Notes under the pieces: generated by a model
The model's database searches: none
Told to the model about the DNA's origin: nothing
What the model saw: the letters and a program-made list of their open reading frames with translations, nothing else
Program-made: the position numbers and the translations under genes
DNA from: Bacteroidetes bacterium RIFCSPLOWO2_12_FULL_35_15
GTDB lineage: Bacteria > Bacteroidota > Bacteroidia > 2-12-FULL-35-15
Assembly (NCBI GenBank): GCA_001769385.1
Contig: MEPB01000070.1
Location: forward strand, 1 to 64,000
Direction: 5' to 3'
Length of the DNA stretch: 64,000 bases
Shown: positions 1 to 64,000 of the stretch, one piece after another
Layout of the letters: each line of letters opens with the position of its first letter
How positions within the stretch are numbered: the first letter of the stretch is position 1

Positions 1-130
1 TCTTCCTCTATAATGCACTACTAACAAACAAAGTTAAACCAATTGCTACCTGTTAATATGACATTGCCTAATAGAGGGGGCGATAGTTGAGAAGCTTTAA
101 AATATAAAAACTAAAAATTTATAAAATACT

Positions 131-165
131 GGCTCTCCCCTGTGGGGAGAGATAAAGAGAGGGGT
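131..165. repeat. REP-like hairpin before the Fe-S protein gene
   Basis: A perfect 8-bp stem with a 3-nt loop is visible (CTCTCCCC, TGT, GGGGAGAG at 133-151), followed by AAGAGAGGGG. GC-rich palindromes of this look recur between genes in Bacteroidota, and a degenerate relative lies near 23255-23290. The purine-rich 3' edge ends only a few bases before the ATG at 170, so it may serve as the ribosome entry site of that gene. Bases 1-130 show no reading frame that I can support. Confidence 0.5.
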
Positions 166-169
166 GTAT

Positions 170-958
170 ATGGAACAATTAATTGTGCCTACAATGGCTG
201 AATGTATCGCGAAAGGGGAATCTCCGGAATATTTATTTTGGGTAGGTTGTGCCGGAAGCTTTGACGATAGAGCAAAAAAGATTACAAGAGCTATTGTTAA
301 GATATTAAATTATGCTAAAGTTAATTTTGCAGTATTAGGCACCGAGGAAAGTTGTACCGGTGATCCTGCTAAACGTGCAGGCAACGAGTTTTTATTTCAG
401 ATGCTTGCAATGGGAAATATTGCTGTATTGAACGGATACGAAGTAAAAAAAATTGTAACGGGTTGTCCGCATTGTTTTAATACATTAAAAAACGAATATC
501 CGGCTTTAGGTGGTAATTACCAAGTTGTGCATCATACCCAACTGATCCAGGATTTAATAAACGCAGGCAGAATAAAAATTGAAGGAGGAAGTTTTAAAGG
601 AAAAAAAATTACATTCCATGACCCCTGTTATTTAGGTCGGGCAAATGATGTGTATGAAGCACCTCGTGAAATTTTAGTGAACCTCGATTCAGAAATTGCA
701 GAAATGGCACGTAGTCGCGAAAACGGACTATGCTGTGGGGCCGGTGGTGCTCAGATGTTTAAAGAAGCAGAAAAAGGAACAAAGGAAATTAATGTGGAAC
801 GTACCGGGGAAGCACTTGCTTTAAATCCTGATGTAATTGCTGTGGGATGTCCTTTTTGTAATACTATGATGACCGATGGCGTAAAGCATTTCAATAAGGA
901 AGAGTCAGTAAAAGTATTGGATGTTGCCGAATTGGTTGTTCAGGCCAATAATTTATAA
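170..958 (+). CDS. (Fe-S)-binding protein, cysteine-rich (CCG) domain
   Basis: A 262-residue protein of the heterodisulfide-reductase B / LutA / GlpC cysteine-rich family. Cysteine motifs seen are GCAGSFDD near the N-terminus, GCPHC, HDPCYLGR, CCGAGG and GCPFC. In this family such motifs bind a non-cubane or 4Fe-4S centre and pass electrons within oxidoreductase complexes; it usually works with a separate ferredoxin-like Fe-S subunit, which would lie before the window. A GTG at 164 is two codons upstream, but the ATG at 170 gives the usual family N-terminus and is preferred. The next gene follows after 9 bp, so the two are probably co-transcribed. The specific redox partner cannot be told from the sequence. 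Confidence 0.85.
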   Translation: MEQLIVPTMAECIAKGESPEYLFWVGCAGSFDDRAKKITRAIVKILNYAKVNFAVLGTEESCTGDPAKRAGNEFLFQMLAMGNIAVLNGYEVKKIVTGCPHCFNTLKNEYPALGGNYQVVHHTQLIQDLINAGRIKIEGGSFKGKKITFHDPCYLGRANDVYEAPREILVNLDSEIAEMARSRENGLCCGAGGAQMFKEAEKGTKEINVERTGEALALNPDVIAVGCPFCNTMMTDGVKHFNKEESVKVLDVAELVVQANNL

Positions 959-967
959 TATAAAAAA

Positions 968-1453
968 ATGAATACACTAAACAATATGCCTGCTGATGCC
1001 CGCTTATGGGTTTTTCAAAGCAACAGAGCTTTATCGGATGTGGAGGCGAGGACAATTGAAAATCTTGCGTCACAATTTATTACCCGTTGGACATCCCATG
1101 GAGCAAAAATCACAGCTTGTTGTTCGGTTTTTTATAATCGATTTGTTGTTTTTGCAATTGATGAACAACAAGCTCAGGCAGGAGGATGCAGTATTGATAG
1201 TTTAAATGGATTTGTGAAAGAGCTGGGACAATCTTTACTTGTCAATTTTTTTGACCGGCTGCAAGTAGCTTATCGTCATGAAAAAGAAATACTAAGTTGT
1301 CATTTATCGGAATTTGAAAAATTAGCCCAACAAAAGATCATTGATGAATCAACAATTGTTTTTAACAATATGGTTATTTCAAAATCTGCTTTTGAAAATG
1401 AATGGGAAGTGCCTGTAAAGAATAGCTGGCATAAAAGAGTGCTGGGTTCTTAA
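968..1453 (+). CDS. Conserved Bacteroidota protein of unknown function
   Basis: A 161-residue soluble protein with no signal peptide or membrane segment. The N-terminus (PADARLWVFQSNRALSDVEA) resembles a Bacteroidota-restricted family sometimes mislabelled as an ABC transporter ATPase, but there is no Walker A, Walker B or ABC signature here. It begins 9 bp after the Fe-S protein gene and shares its operon, so a role in the same redox or respiratory step is a reasonable guess. A strong hairpin 40 bp downstream closes the unit. No catalytic motif was recognised. Confidence 0.7.
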   Translation: MNTLNNMPADARLWVFQSNRALSDVEARTIENLASQFITRWTSHGAKITACCSVFYNRFVVFAIDEQQAQAGGCSIDSLNGFVKELGQSLLVNFFDRLQVAYRHEKEILSCHLSEFEKLAQQKIIDESTIVFNNMVISKSAFENEWEVPVKNSWHKRVLGS

Positions 1454-1492
1454 AATATTCTCTTTTGATAAATTTTTAGTTCCAAAATAAAA

Positions 1493-1520
1493 ACAAAGGC
1501 TGTATTTAAACAGCCTTTGT
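1493..1520 (+). terminator. Hairpin terminator after the Fe-S operon
   Basis: Perfect 11-bp stem ACAAAGGCTGT / ACAGCCTTTGT with loop ATTTAA, 40 bp after the stop codon. An A-tract precedes it but there is no long T-run after it, so it may act as a bidirectional or RNA-stabilising stem. Confidence 0.7.
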
Positions 1521-2096
1521 CTAGTTTTCAGATAGTTTAGAACCTTTTACAGTTGTTATTCTATCTTAATTCTTCCTTCAATTGAATATATCTCTTTGTT
1601 AAAATCGCAATTTATTTATTTGCTTTTCGGATTAATAGTTTCACACCTGTTACAATGTTAATATCTATCAACCTTTTTAACCGAACACAATTCAATTAAG
1701 ACAGTACAAATGTATAAAGCTTTCCAATTTATTTAAATGAATTTCCTCACTTCTTCTTTTGATATTTATCAGAAAAAAAAGAAAAAAATAATATCATGGG
1801 GGGTTAATCAAAAGAATTTCTTGTAGCTCTGCTGGCTGTCTTATTCATTGTAATTGTCTAAAAAAATTCAATCAAAGGCAAGCCCTTATACCAATACGTG
1901 TTATGATTTTGTTCAATAATTAAATTGTAAAATCAACCATATAGATTCATAGAAAAAATTAATACTATTGTAAAACAATGGCAGAACTTTAATCATAGCC
2001 AATGTGAAACCGTCTTTGAAGGGCTGTCAAATTCTTAAACCCTATGTTCCTATGTGGTTATATTTGGATCAAAATATATTAGTAATGGTATTAAAC
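1521..2096. other. Gene-free stretch
   Basis: About 575 bp between two convergent units. No reading frame with coding character was found; a plus-strand frame starting near 2004 is the shadow of the CBS gene. It holds one TGAT-N4-ATCA palindrome (1760-1771) but no obvious promoter or RNA gene. Confidence 0.5.
1760..1771. promoter_or_regulatory. TGAT-N4-ATCA palindrome (orphan)
   Basis: Sequence TGATATTTATCA matches the FNR-like half sites found elsewhere in the window. No gene start lies nearby, so it may be a chance match or the control site of an unseen small transcript. Confidence 0.25.
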
Positions 2097-2128
2097 AAAA
2101 AAGAGACGGTTATTATACCGCCTCTTTT
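2097..2128 (-). terminator. Rho-independent terminator of the CBS gene
   Basis: Read on the minus strand, a stem (AAAAGAG, mismatch, CGGT pairing with ACCG, mismatch, CTCTTTT) with loop ATAATA is followed by T residues. It lies 30 bp after the CBS gene stop. Confidence 0.7.
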
Positions 2129-2158
2129 CCTTAAAAAGATAGTTGATGAAAAAATGGT

Positions 2159-2692
2159 TTACCAAATTTCTTCTTCTTCTAAAACTTTTTCAGGTGTTTC
2201 TTTTTTTGCTTTTGTTTTTTCTTTCGTAGAATACCTATCGGAAAGTGCGATGATTGTTTTCAAAATATTTTCTTCCGAAGATTTAAGTTGACCAATTTCT
2301 AATTTTGGATTTGTTGTTGTTTGAGATAACAGATTATGCAATGATAGCACACCTTTTAATTTCCCTTCTCCATCCAGAACAGGCAATCGACCAATTTTAT
2401 TTAATCTCATTTCCTTGAGAGCATAAGTTACTTCATCATCCGTGTGAACAGAATGAACTTTTTTAGTCATTATTTCACTAACCTCAATTTTTGGAGCTGT
2501 TTCACCATGTTTTTTAGCTAAAGCCAAAGCGATATCACGGTCGGTTACAATACCAACCACTTTTTTGTTTTTGTCTAAAACCGGCAAGGCGCCACAGTTT
2601 CCTTCTTCCATTAATTTTGCAACATTATGCAATTTTGTTTCAGGACTACAGTATTTCAATGAATTTGTAGTCATAAGATCTTTTACTTTCAT
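2159..2692 (-). CDS. Tandem CBS-domain protein
   Basis: A 177-residue cytosolic protein with two CBS domains: residues about 1-60 (LMTTN.., ALPVLD, VVGIVTDRDIA) and 70-130 (IMTKKVHSV, RLPVLDGEGKLKGVLSL). Paired CBS domains bind adenine nucleotides and sense energy state. The last ~40 residues are charged and low-complexity. Such short CBS proteins are often found in stress regulons with universal stress proteins. The 5' region has a near-match (one base off) to the TGAT-N4-ATCA box at 2798-2809, and a terminator closes the gene. The nucleotide bound and the partner are unknown. Confidence 0.88.
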   Translation of the reverse strand: MKVKDLMTTNSLKYCSPETKLHNVAKLMEEGNCGALPVLDKNKKVVGIVTDRDIALALAKKHGETAPKIEVSEIMTKKVHSVHTDDEVTYALKEMRLNKIGRLPVLDGEGKLKGVLSLHNLLSQTTTNPKLEIGQLKSSEENILKTIIALSDRYSTKEKTKAKKETPEKVLEEEEIW

Positions 2693-2797
2693 TTTTTTTT
2701 TAGTTTTTTAGTTTGAAAAATTGTTAATTAATTTTTTATAAGCACAAAGCAATCAATTTGTGTTTTTGTATTCAATGAATTTCATCATTAGTTTAAT

Positions 2798-2809
2798 TGA
2801 TTGTGGTCA
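2798..2809. promoter_or_regulatory. Near-match FNR/CRP-like box upstream of the CBS gene
   Basis: TGATTGTGGTCA differs at one position from TGAT-N4-ATCA and lies 106 bp before the CBS start codon, just past the end of the DUF892 gene. It is weaker than the other boxes in the window. Confidence 0.3.
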
Positions 2810-2813
2810 CAGA

Positions 2814-3341
2814 TCAAAACATATAACCTAAAGAGATAAATGTTTCAACCCGGGCATCTTCATTTATTTTATATTCCCCAAGAATTGTGAGCTGCAGGTC
2901 GCTCTTTTTTTCTTCATTTAAGGATTTTTCAAGAAGTGAAGCAACTTCGTTCATGTTCATGATTTTGGCAAAAGAAAGCAAGGTCCCATAGCTGGCAATT
3001 TCAATATGGGATATGGTTTGAAAACATAAAATTATTTGCGCCTCAACAACACTTAACTCGGTAATAATTTTAAGAATGTTTTTTGTTTCTTCGAAATGTA
3101 TTTTTAAGAATTTAGATTCCTTGATTTTTGAAGGCCGTTCGCCCAATAGTATTAATGCTTCTTCCAAACGGATGATCTGGATTTTTGTACGATCCTTACG
3201 GGATTGAAGAATTAATTTTAATTCTTCATTTTTTATCTTAAAGATAAATTGGGTCAATTCATTTAACTCTTCTGCTTCTATTGCATACAGAATCTTTAAC
3301 TCATTAATTAAAAGATCATGAAGGTCAGTTATAGGTTTCAT
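2814..3341 (-). CDS. DUF892 (YciE/YciF-type) ferritin-like protein
   Basis: A 175-residue all-helical protein that starts like DUF892 members (DLLINELKILYAIEAEEL) and has acidic helices (RLEEA, EAQIILCF, HIEIASYGTL, LLEKSLNEEKK) where the family places the two-helix-pair di-metal ligands. Length fits the family. Family members are ferritin-like four-helix proteins induced by stress, probably storing or oxidising iron. The upstream region, shared with the divergent efflux operon, carries two TGAT-N4-ATCA palindromes. The exact metal ligands were not verified, so catalysis is inferred from the family. Confidence 0.78.
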   Translation of the reverse strand: MKPITDLHDLLINELKILYAIEAEELNELTQFIFKIKNEELKLILQSRKDRTKIQIIRLEEALILLGERPSKIKESKFLKIHFEETKNILKIITELSVVEAQIILCFQTISHIEIASYGTLLSFAKIMNMNEVASLLEKSLNEEKKSDLQLTILGEYKINEDARVETFISLGYMF

Positions 3342-3439
3342 TTTGCAAAGTTTAAGATCAATATATAATTCAAAATATTTTCAGTACAAAGGTGGTTTAT
3401 AATTTAGTTGTGCTAAATGATTAATTCCAAATTAAGTTT

Positions 3440-3451
3440 TGATAATCATCA
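3440..3451. promoter_or_regulatory. TGAT-N4-ATCA box, DUF892/efflux intergenic region
   Basis: TGATAATCATCA, 99 bp upstream of the DUF892 start and 177 bp upstream of the adaptor gene. The half-sites are those of FNR-type regulators. Confidence 0.4.
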
Positions 3452-3495
3452 TATACCAACAATCAAAATCTTTTTTTACTCATCTTTTCTCTTTT

Positions 3496-3507
3496 TGATT
3501 TCCATCA
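3496..3507. promoter_or_regulatory. Second TGAT-N4-ATCA box, DUF892/efflux intergenic region
   Basis: TGATTTCCATCA, centred 56 bp from the first box. Just downstream is an inverted pair CTGTAAT / ATTACAG (3509-3535). The divergent arrangement allows one regulator to control both the ferritin-like gene and the efflux operon. Confidence 0.4.
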
Positions 3508-3627
3508 TCTGTAATCTTGACTTAACTCATTACAGTTTTTGGTTTCTCTGATTTCCTTTGTAGCTATCAGTTTTATTAACATTTCAAAATAAAATTTATT
3601 TTTTTCTATTACTATTCGGACTATTTA

Positions 3628-4866
3628 ATGAAAAAGAAAACAATTATAATCAGCGTGATCATAATGGTTCTTTTAGGAATCGCAGTTTATTTTTATTTTT
3701 CAAAAGCTACAGAAAAGTTTATTGATTGGAAAACGGTAGCAATTGAAAAGGGGGACATTAAAATAATTATCACTGCTACAGGCTCTATAAATGCTTTAAC
3801 AACAGTTCAAGTGGGAACGCAAGTGTCCGGCACAATATCACAACTTTTTGCTGATTTTAATTCAGTAGTGAAAAAAGGAAAATTGATCGCATTGCTTGAT
3901 ACTACATTCCTTGCTGCAACCAAGGAAGATGCAGAGGCTGCAGTTCAAAAAGCTGATCTTCAAGTTAAACAAGCCAAACGGGAGTATGACCGTGTAAAAA
4001 AATTATTTGATGAAAATGTAATTCCACAATCTGAATATGATTTAGCTCTTACAAGTTTTGAGACCGCACAGAGTATATTACAATCAGCACACGCACAATT
4101 GAATCGTGCAAAAATAAATTTACAATATGCCTTTGTTCGTGCTCCAATAAGCGGAACCATTATTTCACGAAATATGGATGTCGGGCAAACAGTAATTTCA
4201 AGTTTTAATTCTCCGGTTTTATTTAGTATTGCCAATGATCTTACAAAAATGCAAGTGAATGCCAATGTAGATGAAGCAGATATCGGTCAAGTAAAAATAG
4301 ATCAGAAAGCTTTTTTTACAGTTGACGCATATCCAAACGAATTGTTTAATGGTGTGATAAAGCAAATAAGACTTCAGCCTTCTGTTATTCAAAATGTGGT
4401 TAATTACACCGTGATTATTGACGTGCCAAATCCTGATCTGAAATTAATGCCCGGACTCACAGCAAATATTAATATTGTTGTAAATGAACACAACGATGTT
4501 TTAAGAGTTTCTGGTAATGCTCTTCGTTTTCAGCCTCCACCGGACTATATAGAAAGATCAACTTCTTTATCTGATTCGCAAAAAAAATTCTGGAAGCAAA
4601 GGTTAGAACAAAAAGCTGAATCAAATAAATTCAGCAATGTTAATCCGGATTCAACTCTTTTTATATGGATCAAAGATGGGAAAGAGATTTATCCTGAAAA
4701 GGTTAAGGTTGGACTTGCGGATGATAATAATACTGAAATTGCCGGAAATTTTAAAGTGGGAATGGAAGTGGTTACAGGAATTAACAAAGAAGAAAAAAAC
4801 ACGGGTTCGGCTGTAAAAAATCCATTTATGCCACGTATGCGTTCCACTCAAAAAAAGAAAACTTAA
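3628..4866 (+). CDS. MacA/HlyD-type periplasmic adaptor of an ABC efflux pump
   Basis: A 412-residue adaptor. Residues 5-25 form one N-terminal membrane anchor (IIISVIIMVLLGIAVYFYF). Next are a lipoyl-like barrel half (VQVGTQVSGTISQLFADFNS), an alpha-helical hairpin (about residues 90-165) and the second lipoyl half (FVRAPISGTIISRNMDVGQT), followed by beta-barrel and membrane-proximal regions. Such proteins bridge an inner-membrane exporter to an outer-membrane TolC channel. The ABC ATPase starts 4 bp after the stop, and the permease overlaps that, so this is a MacA-B-like tripartite system. No TolC gene is in the window. The substrate is unknown; macrolides, peptides and lipids are all possible for the family. 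Confidence 0.9.
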   Translation: MKKKTIIISVIIMVLLGIAVYFYFSKATEKFIDWKTVAIEKGDIKIIITATGSINALTTVQVGTQVSGTISQLFADFNSVVKKGKLIALLDTTFLAATKEDAEAAVQKADLQVKQAKREYDRVKKLFDENVIPQSEYDLALTSFETAQSILQSAHAQLNRAKINLQYAFVRAPISGTIISRNMDVGQTVISSFNSPVLFSIANDLTKMQVNANVDEADIGQVKIDQKAFFTVDAYPNELFNGVIKQIRLQPSVIQNVVNYTVIIDVPNPDLKLMPGLTANINIVVNEHNDVLRVSGNALRFQPPPDYIERSTSLSDSQKKFWKQRLEQKAESNKFSNVNPDSTLFIWIKDGKEIYPEKVKVGLADDNNTEIAGNFKVGMEVVTGINKEEKNTGSAVKNPFMPRMRSTQKKKT

Positions 4867-4870
4867 AGAA

Positions 4871-5629
4871 ATGACAGGTTCACTTATATCAGTTGAGAAG
4901 ATCAGTAAAATTTATGGCCTTGGAGAAATTGAAGTTCATGCTTTGAGTGATATTACGATTGATATTTACAAAGGTGAATTTATCGCCATTATGGGTGCAA
5001 GCGGTTCAGGTAAATCAACATTTATGAATATTATTGGTTGTCTTGATCGACCAACGAAAGGGAAGTTTTTCTTAGATGGGATGGATGTGAATAAATTGGA
5101 TAAAAATCAATTAGCAGAATTTCGCAACAAAAAAATTGGATTTATTTTTCAATCATTTAATATTCTGCCACGCACATCGGCACTTGAAAATGTGGAGTTG
5201 CCTTTGCTCTACAATAAAAATATCAGTAATAAAGACAGAAGAGAAAGGGCATATCGCGCACTTAAATCGGTAGGGTTAGCAGAACGCCAATATTCACTTC
5301 CTAATCAGTTATCCGGTGGGCAACAACAACGTGTGGCAATAGCACGGGCATTAGTGAATGAACCGATTGTAATTATGGCGGATGAACCTACAGGAAATCT
5401 GGATTCGCGTACCAGCTATGAAATCATGGAAATATTTCAAAACTTAAATACGAAAGGGATCACCATTGTAATGGTTACCCATGAAGCAGATATTGCTCAG
5501 TTTGCATTAAGCACTATTTTATTTAAGGATGGACAAATAATTGCCAATGATCCGGTGAAAGATAGAAAGTTTGCAACAATTGAATTAGAAAAGATAAAAC
5601 AGCAAATTTCAGCATCAGCAAAAGCATGA
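4871..5629 (+). CDS. ABC transporter ATP-binding protein (MacB/LolD type)
   Basis: A 252-residue ATPase with Walker [10 protein letters not shown] (42-50), Q-loop region FQSFNILP, signature LSGGQQQR (147-154), Walker B VIMADEP (167-173) and the H-loop in MVTHEAD. The motif set is that of the MacB/LolD/FtsE group, which drives mechanotransmission rather than substrate translocation through the membrane. Unlike proteobacterial MacB, where ATPase and permease are fused, they are separate genes here, with a 4-bp ATGA overlap that suggests translational coupling. Confidence 0.93.
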
Positions 5630-6846
5630 GAATAAGAAATCTTTTAATAGTGGCTTATCGTTCACTCAGCAGAAATAAACTTCGCACGTTTCTTACCATG
5701 CTTGGGATCATCATTGGTGTTGCTTCAGTTATTGCAATGCTTGCAATTGGAGAAGGTTCAAAACAAAATATTCAAGCCTCTATTTCCAGTTTGGGAACAA
5801 ATTCGGTTATGATCATTCCCGGTGCAATTACTCAAGGCGGTGTTCATTTGGAAGCAGGTTCTCAACAAAGTTTAACCCGGGAAGATGCTGAAGCAATTGC
5901 TTTAAAATGCGATGCCGTTAAATATATATCACCTGTTGTGCAAAGTGGGGCACAGGTAATAGCAGGTTCACAAAATTGGAAAACAATGGTATTGGGTGTA
6001 TTTCCTGATTATTTTTTTACACGTAACCTGATCGTACAAAATGGAAATATTTTCAACAAAGCAGATGATCGCGCTGCGGCAAAAGTTTGTATAATTGGGT
6101 TAACGGTTGTTACTAATCTTTTTGGGGAGGATGCAAATCCGGTAGGGCAAACCATTCGTATCAATAGAATTCCATTTAAAATAATTGGTGTGCTCGAAAA
6201 AAAAGGACAAAATACTTTTGGTCAGGATCAGGATGATGTTGTTTTAGCTCCATTTGCAACTGTTCAAAAGCGCATGTTATCAACAACGAATGTTCATATG
6301 ATTATTGCATCAGCTCAATCAGAGGAACAAATTGAAGAAGCGAAAGAACAGATTTCTCAACTTATTCGTGTTCGACATAAAATTGCAAATGAGGATGATG
6401 ATGATTTTATGGTGCGTACCCAAAGTGATCTGAGTAATATTTTTGGAAGCATTTCGAAAGTCCTGACAATCCTTTTGGCAAGCATTGCCAGTATTTCATT
6501 ACTTGTAGGAGGGATTGGAATCATGAATATTATGCTTGTCTCAGTGACAGAACGTACACGCGAAATAGGTATCAGACTTGCTGTTGGTGCCAAAAGCCGG
6601 GATGTGTTGATCCAATTTATGATCGAATCTATTTTTATCAGTTTTCTTGGAGGATTTATTGGTATAGCTTTAGGAGTATCAGTTTCAATGATGGTTGCTA
6701 ATTTTGGCGGATGGCCAATTACAATTACTCTTTTTTCTATTCTGCTATCATTTTTGTTTTCGGCAATTGTGGGTTTGTTTTTTGGATGGTATCCTGCCCG
6801 TAAAGCAGCAAATTTGAATCCTATTGACGCATTAAGGTATGAGTAA
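5626..6846 (+). CDS. MacB-like ABC transporter permease (FtsX-type)
   Basis: A 406-residue permease. It has the N-terminal membrane helix with the MacB signature (RTFLTMLGIIIGVASVIAML), a large periplasmic MacB-PCD domain (about residues 45-265) and three C-terminal helices starting around residue 280 (LLVGGIGIMNIMLVSVTERT, then IGIRLAVGAK, ending in WYPARKAANLNPIDALRYE). The order and spacing are typical for a type VII ABC permease. It forms the membrane part of the efflux pump with the two preceding genes. Direction of transport (export from periplasm) is inferred from the family. Confidence 0.93.
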   Translation: MRIRNLLIVAYRSLSRNKLRTFLTMLGIIIGVASVIAMLAIGEGSKQNIQASISSLGTNSVMIIPGAITQGGVHLEAGSQQSLTREDAEAIALKCDAVKYISPVVQSGAQVIAGSQNWKTMVLGVFPDYFFTRNLIVQNGNIFNKADDRAAAKVCIIGLTVVTNLFGEDANPVGQTIRINRIPFKIIGVLEKKGQNTFGQDQDDVVLAPFATVQKRMLSTTNVHMIIASAQSEEQIEEAKEQISQLIRVRHKIANEDDDDFMVRTQSDLSNIFGSISKVLTILLASIASISLLVGGIGIMNIMLVSVTERTREIGIRLAVGAKSRDVLIQFMIESIFISFLGGFIGIALGVSVSMMVANFGGWPITITLFSILLSFLFSAIVGLFFGWYPARKAANLNPIDALRYE

Positions 6847-6882
6847 ATTAAATAAAACAAATTCAAATTAAAATTGTAAAAA

Positions 6883-7281
6883 ATGAAAGGTTTTAAAACA
6901 ACTATTGAAAAAGATACTTTGGAAAATAAAAATTTTCGTAAAGTAGTGTACACTTCTAAACATTCACAATTGGTGCTGATGAACCTGAAACCAATGGAAG
7001 AAATTGGAGAAGAAATTCACCCTGAAAATGACCAGTTTTTTCGTTTCGAAAGCGGACTAGGAAAAGTTATTATTGACAATAATCAATATTATGTAAAAGA
7101 AGGTGATGCCGTGATCATACCGGCTGGGGCAAAACACAATGTGATTAATCTGGATAAAGAAAAAGCATTAAAAATGTACACCATTTATTCTCCCGCACAT
7201 CATAAAGATGGCATTGTTCGGGCAACTAAAAAAGATGCAGAAATTTATGAGGAAGAATTTGAGGGTCAAACAACGGAATAA
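6883..7281 (+). CDS. Cupin-domain protein
   Basis: A 132-residue single cupin barrel. The first motif is seen as EEIHPENDQFFRFESGLGKV and the second as PAGAKHNVIN; His and Glu residues there would bind one metal. This small family is often annotated as mannose-6-phosphate isomerase-like, but it lacks the large isomerase architecture, so an enzymatic role is not supported. It follows the efflux permease by 36 bp on the same strand and may be read through with it. Function unknown beyond metal-binding cupin. Confidence 0.8.
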   Translation: MKGFKTTIEKDTLENKNFRKVVYTSKHSQLVLMNLKPMEEIGEEIHPENDQFFRFESGLGKVIIDNNQYYVKEGDAVIIPAGAKHNVINLDKEKALKMYTIYSPAHHKDGIVRATKKDAEIYEEEFEGQTTE

Positions 7282-7594
7282 GTGATTTTTGAAAAATTAC
7301 TTAGGAAATTAGTTGCTCATGTTTTAACATCTGGATTAAATAAGAAACCTTGGGATTAAAATTTTTCAAGGGTAGCATATTGGGTTAAAAATACTTTTAG
7401 GCTTCTGATGGCATTTTTTTTAATCGATTTGCTTTATTAATAATTGTTGTAGATCTGTTTGGGGTTATAATGCCCACAATCATTAATTTTATTGACTCCT
7501 CTCATTAGAAATTCTTCTTCAAGGATGTTATTTTGCAATAGAATTTAAGTTATCGGCATTAAATATTTATACGATTCTTTTAAAAATTTGCAAA
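7282..7594. other. Gene-free stretch before the T9SS cargo genes
   Basis: AT-rich leader of 313 bp. I see no strong hairpin terminator, no reading frame and no clear promoter match; it presumably carries the promoter of the first cargo gene. Confidence 0.4.
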
Positions 7595-8584
7595 ATGAAA
7601 ACTCTACTCTTTATAATAGTAATAGTAATACAAAGTGGTTTTACATTACAAGCAAGTTCCTGCGTTTCTGTTAAAAGTGGTGACTGGGAAGAGCCTGCAT
7701 CATGGTCATGTGGGCATGTGCCTGTTTGCGGAGATTCTATAATAATTGCTGCCGGTCATACCATTACAATGACTACTCAACAAGATTATTATACTTACTG
7801 TACTAAGCCAATGTATATAAATGTATGGGGAACATATGTAATTCAGACCGGAAAAAAAATAATGCTGCCTGTTGGATCGGTGGTTGAAGTGCAAGTTGGT
7901 GGACTTTTAACCCCAAGCGGTGGAGGAGGAGGTTCTTCAAACCTTATTGATATTGGAGAAATAAATGTCTGGAGTGCAGCTGATGGCAAAGTACCAGGGT
8001 ATGCAATTTTTAAAATAGATCCATTACCTATTGAACTTCTTAAATTTGAAGTTGAAGCCAGGGAAAATACAATTGACATTAAATGGAAAACTGCATCGGA
8101 AAAAAACAATGATTATTTTACTGTGGAAAAAACCAGAGATGGCATTCGATTCGAAATGGTATCAAGTGTGAAGGGCGCAGGGAATAGTACAATTATTTCG
8201 AGTTACTATCTAAAAGACTATCATCCTTATGATGGACACTCGTATTATCGTTTAAGTCAAACCGATTATGATGGAACAATTACTCATTATAATTTAGTAA
8301 ATGCAAATTTTAATCGAAAAACAGATTTTTTATTTAAAATTTATCCGAATCCTAATGATGGCGTATGTATTAATCTTGACATGATAGCAGAGCGAGGCAA
8401 AGAAACACATTTGGTAATGACTGATGTATATGGGAAAGAAATATATTCAAAGGAAATTATTATAAATTCGAATGAAGAAAATGTTTATACTTTTTGTTCG
8501 GATGAACGCCTCTCTGCCGGTATATATTTTGTTACTGTTTCTTCGTCCAATAAAGAATATATTAAAAAGGTTGTTGTGGAATAA
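7595..8584 (+). CDS. T9SS type A cargo protein, small beta-rich
   Basis: A 329-residue secreted protein. Residues 1-20 are a signal peptide. The next ~130 residues look like a G8-type or right-handed beta repeat (SVKSGDWEEPASWSCGHVP, then repeated VWGTYVIQTG..). From about residue 146 comes the common Bacteroidota module PLPIELLKFEVEA..WKTASEKNNDYFTVEKT, then the T9SS type A sorting domain with FKIYPNPNDG and the C-terminal KKVVVE. The protein would cross the outer membrane through T9SS and be released or anchored after sorting-domain cleavage. First of three adjacent cargo genes. Its own ligand is unknown. Confidence 0.85.
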   Translation: MKTLLFIIVIVIQSGFTLQASSCVSVKSGDWEEPASWSCGHVPVCGDSIIIAAGHTITMTTQQDYYTYCTKPMYINVWGTYVIQTGKKIMLPVGSVVEVQVGGLLTPSGGGGGSSNLIDIGEINVWSAADGKVPGYAIFKIDPLPIELLKFEVEARENTIDIKWKTASEKNNDYFTVEKTRDGIRFEMVSSVKGAGNSTIISSYYLKDYHPYDGHSYYRLSQTDYDGTITHYNLVNANFNRKTDFLFKIYPNPNDGVCINLDMIAERGKETHLVMTDVYGKEIYSKEIIINSNEENVYTFCSDERLSAGIYFVTVSSSNKEYIKKVVVE

Positions 8585-8623
8585 TTACAATTATTTTTTA
8601 ATAAAAGGTCAAAAGCGAGAGAA

Positions 8624-10633
8624 ATGAAAACCGAAGGTTCAATAATACTTCATACGTTAATAAAATACTTTTATTTCAAAAAAGTAGGCTTAATAATTTT
8701 TATGTTGCAATTTAAAAATTTAACCTGTTCTTTTTCTAATTATAAAACAGCGAAATGTACTTGTGTTTTATTTTTTCTTTTCTTTTATTATAATATAGCA
8801 TTTAGTGAAGGTACAAAACAATTTATGCCTGCTTCTGCAGATAACGGTTGTACGCAGTTTAATGATGTCGGTAGGCCTTTTGCTTTAATGTCGAATACTG
8901 ATTCTCTTCAGAGACTTTATTTTCACATAAAATCAATTACAGAAAAAGTTTATTTCGGTTTTGCAAAGCATTCCTCTTCGTCTGCAACATCAGGGCAATT
9001 TCGAATTAAAGATCCGTCTGGTACAATTGTATATGCAGCTACCAATTTGCCTACTTCAGGTGCGGGGTTTATTAGTACATATGCACAAGCGGTTGCCGGC
9101 CCGAAAATTAGCGGTATCCCTGCTGCAGGATACAGTCCTTTAAATTTTACTCCTTCGGTTACCGGGGACTTTTATATAGAATTTAGTTCAAATAGTAATA
9201 GAAATTATCGGTTTCAATATTTTGATATAACGGTTGTGGATGCTTCTTCAAAAACTATTAATGGGCGCTTATGGTCTTATGCATGGGACATGAATACATG
9301 GTCCTCAGCTAATGTATTTAATGGTTCTTTCTATGTTTATACGAATGAAGGTTATGTTTCTAAAGTTGATTTGAATGGGATTCAACCATTTGGTTTTGTA
9401 GTATCTTGTAACAATACAGGGCCAACAAATACAGGTAACATTGTAGCAGACAGAAAATCAATTGCTGGAAATTCGACAAGACCTTTTTTCAAAATTTTTC
9501 TAAGTGATCCGGATTCTACCATATATCTTTCTGCTTCACCCCCAGCTTTAAATAACCCAATTAGTGTTGTTGACGGTAATGTATATTATGGTCAGTCCGC
9601 TCAATTTAATGCAGATGTAACTGGCACAGGAATAATTCAATTGATCATTAGTCTGAATGGAATATCTGGTTATCAACCGGGAACAAATGATGCGATTGTG
9701 GCTGCAATTGTTACGACCGGCAATAATATTATTTTTTGGGATGGAAAAGATGCTTATGGAAATTATCCTCTGATAGGCACTTCAATTGAAATCAGTGCAG
9801 GTTTTTCTTCCGGAATAACTCACCTGCCAATATACGATGCGGAAACACAATCTGGTGGATATAATATAACCCGAATCAGACCGGTTACAGGTCCTGCACC
9901 TATCCGATGGGATGATTCAAATTTTATCGGAGGAACTGTAAATATTAGTGGAAGCTCCGGAAATGGACATTCCTGGCTTATAAATTTTGGTAATATAAGA
10001 ACAATGAATACCTGGTGGAATGGTTATGAAATTGAAAACCTGAGTGCTTTTACTGTTACAGTGATGCCTCCACTTCCAATCGAATTAATTTCTTTTGCTG
10101 CAAAGCCAAATATTGATATAATTGATATTAACTGGGCGACTGCATCAGAAAAAAATAATAATTATTTTAGTGTTGAAAAAACGAAAGACTGCTTACGCTT
10201 CGAAACAATTTCAAATGTTGCTGGTGCAGGAAATAGCAATACAGTTTTGAATTACCTTCTGAAAGATAATAAGCCATATGATGGTGTATCCTACTATCGT
10301 TTAAGCCAAACAGATTTTGATGGAACAATTACACATTCACATTTAATTAGCGTAAATTTTAATAGAAAAGTAGATTTTGTTTTTAAAATTTATCCAAATC
10401 CATATGATGGTATTTGTATAAAACTTGATATGATTGCTAATCGTGGAGATGAAACAAAGTTAATTATAACAGATATAAATGGGAAAGAAATATATTCTAA
10501 AGAAATTACAATAAATTCTAATGATGAAAATGTCTATACTTTTTGTTCAAAAGAAAGACTCGCCCAGGGCATTTATTTTCTTAAAGTTTTTTCCTCTGAA
10601 AAAGAATATACCAAAAAGGTTGTTGTGGAATAA
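8624..10633 (+). CDS. T9SS type A cargo protein
   Basis: A 669-residue secreted protein. The hydrophobic signal sequence (CVLFFLFFYYNIAFS) lies around residues 48-62, so the true start may be the ATG at 8702 (residue 27). The middle (about 70-480) is beta-rich with no family I recognise. From about residue 486 it carries the same PLPIELISF..WATASEKNNNYFSVEKT module as its neighbours and a type A sorting domain with FKIYPNPYDG and terminal KKVVVE. It starts 39 bp after the previous cargo gene, and co-transcription is likely. Confidence 0.82.
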   Translation: MKTEGSIILHTLIKYFYFKKVGLIIFMLQFKNLTCSFSNYKTAKCTCVLFFLFFYYNIAFSEGTKQFMPASADNGCTQFNDVGRPFALMSNTDSLQRLYFHIKSITEKVYFGFAKHSSSSATSGQFRIKDPSGTIVYAATNLPTSGAGFISTYAQAVAGPKISGIPAAGYSPLNFTPSVTGDFYIEFSSNSNRNYRFQYFDITVVDASSKTINGRLWSYAWDMNTWSSANVFNGSFYVYTNEGYVSKVDLNGIQPFGFVVSCNNTGPTNTGNIVADRKSIAGNSTRPFFKIFLSDPDSTIYLSASPPALNNPISVVDGNVYYGQSAQFNADVTGTGIIQLIISLNGISGYQPGTNDAIVAAIVTTGNNIIFWDGKDAYGNYPLIGTSIEISAGFSSGITHLPIYDAETQSGGYNITRIRPVTGPAPIRWDDSNFIGGTVNISGSSGNGHSWLINFGNIRTMNTWWNGYEIENLSAFTVTVMPPLPIELISFAAKPNIDIIDINWATASEKNNNYFSVEKTKDCLRFETISNVAGAGNSNTVLNYLLKDNKPYDGVSYYRLSQTDFDGTITHSHLISVNFNRKVDFVFKIYPNPYDGICIKLDMIANRGDETKLIITDINGKEIYSKEITINSNDENVYTFCSKERLAQGIYFLKVFSSEKEYTKKVVVE

Positions 10634-10743
10634 TTATAATGAATTCAAAAATAAATAATAAATGGATGTTATATTTTAACTCTTTTTTTTGTATTTATTT
10701 TTATTTATAAAAGGTCACAAATGTTTTCTTTAAAAATTTCTTT

Positions 10744-10759
10744 AGTGATTGTCATCACT
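10744..10759. promoter_or_regulatory. FNR/CRP-like palindrome before the third cargo gene
   Basis: AGTGATTGTCATCACT is a perfect 6+4+6 palindrome and fits both TGAT-N4-ATCA and CRP-like GTGA-N6-TCAC. It sits 113 bp before the start codon in the 238-bp gap between cargo genes, implying separate control of the third gene. Confidence 0.4.
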
Positions 10760-10871
10760 GTGTTTTCCATCATTTTAAGCATTGATCTTTTTTATTTCAA
10801 TTAGAACTGACTCTTTGTTCCTTTGCTGAAAATATTTCTTTAGTTACAAAAACCTTAAAAAATTAAAACAA

Positions 10872-13085
10872 ATGTATATACCTAATAAAATTTGCCAATT
10901 TTTATTTGAAAGTATTGGAAATGTTTCTATAACAAAATTGTTATTGCAACTGTCAATAACCAATAAAAAAAATAAACACATAGGCAGAATTCTGATTTTA
11001 TTCAGCTGTTTTTTATTTAATGAAGTTAATTCTAATGCTGCTGACTTTACATCTACATCAATAGGTGGGATATGGAGTGCCGGAACAACATGGATTGGCG
11101 GTAATTCACCATGTTCCTCAGATAATGCAATAATTGCGACAACTTCTGGAAACTCTGTCACACTTAGTGGCGTTGGTGATATTACCAATTTGAAAATTAA
11201 CAGTGGAGCGATTTTTTATGATGGGGGAAATTCCCTTTCTGTTTCAGGAAATATAATTATTAATGGTACTTATCTTGGAAATGGCTTAGGAAGTGTATTA
11301 GCCTGGAAAAGTAATAATTCTACGATCGATGGGTCCGGAATAATTAATAATGTTGAAAAAATATTAATGTTTCCGTCTACTAACAAAACCATTTTATCAA
11401 CTGCAAATCTAACTTTTACTGGAGCAAATCAATGCATAGAAATTGGACCAAATTCCGTAGTAACAAATAATGGTATCGTTACTATAAAAAAAATATTTGG
11501 TACGGGGGGCGGATGGTCTGAATGGATTAATAGCGTTAATGCATTGTTAAATGTCAGCGAATCGCTGTTGGAATCATCAACTGATATACTCACCGCAACA
11601 GCCACAGGAAACATTGTAAATTACTATGGTAGCATTGCACAAACAATGAAAGCCACTAGTTATTATCATTTAAAATATTCCGGCACAAATACGGGGACAT
11701 TGGCTGGAAATATAAATATTGCTGGTGATTTTACTGCTAGCTCCGGTACTTTTAATTCATCAACATTCACCACAACATTTAACGGAAATGTTGCACAAAA
11801 TATTTATGGAACGCAGCCTGTAACATTTTATAATCTTACCTTAAATAATACTTTTTCAACTATTCCTCAATTCACTTTAAATACCGATGTAACAACCCAG
11901 AAGGAATTAATAATGACTAAAGGCGTTGTTAATATTTCAGGCAATACATTTACTTTAGGAGTAAACGCAACAACTTCTACCCTCACACGTGTAGCAAATA
12001 CTACAACGAATTGGATGTACGGTGGCACTTTTAAACGTTTTTGGTTAACGGCAACAACAATTACAAGTACGTCAGGTGATTATTATGGTTTATTTCCTAT
12101 GGGAACAATGAATGCATCATCTTACCGCCCCGTTCAACTTAATTCAAGTGGGAATATTACAACAGCAGGTTTTTTTACTGTAAATCATATGGATGTAAAT
12201 GCTTTGACAAACCTCAATCCGGTTTATAATGATGCAGGAACTGACATTAAGCGAATTCACAATTCACAATTTATTACTGCTATTACAGGTGTTACTGCCG
12301 GCACATTTAGTATTAGCGCAACAATGACGAATTTGGTGGAAGGTTCTTTAAGTGATATCCGTTTAGCAATATTCACAGGCGGAACAACTGCAAGTGCTGT
12401 AGGAACACATTCTAGCGCAACAGGCACTGCGCAAAATCCAACTGCAAAACGAACAGGAATCACTACTCTTGCAAATTTGAATAATGATTTTAGAATTTCA
12501 ACAACAGATATTTTAGGGACTCCATTGCCCATTCAATTACTAAACTTTGAGGCAATGCCATCAGGTAATATAATTGAAATTAAATGGACAACAGCGAGTG
12601 AAACAAACAATGATTATTTTACAATTGAAAAATCAAAAGATGGGCTAAACTTTGAAACTGTTTCTAGTGTTGATGGAGCAGGAAATAGCGCAACTGTTAT
12701 AAATTATAAATTACAAGATTACCAACCATTTGACGGACATTCATATTATCGTTTAAACCAAACTGATTTTGATGGGACAGTTACTCATTCTCATTTGGTA
12801 AATGCTAACTTTAATAGAAAACCTGATTTTTCTTTTAAAATTTATCCTAATCCCAATGATGGGGTTTGTATTAATCTGGATATGATAGCCGAGCGAGGGA
12901 AAGAAACGCATTTGGTGATGAGTGATATAAATGGGAAAGAAATTTATTCAAAAGAAATTATTATAAATTCGAACGAAGAGAATGTTTATACTTTTTGTTC
13001 GGAAGAACGTTTGGCTCCGGGGATTTATTTTGTAAAAATTTCTTCATCAAATAAAGAATACACCAAAAAAATAATTGTAGAATAA
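10872..13085 (+). CDS. T9SS type A cargo protein with beta-helix-like repeats
   Basis: A 737-residue secreted protein. An atypically long N-region precedes the hydrophobic stretch near residues 40-55 (ILILFSCFLF). Residues about 56-300 look like stacked beta strands (GIWSAGTTWIGGNSPCSSDN, then repeated N-rich turns), as in parallel beta-helix surface proteins. From about residue 553 the PLPIQLLNFEAMP..WTTASETNNDYFTIEKS module appears, then a type A sorting domain with FKIYPNPNDG and terminal KKIIVE. The last ~90 residues are almost the same as those of the gene at 7595, pointing to recent duplication or gene conversion. Binding target unknown. Confidence 0.84.
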   Translation: MYIPNKICQFLFESIGNVSITKLLLQLSITNKKNKHIGRILILFSCFLFNEVNSNAADFTSTSIGGIWSAGTTWIGGNSPCSSDNAIIATTSGNSVTLSGVGDITNLKINSGAIFYDGGNSLSVSGNIIINGTYLGNGLGSVLAWKSNNSTIDGSGIINNVEKILMFPSTNKTILSTANLTFTGANQCIEIGPNSVVTNNGIVTIKKIFGTGGGWSEWINSVNALLNVSESLLESSTDILTATATGNIVNYYGSIAQTMKATSYYHLKYSGTNTGTLAGNINIAGDFTASSGTFNSSTFTTTFNGNVAQNIYGTQPVTFYNLTLNNTFSTIPQFTLNTDVTTQKELIMTKGVVNISGNTFTLGVNATTSTLTRVANTTTNWMYGGTFKRFWLTATTITSTSGDYYGLFPMGTMNASSYRPVQLNSSGNITTAGFFTVNHMDVNALTNLNPVYNDAGTDIKRIHNSQFITAITGVTAGTFSISATMTNLVEGSLSDIRLAIFTGGTTASAVGTHSSATGTAQNPTAKRTGITTLANLNNDFRISTTDILGTPLPIQLLNFEAMPSGNIIEIKWTTASETNNDYFTIEKSKDGLNFETVSSVDGAGNSATVINYKLQDYQPFDGHSYYRLNQTDFDGTVTHSHLVNANFNRKPDFSFKIYPNPNDGVCINLDMIAERGKETHLVMSDINGKEIYSKEIIINSNEENVYTFCSEERLAPGIYFVKISSSNKEYTKKIIVE

Positions 13086-13132
13086 AAAATTCATTTTATT
13101 TTGTTTGCAATTAAAAATACTGAATAATTTAT

Positions 13133-13353
13133 TGTTTCAGTTCGTTAGTTCAAAACTATGCAATTCAGTGCAATACTTTCAGTTTCTACAAGTATTAACT
13201 TTTCCTTCATTGCGAGGAAACGAAGCAATCTCAATTTATTAATAAGATTGCTTCTTCGTACCTCCTTCGCAATGACGTGTAATTTTAGCATTTGTTAAAA
13301 AGAATTTCATTCTTTTAATTTAAACCTCTGCACTTTCAGTACAGAGTGGTTTA
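13133..13353. repeat. Palindrome-rich intergenic repeat, copy 1
   Basis: About 220 bp that recurs nearly unchanged at 19638-19864 in the same orientation. Inside are a long imperfect palindrome (CGAAGCAATCTCA pairing with the later AGATTGCTTCTTCG), a perfect stem AAAAGAAT / ATTCTTTT with loop TTC, and a stem near CTCTGCACT..ACAGAG that is one base short of perfect in this copy. No coding frame or transposase is present, so it is a MITE- or REP-type element. It may also terminate transcription from both flanking genes. Confidence 0.75.
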
Positions 13354-13356
13354 GTT

Positions 13357-15849
13357 TTATTCTCTGCGGTTTCTAATCCATTTAATAGTTTCAAATAATA
13401 TAAGAAAAATCGTTACGCCGGTAAATACAGGTATAAAATGCTTGAATCCGGCATATTCAAAAGAAAATAATTGTTGTAACATAGGAATGGTTATTACTAA
13501 AAGTAAAATTGATAATGCTAAAAACAAGATTATTCGAAGAGCTTTATTTCGTTCATACATTACGAAAAAAATATTTCTTGTTTTTGAAAGATTTGTTAAT
13601 ATCAATGCGACATTTCCAATTAGCAAGGTCGAAAAAGTAATGGTCCGAATTTCTTTATCAGTATGTCCATCACCGATTGATTGGAAATAAACTATCAAAA
13701 CAACTGTTAACAGCACCAATCCCTGAAAAATCCCGTATGCAATTTTTTTACCTCCAAAAAATTTCTGATGCGGATCTCTTGGCGGTCTTTTCATAATTCC
13801 CAATTCTTCCTGTTCGGATTCAAAAGCGATAGAACAAATAGGATCGATTATTAATTCAAGAAAAACAATATGGATTGGAAATAATAAAATTGTCAGATCA
13901 TTAAAAATGGCCGGAAGTAATGTGAGTCCTATTATAGGTATATGAATAGCAATAATGTATGACATTGCTTTTTCTAAATTGTCAAAAACTCTTCTTCCCA
14001 AATGAATTGCACCAACAATGGAAGCAAAATTATCATCCAGCAAAATTAGCGCAGAGGATTCTCTTGCGACATCCGTACCTTTCATTCCCATTGCTACTCC
14101 AATATGTGAAGCTTTCAAGGCAGGAGCATCATTTACACCATCACCTGTCATGGCTACAATTTCTCCATTTGCTTTTAATGCTTCTACAATTCTTAATTTT
14201 TGTTCAGGAATCACTCTGGCAAAAACATTAATATTTTTTATTCGCTCTTTAAATTGATCATCAGTAAGACCCGACATTTCTTGTCCTGTTATTATTTTAT
14301 TTTCTACCTCTAAACCTATTTGTAATGCAATGCTTTTTGCTGTGATGGGAAAATCACCGGTTATCATAATTACTCTGACACCTGCCGCTAAACATTCTTT
14401 AATAGCATTTGGAACTTCAGGTCTTATTGCATCTTCCAATCCAATTAAACCAAGAAAACTAAAATCAAAATCTTTTTGTGTTTCGGGTAAATTATTTTCT
14501 GTAACTGTAGCACTTGCGATACCTAAAACTCTTAACCCTTTACCTGCCATTTCGTGAAGTGCAATAGTATTTCTTTTTGTTTCTTCTTCATTCATCCTGC
14601 AAAGCTGAAAAATGATTTCAGGGGCTCCTTTTGTTGAAACGGTAATTTCATTAGTTTTAGGGTTCTTTAAAACTCGTGTCATTGCCAATAAATTTTTGCT
14701 GAATGCGTATTCTTTTATCAAAATGTCATTTAAACATTCATTTACAATTTGGTCATAGTTTGATTTAATGGCTTTTTCCATGGGGTCAACAGGTTCTTTT
14801 TGACTTGCATTGCAGGATGCCATAAATAGTTTTTTAATTTCATTTTTAGTTGAAAACTGATTTTTAGGAATTATTTCAGTACCCGTATAGGCTGCAACTA
14901 CTTCCATTTTATTTTTAGTAATTGTTCCCGTCTTGTCACTGCATAATACGGTTGCTGATCCCAATGTTTCAATCGATGCAGGCTTTCTAACAAGTACATT
15001 GTTTTGTGATAATCGCCAGGATCCTAATGCAAAAAAAATAGTTAAAACTACCGGGAATTCTTCAGGGAGAATTGTCATGGCAGAGGATAAACCAATCAAT
15101 AAGGAGTTGATAAAATTTCCGCGAGAGATATAGAATAGAATTACAACAGAAATGCTCAATGCAATGCCGATGAAAGCCAGATTTCTGATCAATATTTTCA
15201 TTTCTGATTGTAATTTTGTTTGTTCTTCTTTGATATTTTTTAAAGAAGTTCCGATTTTTCCAAATGCTGTATTTTCTCCAGTTTGACATGCTTTCACAAA
15301 TCCTTTTCCCTGCATCACCAATGTTCCGCTGTAAACAAAAGTGGAATTATTTTCTATTGTTGTTTCGGATTTATTAATTGGAATTGATTCACCGGTTAAA
15401 ATGGATTCATCTATCATCAGATTTGTGGCTTCAATTATAATTGCATCAGCTGGCACACGATCTCCTTCATTTAAAATAATTATATCATCCGGAACAACTT
15501 CTCTGCTTGCAATATGTATTTCTTTTTCATCACGAATGACTAATGCTCTTGGGCTGGCTAATTGTTTTAAAGCTTCTAAAGCTTTTTCTGTTTTTCTGTA
15601 TTGAATAAAAGTTATGCTGATTATAATAGTGCTCGCAGAAAGTAAGATAATACCTTCATTGTAATCGCCAAGTAATATATACAGTCCTCCACATGCCAAA
15701 ATGAGAATAAACATTGGTTCTTTAATAACTTCTGACGCAATTTGAAGAATGTTTTTTGGTTTGGAGATGGATAATTCATTAAAACCAAAAGTTCTTAGTT
15801 TTGCTTCTGCTTCTGATGTTGTTAAACCTTTAATCCGGTTTGTTTTCAA
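13357..15849 (-). CDS. Cation-translocating P-type ATPase (PII-like, PEEFP subgroup)
   Basis: An 830-residue membrane pump of usual length for P2 ATPases. Motifs: actuator TGES (152-155), phosphorylation site DKTGT (305-309, Asp305), KGAP (407-410) and hinge TGDGVND (568-574). The N-terminus has the cation-ATPase amphipathic region (GLTTSEAEAKLRTFGFNEL). Two transmembrane ion-site motifs are not canonical: M4 reads LPEEFP instead of PEGLP, and M6 reads LELIIDP instead of the N-x-x-x-D of Ca2+ pumps. Ca2+, Mn2+ or another divalent ion are all possible. It lies 18 bp after the Nramp-type gene on the same strand, so the two act as one metal operon. Confidence 0.9.
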   Translation of the reverse strand: MKTNRIKGLTTSEAEAKLRTFGFNELSISKPKNILQIASEVIKEPMFILILACGGLYILLGDYNEGIILLSASTIIISITFIQYRKTEKALEALKQLASPRALVIRDEKEIHIASREVVPDDIIILNEGDRVPADAIIIEATNLMIDESILTGESIPINKSETTIENNSTFVYSGTLVMQGKGFVKACQTGENTAFGKIGTSLKNIKEEQTKLQSEMKILIRNLAFIGIALSISVVILFYISRGNFINSLLIGLSSAMTILPEEFPVVLTIFFALGSWRLSQNNVLVRKPASIETLGSATVLCSDKTGTITKNKMEVVAAYTGTEIIPKNQFSTKNEIKKLFMASCNASQKEPVDPMEKAIKSNYDQIVNECLNDILIKEYAFSKNLLAMTRVLKNPKTNEITVSTKGAPEIIFQLCRMNEEETKRNTIALHEMAGKGLRVLGIASATVTENNLPETQKDFDFSFLGLIGLEDAIRPEVPNAIKECLAAGVRVIMITGDFPITAKSIALQIGLEVENKIITGQEMSGLTDDQFKERIKNINVFARVIPEQKLRIVEALKANGEIVAMTGDGVNDAPALKASHIGVAMGMKGTDVARESSALILLDDNFASIVGAIHLGRRVFDNLEKAMSYIIAIHIPIIGLTLLPAIFNDLTILLFPIHIVFLELIIDPICSIAFESEQEELGIMKRPPRDPHQKFFGGKKIAYGIFQGLVLLTVVLIVYFQSIGDGHTDKEIRTITFSTLLIGNVALILTNLSKTRNIFFVMYERNKALRIILFLALSILLLVITIPMLQQLFSFEYAGFKHFIPVFTGVTIFLILFETIKWIRNRRE

Positions 15850-15867
15850 AATTATTTGTATAAGGGT

Positions 15868-17130
15868 TTATGTGAATAAAGTGTAATACATCAAAAACAA
15901 AGCTGATGTTATCATTATAATAAATGTGATTATTCCAAAAGTGTTTGCCCATTTCCCATTTGTAAATTCGCCCATTATTTTTTTTTGATTACATATATGT
16001 AAAATAATTCCAATTAATAGTGGGGCTGTTATACCATATAGAACAGCTGTATAGAGTAGTGCTTTAATCGGACTTATTCCAAGTATTGGTATAAGAAGGC
16101 CAATTCCCAAAGATATGATCATGGTAATATAAAACCCCGGTGCCTGTTTGAATTTTTTGTTCAACCCTTCTTTCCAACCAAATGTTTCCGCCATCATATA
16201 ACTTATTGAGCTTGCTAAAACCGGAATAGCTAAAAATCCTGTACCTATTACGCCAACAGAAAAAAGCAGGTATGAAAAATCACCCGCTAATGGTTTCAAT
16301 GCTTTTGCAGCTTCTTCCACCGTTGTAATATTATGAATATTCGCATTAAATAATACTGATCCTGTTGTTAGAACAATAAAGAAAAATGCAAGATTTGAAA
16401 GAAACATACCCACTGTTATATCAGACTCCATCTCTGAAATAATTTTTTTATCAACAACTAATTTTCTTTCTTTTTTATCCTCAACTTCCATAGATGTTTG
16501 CCAGAAGAATAAATAAGGAGAAATGGTTGTTCCAAAAATGCCGACAAGAACCATAAAAAAATCTTTATCCTTAATAATTGTCGGAACAAAGGTGTTTTTA
16601 AAAACTAATGCCCAATCTGTCTTAATTAAAAAAGGAATTATCATATAGCTGAATAAGGAAATGCAAAGCCATTTTAAAATAGAAGCGATTTTTTTGTACG
16701 ACCAAAAAATAATGGAGTAGATCAGCAGGATGGTAAATACAATCGAAAAAACAGATGCCGGAATTTTGGGAATTAATAAATTTCCAACTGCACCCATTCC
16801 GGCAATATCAGCACCAATGTTGAGAATTATTGAAGGAATGCTTATACTGATTATTGTAAATAAAATATATTTAGGATAATGTTTTTTAATAATTCCGGTA
16901 AGCCCTTTTTTCGTTACTATTCCGATCCTTGCGCACATTTCCTGAATAGCTACCATGAGTGGGTATGTAAAAAGTGCTGTCCATAAAAGTTGAAAACCAT
17001 ATTTTGCACCTGCTTGAGAGTAGGTTGCAATACCTGATGGGTCATCATCGCTGGCCCCTGTAATAAGTCCTGGCCCAAAACTTTTCCAGAAATGTTTTAA
17101 TTTATTTGTTTTCTTTTTTGATGGTTTCAT
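15868..17130 (-). CDS. Nramp-family divalent metal transporter, divergent
   Basis: A 420-residue protein with about 11 membrane helices, clearly of the Nramp/SLC11 fold (GPGLITGASDDDPSGIATYS at the start). In canonical Nramp the TM1 motif is DPGN and the TM6 motif is MPHN; here they are DPSG (30-33) and ISPY (about 203-206), so the Asn, Met and His that shape the transition-metal site are replaced. That pattern is known for Nramp-related groups with altered ion choice, some of which carry Mg2+. It heads an operon with a P-type ATPase, and the TGAT box at 17191 lies 61 bp upstream. Confidence 0.88.
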   Translation of the reverse strand: MKPSKKKTNKLKHFWKSFGPGLITGASDDDPSGIATYSQAGAKYGFQLLWTALFTYPLMVAIQEMCARIGIVTKKGLTGIIKKHYPKYILFTIISISIPSIILNIGADIAGMGAVGNLLIPKIPASVFSIVFTILLIYSIIFWSYKKIASILKWLCISLFSYMIIPFLIKTDWALVFKNTFVPTIIKDKDFFMVLVGIFGTTISPYLFFWQTSMEVEDKKERKLVVDKKIISEMESDITVGMFLSNLAFFFIVLTTGSVLFNANIHNITTVEEAAKALKPLAGDFSYLLFSVGVIGTGFLAIPVLASSISYMMAETFGWKEGLNKKFKQAPGFYITMIISLGIGLLIPILGISPIKALLYTAVLYGITAPLLIGIILHICNQKKIMGEFTNGKWANTFGIITFIIMITSALFLMYYTLFT

Positions 17131-17190
17131 TCAGGAGAAATTAGAGCTATCCAGTTTAATCAAAAATCTTTAAACACTTAAGAAAATGTA

Positions 17191-17204
17191 GTGATTGAAA
17201 TCAC
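17191..17204. promoter_or_regulatory. FNR/CRP-like palindrome between divergent stress/metal units
   Basis: GTGATTGAAATCAC is a perfect 6+2+6 palindrome within the TGAT-N4-ATCA class. It sits in the 158-bp gap between the metal operon (minus) and the glycine-rich stress gene (plus), so it could control both. Confidence 0.5.
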
Positions 17205-17288
17205 ATAGGTAAATAATTAAAATCATTGAAAAGGGTATTCATTGTACAGAAATTTGAAGCAAAAAAAATTACTTTATTAAAATAAAAA

Positions 17289-17825
17289 ATGCAAAAGGGG
17301 CTTAGTAAAAAAGTTAAAAAAAATGAATTGGACGAAATCAGGACAATTGTTGGTGTTTATCATTCACATACAGATGCTATAAATGCAATAATTGCCTTAG
17401 AGAAGGAAGGTGTTCCAATTTCAAATATTTCTTTTTTAAGCACTGCTGCTATTTTATCAGATAATTTGCAAACACGCTCTGTGGATAATATTAAGAATGC
17501 TCCTGTGGCCATTGGTGCTATTTTAGGTCCCTTGCTTGGTGTTTTATCCGGTGCAAGTATTTGGGCCGTTCCAGGACTTGGTTTTGTATATGGCGCAGGT
17601 GCTGTTGTTGGGGCCATTGCTGGTTTTGATATTGGACTTGTTTCAGGAGGTATTGCTACTCTTTTAATGACTCTGGGAATAAAAAAAGAAAAGATACTTA
17701 CTTATCATAAACATCTTAAGGAAGGAAAATTTCTTGTAATTCTTAATTCTAATGAAGTGATTGCTGCAAAAGCAAAAAAAATTGCACATAAAGTGGGCAA
17801 TTATATTGAACTAACTATGATGTAA
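17289..17825 (+). CDS. Glycine-rich membrane stress protein, general-stress-like
   Basis: A 178-residue protein. Residues 17-50 form a soluble start (RTIVGVYHSHTDAINAIIAL), residues about 70-130 a Gly/Ala-rich membrane hairpin (AIGAILGPLLGVLSGASIWA, then GAGAVVGAIAGFDIGLVSGG) with a glycine-zipper pattern, and the rest a ferredoxin-like tail (GKFLVILNS). Similar proteins are called general stress proteins or heat-induced membrane proteins. The upstream FNR/CRP-like palindrome and the TerB-like gene 27 bp downstream fit a stress operon. Biochemical role unknown. Confidence 0.65.
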   Translation: MQKGLSKKVKKNELDEIRTIVGVYHSHTDAINAIIALEKEGVPISNISFLSTAAILSDNLQTRSVDNIKNAPVAIGAILGPLLGVLSGASIWAVPGLGFVYGAGAVVGAIAGFDIGLVSGGIATLLMTLGIKKEKILTYHKHLKEGKFLVILNSNEVIAAKAKKIAHKVGNYIELTMM

Positions 17826-17852
17826 TTAGTAATAAACTAAAAAAATAAAAAA

Positions 17853-18260
17853 ATGGATTCTCCTATTCAAAATCTGCATTATGCTATTGGCGAATTAGCA
17901 TATTGCATGGCTAAAATTGACGGCAAAGTACAAAAAGAAGAACGTGAAAAATTTCATGAGATAGTTGTTTCAGAATTAGAAGATGATTATGATTTCAATA
18001 TTTCCGACATTGTTTTTCATATCATGGAAAAGGATAAAACGGATAGCGTTTCCTCCTATAATTGGGCAATTAATGAAATTAAAATGAACAGTCATTATTT
18101 GAGCCCTGAGCTTAAAGGCAAGTTCATAAGTGTCATGGAAAAGATTGCAAATGCTTATCCTCCTGTTACTATGGAGGAGAAGGATATTCTCAAAAAATTC
18201 AAAAAAGATATTGCGCCAATTAATGGGGATCCGGTTTTTTATTTAAAAACTGTGCGATAA
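17853..18260 (+). CDS. TerB-like helical protein
   Basis: A 135-residue all-helical protein. The N-terminal signature AYCMAKIDGKVQKEEREKF matches the TerB/DjlA-N type helical domain, whose acidic D-G-x-V/I turn may bind a metal ion. A second region (EEKDILKKF) closes the domain. TerB domains occur in stress and membrane-linked complexes. Co-directional with, and 27 bp from, the glycine-rich protein gene. A similar helical domain is suspected in two proteins of the Sia locus in this window. Confidence 0.65.
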   Translation: MDSPIQNLHYAIGELAYCMAKIDGKVQKEEREKFHEIVVSELEDDYDFNISDIVFHIMEKDKTDSVSSYNWAINEIKMNSHYLSPELKGKFISVMEKIANAYPPVTMEEKDILKKFKKDIAPINGDPVFYLKTVR

Positions 18261-18413
18261 TTCTATTTCGATTTATAATTCATAATGTGTGGAAATTTGT
18301 TATTGTTTGCAAATAACCCGTTTAAAACCATGAAAATATTTAATGAGTGTGGCTGTGAATAGAACCTTGGAAAGAAGAAAACAATAAAATGTATGTGAAA
18401 AATCGGGTTCAAT

Positions 18414-19520
18414 ATGACAACCACATCCTCTTCAGTTATAAAAATACTACTTATCCTGTTTCTTGTTTTTGCAGGATTACACTTTGCTAAAAATTTTTTG
18501 ATGCCCTTGACTATCGGGGCTGTTTTGGCAACACTGTTTTTACCCTTTTGTAAATGGATGGAAGAAAAGAAAGTGCCCAAAGCATTGGCAGTACTCATTT
18601 GTGGCTTCGTGTTGTTACTTGTTTTATCAGGTATAGCTGCATTACTGGGCTGGCAGATTTCTGAATTAACAAATGATATTGCTATTCTTAAACAAAGAGC
18701 CGTTGAGGCTGCCAATCGCATTCAGGAATATATATTTTATAATTTGGATATTCCAATGGAAAGACAATCGCAGATTCTAAAAGATGAGCAACCATCTGTT
18801 AGCGGAATTGTGCAAATTGTGGCAGGATCTCTTGCATTTGTTTTTACTAATTTTATTTTAACGTTGGTTTATATTTTAGGCCTGCTTTATTATCGCGATC
18901 ATATCAAACATTTCTTGCTTAAATTTTCACCGCCTTCTCAACGAAATGAAATGAAGAAGGTTATTTACAGAGTCGCTCACGTTTCACAACAATATTTATT
19001 AGGACTTTCTAAAATGATAATATGTTTGTGGATCATGTATGGAATAGGTTTTTCAATAATCGGGGTTAAAAATTGGCTGTTTTTTGCTATTCTATGTGGC
19101 TTACTGGAAATTGTTCCTTTCATCGGAAATATCACCGGCACAACTATTACTATTTTAGTATCTGCAATTCAAGGAGCGAGTCTTCCTATGTTAGCAGGGA
19201 TTATGGGTACTTATGGCCTTATTCAATTTATTCAAGGATGGGTGCTGGAGCCGCTTATTGTTGGTTCGCAGGTGAAAATTAATCCTTTATTCACCATCAT
19301 TGCTTTGGTAGTGGGCGAATTAGTTTGGGGCATACCCGGTATTTTTCTCGCGATTCCTCTAATCGCAATGCTTAAAATTGTTTGTGACCACATTGAATCA
19401 CTGAAGCCGTATGGTTTCTTGATAGGGGAAGTTGTTCGCAGAAAAAAAGAAACTGAGTTTCATAGAAAAATAAAAAGCTGGTATAAAAAAAACGAAGCTA
19501 GTGTAATTATCAGGAAATAA
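18414..19520 (+). CDS. AI-2E family transporter (PerM type)
   Basis: A 368-residue protein with about seven to eight membrane helices. The family hallmarks are visible: MTIGAVLATLFLPF-like first helices, PFIGNITGTTITILVSA, PLIVGSQVKINPLFTIIALV and GIPGIFLAIPLIAMLKI. Members export autoinducer-2 (TqsA) or act as Na+/H+ antiporters, so the substrate cannot be fixed from sequence. The 153-bp upstream gap shows no strong motif. The downstream repeat copy ends the unit. Confidence 0.88.
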   Translation: MTTTSSSVIKILLILFLVFAGLHFAKNFLMPLTIGAVLATLFLPFCKWMEEKKVPKALAVLICGFVLLLVLSGIAALLGWQISELTNDIAILKQRAVEAANRIQEYIFYNLDIPMERQSQILKDEQPSVSGIVQIVAGSLAFVFTNFILTLVYILGLLYYRDHIKHFLLKFSPPSQRNEMKKVIYRVAHVSQQYLLGLSKMIICLWIMYGIGFSIIGVKNWLFFAILCGLLEIVPFIGNITGTTITILVSAIQGASLPMLAGIMGTYGLIQFIQGWVLEPLIVGSQVKINPLFTIIALVVGELVWGIPGIFLAIPLIAMLKIVCDHIESLKPYGFLIGEVVRRKKETEFHRKIKSWYKKNEASVIIRK

Positions 19521-19637
19521 ATTTTTGAACAAGCAAAAATAAATAGTATCACAACTTCAATTTTTGAAAATATTCAAGAGTTGAAATTTCAATGAAATAG
19601 TTATTTCAGAAATTAGATGTGATGTATTTTGTTTAAT

Positions 19638-19864
19638 GTTTCAGTTCGTTAGTTTCAATACTAAACACTTTCAGTGCAAGTCCTTCAAAGAAGGATTCTA
19701 CAAATATTAACTTTTACCCAGTGCGAGGAACGAAGCAATCTCAATCTATTAATGAGATTGCTTCTTCGTACCTCCTTCGCAATGACGTGTAATTTTTAGC
19801 ATTTGTTAAAAAGAATTTCATTCTTTTAATTTAAACCTCTGCACTTTCAGTGCAGAGTGGTTTA
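19638..19864. repeat. Palindrome-rich intergenic repeat, copy 2
   Basis: Same orientation as copy 1 at 13133. It contains the same three stems, with the last one perfect here (CTCTGCACT / AGTGCAGAG, loop TTC, 19837-19857), plus an extra small stem TCCTTC / GAAGGA that copy 1 lacks. No coding content. The two copies frame the block from the P-type ATPase to the AI-2E gene. Confidence 0.75.
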
Positions 19865-19893
19865 TTTGTCCTCAAAACTCCGATGCAATTTTA

Positions 19894-20283
19894 TTAATCG
19901 GTTGAGCGATTTTTATTGAGAAAGTTACTGATTAAAGACATAACAGTTGATTTTATTCCATCCGTATTTTTTGAAACAATATTTGTCACCCCAAATTGTA
20001 AAAAAGTTCCAAGTAATTGTTTTAAAGGGTTGTGTGTTGACCCTACAGCAACTCTTTTAGAAAGATAACCTGCTGCAAGACCTATAGTCGTGTTCAAAAT
20101 ATTCCCTTTAAGCTGAGGAGACGTTATTAATTCATTAATAGAGTTTTTGATCAAATTTACGGGTTTGAAACTTTCATATGTGATCATAAATTGCTCTTTT
20201 AACAAACGTGCTTCATTCGCCTGCTTCGTTTCAAGCAGGAAAATTGCTTCTCTTAATTCAGTTGTCGAAGTTATTTTTCTCAT
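19894..20283 (-). CDS. Hypothetical protein of the holin-like/YtxH operon
   Basis: A 129-residue protein with a helical N-terminus (ELREAIFLLETKQANEARLL) and a small Ala/Gly-rich hydrophobic centre (NTTIGLAAGYLSKRVAVG). It is the third gene of a co-directional set (YtxH, holin-like, this one). Bacteroidota often carry this trio as an envelope-stress operon. No enzymatic motif was seen. Confidence 0.65.
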   Translation of the reverse strand: MRKITSTTELREAIFLLETKQANEARLLKEQFMITYESFKPVNLIKNSINELITSPQLKGNILNTTIGLAAGYLSKRVAVGSTHNPLKQLLGTFLQFGVTNIVSKNTDGIKSTVMSLISNFLNKNRSTD

Positions 20284-20311
20284 CTTATGAAGTTATTTTT
20301 CTCATCTTATA

Positions 20312-20653
20312 TTACTTAAGCATTAGTGTAATGATTGAATTCCCAACATGTTTTTTGATCCAGTTGTGCATTAAAAAATAGATAACACCCCCTAAAATGA
20401 AATAAAATCCGGAAACGCATAAAAATCCATAATATATTTTACCTAGAAAATTGCCAAGCCAAATCGCTGCTCCAATACTTATCATAATAAAGAACATGGA
20501 AAAAACAAAAAGCGCTATAAAACGAGAATATATATGTGATGCAATTTGTGTCGTTTTTTCTAAAGCTTGAAGTTTAATTAGTTCAATGCTTGTTTTTCCA
20601 TATATTTCAGCCCTTTCCAATAAGGGATCTAAAATAGTTGTTTTGGTTTCCAT
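20312..20653 (-). CDS. Holin-like small membrane protein (phage_holin_3_6/DUF1469-like)
   Basis: A 113-residue protein: a soluble helix (RAEIYGKTSIELIKLQALEK) followed by two membrane helices (IALFVFSMFFIMISIGAAIW and YYGFLCVSGFYFILGGVIYF). This layout is that of the DUF1469/holin-superfamily proteins found beside YtxH genes. Despite the name, such chromosomal copies are thought to act in envelope stress rather than lysis. The gap to the YtxH gene is 41 bp. Confidence 0.7.
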   Translation of the reverse strand: METKTTILDPLLERAEIYGKTSIELIKLQALEKTTQIASHIYSRFIALFVFSMFFIMISIGAAIWLGNFLGKIYYGFLCVSGFYFILGGVIYFLMHNWIKKHVGNSIITLMLK

Positions 20654-20694
20654 AAATAAGTTCGATTTCAGGGGGTGTTTTATAAATTGGTTTC

Positions 20695-20973
20695 TTAACT
20701 CATGTGAACCCTTACATCTTTTTTAATTTCTTCGGCCTTTTGTTTTCCTTTTTCATAAAGGTCACTTGCGTCCTCTTTTGCATTTTCAAATTTTTCAGCA
20801 AGACTGTTAAATAACTCATCAAATTTGTCTTTTAACTCATCCGCTGAATCGCTACCCCTTCTGGAGAGTTTTTTTCTGGTTTCACTTCCTTTGTCGGGTG
20901 CAAATAATACACCTAATAATGCACCTACGGCAACACCTGCCAGTACACCTATTACTACATTTCCTTTGTTCAT
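20695..20973 (-). CDS. YtxH-domain protein
   Basis: A 92-residue protein. A glycine-rich membrane helix at residues 6-25 (IGVLAGVAVGALLGVLFAP) is followed by the YtxH hallmark DKGSETRKKL and a long charged helix. YtxH proteins are general-stress membrane proteins of unknown biochemical role. First gene of the three-gene unit. Confidence 0.85.
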   Translation of the reverse strand: MNKGNVVIGVLAGVAVGALLGVLFAPDKGSETRKKLSRRGSDSADELKDKFDELFNSLAEKFENAKEDASDLYEKGKQKAEEIKKDVRVHMS

Positions 20974-21326
20974 GATTTCTGTTTTTAAATTAATTGATTT
21001 TTTTAAAATTAAATGCGTTTTCTTATTGAATATTTTTTAAGCCTGTTTAAGTTTCAGTCAAAATGTTCGAAATAAAAAAATGATAATAAATATTATTAAT
21101 CTAAACTTTTACTCAAATTTAAACAGGTTCTTACTGAATGGAAATAAATTTTTAATATCTCAAATCAATAATCCTTATTTAATAATGCAGTAAAGATAAT
21201 TTTCAGGCAAAAGAAATGAAGTGACCAATATCAATACATAAATTGTTATTGGTCATCGATAAAAAAGGATTTATTATATTTTGATTTGATCCGAATGTCT
21301 CGGAAGAGAATGGATAAGGAATTAAT
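20974..21326. other. Gene-free stretch
   Basis: 353 bp between the YtxH promoter and the end of the threonine aldolase gene. It holds the hairpin at 21222-21255 and is otherwise AT-rich without a recognisable gene. Confidence 0.45.
21222..21255 (-). terminator. Hairpin downstream of the threonine aldolase gene
   Basis: Perfect 9-bp arms TGACCAATA / TATTGGTCA around a 16-nt loop, 70 bp past the stop. There is no clear T-run, so it may be a transcription stop or an RNA 3'-end stem. Confidence 0.45.
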
Positions 21327-22349
21327 TTAAGAATTTATTTTTTTTAAAACAGATATAGTTTTTTCTAACATCTCATCTGTAACATCTAAATGAGTAACAA
21401 AGCGAATAGCTTGTTTCCCAAAGCCAACAGCTTTAATGTTATTATCAGCCAGTTTTTTTATAAAATCTTCAGGTTTAATTTTATCGTTTAAACTAAAAAT
21501 GATAATATTTGTATCTACAGGTAATACACTATCAACATAATTTAGCCCCAGCATAATTCCCCCTAATTCTTTTGCGCGTTTATGATCTTCTTTTAAGCGT
21601 TCAACATGATTATCAAGCGCATAAATTCCTGCTGCTGCCAGATAGCCTCCTTGCCTCATTCCACCACCAAATACTTTACGAACCCTGCGCGCTTTGGCAA
21701 TAAATTGGTTGTCACCTATTACAACCGATCCTACAGGTGCGCCCAATCCTTTTGATAGACACACAGAAACAGAATCAAATAATTTCCCTAAATTACCTGG
21801 TGTATATGTATTTTCAACAATGGCATTAAAAATACGTGCACCATCTAAATGATATTTAAGATTATTTTTTTTACAAACGTTTGCTATTTCTTCCATTTGT
21901 TTCAAGGAATAATAGCTTCCTCCTGCACGATTGGCAGTGTTTTCAATACAAACAAGACTTGTATGTGTTAGCCAATCAAAATTTGGATTTATAGCATCTA
22001 AAACTTGTTGTGCGGAAATTCTTCCACGTTCACCCTGCAATAGTTTTGCTTGTACTCCCGAATTAAAGGAAATTCCTCCACCTTCATAATTGTAAATATG
22101 TGCGGTTGTATCACATAAAACCTCATCCCCCGGCTGTGTATGAACCTTAATGGCAATTTGATTGGTCATCGTACCCGAAGGGCAAAAAAGAGCAGCTTCT
22201 TTCCCAAAAAGTGCTGCCGCTTTTTTTTCTAAAGCAATAACAGTAGGTTCTTCACCAAATACATCATCACCAACTTCTGCACTGAACATTGCATCTAACA
22301 TACCTTTTGTTGGTTTGGTCACTGTATCACTCCGAAGGTCAATAATCAT
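21327..22349 (-). CDS. ltaE: Low-specificity L-threonine aldolase
   Basis: A 340-residue PLP enzyme of fold type I that cleaves L-threonine (and allo-threonine) to glycine and acetaldehyde. It opens with [12 protein letters not shown], which is diagnostic of the family; HLDGAR (168-172, Asp169) would hold the pyridine nitrogen, and [12 protein letters not shown] gives the Schiff-base Lys200. Length matches the family. It lies 20 bp after the O-methyltransferase gene on the same strand. Specificity for L- versus L-allo-threonine cannot be read from the sequence. Confidence 0.93.
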
Positions 22350-22369
22350 ATTATAAAATTTATATTAAT

Positions 22370-23011
22370 TTATTTTTTTCTTGCAATCATTAATCCGTCA
22401 CGTACCGGCAATAACATGTGTTCAACACGATTATCAGAATGAACTTTTTTGTTGAAAAAATCAATCGCTTTAGTATCAGCATCCATTTTGTCTTTTGCAT
22501 CTAAAACTTTTCCGCTCCATAAAACATTGTCGGCAATAATGTAACCACCACTTCTGACTTTATCAAAAACAAGATCATAATAAGCAGTATAATTTTTTTT
22601 GTCGGCATCAATAAAAACCAGGTCGAATGTTTCATTCAGATGAGGAATGATCTTCAAAGCATTGCCGATATGATAATCTATCTTATCTGTTAAGCCGGCT
22701 TCGTTAAAAAAAGATCGAACCATTTTTTCTAATTCTTCATTAATATCAATCGTATGAAGTTTGCCTTCGTTTTGGAGTCCTTGTACCAGGCAAATTGCTG
22801 AATAGCCTGTATATGTTCCAATTTCAAGAATATGTTTTGGCTGGATCATTTTACTTAACATGCTTAACAGGTTACCTTGCATGTGTCCCGAAAGCATACG
22901 AGGCATTAGGATCTTAGCATACGTTTCGCGATTCAGTTTTTTTAATACCTCCGATTCTGGCTGAGAGTGAGCCAAGGCATACTGTTCAATTTTTTCATCA
23001 AGAAATTCCAT
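22370..23011 (-). CDS. Class I SAM-dependent O-methyltransferase
   Basis: A 213-residue cation-dependent (catechol/caffeoyl-CoA type) O-methyltransferase. Motif I is ILEIGTYTGYSAICL (about 75-90), the metal-binding aspartates fall in DLVFIDADKKNY and IIADNVLWSG, and NKKVHSDNRVEHMLLPVRDGL is the C-terminal family block. The acceptor is unknown. It leads the two-gene unit with threonine aldolase. Confidence 0.9.
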   Translation of the reverse strand: MEFLDEKIEQYALAHSQPESEVLKKLNRETYAKILMPRMLSGHMQGNLLSMLSKMIQPKHILEIGTYTGYSAICLVQGLQNEGKLHTIDINEELEKMVRSFFNEAGLTDKIDYHIGNALKIIPHLNETFDLVFIDADKKNYTAYYDLVFDKVRSGGYIIADNVLWSGKVLDAKDKMDADTKAIDFFNKKVHSDNRVEHMLLPVRDGLMIARKK

Positions 23012-23416
23012 CAGTAAATATCGCTATGATTTGCAACGAAAATACACATTATTATTTATCTTAAAAAATCAGTAATTGAAATACTCCGTTCCTTTATAAT
23101 TGTATCATGTAAAGCGAACAAGGGCCTTCTTTAGTTTAGCTCTTTTAATACCCGAATGTTTATAAATTCAAAACAGCTTGATTAGTTAGATATTTTTTTT
23201 ATCTTGAATTTAGCATTACTACCAATTGAAATATAAAATAAACCAATTATCCTTTCCTTTTTTCAAGGAGAGGGTTTGGAGGAGGTTTTAAAAAGAAACT
23301 ATTTTTTATTTTACTTTTGGTAGAAGCACATTGCCTGGATCATTTGCATTTATAAAGGAAACCGAATGTTTGCTGCAAAAACTGACAGCAAACAATTTCT
23401 ATAATAAAAAGAACAA
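23012..23416. other. Gene-free stretch with REP remnant
   Basis: 405 bp. Around 23250-23290 a degenerate repeat (TCCTTTCC..AAGGAGAGGG) resembles the hairpin before the first gene of the window. A hairpin at 23367-23394 is listed separately. No gene seen. Confidence 0.45.
23367..23394 (-). terminator. Hairpin after the YwbE gene
   Basis: Perfect 9-bp stem TGTTTGCTG / CAGCAAACA, loop of 10 nt, 22 bp past the YwbE stop. No T-run follows. Confidence 0.5.
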
Positions 23417-23632
23417 TTAATCAATAATTTCCTGTACCCTTCCAACTTGGCGTGTATCAAGCTGAACTTTTATGCCCCTGGAATGAAAAGGGCTACTTGT
23501 TAATATAAGCTGTACATTGCCGCGAGTTCTTTTTCCGGTACGTTGGTCTTTTTTTAAAACAATATCTACTTCCATTCCCAGTTTGATATTGCTTCGGAAC
23601 ATATTTGGAGTTTTAGGCGTGTTTAAATTCAT
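23417..23632 (-). CDS. ywbE: YwbE family protein
   Basis: A 71-residue protein with the complete YwbE/DUF2196 pattern: IKLGMEVDIVLKKDQRTGKR, then TSSPFHSRGIKVQL and QVGRVQEII. Small basic beta-rich fold; probably nucleic-acid linked, but the family has no settled function. It follows the hypothetical gene upstream by 13 bp. Confidence 0.88.
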   Translation of the reverse strand: MNLNTPKTPNMFRSNIKLGMEVDIVLKKDQRTGKRTRGNVQLILTSSPFHSRGIKVQLDTRQVGRVQEIID

Positions 23633-23645
23633 TTTATAATGTTAT

Positions 23646-24122
23646 TTATTCTGATAGTTTTTCAACCTCATTACTAAAATCAAATTGAATATCTTCATGT
23701 AATTTTGATAATGTACTTTTGATCTTTAGTACCTCGCGATCATATAAATTGCTGAGTACAGTGCTTTTGTTTAATGGTATTTGCTCCGACCTCACTTTCG
23801 AACAAAAATAAATTCGTAATTCAATATCAGTTTGAAGGGATCCTGAATATTTGATGTATTTATTGGTAATTCTTAATATTTTCCGAAGACTTTTCTTCAC
23901 AAAATACACATTGCTATTATTTATTTCGGAGAACAAAAAATCTATTTCCTCTTTTAAATTATTAATAAATAATGTTTCATCATTTGCATCAAAAAGCAAA
24001 TAGGAGAGGAGTTCTTTGTTTTCTTTTTTGTGTTTCACTAATCGAACGCAAAGCTCCAACACTTTTTTGGGTTCAAGTGTATTCAATTCTTTTTGTAACT
24101 CAGATATGGATGCTGTTTTCAT
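23646..24122 (-). CDS. Hypothetical helical protein upstream of ywbE
   Basis: A 158-residue, mostly helical protein with no signal peptide (SISELQKELNTLEPKKVLEL; LLSYLLFDANDETLFINNLK). I know of no named domain; similar proteins are annotated as hypothetical in Bacteroidota. It is likely co-transcribed with ywbE. Confidence 0.6.
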   Translation of the reverse strand: MKTASISELQKELNTLEPKKVLELCVRLVKHKKENKELLSYLLFDANDETLFINNLKEEIDFLFSEINNSNVYFVKKSLRKILRITNKYIKYSGSLQTDIELRIYFCSKVRSEQIPLNKSTVLSNLYDREVLKIKSTLSKLHEDIQFDFSNEVEKLSE

Positions 24123-24261
24123 AAATGATATTCGCTACCGTTTTTTTAATTTAAATAAGTTCAATACCGTTATTTTATTGAAAAGAATTAAAAATTATTA
24201 CCTTTCAAATCGAAAATTGTTATAAATGTACCCATTTTGCATTTGCATTTAATATCAGCTA

Positions 24262-26370
24262 TTAATTCGCAACAGCCCAGTCAACAAAAATAAAATCTTT
24301 TAACTTCTTATTACTGTTTTCAAGCAAAGCTATATTTGGAATTACTACAAATGAAACCACTGTGTTATCGCCATCTCGGATTAATTCGGATTTTTCTTTT
24401 GCTCTTATTAATATAAATTCCTTGTTCCCTTTAATAGGAAGTGGTTTGTCGAGTTTTACAAGCAGCCATCCTGAAAATCCGGATATCTTTTCTCTTTTTA
24501 GTATTTCTCCATCAACTGGTAATAAGGATTCCAGAATCCCTTTTTTTCTGAATATTTTAATATTTATTTTTTTGCCTATTAGTGAATTATAATTCGGTTT
24601 TTTATCTCCCAAAATAATTTGTGCTGGCATTAGTCCAACAAAAAAATCAATTGGTGACCATTCCCCGGGAATAATGTCAAGATTACTTAATCTGATTGAT
24701 GAGAAAAGAATTAAATATCCTCCACTTATTGTTGAAGAAATAAACTCCCTATTTCCAATGGTTGGTCCGTATATAATAACAAGACATATATATTCAAATA
24801 AGAACACTCCAATTAGTCCGGAAGCTAAATTTGAAGCTAGTTTTGATGTATTTAAATTGATATTATCGGAAGAGGTAAGAGAATGGTTGAGTGCATTATT
24901 AGTTAATGATGCATAAACGAGGATACCTGTTAATAAACAAAGGAATGTAAATATTGAAAATCCTGATACATATTCATTTAACAACCAAAAATCGTAAAAT
25001 CCATGAGCAAATGCGGCAATAAAAAAGAAAAGAAGTCCAAATAAGAACGTGTTCTTTTTATATCTAAATTTTGCTAAAATTAAACCATAAACTACGATTG
25101 ATGAAAATACCATGTGAGCAATTGATGCGGTTAAAGCTCTTGAATGAATAATATTAATATTGCCATCGTCAAAATAATTAAAATTTTCAACGAATGCAAA
25201 GCCTAGAGCCGAAAGAGATGCATACATGATATAATCAATCGGCTCATTAATTATTTTAGTAAATTTCAATATTATAAGAAAAGGAACAAATTTTACCAAT
25301 TCTTCAATTACACCAATTCCAAAAACACAATATAAAGAATCATTAAGTACATTTCCATTTAATTGAAACCCCAGCAAGTATTTATAAACATCATATAATA
25401 ACCAAACAGGAAGAACACATATTGCAGATAAAACTATTGTAAAAACAATACTTTTCCAATTGTTTTTTTGATAAACATTTACTTTTTTAAGATAAAGAAC
25501 CCAAACAAATAAGATCAATAAGGCCCCGATAAAACCTATCAGATTTGCTTTTGAAAATACTTGTAAAAAAAGATCTTTGAAATAGTTGTAAAAATCGAAG
25601 TTTGTAATATGAGCACGTTGTCTAAAGTTATATGGAATATATTGTTTTATCTTTTCATTATAAACAAAAGGAGTTATTTTATTATATTTTTCCTCATAGT
25701 TGTAAATTTGCGAAAGATGAAAGTATGCCCCTTCTAAATCTCCGTTCAGTTTAATTTCTTTTGCAAAGCACTCCATTGCCTTTTGTGGTTCATTAAAATA
25801 ATAATTTTGAATTCCTAAATAAGTGTTTACATATTTTAACTTAGTATTTTGTATGTTTTCAAGATGAGATCTGCTATTGCCATGATCTATCCTAAAGTAA
25901 TAATAAAGAGCAAGTCCAAGTTGCCCCATATCGGCTTTTTTAACATTCGGGCTTTTTGTCCAATTTGTATAATAATTAAATAAAAAAGTCCCTTCTTTAT
26001 TAAAATCCTTTTCACTTGGCCCCATATCTTGATTTTCATCAAAATGGCATTTTATAAAAGTGTATTCTAAATCAATATTGTTAGTGTCTTTTAAAAGCAA
26101 TATTTTATATGCATTACTTTCAAGCCAAGGTTGTGCTGTTTTTTTACCATATTCTATTTGTTTTGATAAATTTGAAAAAACAGGATCTGTAGAAAAAACA
26201 TTGATAAAAAGGAAGGATATTATTAAAATTAGTACTGCAATAACTATTGAAGTGTTATCCTCAAAATTATAAAATTTACGATTGTATTTTTTATCTTTTT
26301 TAAATTTCTGAATCAAAAAACTTATAAAACCAATTAGCAATATAAATAGAACAACGTATATTATTAGCAT
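24262..26370 (-). CDS. PrsW-family membrane metalloprotease with TPR-like region
   Basis: A 702-residue membrane protein. Two N-terminal hydrophobic segments are followed by a ~200-residue soluble part with TPR-like periodicity (YLGIQNYYFNEPQKAMECFA, GAYFHLSQIYNYEEKYNKI). The PrsW core lies about residues 300-480: GVIEELVKFVPF (E-E-x-x-K), GFAFVENFNYF (E-x-x-x-Y), SIAHMVFSS and AHGFYDF, which supply the putative zinc-binding Glu/His set. A ~130-residue soluble domain ends the protein. In Bacillus PrsW starts regulated cleavage of an anti-sigma factor; the substrate here is unknown, and no sigma factor gene is adjacent. The domain fusion is unusual in size. Confidence 0.78.
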   Translation of the reverse strand: MLIIYVVLFILLIGFISFLIQKFKKDKKYNRKFYNFEDNTSIVIAVLILIISFLFINVFSTDPVFSNLSKQIEYGKKTAQPWLESNAYKILLLKDTNNIDLEYTFIKCHFDENQDMGPSEKDFNKEGTFLFNYYTNWTKSPNVKKADMGQLGLALYYYFRIDHGNSRSHLENIQNTKLKYVNTYLGIQNYYFNEPQKAMECFAKEIKLNGDLEGAYFHLSQIYNYEEKYNKITPFVYNEKIKQYIPYNFRQRAHITNFDFYNYFKDLFLQVFSKANLIGFIGALLILFVWVLYLKKVNVYQKNNWKSIVFTIVLSAICVLPVWLLYDVYKYLLGFQLNGNVLNDSLYCVFGIGVIEELVKFVPFLIILKFTKIINEPIDYIMYASLSALGFAFVENFNYFDDGNINIIHSRALTASIAHMVFSSIVVYGLILAKFRYKKNTFLFGLLFFFIAAFAHGFYDFWLLNEYVSGFSIFTFLCLLTGILVYASLTNNALNHSLTSSDNINLNTSKLASNLASGLIGVFLFEYICLVIIYGPTIGNREFISSTISGGYLILFSSIRLSNLDIIPGEWSPIDFFVGLMPAQIILGDKKPNYNSLIGKKINIKIFRKKGILESLLPVDGEILKREKISGFSGWLLVKLDKPLPIKGNKEFILIRAKEKSELIRDGDNTVVSFVVIPNIALLENSNKKLKDFIFVDWAVAN

Positions 26371-26424
26371 AAGAAGTATTTAAAAAATATTATCAAATCT
26401 AATAAATTATCACTGCAAAGTGTA

Positions 26425-26455
26425 TTGACTTCTTAAAAAATTACAACTATATTCG
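26425..26455 (+). promoter_or_regulatory. Candidate Bacteroidota promoter of the cargo gene
   Basis: TTG at 26425-26427 and TATATTCG at 26448-26455, separated by 20 bp, fit the TTG / TAnnTTTG consensus with one mismatch, 26 bp before the ATG. Confidence 0.35.
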
Positions 26456-26480
26456 TTCTATTGTTTTTAAAAATCTCACT

Positions 26481-27941
26481 ATGAACAAAAAACACATTCT
26501 CTTTAGTCTGTTTATTTCATTTATATTCTGCTTCCCGGCTTTTATTCATAGTCAATCATGTCCTTTTGTTAGCTATAAAAAGGTTTTCTATGAAAATGAT
26601 TCAACCATGTATCCTAATAATACTATTGATGCATTAAACATTACATCAGATAGCGCTTATTTTGTTGGCGGATCACAAATTGCAAAAATTGATTGGAAGG
26701 GTAACAGAGTTTGGAACAATGTACAAAATAACAATTTTTTTGGTGCTGATGCTTTACCATACATTGCTCCAGATGGCAACTATTATTTGATATTGAATAA
26801 TTATAATTTCATGCGTATCGATGCAAATGAGTCTGTAATATGGCAAAAACAGTTGCTTGATACCAATTGTAATTGTAATCCGATAGTAAAACACATTACA
26901 CAAACCTCTGATGGAGGCTTTATTATTACCGGTTCCAAATCAATATTGGACACCTCTTTTTTTAGGAATCGGATCTACGTTGTAAAAACAAATGCCATAG
27001 GCGATACTTTATGGACAAAGACAATCGCTGAAACAACCTCCGACAATGATGGCTGTTATTCACAGGAAACTGCTGATGGTGGCTTCATAGTTGTTGCTTA
27101 TATTAGAAGCATAACCAACGGTCAGGAGGATTTTAGAATTGGCACACTAAAATTAAATGCCAATGGGCAGGAGCAATGGTTTAAAACCATACCTAAACCG
27201 ATTTATTATGGAGCTAAAATTAAAGGATTGAAAACCAATGAAGGGAATTGTGTTATTGTTACTTCCATTGACTCTGTTTTAATTGCAACTGACTCGGTTT
27301 TAGTTGCAACGTATTTCGTGAAGATCAATGATAATGGAGATGCAATTACTGATACTGTTTATAACGACAGGAAATTCAATGGTGGATTGATTCAGCTGCA
27401 AAGTGGCGATTTTTTAATTGGAATGGAGGATAGTTTAGCAAGAATTGATGGAACTACAAATGCCATTTTATGGAACAAAGCATTTATTGGCAACGATGGC
27501 GAAAATATACCTGTTAATTCAATTAAATCTACTTGTGATAATGGTTTAGTGATTGGAGGTAATAGTGAAATATATCAATATTCAAGCGATTGTTGTGGTT
27601 CCATGATTAATTTCTATAATTTTAAATCCTACCTTTTTAAAATAGATAGTTCCTATCAGGATATTGCAATGACGGGAATAATAAAATTCAGACACATTTC
27701 TGAAAATAATATGTTGATCAGTCCGAACCCTTTTAGCAACCAGGCAACCATTTTGTTTGATAAAGATCTAACAAATGCAACATTAAAAATTAATGATATT
27801 CTTGGCCGGGAAGTAAGATCGGTACATTTTTCAGGTAAGCAATTTATTCTTGAAAAAGCTGAAATGAAGCCCGGGGTGTATTTTATTCAGGTCATTGATG
27901 AAAATAAAAGATCTTTTATTAAAAAAATTGTGATTCAATAA
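26481..27941 (+). CDS. T9SS type A cargo protein with beta-propeller-like repeats
   Basis: A 486-residue secreted protein. Signal peptide at 1-24 (ends in HSQS). Residues about 40-380 hold repeats of the type ITQTSDGGFIITGSKSILDT, as in T9SS proteins with delta-60/propeller-like tracking repeats. The C-terminal ~80 residues form a type A sorting domain (LISPNPFSNQATILF, PGVYFIQVIDENKRSFIKKI). It differs from the three cargo proteins at 7.6-13 kb, so it is not a recent copy of those. Function unknown. Confidence 0.83.
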   Translation: MNKKHILFSLFISFIFCFPAFIHSQSCPFVSYKKVFYENDSTMYPNNTIDALNITSDSAYFVGGSQIAKIDWKGNRVWNNVQNNNFFGADALPYIAPDGNYYLILNNYNFMRIDANESVIWQKQLLDTNCNCNPIVKHITQTSDGGFIITGSKSILDTSFFRNRIYVVKTNAIGDTLWTKTIAETTSDNDGCYSQETADGGFIVVAYIRSITNGQEDFRIGTLKLNANGQEQWFKTIPKPIYYGAKIKGLKTNEGNCVIVTSIDSVLIATDSVLVATYFVKINDNGDAITDTVYNDRKFNGGLIQLQSGDFLIGMEDSLARIDGTTNAILWNKAFIGNDGENIPVNSIKSTCDNGLVIGGNSEIYQYSSDCCGSMINFYNFKSYLFKIDSSYQDIAMTGIIKFRHISENNMLISPNPFSNQATILFDKDLTNATLKINDILGREVRSVHFSGKQFILEKAEMKPGVYFIQVIDENKRSFIKKIVIQ

Positions 27942-28249
27942 GTAAAGTATTTCTATTTTATTTTAAGCGATTTTTTGCAGGAATCAATAGCAAATTTTTT
28001 AACAACATTTTCAATCTTTCTTGATTACATAATCCATTTTTCGAAAAAATTGTTCCTTTCAATAACAATTGACTAAAAGTGCATTTTTGTTGAAATTATT
28101 TTGAAATAAAACATTGTTAATTTTTTTATAGAATTATTGGTTTTTCGCAATAAAATCCCTTAATTAGCAAATCGTTATTTTGTTAAAAATAAGTGTTTCA
28201 TTCTTTTAAAAAGGAATGAAGTCAAGGATAAATAATTAATATTAAAACA
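27942..28249. other. Gene-free leader of the CheB-CheR operon
   Basis: 308 AT-rich bp. Close to the start codon there is an inverted pair TTCATTC / GAATGAA (28197-28220) that could fold in the mRNA leader. No gene is seen. Confidence 0.4.
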
Positions 28250-31216
28250 TTGAAAAAAGTTGCTTCGAAAAAAAGTATTTCTAAAAACTCCATAACTCCT
28301 ATAACGAAAGCGTCAGTTAAAACGGAAAATGATTTTTTTATTGTTGGAATAGGGGCTTCTGCAGGTGGGCTGGAGGCATTAAAAAAATTTTTCGACAATA
28401 CATCTTCCTATTCCGGGATTGCTTTTATTATTATTCAGCATCTGGATCCTACTCATAAAAGTCTTCTTTCAGAACTCATTGCCGAACATACCCGAATGAA
28501 AGTTTCTGAAATTACTGCCGGTTTAAAAGTAAAACCAAATTGTGTATATATTATTCCTCCAAATAAAGACCTGGAGATATTTAATGGGGAATTAGTTATA
28601 AGCATTCCCAGCAAAACAAGAGCCTCAAGACGGCCAATTGATATGTTCTTTCATTCATTGGCGGAGGATCAAAAGGATAAAGCCATTGGAATTATTCTTT
28701 CCGGAACAGGTACTGATGGAACAATAGGTTTAAAAGAAATAAAAGCGGAGGGAGGTATTTCTATTGCTCAGGAACCCCACTCGGCACAGTTTGCAGGAAT
28801 GCCCGAAAGCGCAATTGCTGCAAAAACTGCTGATTACATATTATCACCTGAAAAAATGCCGGAAAAATTGATGCAATATGTCAAAAAAAGAAAAAATAAT
28901 TTGATTGGAACATTACAAGAATCACTTATTCCTGTCGAAAGTCAAATCAAAAAAATATTTCTCATTATCAGGAACCAAACAGGCTATGATTTTTCCAATT
29001 ATAAGTCTAACACCATCATTAGACGAATAACCAAGAGAATAGCACTGAACCAAATTGATTCCATTCAGGATTATATTGATTTTTTGCAAGGTAATCCTAC
29101 AGAAGTTGAAAATTTATATAAAGATTTTTTAATTGGGGTCACTTCGTTTTTTAGAGATACAGAAGTTTTTGAAAGTCTTGAAAAGAATACCATTCCATAT
29201 TTGCTCCAAATGAGTATGGAAAAACAAGAACTTCGCATTTGGGTTTGTGGCTGTTCAACAGGTGAAGAAGCATATTCAATTGCCATATTGCTGAAAGAGG
29301 CTCTTGTAAAAAATAAACAATACCTGAAAATAAACATTTTTGCATCGGATATTGATAAGGATTCCATTGAATTTGCCCGTTCAGGAACTTATTCCGAAAG
29401 TGTTTTGCCTTCAATTTCTCCTGAACGTTTAGCACGTCATTTTGTAAAAAAAGAAAATGGCTATCAATTAAAAAAGGATATACGGGAAATGATAGTTTTT
29501 GCTCAACACAATGTGATAAAGGATCCTCCTTTCTCTAAAATGGATATGATCTCTTGTCGTAATCTATTAATATACATGAACAGTGATTTGCAAAAAAAAA
29601 TAATATCAACTTTTCATTATAGTCTGAATAACGAAGGGATCCTGCTTTTAGGAACCTCTGAAAGTATAGGTGAGTATGCAGATCTGTTTGAAGATTTTGA
29701 TCAGAAATCAAAGATCTTTAAAAAGAAAAGAGATCTTAATACACGCAAACCAAGTTCTGATTTTGAATTACCATTTATTAAACATCAACCGGTTTTGTCT
29801 GCTTCAACTGATACTTTTTCGAATAAGAAAAAGGCAAATGTTTCCGGTTTAACCGAAAGGATATTGCTGGAGAGTTATGCACCACCATCTGTGATTATCG
29901 ATAAGAATAATGATGCTCTTTATTTTTCCGGCAATACCGGGTTGTATCTGGAACCTCCTTCAGGAGAAGCGCGACTGAATATTGTTGAAATGGCAAAAAA
30001 AGGTTTGAAGCGACCATTGGAAAGTGCAATTAGAGATGCCCGTTCTGAAAAAAAACAAGTACTTGTAGAAGGGATCGATGTAAAGGTAAATGATCATTTT
30101 AATACAATTAATTTGGTCATAAAACATGTATTAACAAAGGAAATTGATCAGGGAACTTTAATAATTATTTTTGAAACTAATGTCGCATCAAAAAAAATAA
30201 ATTCCAAAAAAGTAACTAATCTGCCGGCAAGAAGAAAACTTAAAGTAGGTGATCTTGAAAAAGAACTCAAAATAACACGTGAACATCTTCAAATTGCCAT
30301 TAATGAATTGGAAACATCTAACGAAGATCTTCAAACAACAAATGAAGAATTCCAGTCATCCAACGAGGAGCTGCAAAGTACAAATGAAGAACTGGAAACT
30401 TCCCGCGAAGAATTGCAGTCTGTTAATGAAGAATTAATTACAGTTAATAATGAACTTCAAAATAAAATATCACAATTAACACAGGCAAATGATGATTTGA
30501 ATAATTTATTGAGAAGCATTGAAGTGGCGACTGTGTTTCTTGATAGAAACTTAAAAATCAAACGGTTTACACCTACTGCAACAAAAATATTCAATCTTAT
30601 TCCATCTGATATCGACCGGCCGGTTACACATTTGTCAAGCAACCTTGTTTATAAGGCGCTTGCTGATGATGTAAAAAATGCACTTAAAACTCTTTCTGTA
30701 AAATCGGCTGATGTACATGCTCTTGACGGCACCTGGTATCATATGAGAATAATTCCTTACCGCACAGCCGAAAATATAATAGAAGGCGTACTGGTTACAT
30801 TTGTTGACATTACGGATCAAAAAAGTGTAGAACAAACCTTAAAGAAAACCAACGAACATCTTAACCTGATCATGGAAAATTTGCCGGCTGTACCATATAC
30901 CTGTGTGGCTGATCCGGAAATAAGAATTTCTTTTGTTGGAAAAAGCTGCGAAAAAGTGACAGGATTCTTGCCTGAGCAATTTACTTCTAAAATATCATTC
31001 TGGCTTAATCGTATTCATCCGAGCGATAAAAAGAAAACCCTGGCAGCCATTAAAAACATATCCAAAAAAGGAAGCCTTGAACAACCTTTCCGTTGGAAAT
31101 GTTCGGATGGTAAGTACAAGACCTTTATCAATTATATTCGATTTGCGGCTGCCGAAAGTGGACGCCCTGCTTACATTGTGGGTGTTTGGCAAGAGGTAGC
31201 GAAGAAGGATAAATAA
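28250..31216 (+). CDS. CheB-CheR-PAS fusion protein
   Basis: A 988-residue signalling protein. CheB methylesterase domain: GASAGG (Ser37), QHLDP (His64) and SGTGTDG (Asp156) give the full catalytic triad, but there is no receiver domain before it. CheR methyltransferase follows at about 225-500 (FLIGVTSFFRD, VCGCSTGEEAYSIA, SCRNLLIYM). Next are a long coiled coil with repeated NEEL/NEEFQSS heptads (about 680-760) and two PAS domains. The frame opens with TTG; an in-frame TAA lies just upstream and there is no ATG before the CheB domain, so TTG is the likely start. It heads a three-gene unit with two histidine kinases. Substrate receptor unknown; control of non-chemotaxis kinases is plausible. 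Confidence 0.9.
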   Translation: MKKVASKKSISKNSITPITKASVKTENDFFIVGIGASAGGLEALKKFFDNTSSYSGIAFIIIQHLDPTHKSLLSELIAEHTRMKVSEITAGLKVKPNCVYIIPPNKDLEIFNGELVISIPSKTRASRRPIDMFFHSLAEDQKDKAIGIILSGTGTDGTIGLKEIKAEGGISIAQEPHSAQFAGMPESAIAAKTADYILSPEKMPEKLMQYVKKRKNNLIGTLQESLIPVESQIKKIFLIIRNQTGYDFSNYKSNTIIRRITKRIALNQIDSIQDYIDFLQGNPTEVENLYKDFLIGVTSFFRDTEVFESLEKNTIPYLLQMSMEKQELRIWVCGCSTGEEAYSIAILLKEALVKNKQYLKINIFASDIDKDSIEFARSGTYSESVLPSISPERLARHFVKKENGYQLKKDIREMIVFAQHNVIKDPPFSKMDMISCRNLLIYMNSDLQKKIISTFHYSLNNEGILLLGTSESIGEYADLFEDFDQKSKIFKKKRDLNTRKPSSDFELPFIKHQPVLSASTDTFSNKKKANVSGLTERILLESYAPPSVIIDKNNDALYFSGNTGLYLEPPSGEARLNIVEMAKKGLKRPLESAIRDARSEKKQVLVEGIDVKVNDHFNTINLVIKHVLTKEIDQGTLIIIFETNVASKKINSKKVTNLPARRKLKVGDLEKELKITREHLQIAINELETSNEDLQTTNEEFQSSNEELQSTNEELETSREELQSVNEELITVNNELQNKISQLTQANDDLNNLLRSIEVATVFLDRNLKIKRFTPTATKIFNLIPSDIDRPVTHLSSNLVYKALADDVKNALKTLSVKSADVHALDGTWYHMRIIPYRTAENIIEGVLVTFVDITDQKSVEQTLKKTNEHLNLIMENLPAVPYTCVADPEIRISFVGKSCEKVTGFLPEQFTSKISFWLNRIHPSDKKKTLAAIKNISKKGSLEQPFRWKCSDGKYKTFINYIRFAAAESGRPAYIVGVWQEVAKKDK

Positions 31217-31229
31217 TTAATAGAAAAAA

Positions 31230-32858
31230 ATGAGCGAAATTGATCCTGAAAAAAATAAATTTCCTAAACTGCGTAAAATAGCAGAGAAGAAATTAGTGGC
31301 CAAAGGAAAAAAATCGCTACAAAAAAATGCACCCGATCTGGAGCATGAAGTACATATTCATGAAATAGAACTCGAAATGCAAAACGAGGAACTTCAGGCA
31401 ACTCAATTAAAGTTGGTAGAATCACTTGAAAATTATTCCGAATTATTTGATCACGCACCAACCGGTTATTTTATTTTGGACAATAATGGTGTTATCCTTA
31501 ACGTTAATTTTAAAGGGTTGAATTTGTTTGGTCTTGATAAAAAACAATTAATCGAAAAACCCTTATCCATTTTTTTCAATGGAGAGTCCTGTCAGGATGA
31601 TTATTACCGTCATTTGAATCTTGTACTTGATACAAATAAACAAAGTCAAATTGAATCTGAGATCAGAAAAAAAGATGGAACAGTAATTTCAGTATCGATT
31701 GAAAGTAATATTGTGAAAGATAAGAAGGGTGGTTTTAAGCATCTGCTTTCTACAATAAGCGATATTTCTGACAAAAAAAAGCATGAAGGGGAAGTATTAG
31801 AATCAAAAGCAAGATTGGAGGCTTTGATTGATAATGAAATAAGCTCCTTTTGGTCGATAGATAATGAGTATAAACTTACAGCGTTTAACAGCTTATATAA
31901 AAAAATATTTAATAATAATCACGGTATTGAAATTTACAATGGCATTTCCATGCTCGACCATTTAAGCTCTGAAGAACAAAAGAGATGGAAAGAATTTTAT
32001 GATAGGGCATTTAGCGGAGAACACTATACTACAGAAATAAACGAAAATGCCTCGAATAAAGATTATTACTTTGATGTATCGTTTAACCCGATCCGGTTGC
32101 AAAAAAAAATAGTGGGAGTATCCGTTTTTGCACGCGACATTACAACGTCTAAAAAAACAGAGAATCAGTTGAATTATAAAGTGAATGAACTCAATACCTT
32201 TATGTATAAAGCAACACATGATTTGAGGTCTCCTTTAGCATCCTTATTAGGTTTGGTGAAATTAGCCAAAGAAAAAGCGGAGCAGCCTGAGCTGAAAAAT
32301 TATTTTGATATGATTGATAACAGTGCAGCACGGATGGATAAATTACTAATTGATCTGGTTGCAATTGTAAGCGTTACACAAGGGAAACTAAGTATCAGTG
32401 CTATCAATTTTGAAACAATGGTTGACGAAATATTAGAAAGTTTAAGCAATCGACCGGGGTTTTCGGAAATTATTTTTAGAAAAAATATTAAACCCGATAC
32501 TTTGTTTTTTCACTCTGATGCCCGTTTAGTTTATTCTATTCTCCAAAATGTCATTGATAACTCCATAAAATACCGGAGAAATCCTAAAGTTGTGGATACA
32601 ATTATTTTAATTACTATTTCTGTAAATAATAATATTGCACGGATAAATATTACGGATAATGGCATTGGAATTCCAAACGGATTTCAAGAAAAAGTATTTG
32701 ATATGTTTTATAGAGCAACATCAGAATCTAACGGGACAGGACTTGGATTATACATTGTTAAAAATACAGTTGAAAAATTAGCCGGAGAAATAAGGCTGAA
32801 AAGTGAAGAAAAACATGGAACATCTATTTCTATTTCTCTTCCGAATATTATTGAATAA
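31230..32858 (+). CDS. PAS-PAS sensor histidine kinase
   Basis: A 542-residue soluble kinase. A family-specific N-terminus (LEHEVHIHEIELEMQNEEL) is followed by two PAS domains (YSELFDHAPTGYFILDNNG and SSFWSIDNEYKLTAF). The H-box is ATHDLRSPLASLL; ATP-binding boxes are NVIDNSIKY (N), DNGIGIP (G1) and GTGLGLYIV (G2). No membrane segment, so the signal is probably intracellular. It starts 13 bp after the CheB-CheR stop. The next gene is a close paralogue. Confidence 0.92.
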   Translation: MSEIDPEKNKFPKLRKIAEKKLVAKGKKSLQKNAPDLEHEVHIHEIELEMQNEELQATQLKLVESLENYSELFDHAPTGYFILDNNGVILNVNFKGLNLFGLDKKQLIEKPLSIFFNGESCQDDYYRHLNLVLDTNKQSQIESEIRKKDGTVISVSIESNIVKDKKGGFKHLLSTISDISDKKKHEGEVLESKARLEALIDNEISSFWSIDNEYKLTAFNSLYKKIFNNNHGIEIYNGISMLDHLSSEEQKRWKEFYDRAFSGEHYTTEINENASNKDYYFDVSFNPIRLQKKIVGVSVFARDITTSKKTENQLNYKVNELNTFMYKATHDLRSPLASLLGLVKLAKEKAEQPELKNYFDMIDNSAARMDKLLIDLVAIVSVTQGKLSISAINFETMVDEILESLSNRPGFSEIIFRKNIKPDTLFFHSDARLVYSILQNVIDNSIKYRRNPKVVDTIILITISVNNNIARINITDNGIGIPNGFQEKVFDMFYRATSESNGTGLGLYIVKNTVEKLAGEIRLKSEEKHGTSISISLPNIIE

Positions 32859-32880
32859 AGAATTGTCAATACATATAAAA

Positions 32881-34197
32881 ATGAATAACATTAATCCTAA
32901 AAATAGTTTTCCGAAGCTGCGAAAAAAAGCAGAAGAAAGGTTAAAGAGCAATGAAATAAAACCAAAAAAAAATTCATTGCTCCATCTGGAGCATGAAGTA
33001 CATGTGCATGAAGTGGAATTGGAAATGCAGAATGAAGAACTTCAATCAACTCAATTAAAACTTGTGAAAACTATTGAAAATTACGTTGAATTATTTGACC
33101 TCGCACCTGTTGGCTATTTTATTTTAGATAATAATGGTGTTATTAATAATACAAATAAAAAAGGAAGTCAGTTAATAGGGATAGATAAAAAACAATTAAT
33201 TGGAAAATCGTTTTCAGTTTTTCTCAATGGGGAATCCTGTCAAGATGATTATTACCGTCATAGAAATCTTGTTATTGAAACAAATGAATTGAAAGAACTA
33301 CAAAGTGAGATCAGGAAAAAAAATGGGACAACCAGTTCAGTTTTGATAGAGAGTATTTGTGTGAATGATGAGCAGGGCAATTTTAAACATATTCTTTCTA
33401 CAATTACTGATATTTCTAAACAGATACAATACGAACGTAGGGTTGAAAAAGCATTAGCGAAAGAACAGGAGTTAAGTGAGATGAAATCCCGGTTTATTTC
33501 AATGGCAACCCACGAATTCAGGACACCACTTTCCACTATCTTATCTTCTGCCGGACTTATTGAAAGTTATGATAAGACCGAAGATATGGCGAAACGCAAC
33601 AGGCATATTAATAAAATCAAATCTTCAGTAGATGGGCTTAAGAAAATATTAACAACATTTTTTACATTTAACCAACTGGAGAGAAATTTGCTTAACAATA
33701 ACCCCGAAACATTTAATTTGGTTAAGTTAATTGAAGATACTATTTCATTAATTGATACCCAAAGTCACAATCTTGTTTATAAGCATACAGAGGGATTGCA
33801 TGATGTTTTTTTGGATTCAAAATTGTTAAAAATTTGTTTGACCAGTATCTTAAGTAATTCAGTCAAATACTCCCCGAATTCCGGAACAATAGAAATAACA
33901 ACTAAAAAAACGTTTCATGGAGATGTCGAGATTTCTGTTAAAGATTTTGGAGTTGGAATCCCCGAAAGTGAAAAGATGCATGTTTTTGGCGAATTCTTTA
34001 ATACTAACAATACTGATGTTGTTACGGGAACAGGATTGGGTTTAAGTGTAATACAAAAATTAATTACGCTGATGGGTGGAACTATTTCCTTTGAAAGTAA
34101 AATAAATGAGGGAACTGTTTTTGTGATCAAGTTTTCCGGACAAAAAAAAGTGTTAGTGAAAAAGAAAAAAGTATTAGTAAAAAAGAAAAAAGGGTGA
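32881..34197 (+). CDS. PAS sensor histidine kinase, paralogue of the preceding gene
   Basis: A 438-residue soluble kinase. The start at 32881 is chosen because it gives the same MNNINPKNSFPKLRKKAEER opening as the neighbour (MSEIDPEKNKFPKLRKIAEK); upstream in-frame codons overlap the previous gene. One PAS domain matches the first PAS of the neighbour almost residue by residue. The kinase core has MATHEFRTPLSTILS, then DFGVGIP and TGLGLSVI. The two therefore arose by tandem duplication followed by loss of the second PAS. The C-terminus ends in a Lys-rich repeat (two copies of KVLVKKKK), encoded by a 24-bp near-repeat. Confidence 0.92.
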   Translation: MNNINPKNSFPKLRKKAEERLKSNEIKPKKNSLLHLEHEVHVHEVELEMQNEELQSTQLKLVKTIENYVELFDLAPVGYFILDNNGVINNTNKKGSQLIGIDKKQLIGKSFSVFLNGESCQDDYYRHRNLVIETNELKELQSEIRKKNGTTSSVLIESICVNDEQGNFKHILSTITDISKQIQYERRVEKALAKEQELSEMKSRFISMATHEFRTPLSTILSSAGLIESYDKTEDMAKRNRHINKIKSSVDGLKKILTTFFTFNQLERNLLNNNPETFNLVKLIEDTISLIDTQSHNLVYKHTEGLHDVFLDSKLLKICLTSILSNSVKYSPNSGTIEITTKKTFHGDVEISVKDFGVGIPESEKMHVFGEFFNTNNTDVVTGTGLGLSVIQKLITLMGGTISFESKINEGTVFVIKFSGQKKVLVKKKKVLVKKKKG

Positions 34198-34341
34198 TAC
34201 GAATGTTTCTTCTTTTTTGCGATCAATTAATAAAATGGAATGGCATGATGTTGAATTGATGATACGAATTTTTAATCTATCCACTATAAACAATATTTAG
34301 CAAAATTTCTTTTTCAAATCTTAAATATCGAACTCATAACA

Positions 34342-34357
34342 TAATTAGGGTTCACTC
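34342..34357 (+). repeat. Left inverted repeat of the IS
   Basis: TAATTAGGGTTCACTC, perfectly complementary to 36092-36107. Confidence 0.8.
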
Positions 34358-34466
34358 AAAAAGTCCCGTAAAGCAAGCGCAAATCAATGGTGCATAATTT
34401 TCAGAAAAATTCTATTTTGAAAATGCGCGTGAGGAATGAGCAAACGCGGTGCAGAGTCGGGGTGAA

Positions 34467-34532
34467 CTCCATTTTTTATGAAGGTCTTGGTGCGAGCTTT
34501 AGCCGCGCACATAGACATTCAGAAAAATGGAG
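34467..34532. other. Long hairpin in the left non-coding end of the IS
   Basis: Outer arms CTCCATTTTT / AAAAATGGAG (10 bp, perfect) enclose an inner GTGCG / CGCAC stem. This left region is richer in G and C than the surrounding DNA. It is one of two candidate locations for the structured RNA that IS110 transposases use to choose a target. Confidence 0.45.
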
Positions 34533-34822
34533 AGAGGCGGGGAGGAATCGTTTGCTCTAGATTTTTTGTTTCTCGTATGTTTGTCGCTGATTAGTTTTTA
34601 TAATAAAATGATGAGAAAGAGAAATGGGAGCAGATTTGTTTCCAAGCAACTATAAAGTATGCTGAGAAAAAGAAATTGCCTCATTTCTTCTTCTTTTCCA
34701 GAGTCTGAACAGAATTTAAGTCGTACTGCCTGTTGGTACAGACTGTATAATACTACGAGAAAAGACGGAAGAAAAGAATTTCTTATTGTTTTTGATTTAT
34801 TAACCTTTAATAGTTTTAATCA

Positions 34823-35896
34823 ATGACAAAAATTACACAACAAACAATTGGTATTGATGTGGCACAAAAAGAATTAGTGAGCACATTTAGCCAACGCAAT
34901 GAGCATTCAGAAATTATCATTGTGGGTCACAAAATTTTTTCAAACAATCCTAAAGGATTCAAAGAATTAATAAACTGGCAAAAAAAATTGAACCTGGAGA
35001 ATTTATCATTAGAATTTGTAATGGAAGCCACAGGTGTTTATCATGAAAATGCAGCCTTATTTTTACACACCAACGGATTTAATGTAAAAATAGTGTTACC
35101 CAACAAAGCCATGCACTTTCAAAAAACACTCGACATCAAAACCATTACGGATAAAACATCTGCCAATGCTTTGGCTCAAATGGGATTAGAAAAAAAACTA
35201 GATAACTGGGAGCCACCACACGAAGTCTACAATACACTTAAACAATTGAGTCGGGAACGTAATCAATTAATTGATGAACAAACAGTAATCAAAAATCAAA
35301 TACATGCTGAAAAAAGTGGTGCATGGATAAATGAAAATTCCATTAAACGCATGAAGAAAAGGCTATCATTAATCAAAAACCAAATTGTCGAAACAATAAG
35401 CGATATGCAAGCATTAGTAAAAAAGGAACCATGGCTACACACTAAATTAAAATATATTTGTAGCATTCCAGGAGTAGGTTTTCTAACAGCAGTCACAGTA
35501 GTTGCTGAAACAAATGGTTTTAATTTAATCAGGAACAAACGCCAGGTGGTGAGTTATGCAGGATTAGATGTAATTGTAAAAGATTCAGGTACAAGTGTGA
35601 AAAGTAAGCCACGAATCAGTCGCAGAGGGAATAAATATTTAAGGAAGGCAATGCATTTTCCTGCATTAGCAGCCATACGGAATAATGACACAATGAAAGA
35701 TATATTTAAACGAATAGTAATAAAAAATGGCATAAAAATGAAAGCAATAGTAGCGGTCCAGAGAAAACAATTGGAATTAATTTATACCCTTTGGAAAAAA
35801 GAAGAAATGTTTAATACAGAATTTACACAGGAGCAGGAAAATTCAAAAAAAATAGAGCAAGCTACAAAAGCGCTTGCCCTAACCGAGCTGGCTTAA
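34823..35896 (+). CDS. IS110-family transposase
   Basis: A 357-residue recombinase. The N-terminal RuvC-like DEDD domain shows GIDVAQ (Asp12) and EATGVY (Glu69), then TDKTSANALA (Asp110), where the final acidic residue of the usual TDKxDA motif reads Ser113. The C-terminal transposase_20 domain has SIPGVGFLTAV, AGLDV and RISRRGNKYLRK, including the region of the proposed catalytic serine. Length fits the family. The start at 34823 is the only one giving the full RuvC-like fold. It looks intact, so the element may still be active. Confidence 0.92.
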   Translation: MTKITQQTIGIDVAQKELVSTFSQRNEHSEIIIVGHKIFSNNPKGFKELINWQKKLNLENLSLEFVMEATGVYHENAALFLHTNGFNVKIVLPNKAMHFQKTLDIKTITDKTSANALAQMGLEKKLDNWEPPHEVYNTLKQLSRERNQLIDEQTVIKNQIHAEKSGAWINENSIKRMKKRLSLIKNQIVETISDMQALVKKEPWLHTKLKYICSIPGVGFLTAVTVVAETNGFNLIRNKRQVVSYAGLDVIVKDSGTSVKSKPRISRRGNKYLRKAMHFPALAAIRNNDTMKDIFKRIVIKNGIKMKAIVAVQRKQLELIYTLWKKEEMFNTEFTQEQENSKKIEQATKALALTELA

Positions 35897-35918
35897 AACC
35901 GCTCTTGACATTTAAAGT

Positions 35919-36037
35919 CGAAACAAAATTAAAAAAAAATATGAAATTGTTTGTTTCGTAACACAGAATCTTTTTTATCATGAAAAAAGAAAAAAGGTGC
36001 AAAGAAATTTCATGTTTTTAATAGAAATGTTTGCACC
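35919..36037. ncRNA. Possible structured RNA in the right end of the IS
   Basis: Two strong stems lie in the 195 bp after the transposase: CGAAACAAA / TTTGTTTCG (35919-35958) and GGTGCAAA / TTTGCACC with further inner pairs (35996-36037). IS1111-type elements encode their guide RNA downstream of the transposase gene, so this is a candidate for it. Transcription is not shown, and the call rests on folding by eye. Confidence 0.35.
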
Positions 36038-36091
36038 CAATAAAACAAAAAAGGCTTAAATGATCCGACAATATTGCTTTTCTTAGTGTTA

Positions 36092-36107
36092 GAGTGAACC
36101 CTAATTA
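36092..36107 (-). repeat. Right inverted repeat of the IS
   Basis: GAGTGAACCCTAATTA, the perfect complement of the left end. Confidence 0.8.
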
Positions 36108-36164
36108 AATTTTTTTGCATTTCCCTTCACCTAAAATTTTCAACCCCCTCCATAAATTAAATTC

Positions 36165-36176
36165 TGATTCTAATCA
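36165..36176. promoter_or_regulatory. TGAT-N4-ATCA box 1 before the universal stress gene
   Basis: TGATTCTAATCA (5+2+5 palindrome), 68 bp before the ATG at 36244 and just outside the IS. Confidence 0.5.
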
Positions 36177-36186
36177 AGTTTAATTT

Positions 36187-36198
36187 TGATAGCTATCA
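36187..36198. promoter_or_regulatory. TGAT-N4-ATCA box 2 before the universal stress gene
   Basis: TGATAGCTATCA is a perfect 12-bp palindrome centred 22 bp, about two helical turns, from box 1, so two regulator dimers would bind on the same face of the DNA. Confidence 0.55.
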
Positions 36199-36243
36199 TT
36201 GATGCAACAGCGCATATTCTGGTATTTTGTTGAAAAATTAGTT

Positions 36244-37080
36244 ATGATAAAGAAAATTATTTGTCCAACCGATTTTTCTGTTGCTGCAACGAATGCAATT
36301 GAATATGCAGCTGAATTGGCTCAGGAATTAAATGCTGAACTTCAGTTGCTAAATGTACAATCGTTGTTTCCTGTTATTGCTATTCCTGTTGGGATGAATA
36401 TTAATGAACGGGTTTTTGATTCAAGTAAATCATTAGCCCAAACATGCTATGAAATAAATGAGTTGTTTCATATTCAAAGTACTTATGAAATTATTGCAAC
36501 GAGTGAAGGCTTGGCAAAATCCATTTCTGATGAGGCGGATGAAAACTGTTTAATAGTAATGGGAACAAATGGCGTAGATAGTATGTATCAATATTTTTTT
36601 GGATCTAACACTTACCAGGTAATTAAAAAAGCGAAATGTCATGTGTTGATGGTTCCTGAAAAAGTCACCTATGGTACAATTTCGAAAATTGTTTTTGCAT
36701 GGAGCTATGAAACGAATTACCCTGTTTTAATTTCTATGCTGAATGAACTAATAACTATTTTTAATCCAAAAATAATTTTTACTCCGCTCATTACTTTTCT
36801 TCATGTGAGTAAACATCCTTCTCCATTGAGTAACGAAACATTTCTTTTATTAAAAAAGGAAATTGGATCTGAAATAAAGGAAAAAATAAAAATTGAGTTT
36901 GAAGAAATTGTATCTGATGATATTCCGGAAAGTATAAATAATTATATGGAAAAATCTAAATCAGATATCTTAATGATGACAGTGATGGACAGGGGGCTAA
37001 TTGGCAATATCTTTCATCATTCAGTTAGTAGAAAAATAACCGGGATAGCGGAATATCCTTTTCTTGTCATGCATGTTTGA
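36244..37080 (+). CDS. Tandem universal stress protein (UspA family)
   Basis: A 278-residue cytosolic protein. The start at 36244 is preferred because it gives MIKKIICPTDFS, the canonical first strand. The first Usp domain (to about residue 140) has the ATP-site segment GTNGVDSMYQYFFGSNT; the second (about 145-278) ends DILMMTVMDRGLIGNIFHHS. The second repeat is less well conserved. Usp proteins respond to oxygen, nutrient and redox stress. Two FNR-like palindromes lie 45-80 bp upstream, so oxygen- or redox-linked control is likely. Confidence 0.9.
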   Translation: MIKKIICPTDFSVAATNAIEYAAELAQELNAELQLLNVQSLFPVIAIPVGMNINERVFDSSKSLAQTCYEINELFHIQSTYEIIATSEGLAKSISDEADENCLIVMGTNGVDSMYQYFFGSNTYQVIKKAKCHVLMVPEKVTYGTISKIVFAWSYETNYPVLISMLNELITIFNPKIIFTPLITFLHVSKHPSPLSNETFLLLKKEIGSEIKEKIKIEFEEIVSDDIPESINNYMEKSKSDILMMTVMDRGLIGNIFHHSVSRKITGIAEYPFLVMHV

Positions 37081-37094
37081 AATGAATATCTAAT

Positions 37095-37247
37095 GTCATT
37101 TCGACCCCTTCGACTCCGCTCAGGGTAAATTCCAGGAGAAATCTCATCCTTGATAAGCAGATTTCTCTCTTCATTGCATTCCGTTCGAAATGACAGTCGT
37201 AATGTCAAACAGATTTCTCTCTTTAATTACATTCCGTTCGAAATGAC
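37095..37247. repeat. Palindromic intergenic element with a duplicated arm
   Basis: GTCATTTCGA (37095-37104) pairs with TCGAAATGAC (37185-37194) at the ends of a 100-bp palindromic unit. A second copy of the right arm (CAGATTTCTCTCT..TCGAAATGAC, 37210-37247) follows in tandem with a few changes. This is a type of small palindromic repeat scattered in Bacteroidota genomes. No reading frame. Confidence 0.7.
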
Positions 37248-37273
37248 TTCCCTAATGGCAATTTGCTGATTTT

Positions 37274-37762
37274 TTAAACAGACTCGTAGCCTGATCTTTT
37301 GTAGAGTCCAACCAGTTTTCCAAAGCCGATAATATGTGGTGCCATTGCTTTTTCTAATTCAATTTTTGTTGCACCGGGATTTAAATCGAGCAATTCATCT
37401 AATGCATAAATTTTGAAAATATAATTATGTGTGCCTGAAGGAGGGCAGGGTCCTCCGTAATTATTGTTACCAAAGTCATTGATCCCTTCATCTCCTAAGA
37501 TATCATTTTCTTTTATTTTTTTTGCAGGAGGAATGTTCCAGACAATCCAATGCACCCAGCTTCTGATTGGAGCATCCTGATCATCTATAATCAGAGCCAG
37601 GCTTTTTGTTTCTTTTGGTATATTACCTATGGTAAGTGGTGGATTGATATTGTCGCCATCACAGGTATATTTGCCGGGAATATAACCATGATCTTTAAAA
37701 GCATCACTGGAAATAATTAAGGCTTTTACCATTTCGGAGGTATAATATTTTTCTTGTATCAT
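37274..37762 (-). CDS. YbhB/YbcL-type PEBP family protein
   Basis: A 162-residue Raf-kinase-inhibitor-like protein. Family motifs are KYTCDGDNINPPL, DDQDAPIRSWVHW and GPCPPSGTHNYIFKIYALD; the last supplies the anion-binding pocket. Bacterial members have no established reaction. The start codon overlaps the stop of the upstream methyltransferase gene (ATGA), which supports the ATG at 37762 over a second Met ten codons in, and implies coupled translation. Confidence 0.9.
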   Translation of the reverse strand: MIQEKYYTSEMVKALIISSDAFKDHGYIPGKYTCDGDNINPPLTIGNIPKETKSLALIIDDQDAPIRSWVHWIVWNIPPAKKIKENDILGDEGINDFGNNNYGGPCPPSGTHNYIFKIYALDELLDLNPGATKIELEKAMAPHIIGFGKLVGLYKRSGYESV

Positions 37763-38400
37763 TTTTTTAATGTTTTAATTACCACGAATGATCCTTCGCC
37801 ATGTCCGGGTTTGGAGGCTTCAAATTCCTGTATCTTTTCGAGAGGTTTAAAAAGAGTTTGAGAAAATTCCATTTTATGAAACCCGGCTTGTTTTAATGCG
37901 GATATTATTTTTTCGACAGGATAAAAAATCGCTTGTTTATAAAAAATTGTTTCTTTCTTTTCTTTTCGCTCTTCATACGATTTCCCAATGATACTGTCCT
38001 TGTCAATAAATCCAATGATGAGTGAGCCACCGGGTTTCAATACTCGATTTGCTTCACGGAAAGCCTCCTGAAGATTATTAAAATAACTTATACTGGCGGC
38101 CATCAAAACAAAATCAAAATGCAGGTCTTTATAGGGCAGATCCTCAGCCACCGCATCCATCACTTCAATTCCCCTTTTCAAAGCAATTTCCCGCATTTCG
38201 AAAGCAGGTTCAACGCCTTCTTTAATTCCAAGCGCCACAGAAAACCTTCCGGTGCCTAATCCTACTTCTATGCCATGTAAATTTCCAATTGGAAACGCTT
38301 CTCGCAAAGCTTCAACTTCTGAATCAAATGCATATTTATTATTATCGAACCACTCATCATATTCCGCTGTGTGAGTTTCGAAAGGTTGTGTTTTTAACAT
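37759..38400 (-). CDS. SAM-dependent methyltransferase (type 11 like)
   Basis: A 213-residue class I methyltransferase. Motif I is GIEVGLGTGRFSVAL (about 40-54), an acidic pair AEDLPY follows, and RVLKPGGSLIIGFID is motif post-III. The acceptor is unknown; these proteins act on small molecules such as quinones or lipids, or detoxify metals. Coupled to the PEBP gene. Its 190-bp upstream gap shows no motif I can name. Confidence 0.87.
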   Translation of the reverse strand: MLKTQPFETHTAEYDEWFDNNKYAFDSEVEALREAFPIGNLHGIEVGLGTGRFSVALGIKEGVEPAFEMREIALKRGIEVMDAVAEDLPYKDLHFDFVLMAASISYFNNLQEAFREANRVLKPGGSLIIGFIDKDSIIGKSYEERKEKKETIFYKQAIFYPVEKIISALKQAGFHKMEFSQTLFKPLEKIQEFEASKPGHGEGSFVVIKTLKK

Positions 38401-38591
38401 ACTAATTTTTTTTTAGCAAAGAAACATTCCTTTCAAAATGTTTCACATGAGAAATATCAAGTCATGTTTTGATTTTGAACAATGAATCTGTTAAACAATA
38501 ATTGTTTAAGGTTCAAATTAAATCGGGAGGTTTTTCTTAAATTAGCTGTTAGTCAACAACTTATGACAAAAAATATTCAAGCTTTAGCCTT

Positions 38592-39287
38592 TTAGTTGCG
38601 AAAATAACGAATATGGTAACTCAGAGAAAGGGATAGCAAATTTGTTTTTGATTTTTGTTTTCCAAGCACTGCCCCATTTTGATCATACATGTTTTTGTCT
38701 TTTAAATTTTCAAAAAAGTCTTTTGAATAACTTACGTTTATTGAATAGTTTTTTCTGAAAATTGGGATACCTAATGAAATTGTACCTGCCAAATTAAATT
38801 GGTTAAAATCGGAATAATTCAATCTGCCATAGTGGTTCTTAGTTTTTAAAAGATATTCTGGGCTTAATCCAATTGAAATAAGGAAGCGGCCTTGACTCCC
38901 TGTTAATATCTGATATTTAAAGCCGATGGGGATCTTTAAATAATCTGATTTGTTTTCTGATTTTGAATAAGCAATTTCTTGTTTTAATGTTTCTTTATTA
39001 AACGGTGATAATTGGTAATATTGGTTTTCATTGGAGTATTTTAATCCTATGAATAGGACATTGTGAAATAGAAAAGAAGCTTCTGCATCATAACCGAATT
39101 TATTATTCCCTTTAAAGGTGTAGTTACTGCTAATGCTGGTTGTGAAGTTAATTGCTTTTTTACGAGGGGTAACCACAGTATCTTTTTTAGGGGGAAGGGG
39201 CTTTACAATTTTTATTGTTCCTGTTTGTGAGAACAGAAAATATGGAACCAGGGAATAAAATAAAATGAAGAAAGAAAGTCTTTTCAT
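38592..39287 (-). CDS. Outer-membrane beta-barrel-like protein, hypothetical
   Basis: A 231-residue secreted protein with signal peptide (1-21, ending LFSQ). A proline/lysine spacer (VKPLPPKKDTVVTP) precedes alternating hydrophobic strands ending in aromatic residues (LSLSLSYHIRYF), as in small porin-family barrels. No specific family recognised. It is followed after 72 bp by a lipoprotein gene on the same strand. Confidence 0.55.
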   Translation of the reverse strand: MKRLSFFILFYSLVPYFLFSQTGTIKIVKPLPPKKDTVVTPRKKAINFTTSISSNYTFKGNNKFGYDAEASFLFHNVLFIGLKYSNENQYYQLSPFNKETLKQEIAYSKSENKSDYLKIPIGFKYQILTGSQGRFLISIGLSPEYLLKTKNHYGRLNYSDFNQFNLAGTISLGIPIFRKNYSINVSYSKDFFENLKDKNMYDQNGAVLGKQKSKTNLLSLSLSYHIRYFRN

Positions 39288-39359
39288 CTGATGCTTTTAT
39301 TACTATAACGGTATAGGATTGAAAAGATACAACCTGGTATTTCCTTTTTTTGTCATTTT

Positions 39360-40364
39360 CTAATATTCCATACGAATGCGATATTTTAATTGATTCTGGT
39401 AATCTCTCGCTAATTTATTGCCATAATCTTCATACGCTTTTTTTGCCCAAATCAGCGCCTGGTCTGATTTGCCCAAAACTTCATAGGCCACAGCCATATT
39501 TAAACAAGCTCTTCCTGCATTGGTGCTGTTATTACTTTTTGTGATCGGTTCCCAAACTTGTTGTGCACCTTCCCAGTTAGCGACTTCTGTTTTTCTGAAA
39601 GCAGTTAGAAACTGTTGCTTATCACGCCCTTTCCCTCTTTTATAGAGACTTCTGCTTACATGATAATAGCTTGGTAAAAAGCGCTGGATATACTCTTCGC
39701 CTGCATGATAGGCAGTTTGTGGCAAAGCTTCAGGTGGAGGGATTGCAATCACTGAGTTCCCGCCATCAAATGTCATGAAGCTGGTGGATTGATATTGATC
39801 TATTATTTTTTGATTTATGGGGTCATACAATCTCCAGTAACAAACTACATTCATTCGTACCTGGCTGGTTGGTGGTGGAGGGACATTGCCGGTGATCACT
39901 GCATTCATCGTATTATTCAACGCATTTGATAAAATATCAGAATTGGAATCGAAGCTTTCTAACACCAATAATGCATCAGATTTTGTTGAATCACAAATTT
40001 GTTTAACAGTTTTCCAATCTAATAATTCAGGCGTTTCCCTGGTGCCGGTTCCATAGAGTCTTGTTTTTTTTGGAATAACAATATTCATTTGTCTCCAGCC
40101 ATTTATACGATCGTAAACTCCCTTTAAACATTCATCAGAAGCTTTTTTGTCGGACCCGGCAATTTCTCCACTAACTATGGATTCGATCACTGAAGCATTA
40201 TCATCTTTTTTTGTCAGTGATCTGTTTACAAGGGCAATTGTATGGATATTCTCCGGTAAAAATGCCTGTGGAGAAGTTGGGTAATTTAATTTTACATAAC
40301 CATATTTACTACAGCTTAAAGATAGTGTAGCGATAACGAATAATAAAAAGACAGTTTTTTTCAT
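39360..40364 (-). CDS. DUF6340-like lipoprotein
   Basis: A 334-residue lipoprotein. The start at 40364 is chosen because it puts the signal peptide MKKTVFLLFVIATLSLSC, with lipobox LSLSC, at the N-terminus; an upstream Met would give a non-cleavable leader. The body has the tripartite layout of DUF6340 (HTIALVNRSLT, then SDALLVLESFDS, then YWRLYDPINQKIID) and a C-terminal TPR-like helix pair (NMAVAYEVLGKSDQALIWAK). Probably anchored in the outer membrane facing the periplasm. Function unknown. Confidence 0.75.
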   Translation of the reverse strand: MKKTVFLLFVIATLSLSCSKYGYVKLNYPTSPQAFLPENIHTIALVNRSLTKKDDNASVIESIVSGEIAGSDKKASDECLKGVYDRINGWRQMNIVIPKKTRLYGTGTRETPELLDWKTVKQICDSTKSDALLVLESFDSNSDILSNALNNTMNAVITGNVPPPPTSQVRMNVVCYWRLYDPINQKIIDQYQSTSFMTFDGGNSVIAIPPPEALPQTAYHAGEEYIQRFLPSYYHVSRSLYKRGKGRDKQQFLTAFRKTEVANWEGAQQVWEPITKSNNSTNAGRACLNMAVAYEVLGKSDQALIWAKKAYEDYGNKLARDYQNQLKYRIRMEY

Positions 40365-40517
40365 TTTGGTAAGGTCTTTAATCCGAATTATAGGATTGGA
40401 TTTGTTGATCAAATTTAGTTAAAATTCATCCTCAGCAAATGTTATTCCACAACTAAAAAATTATTTTCTTTTATCTGAATCCAATTCAAGATAAGCTCCG
40501 GGCATAATTTTAGTTGT

Positions 40518-40525
40518 TATATTTG
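40518..40525 (+). promoter_or_regulatory. Candidate -7 box for the FKBP gene
   Basis: TATATTTG matches TAnnTTTG 15 bp before the ATG, so the leader would be very short. No clear TTG at the expected upstream distance. Confidence 0.25.
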
Positions 40526-40540
40526 TAAAAAAAATAAACA

Positions 40541-40987
40541 ATGAAATATTTTATTCCTCTGGTATTTTTGGCAATCATTTTTGGCTCCTGTAATAAAGAA
40601 AAACGGCAGGCAAAAAAGGATGAAGACATCATCAAAAAATATATCAGTGATTATCATTTAAGTGCAACAGCAACTGGTAGCGGTTTGTATTATGTAATGG
40701 AAATTACCGGAACCGGATCACAAGCATCTGCTTCGTCACAAGTAACTGTCGCATACAAAGGATATTTTACCGATGGAAAAATTTTTGATCAGAGTGATAC
40801 AGCCGGAATTACTTTTGGATTATCCCAAGTGATCAAAGGATGGACGGAAGGAATTCCATATTTTAAAGAAGGAGGGAAGGGGAAACTATTAATACCTTCT
40901 AAATTGGGCTATGGTAGTGAAGGCACAAATGGTATCCCGGGTAATAGCGTACTTATTTTTGATATCAATCTGATCGATGTGTTGTAG
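40541..40987 (+). CDS. FKBP-type peptidyl-prolyl isomerase lipoprotein
   Basis: A 148-residue lipoprotein. The signal ends with lipobox FGSC (Cys17). Residues about 60-148 are a minimal FKBP domain: VTVAYKGYFTDGKIFDQS, then VIKGWTEGIPYFKEGGKGKLLIPS, GYGS and a C-terminal strand LIFDINLIDV, with most substrate-pocket residues present. It would help fold periplasmic or outer-membrane proteins. Standalone gene. Confidence 0.93.
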   Translation: MKYFIPLVFLAIIFGSCNKEKRQAKKDEDIIKKYISDYHLSATATGSGLYYVMEITGTGSQASASSQVTVAYKGYFTDGKIFDQSDTAGITFGLSQVIKGWTEGIPYFKEGGKGKLLIPSKLGYGSEGTNGIPGNSVLIFDINLIDVL

Positions 40988-41127
40988 TGACTTAAATCAG
41001 TTATTCAAATGATCCAATTTTTTGTTTAGAAAAATATGAATTCATAACAAAAATTTGTTTAGGAAAAAGACACAACATAAAACTGGCAGTCCCGTGTAAA
41101 ATACTTGTTAAAAATTAAGGTATATGG

Positions 41128-41568
41128 CTATTTAAATCCAAGGATATTAACTCCACAGCCATTTTTCCCATTTTCAAAATAAGATTCCACATAATAAACT
41201 CCGGTTGCAGAACAGGTATAATTTAATGTTGGAAAAAACTTTTTACTGCTTTTCAAATAATTGGATGCAATAAGTTTTTTATTGCGATCGTAAAAATTTA
41301 CTACCATTTTATTTCCTTCAGGATTTGGATCACAAATCACTATCCTATAGTTCGAACCTTTACTGAAAACATAGGAAAATTCATTTTTTTCATCTGCCTT
41401 ATTTATCTCTACGTTAAATGCTTTGATAAAAGTAAACTCACCTAAAGCCGGAGCATATTTATCTAAAAAAGCATCTGATCCGCAATCAGGCCCTGATGTT
41501 AATGATGTTGTGAGGGTTGCAATTGCAATAAAAAATAATATACCTGTTGTTATTCTAATTGTTTTCAT
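41128..41568 (-). CDS. Hypothetical secreted protein
   Basis: A 146-residue protein with an N-terminal hydrophobic signal (ITTGILFFIAIATLTTSL) and a small domain with four cysteines (C29, C78, C117, C138 or nearby), likely disulfide-bonded. A conserved pattern YRIVICDPNPEGNKMVVNFY resembles periplasmic or surface proteins found in Bacteroidota near OmpA genes. The cassette gene 31 bp upstream (OmpA/PD40) runs the same way, so it may be its last gene. No function assigned. Confidence 0.55.
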   Translation of the reverse strand: MKTIRITTGILFFIAIATLTTSLTSGPDCGSDAFLDKYAPALGEFTFIKAFNVEINKADEKNEFSYVFSKGSNYRIVICDPNPEGNKMVVNFYDRNKKLIASNYLKSSKKFFPTLNYTCSATGVYYVESYFENGKNGCGVNILGFK

Positions 41569-41599
41569 TTTTTGATGTAGATTATTAATGTAAAAGTAA

Positions 41600-44269
41600 T
41601 TATTTTTTTAAAATTCGTATTTCTGTTCTTCGGTTTATTTGATGTTCTTGTTCTGTTTTCGCATCTGCAATAATGGGTTTTGTTTTTCCATATCCAATAG
41701 GTATAATTCTGTTCGAACTGATATCCTCAAGAATTAAATAATCTTTTGCATACTTTGCTCTGGCCTGAGACAGTTTCAGATTATAGTCCGGGTTGCCTCT
41801 TGAATCTGTATTTGCAGACAATTCTATCGAAACGCCCGGATTTGCTCTCATAAATTCTACCAGTTTATCTAAAGAGGGCAGGGAAGTAAATTGTACATCG
41901 GGTTTATTATAATCATAGTAAAGATTCTTTAATTCTATAACTGAATTAATTTTTATGGAATCCAAAAATATTTCAGCCGGAAGAGTGGATTCTTTGGGCA
42001 TATCTTTAGTGGAGATGGATATTTCTTTTTGTAAATAGCCATTTGCAGTAGCGGTTAAAAAGTAGTCGAGATCAGGAAGAAGAGAATAATTAAAAGATCC
42101 TTCGGAAGAAGATCTTACTCCTCCAATTATTTGATTTCCCTGCCGGATGATAATTTGAACATTTCCAACAACTCCTCCGGCATCTTTTACCTTTCCTTTT
42201 AAATGAATACTGCCTAAGGAATCAAGATTGAGTATCTTGGAAATTCCACTTTTCACATCTGATAAATTTGTAACAAAGGAAGTCGAGCTGCTCTCAAACC
42301 CTGTTTTACTGGCAGAAATTGTATATTTTTTATTTATATCCAATTTAAAATTAAAATTTCCTTTTTCATTCGTCTGCAAATTCTCAATCAGATTTCCATC
42401 AACTGATAATTGTACCGTTGACTTTGCGAGTGAATTACCTTTGTAGGTGATCGTTCCTTTACAAATTACAATTGGATCTGGTGGATCTTTTATAACGTTT
42501 ATTTTAGCAATAATTGAATAGGGTTCATTTGCATTTAATTTTTGTGAAAACCCGAAATAGCCATTTTTAGTAGTACTTTCTTTTTCAATCGTTGTTGTTG
42601 AATCTACTAAGGAAACTAAAATATTTTCTAAGGGTAATTCTTTTAATTTTATTTTTGCTGTATCAGCTGCATTGGAGAATAAGAAACCATCCACCATGAT
42701 CTGTTTCATACTGGCTTTTAATTTGACTTCCAAATAATTTCCTAAGGTATCTCTCATCATTGTAATGGCTATTTTATTGTAAGAGAACCCGTTTTTTTTA
42801 GCTACCAGTATATAGTTTTGTGTTTCTGATAATGGAATAGAAAAAATTCCATCTTTCGATTCAAGCACTATTTCTGTATTGTTTTTTTCGTCAATAAGTT
42901 TGTACTTTATTCCATCATAAATGCTTTTGTCAGGAAACTGGATCGTATCCTTATTTATGGTTAATTTTAAAAGCAAGGTTTCAGAAAAACTATATATATC
43001 TTCTGCACCTTTACCGTTGAAACGATCCGAACTAAAAAAACCTCTCATGAATTTTGCATCCAATGCTATTCCGAAATCATTGGCAATAGAATTGATCGGG
43101 GGTTTCATATTGCGGACACTTGTCCATTTTCCATTTTTATATTCTGCAGAAAATATATCCAATTGTCCCATTCCGGGATGTGTATCAGAAGAAAAATATA
43201 ATATACCCAAATCAGAAATATATGGAAATAACTCGTGTCCGAAAGTATTCACTTCATTGCCAACATTTATTGGTAATGACCATGATCCGTCTTTTTGCCT
43301 GGTACTGTAATAAATATCTGTAGTACCATAACTTCCCGGCATATCCGATATAAAATAAATTGTTTTTCCATCTTTAGAAATGCTGGGATGCCCAACCGAA
43401 TAATTAAAACTATTAAAAGAAAATGCACTTACCGGTTTTGTCCACTTACCTGATGAATCCTGGGAACTATAAAAAACTTGTAAGGTGTTAAGTTGTTTAT
43501 TGTTTTTTGCATCACGTTTACCGGTAACTGTTCTTGTATAATATACTTCCCTGCCATCTTTTGTAAATGTCGCAGATCCTTCATGCAAAGGAGAGTTTAT
43601 GCCTTTCATGTTCTCTATTTCTGCTTTGTTTTTTTCATTTATAGAATTAATATCCACATCATACAGATCCAATCGTCTCATTTCCATACCACCATTGAAA
43701 CTAATTAATGCTTCGGTGCTTCCTTCCATGGAAGAAGAATAAACCAATTCATTCGGCAACCTGAAAGCAGGAGAAAAATCAGAGGAGGATGTATTTATTT
43801 TTTCAACATTTTTCACTTCTTTACCAATGGTTTGTTCCAGCCAGGTTTGAGCGAGATCACACGATTGCAAAAATATTTCTCCCATTGGATCAGTTGGATT
43901 CATTTTAATATACTCGCTGAATTGAACCGCAGCTTCCGCATACTTAGCACTGCTTTTTAGTGATAAGGCATAATTCAAAACCGCTTTCGGATCCTTCTTT
44001 TTCTTTTTCAGTAAAATTTTATAGGTCGCTTCTGCTTTCTCAAATTCACCTGTGATGCGATAACAATCGGCAAGTTTCAGCATTGCATTATCAATGGTTT
44101 TATTATTCTTTTCTTTTACCTCTAATTCATAAAATGGAATGGCTTCAGCAAATAAGTTCTTATCAAACAGCTTATCTCCTTTATCCAGATTTTTTTGAGC
44201 GATCGCATTACTTCCCAATAAAAGAACTAGTGAGAAAATAACAAATCGATAATATACTATATTCTTCAT
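41600..44269 (-). CDS. OmpA-family protein with TPR and PD40 repeats
   Basis: An 889-residue outer-membrane-linked protein. The ATG near 44269 gives the signal peptide (ends SNAIAQ); a GTG lies 15 bp upstream. Order: TPR repeats (about 25-130), PD40/WD40-like beta-propeller repeats (GSATFTKDGREVYYTRT, HPSISKDGKTIYFISDMPG, LFPYISDLGILYFSSD, about 190-420), carboxypeptidase-like regulatory folds, and a C-terminal OmpA peptidoglycan-binding domain (IELSANTDSRG, LSQARAKYAKDYLI, NRRTEIRIL). Such proteins are typical partners of PorP/SprF and type B cargo and tie the surface complex to the cell wall. Confidence 0.92.
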   Translation of the reverse strand: MKNIVYYRFVIFSLVLLLGSNAIAQKNLDKGDKLFDKNLFAEAIPFYELEVKEKNNKTIDNAMLKLADCYRITGEFEKAEATYKILLKKKKKDPKAVLNYALSLKSSAKYAEAAVQFSEYIKMNPTDPMGEIFLQSCDLAQTWLEQTIGKEVKNVEKINTSSSDFSPAFRLPNELVYSSSMEGSTEALISFNGGMEMRRLDLYDVDINSINEKNKAEIENMKGINSPLHEGSATFTKDGREVYYTRTVTGKRDAKNNKQLNTLQVFYSSQDSSGKWTKPVSAFSFNSFNYSVGHPSISKDGKTIYFISDMPGSYGTTDIYYSTRQKDGSWSLPINVGNEVNTFGHELFPYISDLGILYFSSDTHPGMGQLDIFSAEYKNGKWTSVRNMKPPINSIANDFGIALDAKFMRGFFSSDRFNGKGAEDIYSFSETLLLKLTINKDTIQFPDKSIYDGIKYKLIDEKNNTEIVLESKDGIFSIPLSETQNYILVAKKNGFSYNKIAITMMRDTLGNYLEVKLKASMKQIMVDGFLFSNAADTAKIKLKELPLENILVSLVDSTTTIEKESTTKNGYFGFSQKLNANEPYSIIAKINVIKDPPDPIVICKGTITYKGNSLAKSTVQLSVDGNLIENLQTNEKGNFNFKLDINKKYTISASKTGFESSSTSFVTNLSDVKSGISKILNLDSLGSIHLKGKVKDAGGVVGNVQIIIRQGNQIIGGVRSSSEGSFNYSLLPDLDYFLTATANGYLQKEISISTKDMPKESTLPAEIFLDSIKINSVIELKNLYYDYNKPDVQFTSLPSLDKLVEFMRANPGVSIELSANTDSRGNPDYNLKLSQARAKYAKDYLILEDISSNRIIPIGYGKTKPIIADAKTEQEHQINRRTEIRILKK

Positions 44270-44284
44270 GCTCAATTTTTCCAC

Positions 44285-45217
44285 TTAATAATAGTACCTC
44301 GGATGAACCTCTTTTTCTGCCGGTGGCGGAGGAAGTTTTATCCCGTAAGAAAGAATAATTTCATGCGCTCCTTTTGAATAAGTTGATAATCCGGAAATTG
44401 TCATATCGTAAGAATAAGCTACTCTAAGGTTTTCCAAAATATTTATTTTTAATAATGCAGCAACCGCATCACCACTTCTATATTGTACCCCAACAGCAAC
44501 CCTGTCATGATAAGAGATGGTTGCATTTATATCATATTGAACAGAGGCAGCAGCCTGGTATTTTAATAAAAAGCTGGGTTCGAGTGTCCATTTTCCTGTA
44601 TTGCCCCAAACGGTTCCCATTAATAAATACATATGGTTGTACAGATGCGATCCGGCTTCGTTAACGGTTTTGAATTTGAAATCTTTTTTGATAAGATGAG
44701 CAGCAGAATATCCAAAATAGAATTGTTTTTTTTGATAATAGATCCCGGCTGATGCATCAGGGACTAATGAACTCATTCCGGTCAGAGGGATCGAATTATC
44801 AACAGGATCAGTCAATATTAATTTTGGATAATTAATTCGTCTGTTAAAAATACCTCCTTCCAATCCGATGGAAAGTTTTCCTCCTGCAAAATTCAAATGG
44901 TATGCGTAAAATAAAGAAGCATTCAAATTACTTGTTACTGCCGTCTGATCATTGATCACCTTAAAGCCTATTCCAATATGTCTTTTTTGGATCGGAGTAT
45001 GAAAATTAAATGTTTCGGTAACAGGATTGCCATCAAAGCCAACAAATTGTTGCCGGTATTTAAGCGTCCCTACCAGCCAGTTGGAGCTGCCTGTATATGC
45101 AGGATTGATCAACATTTTATCGAGCATGTACATGGTGTACATTGGATCTTGTTGAGCAATAACTTTATCGCTTAACAGGATCAGGAAAAATAATATAACT
45201 GAAAATATTTTTTTCAT
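44285..45217 (-). CDS. PorP/SprF family outer-membrane protein
   Basis: A 310-residue beta-barrel with signal peptide and the PorP/SprF hallmark near the mature N-terminus (QDPMYTMYMLDKMLINPAYT), then YRQQFVGFDGNPVTETF and alternating strands to the C-terminus. In T9SS, SprF-type proteins bind type B cargo C-termini and anchor adhesins on the surface. It lies between the giant cargo gene (8 bp) and the OmpA gene (15 bp). Confidence 0.92.
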   Translation of the reverse strand: MKKIFSVILFFLILLSDKVIAQQDPMYTMYMLDKMLINPAYTGSSNWLVGTLKYRQQFVGFDGNPVTETFNFHTPIQKRHIGIGFKVINDQTAVTSNLNASLFYAYHLNFAGGKLSIGLEGGIFNRRINYPKLILTDPVDNSIPLTGMSSLVPDASAGIYYQKKQFYFGYSAAHLIKKDFKFKTVNEAGSHLYNHMYLLMGTVWGNTGKWTLEPSFLLKYQAAASVQYDINATISYHDRVAVGVQYRSGDAVAALLKINILENLRVAYSYDMTISGLSTYSKGAHEIILSYGIKLPPPPAEKEVHPRYYY

Positions 45218-45225
45218 TTCAAATT

Positions 45226-48200
45226 TTATCTTTGAATGAGTACATATCCTTTATGTACTTTTTGTCCTTCTTCATTTTTATGATCTACAAAATCTCCAAG
45301 ATCAAATACGTAATAATATATAGCATCCGGGAGCTCCTGTCCATTATTTGATCTTCCATCCCAATTATTAGTATAAGGAGCTTCTTTATAAATTACATTT
45401 CCCCATCGGTTATAAATAACCAAAGAATTATGTTCAAAATAATCTACGTTTGGAATTATGAACAGATCATTTGCTCCATCACCGTTCGGAGTGATACAAG
45501 TTGGTATCGGACCGGTAATATCACTTAAACACAGGTCAATTGAGATCGTTAAATTATCAGAGGAATAACAATATAAATTTGCTGAATGTAAAGTGTAAGT
45601 TGTTGTTATAGGGGGTGAACAATGTGGATTGCTATTCGTGGAATCACTTAATCCAACAGAAGGTGTCCAGTACATAAAAGCTCCTCCGCTGCCGGACAAA
45701 GTCAGGCTGTCTCCTTTACAAATAGTTGTATTTACTCCTGCGTTGGTGACAGGAGGAGGATTGTTATCTACTAAAATAGTTAGAGTGGCAGGAGTTCCAC
45801 TACATCCATTAAGATCAGAATTTAAGGTATAAGAAGTAGTTACAGCCGGACTTACTAGGATGGTTGTATCAGTAAATCCTGTGTTCCATTGGAAATTTGT
45901 TCCTGCTGTTACCGGGTTTAGATTCGCACTTAAAGTTACGGTTGTTCCGGCACAGATGGTTGTATCTGTTGCACTGATAAAAGCAACAGGTCTTGGTTTT
46001 ACAGTTATTGAAAATGCATTGCTTGGAAAACTTGTGCAGCCTTGAGCGCTTGTCGCGATTGAATAGATCGAATTACCGGGTTGTAAAACAGAGCTTGTAA
46101 AAATACTATTGTTTGAACTTTGTAATAAAGTTGATACATTGTAAAATTGATACAAGGGCATACCTGAAGGAGAAGCAGTAAAAGTAACAGGGTCGCCACT
46201 GCAAATTATCAGGTCAGGATCTGAACATGTTAATGAAATAACAGGTGGTGCCAAAACGGTGAAGTTCAAACTATTGCTTGTATTGCTTGTACATCCTGAG
46301 GAGTTGGTTGCATCAACAGTAATAATGTTTCCACTGCCAATACTCATACTTGAAAGAGCAAGTGAAGCAGCAGATGAACTTTGTAGAACGGTATTTCCAT
46401 TATAAAAAGTATAGTTCGCATAAGCAGCAGGGCTTGCTGAAAAAACAACGGTATCCTGATAACATACCTGACTGCTTGATGGATTTGCAGTTAAGGTAAC
46501 AGTCGGGCTTGGAAGTATAGTTAGTGCCAATGCTGAACCGGTAAATTGACATCCTTGATTTGATGTTACGACATGAATGGATATGTTTCCTGAAATAGTG
46601 TTTGGAGAAGTATAAGTCGGATTATTTGAACTTTGTAATAAAGTGCTTCCGTCATAAAAAGAATAATCTGAAAATCCTGCCGGTGATGCAGTGAAAATAG
46701 TTGGAACTCCCTGACAAATAGAACTTGTGGAAGGCGACATGCTTAGTGTTGCGACAGGTGTTGGATTTACCTGGATAATAAAATAATTACTTACCGGGGT
46801 ACAAGATAATTGAAGCGGATCTGACACGCTAAAATTTACTGTATCTGTAGTCAAGGGCGAAATTGTAATACTGTTATTGTTGCTTAATGATGGGCCTCCA
46901 TTCCAGGAGACATTCGGGTTGGCAATATTAAAACCTGAAAGTGTCAGTGTAATGGAATTGCCACTACAAATAGTTTGAAAAGGATTATAATTAAATGTTA
47001 TTGCTGAACAATTTGTTGCAGAGCAGATGTGTACACTAGAAGGTAAACTATTTCCGCAAGGGAGGGATCCAAGTCCAACAACAACTATGCTTGCACTGCT
47101 TCCGGGAGTTAATCCTGTAACGAGATGCGTTGTTCCATTACTTCCTGAACTCGGACTAATAAACGGGCCACCATTAACGCTAACGATGTATCCGGAAGCA
47201 TCGGTAATTGCGTTCCATGTAAATTCAATTGTGGTGTTTGTTGTTGTCGCACAATTTACCTGTGGCGTATTAAGCGGCTGGATGATTGTTGGAGTTATGT
47301 TATTACTTGCTGTGCCGATACATCCATTATTAGTTGCTACCACATGTATCGAATTCCCGTTTATTAAATTGCCTGAATAAATACTACTTGCAGAACTTTG
47401 AAGCAAAAGAAATCCTTGATAAAAAGAATAATTAGTGTATCCAAGTGGGGATGCTGAAAAAACTATTGGCGTTCCCGAACAAGTGGTATCGTCCTGCTGA
47501 CTAATGCTTAATGTCACCGTAGGTAAAGGATCAACAGTTATAACAAAAAAATTACTAATAGAACCACATGAGGTTTGTAATGCATCACTGACAGAAAAAT
47601 TTACAAGTGTATCGTTCGAAGGCGAAAATGTTACTGTATTATTATTGGATAAAAAAGGCCCTCCATTCCATGAGATAATTGGATTAATAATATTAAATGT
47701 AGAAAGAGTTAATGTAATAGGCTCTCCACTGCAAATGGTTTGATAAGGATTGAAGTTAAAAGTTATCGGAGAGCAGTTCATTGCATAACAGGTATGAATA
47801 GCCGATGGTAAACTATTGCCGCAGGGATAATTTCCAAGAGCGATCACAACTATTGTTGCGCTATCTCCCGGTGATAAACCTGTTATAAGATGCGTGGTAC
47901 CGTTGTTTCCTGAACTAGGTGAGATGAATGACGCTCCATTAACACTTACCAGATAACCTGTTGACCCGGTTATACTATTCCAGATAAACTGTATGGAAGA
48001 AGTAGTAGTTGTTGCACAATTGACTTGCGGTGTTGGGAGTGGTTGAAAAATTATTTTTGAAATGGTATCACTTGCTTTACCTGTACAACCATTATTTTCA
48101 GGTACTACATAAATTGAATTACCATTTGATAAACCCGTTACAGTATAAGTGGGATCGTTCGAATTTTGAACAAGCGATTGACCGTTGTAAAATGAATAAT

Positions 48201-50436
48201 TATTAAATCCTGCCGGAGAAGCTGAAAAAATAATTGGAGTACCATTACAAATTGAATCAGACAGCGGATTAACACTTAAAGCGACCACTGGCAGAGGAGT
48301 AGTCTGGATAATAAAATTATTGGAAACAGGAACACAAGTTGGTTGTAAGGGATTACTTACAATCACATTAACTGTGGTATTTGTTAAAGGGGCAAAGGTA
48401 TAGCTATTGTTGTTTGCTAATGCCGGTCCGCCATTCCAGGAAACTAAGGGATTAGCAATATTATATCCGGAAAGCGAAAGTGTAATACTTTCTCCACTGC
48501 AAATTGTTTGATAGGGATCTATGCTGAAAGTGATGGCAGAGCAATTATTTGCGAAGCACGTTTGAATAGATGACGTATCACTATTTCCGCAAGGTGCAGG
48601 ACCAATTGCTATTACAGCAATAGTAGCACTGTTCCCAGGTATTAATCCTGTTACAATATGGTTTGTTCCTAAATTACCTGAACTGGGAGCAGTATAAGGG
48701 TCGCCATTAATACTAATTATATATCCAGTTGCTCCGGCAATGGGAAGCCATGTAAACTCAATGGTGGTGTCGGTTGATGTTCCGCAGTTTACTTGTGGGG
48801 CAGGCAGAGGCTGTGAAATAATTGGAGTTAAAACATTACTTGAATCTCCTATGCAGCCATTGTTTGTGGCGATTACATAAATTGAATTTCCATCTTGCCA
48901 GGTGGTCGAAGAATATAAATTACCGGATGAATTTTGAAGAGAAAGAAATCCCTGATAGAACGTGTATGAATTATATCCGGAAGGGGAAGCAGTAAATTGT
49001 AAAGTGCTGTTGCTGCAAACTGACAAGTTGCTGCTGGATAGACTTACAGCCGGCAACGGTTTAACCGTCATGTTAATGACATTACTGTTCAGGCTTGTAC
49101 AGTTATTCGAATTTGTACCAATAACATAAAATGAATCCCCTGAATTTAGATTCGATAAAACAAATGAATTGCCGGAAGAATTTTGTACAAGAACCCCATT
49201 TTTATAAAAGGAATAATTGATAAGAGTTGCAGGAGTTGCAGTAAACGTTACCAACTGTCCCTGACAAATTGTATCATTTGGAGATACTGTTAAAATAACT
49301 GATGGAACAGGATTTACAATTACAGGAACGGTGGTAGTGGTGGTACAACCACTGTCAGCTATGCTTAAACTAATATTCTTTGTGCCTGAAGTGTTCCAAT
49401 AGGTGTTTTGTGGACCAACTCCTGTTCCCGGGTTAGCAATGCCTCCGGAAAAATTCCAGTTAAAAGAGGCGCCTGATCCCGAAATTCCGGTATAGGTTAG
49501 TAACGAATTACTTCCAACGCAAACAGGTGATGTTACGGTAAAAACAGAAGTTGGCGTTGTTCTCACAATAATCCCTTTTGTTGTAAGGTTAGAACAACCA
49601 AGCGAATTGGTTGCACTCATGGTAATAAAATAAGTTCCGGGTAAAACAAATGTGTGCGCAGGAGGATTAAAAGCATTTACATCCGGGGTTCCGTCACCAA
49701 AATTCCATTGCCAGGAAGAAAAGGAAGTTGAATTAGTATCAGTAACATTGGTAAAGTTTACTGACATTGGAGAACAACCAACAAAAGAGCTAATATTAAA
49801 ATCAAGATTTGGTGCAGGGATCACTGAAATGTAATTAGTATAGGTAAGTGAATTTGCACACCCATGAGCATTGGTAACAGATAGTTGAACTGAATATACT
49901 CCTCCTGTTGAATAGGTATGGCAGGGCTGAAATTGTGTGCTGCTTGTAAAATCACCAAAATTCCATAAATAAATATTACCTGCACCAAGTGAGGAAAGGT
50001 TGGTAAAACATGCAGAATCAGTAAGGGCACAAAGAGTTAATTTATTGGACAAAAAATCAACTTTAGGTTTTTTATATACAAATACTGTATCGTAAGCAAT
50101 GCTTGGCGGCCCACTTACACACTGAGTATTGAGTGTAACAATATAAGTAGTATCACCGATTATACCTGCAGAATAGCTATGTTGGGGGTTTTGAGCCCCA
50201 ATTGTGGCAGAGCCGTCTCCAAAATCCCATATCCTGGATTGAACAGCTCCGGTTGATAGATCATTGAATTGAATGGTTAAGATCTCACATCCCTTTATGG
50301 GGGTAATATTAGAACCAATTACTGCTGTGCATTGGGAATACAAACTGCCCGAACCTAATACAAACAGGAGTGTAAGAAAAACTAAATACGCCTTGTGATC
50401 AATTTTTTTTTCGAATATATTTTTAAAAAAAATCAT
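45226..50436 (-). CDS. Giant T9SS type B cargo adhesin (gliding-motility C-terminal domain)
   Basis: A 1736-residue surface protein. After a signal peptide come three PKD domains (DFGDGS, NFGDFTSS, NFGDGTPD; about residues 40-290). Next are many Ig-like repeats, each with a xICxGxxxxFTASP..YxFYxG..LQxSS core, seven of them visible. Three longer ~257-residue units with a fibronectin-like part (PQVNC, then SSGN.GT, SGNSA.IVVIA) and an SITLTLSGFNI..SWNGGP part are interleaved. The C-terminus is the type B sorting signal (TPNGDGANDLFIIPNVDYFE, IYNRWGNVIY, NWDGRSNNGQELP). Cysteines are frequent, pointing to disulfides. Probably a SprB-like adhesin. Confidence 0.92.
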   Translation of the reverse strand: MIFFKNIFEKKIDHKAYLVFLTLLFVLGSGSLYSQCTAVIGSNITPIKGCEILTIQFNDLSTGAVQSRIWDFGDGSATIGAQNPQHSYSAGIIGDTTYIVTLNTQCVSGPPSIAYDTVFVYKKPKVDFLSNKLTLCALTDSACFTNLSSLGAGNIYLWNFGDFTSSTQFQPCHTYSTGGVYSVQLSVTNAHGCANSLTYTNYISVIPAPNLDFNISSFVGCSPMSVNFTNVTDTNSTSFSSWQWNFGDGTPDVNAFNPPAHTFVLPGTYFITMSATNSLGCSNLTTKGIIVRTTPTSVFTVTSPVCVGSNSLLTYTGISGSGASFNWNFSGGIANPGTGVGPQNTYWNTSGTKNISLSIADSGCTTTTTVPVIVNPVPSVILTVSPNDTICQGQLVTFTATPATLINYSFYKNGVLVQNSSGNSFVLSNLNSGDSFYVIGTNSNNCTSLNSNVINMTVKPLPAVSLSSSNLSVCSNSTLQFTASPSGYNSYTFYQGFLSLQNSSGNLYSSTTWQDGNSIYVIATNNGCIGDSSNVLTPIISQPLPAPQVNCGTSTDTTIEFTWLPIAGATGYIISINGDPYTAPSSGNLGTNHIVTGLIPGNSATIAVIAIGPAPCGNSDTSSIQTCFANNCSAITFSIDPYQTICSGESITLSLSGYNIANPLVSWNGGPALANNNSYTFAPLTNTTVNVIVSNPLQPTCVPVSNNFIIQTTPLPVVALSVNPLSDSICNGTPIIFSASPAGFNNYSFYNGQSLVQNSNDPTYTVTGLSNGNSIYVVPENNGCTGKASDTISKIIFQPLPTPQVNCATTTTSSIQFIWNSITGSTGYLVSVNGASFISPSSGNNGTTHLITGLSPGDSATIVVIALGNYPCGNSLPSAIHTCYAMNCSPITFNFNPYQTICSGEPITLTLSTFNIINPIISWNGGPFLSNNNTVTFSPSNDTLVNFSVSDALQTSCGSISNFFVITVDPLPTVTLSISQQDDTTCSGTPIVFSASPLGYTNYSFYQGFLLLQSSASSIYSGNLINGNSIHVVATNNGCIGTASNNITPTIIQPLNTPQVNCATTTNTTIEFTWNAITDASGYIVSVNGGPFISPSSGSNGTTHLVTGLTPGSSASIVVVGLGSLPCGNSLPSSVHICSATNCSAITFNYNPFQTICSGNSITLTLSGFNIANPNVSWNGGPSLSNNNSITISPLTTDTVNFSVSDPLQLSCTPVSNYFIIQVNPTPVATLSMSPSTSSICQGVPTIFTASPAGFSDYSFYDGSTLLQSSNNPTYTSPNTISGNISIHVVTSNQGCQFTGSALALTILPSPTVTLTANPSSSQVCYQDTVVFSASPAAYANYTFYNGNTVLQSSSAASLALSSMSIGSGNIITVDATNSSGCTSNTSNSLNFTVLAPPVISLTCSDPDLIICSGDPVTFTASPSGMPLYQFYNVSTLLQSSNNSIFTSSVLQPGNSIYSIATSAQGCTSFPSNAFSITVKPRPVAFISATDTTICAGTTVTLSANLNPVTAGTNFQWNTGFTDTTILVSPAVTTSYTLNSDLNGCSGTPATLTILVDNNPPPVTNAGVNTTICKGDSLTLSGSGGAFMYWTPSVGLSDSTNSNPHCSPPITTTYTLHSANLYCYSSDNLTISIDLCLSDITGPIPTCITPNGDGANDLFIIPNVDYFEHNSLVIYNRWGNVIYKEAPYTNNWDGRSNNGQELPDAIYYYVFDLGDFVDHKNEEGQKVHKGYVLIQR
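46540..48810 (-). repeat. Three ~770-bp internal repeats in the adhesin gene
   Basis: Units begin near 48800, 48020 and 47260 (read on the minus strand) and encode about 257 residues each. They share PQVNC starts and SWNGGP centres and are diverged rather than identical. Confidence 0.75.
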
Positions 50437-50521
50437 AAAAGCCTTTATTTCATAGTTCTTATCAAAAGTATTGCAGGATCAGTTGAATTGCAATACTAAA
50501 AACTACGTGTTTAAGTACGTA

Positions 50522-53500
50522 TTATCTCTGATTTTTTCTACGGAACCAATACTTAAAATTGATATTCAATACTTTCTTCAACCATTCAAAATAAAGGGCT
50601 ATAAATCCAATAACTGAGAAGGTCCAGATAACAATTAAATTGAAATTTAATGTTGAAACAGTTGAACTGAATATTCTTTTTTCAGAAAGAAATAAAGGCT
50701 CGTTTAATGAAATAGCTTTAGCTGTTGAAGGCGATTGAAAAACAGGATCAATAACTTGAATCAGTCCCTTTTCGCTTCGTACAATTTTCCTTTTTGTCAG
50801 CGAGTTCTTTAGAATATCTGAGACATTATCATTTGAGTAATTGTTTTGTATCCGCTGAACTTTTTCTTCTCCATTGGTTTTAATAAAATTACTTACTAAT
50901 TTATCCTTTTGCTGATCCCAATAATTAAAAGTATCGCTATAGTTACTGTTTATTTCAGTGAGAAGATCAACCGTTTTTTCAAATGAATAATTTTTTTCAA
51001 AATTTGAGTCGGAAGAATTTAAACCGGCAGATTCTTTCTTGAATTTAGTTAATTCAATATTTAATATTGCCATATTCTTTTTTAGTGTTTTTTTCTTTTT
51101 GGGATCTGTTGTACCCAATAATCCTTTCGATTCGATATTTATCTTTACAAGTTCAGGAATAGCATAAGCAACAATATAATTGGCTTTACTGATATTTTTA
51201 TCAAGTAAATAAAATTCTTTTTCGTATTTGTTTTCAATAAATTGATTTACCATCAATGCTTCATACGCCCATCTGGATATCATAAATTCAGCAATTGCCG
51301 GTACTTTATCCCCTCCACCAAGGTATTTGTTGATCTTATCATAACCAATCATTGCTCCTCCCATGATCATTTGGGGGATGATTAAAAGTGGGATTAATAT
51401 ATAAATGGTTACCGCAGAATTAAAAGCAGAGGAAATATTTAATCCAACAATATTGGCGCAAGCAGATACTGAAAAAAGCACTAAAAAATAATCTCCGAAC
51501 AACCCCTTGATTCCGATAATTGAATTACCTACATACACAAAAAGTAAGGATTGAATGGCCGAAATAAAAAACAAAAGAGTTATTTTTGAAAAGAGGTAAC
51601 TTAATTTACTAAGATTTAGAAACTGTTCTCTTTTAAGTATTTTTTGATCTTTAAAGATCTCTTCAGCACTTACCGTTAAACCAAAAAACAGCATGACGAT
51701 AACACTGATAAAAATATATGCAGGGATATTTTCGTTTTCCCGGAACATATAAACAGGGTCTTCCGAATTATTGTAATACCTTATCAATCCAGCCAAAATA
51801 AGTGCCAGTAGAGGGGCTTCCAGAAGATTGATGGCTATGTACTGGACATTGCTTATTTTTGAAACAAAGTCTCTTTTCAGAAAGATTAAAAATTGTTTTA
51901 ATTTATTAGGCCTGGAAAACGAAGTTGTCGGAGTATGGGTTTGAACAATTGCATCTTCACTTTTTGAGCCAAATTGTTTCTGATAATTTGCTGACCATTG
52001 TTCAGGTGAAACTTTTCTATTGACCGTTGAATTACCGTATTCATCAACTTCTTTTGCTTCGATAATGTTAAAAATAGTTTCAGGATTTACATTTCCACAG
52101 GATTCACATTCTCCAATATCACTATTTAATTGATTTGCCGATTTTTTAAAATACATTACCGCTTCGATCGGATTGCCATAATAGATCTGATAACCACCTT
52201 TATCTAAGATGATGACCTTATCGAACATTTTATAGATATCTGATGAGGGCTGATGAATAACCACAAAAATTAATTTACCTTTCAGGGAAAGCTCTTTTAG
52301 CAGATCCATTACATTTTCTGAATCTCTGGAGGATAATCCTGAAGTGGGTTCATCAACAAATAGGATAGGAGGTTCCCTGATTAATTCGAGGGAAATGTTT
52401 AATCTTTTTCGTTGTCCGCCACTTATCATTTTGTTTAAAGGGGAACCCACTTTAATGTCTTTAGCTTCTTGTAACCCAAGTCCGGAGAGTGTGCTGAGCG
52501 TTTTTTTTAGAATGTTATTGCTTTGTAATTCCCCATGACATAATTCAGCATTGTAAAATAAATTTTGAAAAACAGATAGGTCATCAAACAACAGATCATC
52601 TTGTGAGATGTACCCCACAATACCATCCAATCCTCCTTTTGCGTGGTGAAGATCTTTTCCATTTATAAAAACTTTTCCTTTTCCGGGTTTTTCTATTCCT
52701 GATAAAACATTTAACAAGGTTGTTTTCCCGGTTCCACTTCCTCCCATGATGCCAATTAATTTTCCACCTTCTTCGGTTATACTGATGTCTCTGAGTGCTT
52801 GTTCCCCGGTTTTAAACTGAAAAGAAATATGCGAAGCTGAAAAATGGATTTTTTCTTCTTTACCTTCATCCAAAAATCGCGAAACAATATCACTGTAATA
52901 AACCGTTCCTCTGGGCATTCGCAAGGTACCTCCCTGAGGGAGAAGATAGATGTTGTTTTCCTTTATTGGAAATCCATTCAGGAAAATTTCGGATTGTCCT
53001 TCATATTTAAAAAAATACAAACCAACAGAATTTACTTTTATGATCCTTATTTCTCCATTAAGACCTTCTGCTTTAATAAATTTGCCATGATGGATTCCGT
53101 CATCTTTTTCCGCAATTAACATGAACTCAGAAAAAACTGAACCTGAATTTGTATTCTTAAATATTAAATATTCGATAAGGGATTTTTCTTCATCATTAAT
53201 TTTGAAAACATCCGATACCGTGGAAATGATTTCCAGTCTTTGTTCCGAACGGGAAGCATCCACGCAAATAAATTCATACAGTCGGATAAGAACTACTGCT
53301 TTTTGTTTTTGTGTAAGTGTTTTATTTATTTTTTTGCAAATGGAAAGGGTCCTAACAGAATCCTTCATGGATGTTAGTTTTTTTTCGGGCTCTTTTTCTT
53401 GTCCCTGAGATTCTTTGGTGCCTAAAAAATCTTCATATAATGTTAAATATTCATTACACTTTAACTCATTTAATTGGGAGTGTAAAAAAAAGTTAATAAA

Positions 53501-53587
53501 TTCCTTTTGTTCTTTAGAACTTCCTGTATCCTGTTTAGCAATGATTGCAAATAATTGCATCAAAGCTTTTAGTATTTCTTCACTCAT
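50522..53587 (-). CDS. ABCG-like ABC transporter with TerB-like and FHA-like N-terminus
   Basis: A 1021-residue half-transporter. Residues 1-145 are helical with a TerB-like second half (TLTQKQKAVVLIRLYEFICV..); 165-240 form a beta-rich FHA-like segment (GEIRIIKVNSVGLYFFKYEG, GGTLRMPRGTVYYSD); then an ABCG-type ATPase with Walker A GGSGTGKTT (282-290), signature ISGGQRKR and Walker B LFVDEPTSGL; then ABC2-type membrane helices from about 590, interrupted by a ~200-residue soluble insertion (around 770-960) before the last helix. The N-terminal layout is the same as in the SiaC fusion upstream. Direction and substrate are unknown. The 270-bp gap to the Sia genes means it may have its own promoter. 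Confidence 0.88.
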   Translation of the reverse strand: MSEEILKALMQLFAIIAKQDTGSSKEQKEFINFFLHSQLNELKCNEYLTLYEDFLGTKESQGQEKEPEKKLTSMKDSVRTLSICKKINKTLTQKQKAVVLIRLYEFICVDASRSEQRLEIISTVSDVFKINDEEKSLIEYLIFKNTNSGSVFSEFMLIAEKDDGIHHGKFIKAEGLNGEIRIIKVNSVGLYFFKYEGQSEIFLNGFPIKENNIYLLPQGGTLRMPRGTVYYSDIVSRFLDEGKEEKIHFSASHISFQFKTGEQALRDISITEEGGKLIGIMGGSGTGKTTLLNVLSGIEKPGKGKVFINGKDLHHAKGGLDGIVGYISQDDLLFDDLSVFQNLFYNAELCHGELQSNNILKKTLSTLSGLGLQEAKDIKVGSPLNKMISGGQRKRLNISLELIREPPILFVDEPTSGLSSRDSENVMDLLKELSLKGKLIFVVIHQPSSDIYKMFDKVIILDKGGYQIYYGNPIEAVMYFKKSANQLNSDIGECESCGNVNPETIFNIIEAKEVDEYGNSTVNRKVSPEQWSANYQKQFGSKSEDAIVQTHTPTTSFSRPNKLKQFLIFLKRDFVSKISNVQYIAINLLEAPLLALILAGLIRYYNNSEDPVYMFRENENIPAYIFISVIVMLFFGLTVSAEEIFKDQKILKREQFLNLSKLSYLFSKITLLFFISAIQSLLFVYVGNSIIGIKGLFGDYFLVLFSVSACANIVGLNISSAFNSAVTIYILIPLLIIPQMIMGGAMIGYDKINKYLGGGDKVPAIAEFMISRWAYEALMVNQFIENKYEKEFYLLDKNISKANYIVAYAIPELVKINIESKGLLGTTDPKKKKTLKKNMAILNIELTKFKKESAGLNSSDSNFEKNYSFEKTVDLLTEINSNYSDTFNYWDQQKDKLVSNFIKTNGEEKVQRIQNNYSNDNVSDILKNSLTKRKIVRSEKGLIQVIDPVFQSPSTAKAISLNEPLFLSEKRIFSSTVSTLNFNLIVIWTFSVIGFIALYFEWLKKVLNINFKYWFRRKNQR

Positions 53588-53730
53588 TTCGCCTTTTTAT
53601 TACTGAATGTTTTCAATTAAAATTGAAGAAGGAATTAAATTTTGAGAATCACATAAACCATCTTTTGTGTTCTTTATTCCTGACTTTAGTTGAAGACATT
53701 TTATAGAATTTAATTTTTTTTATTTGAAAA

Positions 53731-53853
53731 ATGGAGGTATCAGTAATTACTAAAAATAATAGCATTGAAACACTTATTATGCATATTAATATGGTGATTA
53801 TATCTGTTATCATGTTGTTGGCTAATTTGTCTATTATTAAATATTTTAGGTAA
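53731..53853 (+). CDS. Possible 40-residue membrane peptide
   Basis: An open frame ATG..TAA of 40 codons, with one hydrophobic helix (MVIISVIMLLANLSIIKYF). It lies antisense in the gap between two minus-strand genes. Only the hydrophobicity and position support it; chance in AT-rich DNA is the main alternative. Confidence 0.2.
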   Translation: MEVSVITKNNSIETLIMHINMVIISVIMLLANLSIIKYFR

Positions 53854-53857
53854 CGAA

Positions 53858-54961
53858 CTAACTATATGGTATCAAGGTAAATGGAATTTTTACAATTTCG
53901 GAGTAATTTAATCCTGCCTCTGCCAAGTCATCATCACCATCTTGAAAAAACCAATTTATTTGCAGTTCAACATCTTCTTTTTTGTAGGATTGAAGTCTGA
54001 AAAATAGATCCAGAATGCATTTTGAGGAAGTTGTGTTAAAGTAATCTAAACGGATATTTACTTTAATATTAGTTGGATTTGTTTTTAAGTAATTATCAAG
54101 CCAAGTTGAAAGTTTAGAGTAAAATGCCATTCCATTTTCCGGTAAGGAACAACCTGATAATTCGAGTAAATTATTTTTAGGATCAAAACAAACATTCGGA
54201 GTGCTGTCTGTTGCGGTAATTTCTAAAGGGGCAAATCTGGAGTCATTAAAATAATGACGAAAAAGTCCGTTAAAAGAGAGGATCTTATTGTTAATGGATA
54301 AAATATCTCCTTCACTCATAGGATAAATTTTATTTAATTCAAGAGGACTTTCATTAAGTTCTGTCTTTCTGTCAAAAATCCGAATGAATGCTAATTGTTC
54401 TTCCTGCAGGTATGTGTATCCCAACACAGGTGGCGTTTTAATATTTTTTTCAGGCTGAGATTTTGCTTCCGGTAAGTCAGGTAGATCCGACTCATATAAA
54501 AGGAGAATATTTTCTTCTGCTATGTTTTTAATCGGTTGTGGGTTTTGAATAAGTGAAAGTTGTTTAAGAGCAATGAACCAGCTGAAATCGATAACTAATT
54601 TTTGAGCAGCATTTTCAAGAAAAGCCAAACGTTGTTTTTCAAATGTTTGGTTATCATGGCATAAATCAAGAAGAAGGAGTAGAATACAAAGTTTTTCTTT
54701 GCTTGAAAGGCATTTTGAAAGCCGCGACAAGCAAAAATTATATTCTTCAATAGAAATATCTTTCCAGGGAGAAACATTAAAACCTTTACCGGAAATTGAT
54801 TTTGTGGGTTTTAATTGCTCTATAAGATTATTAAACGGACTTTGTTTTTCATAATTTTTTAGAAAAAAACTAAAGTATCTGAAATTTACTGCTTCAATTC
54901 CATTTTCTTTTAAAAAATATGAAAATACAGAAGACAGTTCATATAATGCAATTGGCCTCAT
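53858..54961 (-). CDS. TerB-like / FHA-like / SiaC (DUF1987) fusion protein
   Basis: A 367-residue soluble protein. Residues 1-145 are helical with a TerB-like part (LSSKEKLCILLLLLDLCHDN); 185-240 are beta-rich and FHA-like (QLAFIRIFDRKTELNESPLE, EGDILSINN); 245-367 are a complete SiaC domain. The phospho-acceptor region reads YFNTTSSK with Thr310, equivalent to Thr68 of the free SiaC next door. The first two regions mirror the N-terminus of the ABC transporter two genes down. Fused SiaC domains of this sort are not something I recognise. It starts 9 bp after the free siaC. It may relay Sia phosphorylation state to the transporter. Confidence 0.75.
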   Translation of the reverse strand: MRPIALYELSSVFSYFLKENGIEAVNFRYFSFFLKNYEKQSPFNNLIEQLKPTKSISGKGFNVSPWKDISIEEYNFCLSRLSKCLSSKEKLCILLLLLDLCHDNQTFEKQRLAFLENAAQKLVIDFSWFIALKQLSLIQNPQPIKNIAEENILLLYESDLPDLPEAKSQPEKNIKTPPVLGYTYLQEEQLAFIRIFDRKTELNESPLELNKIYPMSEGDILSINNKILSFNGLFRHYFNDSRFAPLEITATDSTPNVCFDPKNNLLELSGCSLPENGMAFYSKLSTWLDNYLKTNPTNIKVNIRLDYFNTTSSKCILDLFFRLQSYKKEDVELQINWFFQDGDDDLAEAGLNYSEIVKIPFTLIPYS

Positions 54962-54970
54962 CTTTATAAT

Positions 54971-55348
54971 TTAATAACCAAGTAATTCAAATGGAACTTC
55001 TACCAGATCTTTGTACTCTTCACCGGCTTCCAGCATATCGTCATCACGTTTATCATAAAGCCAGTTAACTTGTATCACACTGGACCCTTCCTGATGAATT
55101 TCTTCTAATTTCATTAGAATATCCAATATGATCTTTGATGAAGCAGTATTGAAGTATTCCAATTTAACTTCCAGGGTCAGATTTTTAGTTGGGGATTCTG
55201 AAAATAGATCGAGCCATTCGATTACCGGTTTATAAAATGCAGTAACATCTTCAGGTAACGACCTCCCTGAAAGTTGAAATAACTCCTTTGCTCTGTCAAT
55301 CATTACAGTTGGAGTATCCTCGGTTCCTTCAAAATTTAATTGATCCAT
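54971..55348 (-). CDS. siaC: SiaC-family regulatory phosphoprotein (DUF1987)
   Basis: A 125-residue soluble protein. In Pseudomonas SiaC is phosphorylated on a threonine by SiaB and dephosphorylated by SiaA, and the unphosphorylated form activates a diguanylate cyclase. The matching residue here is Thr68 in YFNTASSK. FELLGY closes the family fold. The start at 55348 is chosen over an upstream Met because the latter overlaps the kinase gene. It follows the kinase gene by 4 bp. No SiaD cyclase is found here, so the output must differ. Confidence 0.85.
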   Translation of the reverse strand: MDQLNFEGTEDTPTVMIDRAKELFQLSGRSLPEDVTAFYKPVIEWLDLFSESPTKNLTLEVKLEYFNTASSKIILDILMKLEEIHQEGSSVIQVNWLYDKRDDDMLEAGEEYKDLVEVPFELLGY

Positions 55349-55352
55349 GATA

Positions 55353-55904
55353 TTATTCTTGTTTTTGGTTTGAAATAACGGATTTAAAAATGAAAAAAGA
55401 TTTATCTTCATCTATTTTTTGTATGCAATAACTTAATTTGTTGCCTGATTTACGGGCTATATCTATAAAGCCTAATCCTGCTCCACCAACTTCCGATATA
55501 ACTGATTTTAGTTTTGCTTCTTTGTATAAAGATTTTAAGCCATCTTTATCGTGGGCATTGATATTATCAAGTAGGCCTATAAGCTGCTCCCTCTTGACGT
55601 TTTGGAGTTCATTGCCACTTAATATTGCAAAATCATTTTTTTGTTTACCAACCATAAAAATTGCAGTATTTGCATCTGTGGAGGATTGATGTTTACAGAT
55701 GTTTTGTAATACCTCCACCATAATATTGAATATTCTTTTTTTTGTTAATTCATCAAGATCATTATTCGAAAAGTTTTTTTCAACCATTGCTAAAACGGCT
55801 TTTGTGATCTCCTGATCAAAATGCCCCTCATAAATAATTGACAGATCATTATCACACATAGTGCGATAAATATCATATACATGCTGAATGGATGTCTTTT
55901 CCAT
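55353..55904 (-). CDS. siaB: SiaB-family protein kinase (DUF6272)
   Basis: A 183-residue kinase of the GHKL-like anti-sigma-kinase type. N-box EVLQNICKH (64-72, Asn68) and glycine loop GGAGLGFIDIARKSG (140-154) are intact, so ATP binding is expected. It would phosphorylate the SiaC threonine. Second of two adjacent paralogues; the gap is 17 bp. Confidence 0.85.
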   Translation of the reverse strand: MEKTSIQHVYDIYRTMCDNDLSIIYEGHFDQEITKAVLAMVEKNFSNNDLDELTKKRIFNIMVEVLQNICKHQSSTDANTAIFMVGKQKNDFAILSGNELQNVKREQLIGLLDNINAHDKDGLKSLYKEAKLKSVISEVGGAGLGFIDIARKSGNKLSYCIQKIDEDKSFFIFKSVISNQKQE

Positions 55905-55921
55905 TGTTGGTTGTTTTTTGT

Positions 55922-56494
55922 TTAACTATTTCTATTAATGACTGTCTTTAAGGAAAAAAAAGTAGTATGCTCGTCCAAATCTTTAAATTCATAGATGATA
56001 TTATTGCCGGTTTTTTTTGCAATATCTATAAGCGCTACTTCTATTGAACTTCCATTAACTAAAGTGTCATTGATCATTAACAATTTATACAATCGTTTTA
56101 GTTCCTCTTTACCAAATGATGCGATAGAATTAAGTATTTGTTTTAACTCACTTTTCTTATTTTTTAAAACAATATTTCCACTATAAATTTCATAATTGTC
56201 GCCAGACTTCCCGATCATTAGCAAGGCTTGTTCTCCTTCAACCATCATTGAACTTTTACTGATGTTTTGCAAACATTCAACTAAAACATTAAATACCTTT
56301 TTCTTAATAAGAACATCTTCCTCCGAATTATTCATTTTTTTTTCTGTCATCGATAAAATTGATCTGATCATATTTTGGTTAAAATTACCTTTATAACAGA
56401 GCATAAAATGATGGGTACTCATAATTTTATTTAAGTCCATCACGTATGTGGATGATTCATCAGAATTGCAAATTACGTCATTTATTGTTTTCAT
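55922..56494 (-). CDS. SiaB-like protein, divergent paralogue
   Basis: A 190-residue protein aligned along its length with the neighbouring SiaB. N-box is kept as ECLQNISKS (Asn77), but the glycine loop reads GSSIEVALIDIAKKTG (148-163), losing most glycines. It is probably a weak or inactive kinase, maybe a regulator or a second phosphoprotein-specific partner. It lies 10 bp after the phosphatase gene. Confidence 0.78.
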   Translation of the reverse strand: MKTINDVICNSDESSTYVMDLNKIMSTHHFMLCYKGNFNQNMIRSILSMTEKKMNNSEEDVLIKKKVFNVLVECLQNISKSSMMVEGEQALLMIGKSGDNYEIYSGNIVLKNKKSELKQILNSIASFGKEELKRLYKLLMINDTLVNGSSIEVALIDIAKKTGNNIIYEFKDLDEHTTFFSLKTVINRNS

Positions 56495-56504
56495 AGATTT
56501 GTTA

Positions 56505-57500
56505 TTAAAATTTAATACCTATTACTAATACATCATCGATCTGTTTATTATCACCCTTCCAATTAGTAAAAGATCTGTCAATGTTGGTTTCTATTTCTTG
56601 TGAATCTAATGAACTTGACTGAATTAATAATTCATTTAATTGACTGGTAGAGAACTTACGATTCTCCTCACCACCAATTTGATCGGGATATCCATCTGAA
56701 AAGATAAATAATGAATTGCCTTTTTCATAGGGGATCATTTGTTCAGTATATTTATTTTGTCCTTTATATTGCATTCCTCCGATTGGATACCGATCCCCTT
56801 TTAATATAGTTTTCACTCCTTTCTTTACAAAAAGTAAGGGTCGATGAGCACCTGAAAAGTATATCCTTTGTTTTTTCATATCAATTTTGCACAACGCGAT
56901 ATCCATTCCATCGCTTGAAAAATTTTCCGGATTGTTTTGTTTTAATGTTAGCACCACCTGTTTATGCAAACTTTCAAGGATTTCAGAGGTCTTTTTTTTA
57001 GGATGGTTTGAAATTATGTCATTTAAAAGCAAATTCCCTATTATTGAAAGCATTGCACCAGGCACGCCATGTCCGGTACAATCTACAGCGGCAAAAAAAA
57101 CATCATCACCATTTTTATAATACCAGGGAAAATCCCCGCTTATAATATCTTTTGGTTTATAATAGATAAAGCTATTTGGGAACTCCTCTTTTAAATTATT
57201 TTCGGTTGCATTAATAGCTAATTGAATTTTTCTGGCATAATTGATACTCTCTGAAATTCGTTGGTTTTGTTTTTCAACAAGTTGTTTGGTATTGTTCAGT
57301 TCATCAAGCGTTTCTTTTAACTGTCTTTTCATTTCGCGTTCTCTCCAGGTTGCTGCAATCAGATGATTATTGGTTGCTTCCATTTCATTAAAATATAGCT
57401 GAAGTTTTTCAACTTCTGAAGTCAGATTTTTGTTTATTTCTTTTTGTTTTACCAACTCAGCGGAGAGGTTTTGGGTGTCGTTTTCCATTTCCGGGTCCAT
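56505..57500 (-). CDS. SiaA-like PP2C (SpoIIE-type) Ser/Thr phosphatase
   Basis: A 331-residue soluble protein. Residues 1-100 form a long coiled coil (EINKNLTSEVEKLQLYF..RRISES); the rest is a PPM phosphatase: SGDF (Asp123), AAVDCTGHGVPGAM (Asp140), SDGYPDQIGG and the C-terminal QIDDVLVIGIKF, giving the metal-binding aspartates. Unlike Pseudomonas SiaA it has no membrane or HAMP sensor. It heads the operon phosphatase-SiaB-like-SiaB-SiaC-SiaC fusion, as expected for a partner switch. Confidence 0.9.
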   Translation of the reverse strand: MDPEMENDTQNLSAELVKQKEINKNLTSEVEKLQLYFNEMEATNNHLIAATWREREMKRQLKETLDELNNTKQLVEKQNQRISESINYARKIQLAINATENNLKEEFPNSFIYYKPKDIISGDFPWYYKNGDDVFFAAVDCTGHGVPGAMLSIIGNLLLNDIISNHPKKKTSEILESLHKQVVLTLKQNNPENFSSDGMDIALCKIDMKKQRIYFSGAHRPLLFVKKGVKTILKGDRYPIGGMQYKGQNKYTEQMIPYEKGNSLFIFSDGYPDQIGGEENRKFSTSQLNELLIQSSSLDSQEIETNIDRSFTNWKGDNKQIDDVLVIGIKF

Positions 57501-57812
57501 CTATTTTACCATATTCTTTATCCACAACAAAACAATAGCTTTTTAAAACGTTCAGCAATACGTTTATTGTTTTAATTTTTGTAAGTAGTTTATTTTTCGC
57601 TTTTCCGTAAAATCACTTATTGTATTTTATTTCTATTTAAAGCTATTTTGTATTTACAATAATTTCTTTTGTGCTTAATTTCATGAAATTTTGAAACTAT
57701 AAGTAGGAAATATAGAGATAAGGAAAACCACTTAATTTAATCAGTAAATTATCATATTGTAAAAATTGATCGATAGTATCAAATTTGTTTCGTTAAATCT
57801 AAATTATCTGTT
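57501..57812. other. Divergent promoter region of the Sia operon and a lipoprotein gene
   Basis: 312 AT-rich bp. It has an inverted pair AAACGT / ACGTTT (57546-57563 approximately) on the Sia side. A TTGAT-N7-ATCAA sequence (57766-57782) lies before the lipoprotein gene but its spacing does not match the other boxes. No gene seen. Confidence 0.4.
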
Positions 57813-58724
57813 ATGTTAAAAATACTATCATACGGTTCACTCATAGCGATTTGTATCACCCTTGGCTCATGCAGATCTGAACAAGATCAGGACACCTTGA
57901 ATAAAAATACACTTGTTGATACCTCCTTATCAAAAGTTACAATTTCGGACGAAACAATAAACGGGATCATTAATTCTATTCCCTCTCCTCTGGAAACGGT
58001 TACTCTTATCAAAGAAAGCGGATTAAAGTATGATGAGTCATTTTTAAACCCTTCAGATAATATAGAGAAATATAAATCCAAGTACGCTAAGTCTTTTGCA
58101 ATTGGAATTTATAGTGCTGATCTGGGTTACCTCAATTTGTACGAGAAAAATGTTGCATCACTTAATTACATTGTTGCTGTACGTAAATTATCACAAGATC
58201 TGGGACTTGAACAGTTTTTTGATTTCGAGACATTAAAAAGACTCGCATCCAGCAATAAAAATTTAGATTCGTTACTTTATATAAGTACTTCTTGTTTTAA
58301 TAAAATGGATTCATATTTACGAAAAAATAAAAGAAGTGAACAAAGTTCTTTAATTATAATAGGTGCCTGGATCGAAGGACTTTATTTCGAAACAGAGATG
58401 GCAAAAAATAATCCAAGTAAAAAGATCAGAGAGAGTATTGGTTCTCAAAAAGTAGCTATAAATAGCATAATGGCTATTCTGGATGTATATAAGAATAATG
58501 ATTATTTTAAGAATGTGAAAACCCAGATGGATCCGCTTAAAAAATTATTTGATAAGGTTGATATTACTTATAACTATAAAGAACCGGAAACCAAAGAGGT
58601 AAATGGTGAATTGGTAATTATAGAAAAAAGTGAGAGTGTAGTAACTATTCCGGATGATGTTTTTAAGGATATAATTACCAATACAGGGGAAATCCGGAAA
58701 GCTATTTTAAATTCTACCAATTAA
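57813..58724 (+). CDS. Hypothetical lipoprotein
   Basis: A 303-residue lipoprotein: signal to lipobox LGSC (Cys20). The body is helical (KSKYAKSFAIGIYSADLGYL; SSLIIIGAWIEGLYFETEMA; DDVFKDIITNTGEIRKAIL). It matches a Bacteroidota family of unknown function. Divergent from the Sia operon, so shared control is possible. Confidence 0.65.
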   Translation: MLKILSYGSLIAICITLGSCRSEQDQDTLNKNTLVDTSLSKVTISDETINGIINSIPSPLETVTLIKESGLKYDESFLNPSDNIEKYKSKYAKSFAIGIYSADLGYLNLYEKNVASLNYIVAVRKLSQDLGLEQFFDFETLKRLASSNKNLDSLLYISTSCFNKMDSYLRKNKRSEQSSLIIIGAWIEGLYFETEMAKNNPSKKIRESIGSQKVAINSIMAILDVYKNNDYFKNVKTQMDPLKKLFDKVDITYNYKEPETKEVNGELVIIEKSESVVTIPDDVFKDIITNTGEIRKAILNSTN

Positions 58725-58853
58725 AACTTTTGCGGAAGGGGCTACTGTCCTTTGTTTTAATCTAAACCTTTACTCCTGTATTATTTCTGATAGATTCCGA
58801 GGTGAAATTATTTTAATAGTTCTAGGGGGTAATTATCTGTTAAAAAGAACTTC

Positions 58854-59582
58854 ATGAATAATATTAAAAATATTGATTTGAAAAAACACCCGCTTGCATC
58901 CACGGATAACACGGAAGAATTAAAATTATATTTCTACCGCGTAATGCATGATATTAAAGCCCCAATCGCGTCAATGGTTGGTCTGATACGGCTTACTAAA
59001 ATGAAAACACAAGATCGGGAGTCACTTGCTTTTTTAGAAGAAATTGAAAATCATTTCAAATTACTGGAAATGGAAATTTCATCTTCATTAATGAATGGAA
59101 TAATACCAGTTGAATCTATAAATTCAGATGGTGTTGATTTTGAAAAAATGGTAACAGAAGTGATAAGTTTGTTGACTTTTTCCAAAAAATCCGAGAATGT
59201 TCATTTTCATACCTCTATAATACAAAGAAAAAAATTTAATATAAATCGTCAATTGGTTTTCTCCATTTTGCAGAATATTATTTATAATTCAATGAAACAT
59301 GGATGCAATCCTGATCAGGAAGTGTTAAATATTTATATCAATATTGTCCAGCAAAATGAGTTTCTAAAAATGGAAATTAAAGATGATGGAAGAGGTATTT
59401 CTGAAAAATACAAGAAACAACTTTTGGAAAAATTTATTCCTGGAAATGCCTTCCTGATGAAAGGGAATGGCTTAGGGTTATATATTATAAAGAAAAACGT
59501 TGATAAATTAAATGGAGAGCTTGTCGTGCATTCAGAAAAGAATAGAGGAACAAAATTTGAGATTTGCATTCCGGAAGTTTAG
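58854..59582 (+). CDS. Short cytosolic histidine kinase
   Basis: A 242-residue kinase core with no PAS or membrane domain. H-box is VMHDIKAPIASMVG, N-box ILQNIIYNSMKHG, G1 DDGRGIS, G2 GNGLGLYII. It resembles the cores of the two kinases at 31-34 kb (H-box and C-terminus). A sensor partner is needed; the lipoprotein gene is 129 bp upstream. Confidence 0.88.
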   Translation: MNNIKNIDLKKHPLASTDNTEELKLYFYRVMHDIKAPIASMVGLIRLTKMKTQDRESLAFLEEIENHFKLLEMEISSSLMNGIIPVESINSDGVDFEKMVTEVISLLTFSKKSENVHFHTSIIQRKKFNINRQLVFSILQNIIYNSMKHGCNPDQEVLNIYINIVQQNEFLKMEIKDDGRGISEKYKKQLLEKFIPGNAFLMKGNGLGLYIIKKNVDKLNGELVVHSEKNRGTKFEICIPEV

Positions 59583-59993
59583 TTTTTTAGCCTATAAATA
59601 ATTATCATTTTTATCAAATTCCGTTCTCTATTTTCATCCACATCTCTTTTGATTCTCCTTTTCATTTCCTTCCTGTACTTGCAATAGTCGAAGGTTTTCT
59701 TCCATAATTTTATCGGCTTTCAAGAAACATATTTTTTCAGTATAGTAATTGGAAGTACTGATATATAATTGAAATATGTTGTATGACAGTGTGATACAAG
59801 ATAAATATGACAAAAATCATCTTAAATGATAAGTATTTTCGCGTAATAAATTTCGGTATTTCAACAAATATGTCAGTGTTTCTAATAATGTAAATGAAGT
59901 GTTATTACGTATTGACACAAAGCTATGAGTTCTATTTCTTTGCATAATAAATAATAAGTATTAAAGGTCCTTAATAATTTAAATCTTAAACAA
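59583..59993. other. Gene-free stretch before the chemotaxis operon
   Basis: 411 AT-rich bp with no gene that I can support. TATTGACACA near 59910 may contribute a -33 TTG, but no matching TAnnTTTG at proper spacing was found. Confidence 0.4.
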
Positions 59994-62084
59994 ATGAACA
60001 TTATCAACAACATTAAATTTCGCACAAAAATTATTATCATGCTCTTTCTTCCTGTTGTGGGCTTAATTTATTTTTCTACAAATAGCATAAGTGAAAAATA
60101 TAGTGACTATACCCAAATGGGAAACACCCATGACCTTTCTGTTTTATGCAAAAAAATGGGAGCTTATGTTCATGAATTGCAAATCGAACGAGGTCTAACA
60201 GGAGGTTTTGTTCAATCAAAAGGAACTGAATTTGCTCAAGAGCTTACGACACAACGAGAGCAAACCGATAAAAAGCATAAAGACCTCAAAGAATATATTT
60301 CAACCATAGATTTGCAAAAAGTAAACAAGGATTTTACTGAAATGGTAAATTCAGTAATAGAAAAAACCACAAAAATAGCTGATAAAAGAACAGCGATAAG
60401 TGCCTTAGAGGTTACAACTGAAAACGCGACAGCATTTTACACAAATCTCAATTACGAATTTTTATCTGTTATTTCATATGTTGCTACTATTAGTTCTAAC
60501 GGAAAGATAAGTACGCTCACTTCGGCTTACGTTAATTTAATGCAATACAAAGAACGTGCAGGGCAAGAAAGAGCATTACTAACAAATGTATTTAAAGAAG
60601 ACAATATTACTGATGTACAATTGCAGAAACTTTTTAACTTAATTGCTTCTCAGGAAACCTACATTAATGTTTTCGAAACCTATGCTTCCGATTCCCAAAA
60701 AGTTTTTTTAAATAACAGTTTTAAAACAAAAGAAATTGATGAAGCAACTCGTATGAGAACACTTGTTATTGAAAAAGCAAAAACAGGAAAATTTGGCATT
60801 GAACCGACTTATTGGTTTAAAATGCAAAGTGAAAAATTAAATACATTAAAAGTAAATGTGGTAGCTCTTGCAAATGATTTGGGAAATAAGGCAGAAGACT
60901 TGGAAAGTGAAGCTAAAACAACGCTGTTATACTTTTCCATTTCCACTTTCTTGATTGTTCTATTGGCTATAATATTTGCTTTTGTTTTGTCAAATAACTT
61001 GTTAAAACAATTGGGTGGAGAGCCGTCAGTTGTCGTAGAAATGGCAACACGTATAGCTGATGGGGATCTTACTATTGAAATTTCCAACAAAGATAAACAT
61101 ACAGGCTTGTATGGTGCAATGATAAAAATGGTTGAAAAACTGAAAGAAGTTATTCAAACAGTGCAAGATTCTGCTGAAAATATTTCAACAGCAAGCGGCC
61201 AAATGACATCAGCAGCAGAGCAGATGTCAGAAGGTGCAAATGAACAGGCAAGCTCAGCGGAAGAAGTATCTTCTTCCATGGAACAAATGGCAGCCAACAT
61301 TCAGCAAAATACCGATAACTCTAAACAAACTGAAAAAATTGCTGAAAAAGCTGCACAAGACATAGGCGAAGCCAATGGAGCTGTTGCGAAAACGGTTGGG
61401 TCCATGAAAACGATTGCTGGAAAAATTTCAATAATTGGAGAAATTGCGCGGCAAACAAATCTATTAGCCCTTAATGCAGCTGTAGAAGCAGCTCGTGCAG
61501 GTGAACATGGTAGAGGATTTGCAGTTGTGGCTGTAGAAGTTCGAAAGCTTGCAGAAAGAAGCCAAGCTGCAGCTTCCGAAATAGATGTGCTTTCTTCCTC
61601 AAGCATGGATGTTGCCAATCGCTCAGGCAAATTGCTTGAAGAATTAGTTCCGGATATTAGAAAAACTTCTGAATTAGTACAAGAAATTTCGGCTGCAAGT
61701 GTTGAACAAAACTCCGGTGCCGATCAGGTAAATAGTGCTATTCAGCAACTTAACGTGGTTGTGCAACAAAACGCTGCATCGGCCGAAGAGCTTGCTGCTG
61801 GATCTGAAGAGCTTAATTCACAGGCTATTCAGTTAAAAGAAGCGATAGCTTATTTTAAGCTTACGGAGGATAAATCAAAAAAACAAATGGAACAAAAAAA
61901 ACAAATTGAAAAATTTGAAAAAAAAGGGAAAACTGAAAAAGTCAAAATCGATAGTTATAAAACAATAGTTTCGATGAATCATGAAAATCAGTCGAACGGG
62001 AAAAAAGGAGCCGACATTAATTTAAAAAATACAGATGAAAGTTTTCATAGTGACACTATTGACAAAGGTTATGAGAAGTTTTAG
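59994..62084 (+). CDS. Methyl-accepting chemotaxis protein with NIT sensor domain
   Basis: A 696-residue transducer. TM1 at about 13-30; a nitrate/nitrite-sensing (NIT) domain at 40-290 with the two arms [15 protein letters not shown] and [18 protein letters not shown]2 at about 310-330; HAMP (330-385); and a coiled-coil signalling domain with hairpin tip [20 protein letters not shown] and [16 protein letters not shown]. Nitrate or nitrite is the likely ligand for this domain family, not proven here. The C-terminus has an extended charged tail and no NWETF pentapeptide. It leads the STAS, CheY and CheA genes. Confidence 0.92.
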
Positions 62085-62119
62085 AAATAATTAATTGCTG
62101 ATTAAAACTAACTTACTAT

Positions 62120-62422
62120 ATGCAAATTTCTTTACAACCATCAAACAGAACAAAAGTTAGAAAAACAAAAATGTTTATTGAAGGGTTTTTAACAATTCAA
62201 TACGCAGGCCAGTTTTTAGAAAAAACAAAAGACACATTGTGTAATTATGACATTATTGATATTGTTGTGAAGAACGTTCAAGATATAGATTTAACTTTTA
62301 TTCAACTAATTGTTTCAATGAAAAAGGTTAAGGAAGAAAAGAAAATTAAAATAATATATGAGCTAAGTAGCGAGCATAACAATTTGTTAAAGAACTGCGG
62401 ATTCGAAAATCTATTTATTTAA
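62120..62422 (+). CDS. STAS-domain protein
   Basis: A 100-residue protein of the SpoIIAA/STAS fold: GFLTIQYAGQFLEKTKDTLC, DIVVKNVQDIDLTFIQLIVS, KIKIIYELSSEHNNLLKNCG. The DSSG motif of anti-sigma antagonists is replaced by DLTF, so a Thr may be the phospho-site. Located 35 bp after the MCP gene; could link the chemosensor to a partner switch. Confidence 0.72.
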   Translation: MQISLQPSNRTKVRKTKMFIEGFLTIQYAGQFLEKTKDTLCNYDIIDIVVKNVQDIDLTFIQLIVSMKKVKEEKKIKIIYELSSEHNNLLKNCGFENLFI

Positions 62423-62479
62423 AATAGATTTTTTCCATCCCATTGAATTTATAAAAATCATTTATAAAATAAATTAATT

Positions 62480-62908
62480 ATGAAAAAAAAAATTCTATAC
62501 TTCCTATTCTTTTTTTCCTCACAGGTATTTTTTGCACAAGATGCTCCTAAGCTGGACTCTATTACGAAAAAGGAAAAGCCTAAACTCTCATTTAAGATGA
62601 TTGGTTCAGTAACAATGAGTATGCATAAGCATAATGATACCTCTTTGGTTTCAACATTCCTGAATTTTGGTGGACCAGGTCTTCGATTAGAATATGGTAA
62701 GTTAGCTGTTTCTTATTGTATGTTCCCATCACTGCGATTCTTTCAAAGTGGTAAAGATAAAACATTGACTGCTGTACCAATTTTAGGAACTGGTCTTCAA
62801 TTGAGTTATAAAAAAATTGCACTTGCTTTTCCAATGTATTATTTAGCAAGTCCGCGAACAAAAAATAATATATGGATTATGAGTATAGGACTCGGTTATA
62901 AATTATAA
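62480..62908 (+). CDS. Small outer-membrane protein, hypothetical
   Basis: A 142-residue secreted protein. Signal peptide 1-19 (ends FFAQ). The mature part has strands with alternating residues (MIGSVTMSMHKHNDTSLVST, GLRLEYGKLAVSYCMFPSLR, IWIMSIGLGYKL), as in small eight-stranded barrels. Its place inside the chemotaxis operon is odd. Function unknown. Confidence 0.6.
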   Translation: MKKKILYFLFFFSSQVFFAQDAPKLDSITKKEKPKLSFKMIGSVTMSMHKHNDTSLVSTFLNFGGPGLRLEYGKLAVSYCMFPSLRFFQSGKDKTLTAVPILGTGLQLSYKKIALAFPMYYLASPRTKNNIWIMSIGLGYKL

Positions 62909-62985
62909 AAAAGGTTTTATAACATAAAAATTGACACTATCATATACTCTATTTATTACAAACACTTGTTAGTAAAAAATAATAA

Positions 62986-63351
62986 ATGAAAAAAAGAATC
63001 TTAATTATAGATGATTCTGAAAGCATACGTGAACTGCTTGGCAATGCGCTTGAAAATGCGGGGTATGATGTTATTAAAGCAATTGATGGAAAAGATGGTG
63101 TTTCGAAATTAGAAGAACCTAATATTTTCCTGATAATTTCTGACTTAAATATGCCGCAAATGGATGGAATTGAAGTAATAAAACATTTGCGCAAACATCC
63201 GGTATATCAATTCACACCTATTATTGTTTTAACAACCGAATCGCAGGAAGCTAAACGAATGGAGGCAAAAGAAGCTGGCGCTACAGGTTGGATGACAAAA
63301 CCTTTTAATACAGATAAATTAATAACCGTTATTAAAAAGATTATTCGCTAA
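62986..63351 (+). CDS. cheY: CheY-type response regulator
   Basis: A 121-residue single receiver domain. Asp9/Asp10 in IIDDS, phosphate acceptor Asp53 in ISDLNMPQMDG, a Thr in VLTTES and Lys105 in MTKPF are all present. There is no output domain. The stop codon overlaps the next start (TAATG). CheY here would carry the signal from CheA to a target such as the gliding machinery or a kinase, since Bacteroidota seldom have flagella. Confidence 0.93.
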   Translation: MKKRILIIDDSESIRELLGNALENAGYDVIKAIDGKDGVSKLEEPNIFLIISDLNMPQMDGIEVIKHLRKHPVYQFTPIIVLTTESQEAKRMEAKEAGATGWMTKPFNTDKLITVIKKIIR

Positions 63352-64000
63352 TGGATAATATGAAACACATATATATCGAGGAGGCCAAGGAGTTATTTGA
63401 AAGTCTCGAAAAATCATTATTAGTTCTCGAAAAATTCCCGAATGACAAAACGGCTATAAGTGAAGTTTTTCGGATAATGCACACAATAAAAGGAAGTAGC
63501 GGCATGTTTGGCTATACAAACATTACACAGTTTCTTCACAATCTCGAAACAATATACGATTTGATCAGAAATGAAAAACGTCAACTTTCCAAAGAAATAC
63601 TTGATGTTACGCTTCAATCACTCGATCATTTGAAAGTAATAATACATGATGATGAATTAATTTTCGGTAATAATAAAAAAAAGCATAACGAACTTTTAAT
63701 AACAATTGAATTTCTTATTAATGAAAATGGGGCGGAAAAAACTGAATCCATTATTGAAAACGAGGAAGCGGTGTCGTCATTAGAATGGAGCACATACTAC
63801 ATTAAGTTTATCCCTAGTGTTGAAATTTTAAAAAAGGGAACGAACCCTCTTTATTTAATCGATGAACTTCATTCTTTGGGAGAATGTATTGCTTTGCCAA
63901 GAATGAAAGAACTGTGTAGTCTTGAACTTACAGATCCTTCATGTTGTTACACTGCCTGGGAAGTTTTTATTGCCAGCAATTCAAGTATTGAAACGTTAAA
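63351..64000 (+). CDS. cheA: CheA-type chemotaxis kinase, 5' part only
   Basis: The first 216 codons of a frame that continues past the window. Residues 1-110 are an Hpt domain with IMHTIKGSSGMFG (His44), the phospho-acceptor site of CheA. A linker follows, and after about residue 140 a domain (WSTYYIKFIPSVEILKKGTN, PLYLIDELHSLGE) resembling the CheY-binding P2 or ACT-like segment of CheA proteins. The ATP-binding part is not in view. It begins by TAATG overlap with cheY and is translationally coupled to it. Confidence 0.9.
   Translation, partial: MDNMKHIYIEEAKELFESLEKSLLVLEKFPNDKTAISEVFRIMHTIKGSSGMFGYTNITQFLHNLETIYDLIRNEKRQLSKEILDVTLQSLDHLKVIIHDDELIFGNNKKKHNELLITIEFLINENGAEKTESIIENEEAVSSLEWSTYYIKFIPSVEILKKGTNPLYLIDELHSLGECIALPRMKELCSLELTDPSCCYTAWEVFIASNSSIETL

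Follow-up and report, generated by a model that had tools for sequence, protein, structure and literature searches.

A Sia-type partner-switching operon beside an ABC-2 exporter with a TerB-FHA domain in a Bacteroidota genome without GGDEF proteins

The operon and its proteins

The window analysed here is a stretch of 64,000 nt of contig MEPB01000070.1 (assembly GCA_001769385.1) from Bacteroidetes bacterium RIFCSPLOWO2_12_FULL_35_15. Its minus strand carries five open reading frames, coding for a SpoIIE-type phosphatase, two SiaB-like proteins, a free SiaC and a second SiaC fused to a further N-terminal region (Table 1). All five had been listed in an earlier note made from the letters of this DNA, and all were recovered with Pfam matches (SpoIIE, DUF6272 twice, SiaC twice). 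With the phosphatase, a SiaB protein of intact motifs and SiaC with Thr68 all identified, the reading as a Sia-type partner-switching operon is upheld. The operon had been bounded at 53858-57500; the genes inside these limits were correctly assigned, but two conserved parts of the system lie outside them. One is the gene of an ABC exporter, the next gene downstream of the fusion on the same strand, separated by a gap of 270 bp. The other codes for a lipoprotein, here called lipoprotein X. Promoter and terminator counts within the operon are at chance level.

Table 1. Genes of the Sia operon and of its conserved neighbours (positions in the window)
Feature	Position	Strand	Support
SiaA-like SpoIIE/PP2C phosphatase	56505..57500	-	Pfam SpoIIE 1.6e-17; NCBIfam SiaA 150.9 bits
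SiaB2, SiaB family, probable pseudokinase	55922..56494	-	DUF6272 1.3e-26; SiaB_fam_kinase 120 bits (cut-off 85)
SiaB1, SiaB-family Thr kinase, intact by motif	55353..55904	-	DUF6272 1.4e-35; SiaB_fam_kinase 138 bits (cut-off 85)
Free SiaC, 125 aa, acceptor Thr68	54971..55348 (ORF 54971-55411)	-	Pfam SiaC 1.1e-39
Fusion, TerB-FHA (aa 1-~242) and SiaC (aa ~246-367), Thr310	53858..54961	-	Pfam SiaC 1.3e-36
ABC-2 (ABCG-like) transporter with N-terminal TerB-FHA	50522..53587	-	ABC_tran (PF00005) 9.4e-27; ABC2_membrane (PF01061) 3.1e-21
Lipoprotein X, ABC-associated, divergent from operon	57813..58724	+	lipobox LGSC; family membership with ABC-adjoining lipoproteins

The SpoIIE-type protein has 331 aa, begins with a coiled coil and is without a sensor domain. 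Its relatives in the conserved operons bear PAS/GAF or dCache-HAMP sensors. Its NCBIfam SiaA score stays below the equivalog cut-off of 700 bits, and none of the equivalog cut-offs for SiaA, SiaB and SiaC is reached by the window proteins. The two SiaB-like proteins had both been called kinases. Membership in the SiaB family holds for the pair, whereas the kinase motifs are intact only in SiaB1 (N-box VEVLQNICKH, G-box GGAGLGF); SiaB2 has NGSSIEV where the GGAGLG box is expected, and KS in place of KH in the N-box. Because the ATP-lid motif GGAGLG is gone, SiaB2 is probably a pseudokinase. Its ortholog in genome G021 shows the same GGAGLG and KH replacements. The acceptor of free SiaC is Thr68 if the internal Met at window position 55348 (MDQLNFEG...) is taken as the start instead of the first ATG. 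The claim of the earlier note that both SiaC domains keep the acceptor threonine is borne out, the position of Thr310 in the fusion being exact. It is plausible that both could be phosphorylated by one kinase. In the tree, free SiaC groups with SiaC proteins from ABC-linked operons.

The TerB-FHA domain of the exporter and of the fusion

The exporter combines an ATPase and an ABC-2 membrane domain in a single chain; its best NCBIfam match is TIGR00955 (257 bits, cut-off 736). The N-terminal ~245 aa are predicted (pLDDT 85) to fold into a TerB-like and an FHA-like part. The model gives Z 9.2 to 2h5n and Z 8.1 to 2ou3, both TerB-like, values that are moderate for helical folds. Pfam TerB scores are only 0.013-0.25, under the cut-off. 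The FHA-like part reaches Z 7.8, with many FHA matches in succession, among them FHA-2 of Rv1747 at Z 6.6.

The fusion has an intact frame of 367 aa, in which Pfam finds SiaC at residues 248-366 and nothing in the N-terminal 240 aa. The earlier note had read this N-terminus as helical TerB-like and FHA-like and had called for structure prediction; the predicted model (pLDDT 82) matches both folds, with Z 10.0 to TerB-like 2h5n and about 6 to FHA. Its SiaC part superposes on P. aeruginosa SiaC with Z 20.7 and 1.5-1.7 A. Against a profile built from ABC proteins only, the fusion N-terminus scores 30.3 bits (E 1.6e-8; the best of 1000 shuffles reaches 8.9 bits), hhalign gives P 4.8e-5, and the models of the fusion and exporter N-domains have secondary-structure elements in the same order. 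Identity to ABC N-domains is about 20%. The homology rests on profiles, relatives and models because BLASTP between the two yields E 0.007 only. The fusion N-terminus is a divergent copy of the exporter's N-terminal domain, followed by SiaC where the exporter has its ATPase and membrane parts.

As a protein query, the fusion found no relatives in the genome contigs, and a search of 35 other genomes of the order with its N-domain was negative; relatives could be reached only with a profile made from ABC N-domains. Fusions are present in 3 of 395 genomes of the class. Genomes G075 and G147 also carry such fusions, each between free SiaC and ABC, and a similar one occupies the same place in another family; G021 has none. 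The N-domain of the window fusion is nearer to the ABCs than to other fusions, and fusion N-domains do not match each other, which hints at repeated origin. The fusion SiaC domains are joined in one SiaC tree (98/83), where long branches were flagged and the fusion SiaC branch is fast-evolving; fusions may have arisen once or twice. Most likely, the fusion mimics the exporter in binding, as a soluble protein. Rare and quickly diverging, it could be on its way out.

Linkage to the exporter and the proposed output

In Pseudomonas, SiaABC controls the diguanylate cyclase SiaD. The earlier note had seen no GGDEF protein in the operon and expected another output. The absence extends to the entire genome (5.39 Mb, 99.4% complete), in which no GGDEF was found by a search that was positive in 8 of 14 control genomes, and the expectation of another output is supported accordingly. 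Of 36 genomes of the order, GGDEF occurs in 2 and SiaC in 34. A diguanylate cyclase as output was therefore rejected.

Among the 80 best-matching named Bacteroidota loci, which were picked for resembling SiaC-linked ABCs and do not form a random sample, SiaC lies beside the TerB-FHA ABC in 75 and all four partners are present in 54; most have SpoIIE-SiaB-SiaC-ABC-lipoprotein in one direction. The neighbourhood spans many families in two arrangements, co-directional and convergent, and SiaC-lipoprotein-ABC was found on 13 contigs of the same genus. Lipoprotein X, without a match in Pfam or NCBIfam, belongs to one family with the lipoprotein of ~280-310 aa that adjoins the ABC in 65 of the 80 named loci and in 36 of 40 class loci. 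A relationship between lipoprotein X and the fusion N-domain was considered and rejected.

In the class sample, SiaC was within the fetched stretch at 14 of 20 top ABC loci and at 10 of 40 lower-ranked ones; about 1% is expected by chance, from ~3.4 SiaC per genome. Since 30 of 40 type A ABC copies in the lower-ranked sample have no SiaC nearby, SiaC is not obligatory for the ABC. In G021 (80% identical), SiaB2, SiaB1 and ABC are directly adjacent and no SiaC lies at that place. Across 60 genomes of the class, SiaC and ABC co-occur (35/1/6/18; Fisher p = 2.4e-9). Neighbouring genes as such prove neither contact nor direction of control. That SiaC is joined to an N-domain derived from the ABC, again in G075 and G147, is a Rosetta-stone case for the SiaC-ABC link. 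The genome has about 13 SiaC domains and no GGDEF, and the exporter is the best-linked partner. Conserved linkage, co-occurrence, the N-domain fusion and the missing GGDEF together make the adjoining ABC-2 exporter the most likely output of the Sia switch.

We consider it likely that the partner switch controls this exporter, that SiaC docks on TerB-FHA and that the fusion acts as a mimic. The analysis establishes homology, gene linkage, co-occurrence, GGDEF absence, predicted folds and acceptor residues; a direct SiaC-ABC contact, the sign of regulation, the substrate and the role of the fusion are inferred. The phosphatase and SiaB1 would fix the phosphorylation state of SiaC Thr68 by the chemistry of P. 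aeruginosa, presumably shared here. SiaC, most likely unphosphorylated, would dock on the cytosolic TerB-FHA at the transporter N-terminus and switch the transporter on or off. Such docking may resemble that of SiaC on the SiaD stalk, where T68 sits at the interface (PMC8457831), and that of the STAS protein MlaB on the ABC ATPase MlaF, where Thr52 lies in the contact surface and binding is weakened by a phosphomimic (PMC7367683). The partner lipoprotein would act from the periplasm or the outer membrane. By domain-domain pairing, the fusion would most likely supply the transporter with a further SiaC that can be phosphorylated, or else it would compete with the transporter for free SiaC.

The Sia proteins might instead act on an unlinked target, an anti-sigma factor, for example, or some other enzyme, with ABC and lipoprotein as mere stable neighbours. 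We regard this as unlikely: the neighbourhood is kept across many families in both arrangements, presence and absence of SiaC and ABC are correlated, and SiaC is fused to the N-domain of the ABC itself, against which stand the ~11 further SiaC domains of the genome, most without an ABC nearby, and the missing adjacent SiaC of most type A copies. It is rather improbable, too, that the fusion has no function, as a chimera in decay or of accidental origin, and that free SiaC and the ABC alone matter. Its rarity in the class, low identity to ABC N-domains, absence from G021 and fast-evolving SiaC branch would suit a chimera, but its frame is intact, acceptor threonine and SiaC fold are kept, the model is confident, another family has a like fusion at this position, and the window N-domain, nearer to the ABCs than to other fusions, hints at repeated origin.

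A further alternative is that the FHA-like domain of exporter or fusion reads phosphothreonine and binds SiaC phosphorylated at Thr68 or Thr310. The FHA fold itself is supported, the operon itself codes for a phosphothreonine protein, and there is a real precedent in the mycobacterial ABC transporter Rv1747, whose FHA I binds phospho-Rv2623 (PMC5549992). We nevertheless hold this reading very unlikely. In 41 ABC N-domains, placed in register with the MEK1 FHA by a profile alignment that is itself weak (E 0.34), phosphate-binding positions are not kept: the Asn of NGT falls on a variable column (S/E/N/D), which is Asn in 5 of the 41 domains, and Ser and His of SRxH fall on an L/I/F column and a variable one, respectively. 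With these residues missing, the FHA-like part is probably not a phosphothreonine reader. Moreover, phosphorylation of SiaC abolishes target binding in P. aeruginosa (PMC8457831).

Control of the exporter by SiaC is the preferred reading. The only SiaC output in the open-licence literature searched is the diguanylate cyclase SiaD, and no SiaC/DUF1987 or TerB-FHA-ABC systems in Bacteroidota were found there. SiaC (DUF1987) proteins are widespread. That the window represents a widespread Bacteroidota system, in which a kinase/phosphatase pair acts through STAS-like SiaC on the TerB-FHA of an ABC exporter, with SiaC fused to a copy of this domain in some species, seems to us somewhat more probable than its opposite. 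If true, SiaC would have its first known output other than a cyclase, and an ABC transporter would have a phospho-switch dedicated to it. SiaC would gain a second kind of target, which would help to account for the many Sia modules in Bacteroidota. The operon would also offer a natural system in which to ask whether phosphorylation switches STAS-like ABC subunits, a question raised for MlaB (PMC7367683).

Comparison with known systems

One of the closest counterparts is SiaABCD of P. aeruginosa, likewise with a PP2C/SpoIIE phosphatase, a SiaB-family kinase and SiaC Thr68 in one operon, and with the SiaC on which the fusion's SiaC domain superposes. The window genome differs in lacking GGDEF, in having an ABC exporter as the linked target and in carrying a second SiaC joined to the N-domain of that exporter; its SiaA, SiaB and SiaC proteins also stay below the NCBIfam equivalog cut-offs. 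MlaFEDB of E. coli shares the regulation of an ABC transporter by a STAS-like protein, predicted here, and the SiaC domain matches MlaB with Z 8.4. To our knowledge, MlaB has no known kinase or phosphatase, whereas both are encoded in the window operon, and the window transporter is ABCG-like with TerB-FHA. Rv1747 of M. tuberculosis (FHA-FHA-ABC) is similarly an ABC-2 exporter with an N-terminal FHA fold and a threonine-phosphorylated partner (predicted here). Unlike it, the window exporter has a TerB-like helical domain and an FHA-like part without phosphothreonine-binding residues, its partner is SiaC and not a universal stress protein, and the kinase involved is SiaB-like.

The Sia operon and its acceptor residues

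The earlier note read this region as a Sia-type operon with a SpoIIE phosphatase, two SiaB-like kinases, a free SiaC and a SiaC fusion, and these genes are indeed found on one strand as described. Its statement that both SiaC domains keep the phospho-acceptor threonine likewise stands: the position is Thr310 in the fusion and, with the internal Met at 55348 taken as the start, Thr68 in the free protein. Both lie within a Y(F)NT motif that also encloses Thr68 of P. aeruginosa SiaC, whose peptide from this region is LLYLNTSSIK (PMC7647112). Of 125 SiaC domains from the source genome and its relatives, 113 have Thr as acceptor and 10 have Ser. The kinase assignment applies to SiaB1, with N-box and glycine-rich lid intact; the lid motif is gone from SiaB2 and from its ortholog in the closest relative (G021), so that SiaB2, judged by its sequence, is probably a pseudokinase. 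Phosphatases of conserved operons carry PAS/GAF or dCache-HAMP sensors. No sensor domain was detected by Pfam in the window phosphatase, which therefore probably receives its signal via another protein. All operon proteins are members of known families.

Further Sia modules of the source genome are included in the table. On contig C40, two Sia modules stand side by side.

Features of the window and of related loci
Feature	Position	Strand	Basis or remark
SpoIIE phosphatase, SiaB2, SiaB1, SiaC, fusion	53858-57500	-	ORFs and Pfam
ABC-2 transporter, next gene downstream of fusion	50522-53587	-	ABC_tran, ABC2_membrane domains
Unlisted 54-aa ORF between fusion and ABC	53649-53813	-	one hydrophobic stretch (MITDIITILICIISVSMLLFLVITD...)
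1736-aa PKD-repeat-like protein, directly downstream of ABC	45226-50436	-	gliding-motility-type C-terminus
Lipoprotein, same family as the ~283-aa one	57813-58724	divergent from operon	family match
SiaC remnant, window's contig	C70:96194-96541		several stop codons; right after intact SpoIIE + SiaB pair (L120)
SiaB kinase-SiaC substrate fusion, 320 aa, source genome contig C19	L109:6605-7564		preceded by SpoIIE gene
Tandem SiaC protein, source genome contig C40	L108:8431-9249		acceptor Thr lost from first SiaC domain
SiaB2-SiaB1-ABC, directly adjacent, G021 (80% identity)	L052:1-4318		SiaC and fusion absent there
Conserved ~140-aa secreted protein (AQCDTIA..C..) of type A loci (second ABC type)	L242:8220-8652		encoded between lipoprotein and ABC; similar at L231, L247, L254, L262

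The fusion and the N-terminal domain of the exporter

The NCBIfam models closest to the window ABC are ABCG-type permeases. A model of the first 255 aa of this transporter, based on 41 relatives (pLDDT 85), shows seven helices and a beta-sandwich and resembles TerB-like structures (2h5n, Z 9.2; 2ou3, Z 8.1) as well as FHA domains (Z up to 7.8). This domain can be aligned over its whole length with the N-terminal part of the fusion, in which SiaC starts where the ABC ATPase would be expected. When the window fusion is compared with a profile built from 41 ABC N-domains and containing no fusion, it reaches 30.3 bits (E 1.6e-8), the highest of 1000 shuffled sequences reaching 8.9; hhalign gives P 4.8e-5. 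In the fusion model (pLDDT 82), helices and strands follow the order of the ABC N-domain, with SiaC last; the N-part matches 2h5n (Z 10.0), in line with the proposed TerB-like character, and the SiaC part matches P. aeruginosa SiaC (Z 20.7). The alignment behind this model was partly built from ABC N-domains, and the shared fold is therefore not independent of the sequence match.

The fusion is present in 3 of 395 class genomes. The other two, in G075 and G147, have the same layout, and each sits between free SiaC and ABC; their N-domain matches are strong (188 and 176 bits in the class-wide locus comparison; 73.5 and 48.1 bits with the ABC-only profile). The window N-domain has no direct match to these two fusions, though all three match ABCs, and the fusion may thus have arisen more than once. 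In the SiaC-domain tree the fusion SiaC domains group together, under long branches.

Linkage of Sia genes to the exporter

At the class loci nearest to the window ABC, the order SpoIIE-SiaB(-SiaB)-SiaC-ABC-lipoprotein is kept in one direction; SiaC, a ~283-aa lipoprotein and ABC are consecutive in 13 contigs from the taxonomic order of the source genome. Among named loci, the 80 best (Bacteroidota by record title, except one named Planktophila) include SiaC in 75 and all four partners in 54, not an unbiased estimate since they were picked by similarity to SiaC-linked ABCs. SiaC is nearby in 10 of 40 lower-ranked class loci; at a density of 205 SiaC matches per 60 genomes, ~1% would be expected. 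Presence or absence of ABC and SiaC agrees in 53 of 60 genomes (35 both, 18 neither, 6 SiaC only, 1 ABC only; p = 2.4e-9 over ~50 families, genome kinship uncorrected). The second ABC type is preceded by genes for a lipoprotein and a small secreted protein; in some genomes, a convergent SiaC-SiaB(-SpoIIE) group lies opposite this ABC. In G021, only 104 bp separate SiaB1 from ABC, which is likewise followed by a long ORF.

Output of the switch and known systems

The absence of a GGDEF protein, noted earlier for the window, extends to the whole source genome, where no GGDEF domain was found; in the order, GGDEF occurs in 2 of 36 genomes versus SiaC in 34. A diguanylate cyclase is therefore a very unlikely output, in line with the earlier expectation of a different one. 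The best candidate is the ABC exporter, which is linked to the Sia genes, co-occurs with them and has a domain in common with a SiaC fusion. Neither this linkage nor the fusion was found in the open-licence papers searched.

The FHA-like part might read phospho-Thr, as in Rv1747 (PMC5549992); this is unlikely, because the phospho-Thr-binding residues are not kept. By analogy with SiaC-SiaD and MlaB-MlaF docking, unphosphorylated SiaC should bind the ABC itself, most simply via the TerB-FHA domain; this binding should be governed by SiaB1 together with the phosphatase. The fusion would either equip the transporter with a second SiaC or keep SiaC off it. MlaB, a STAS protein that may or may not be phosphorylated, docks on the ABC ATPase MlaF, and its Thr52 lies in the contact (PMC7367683); structurally it is SiaC-like (Z 8.4). 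In P. aeruginosa, the alpha2-alpha3 face of SiaC contacts helices of SiaD, with Thr68 in contact, and phosphorylation blocks docking (PMC8457831).
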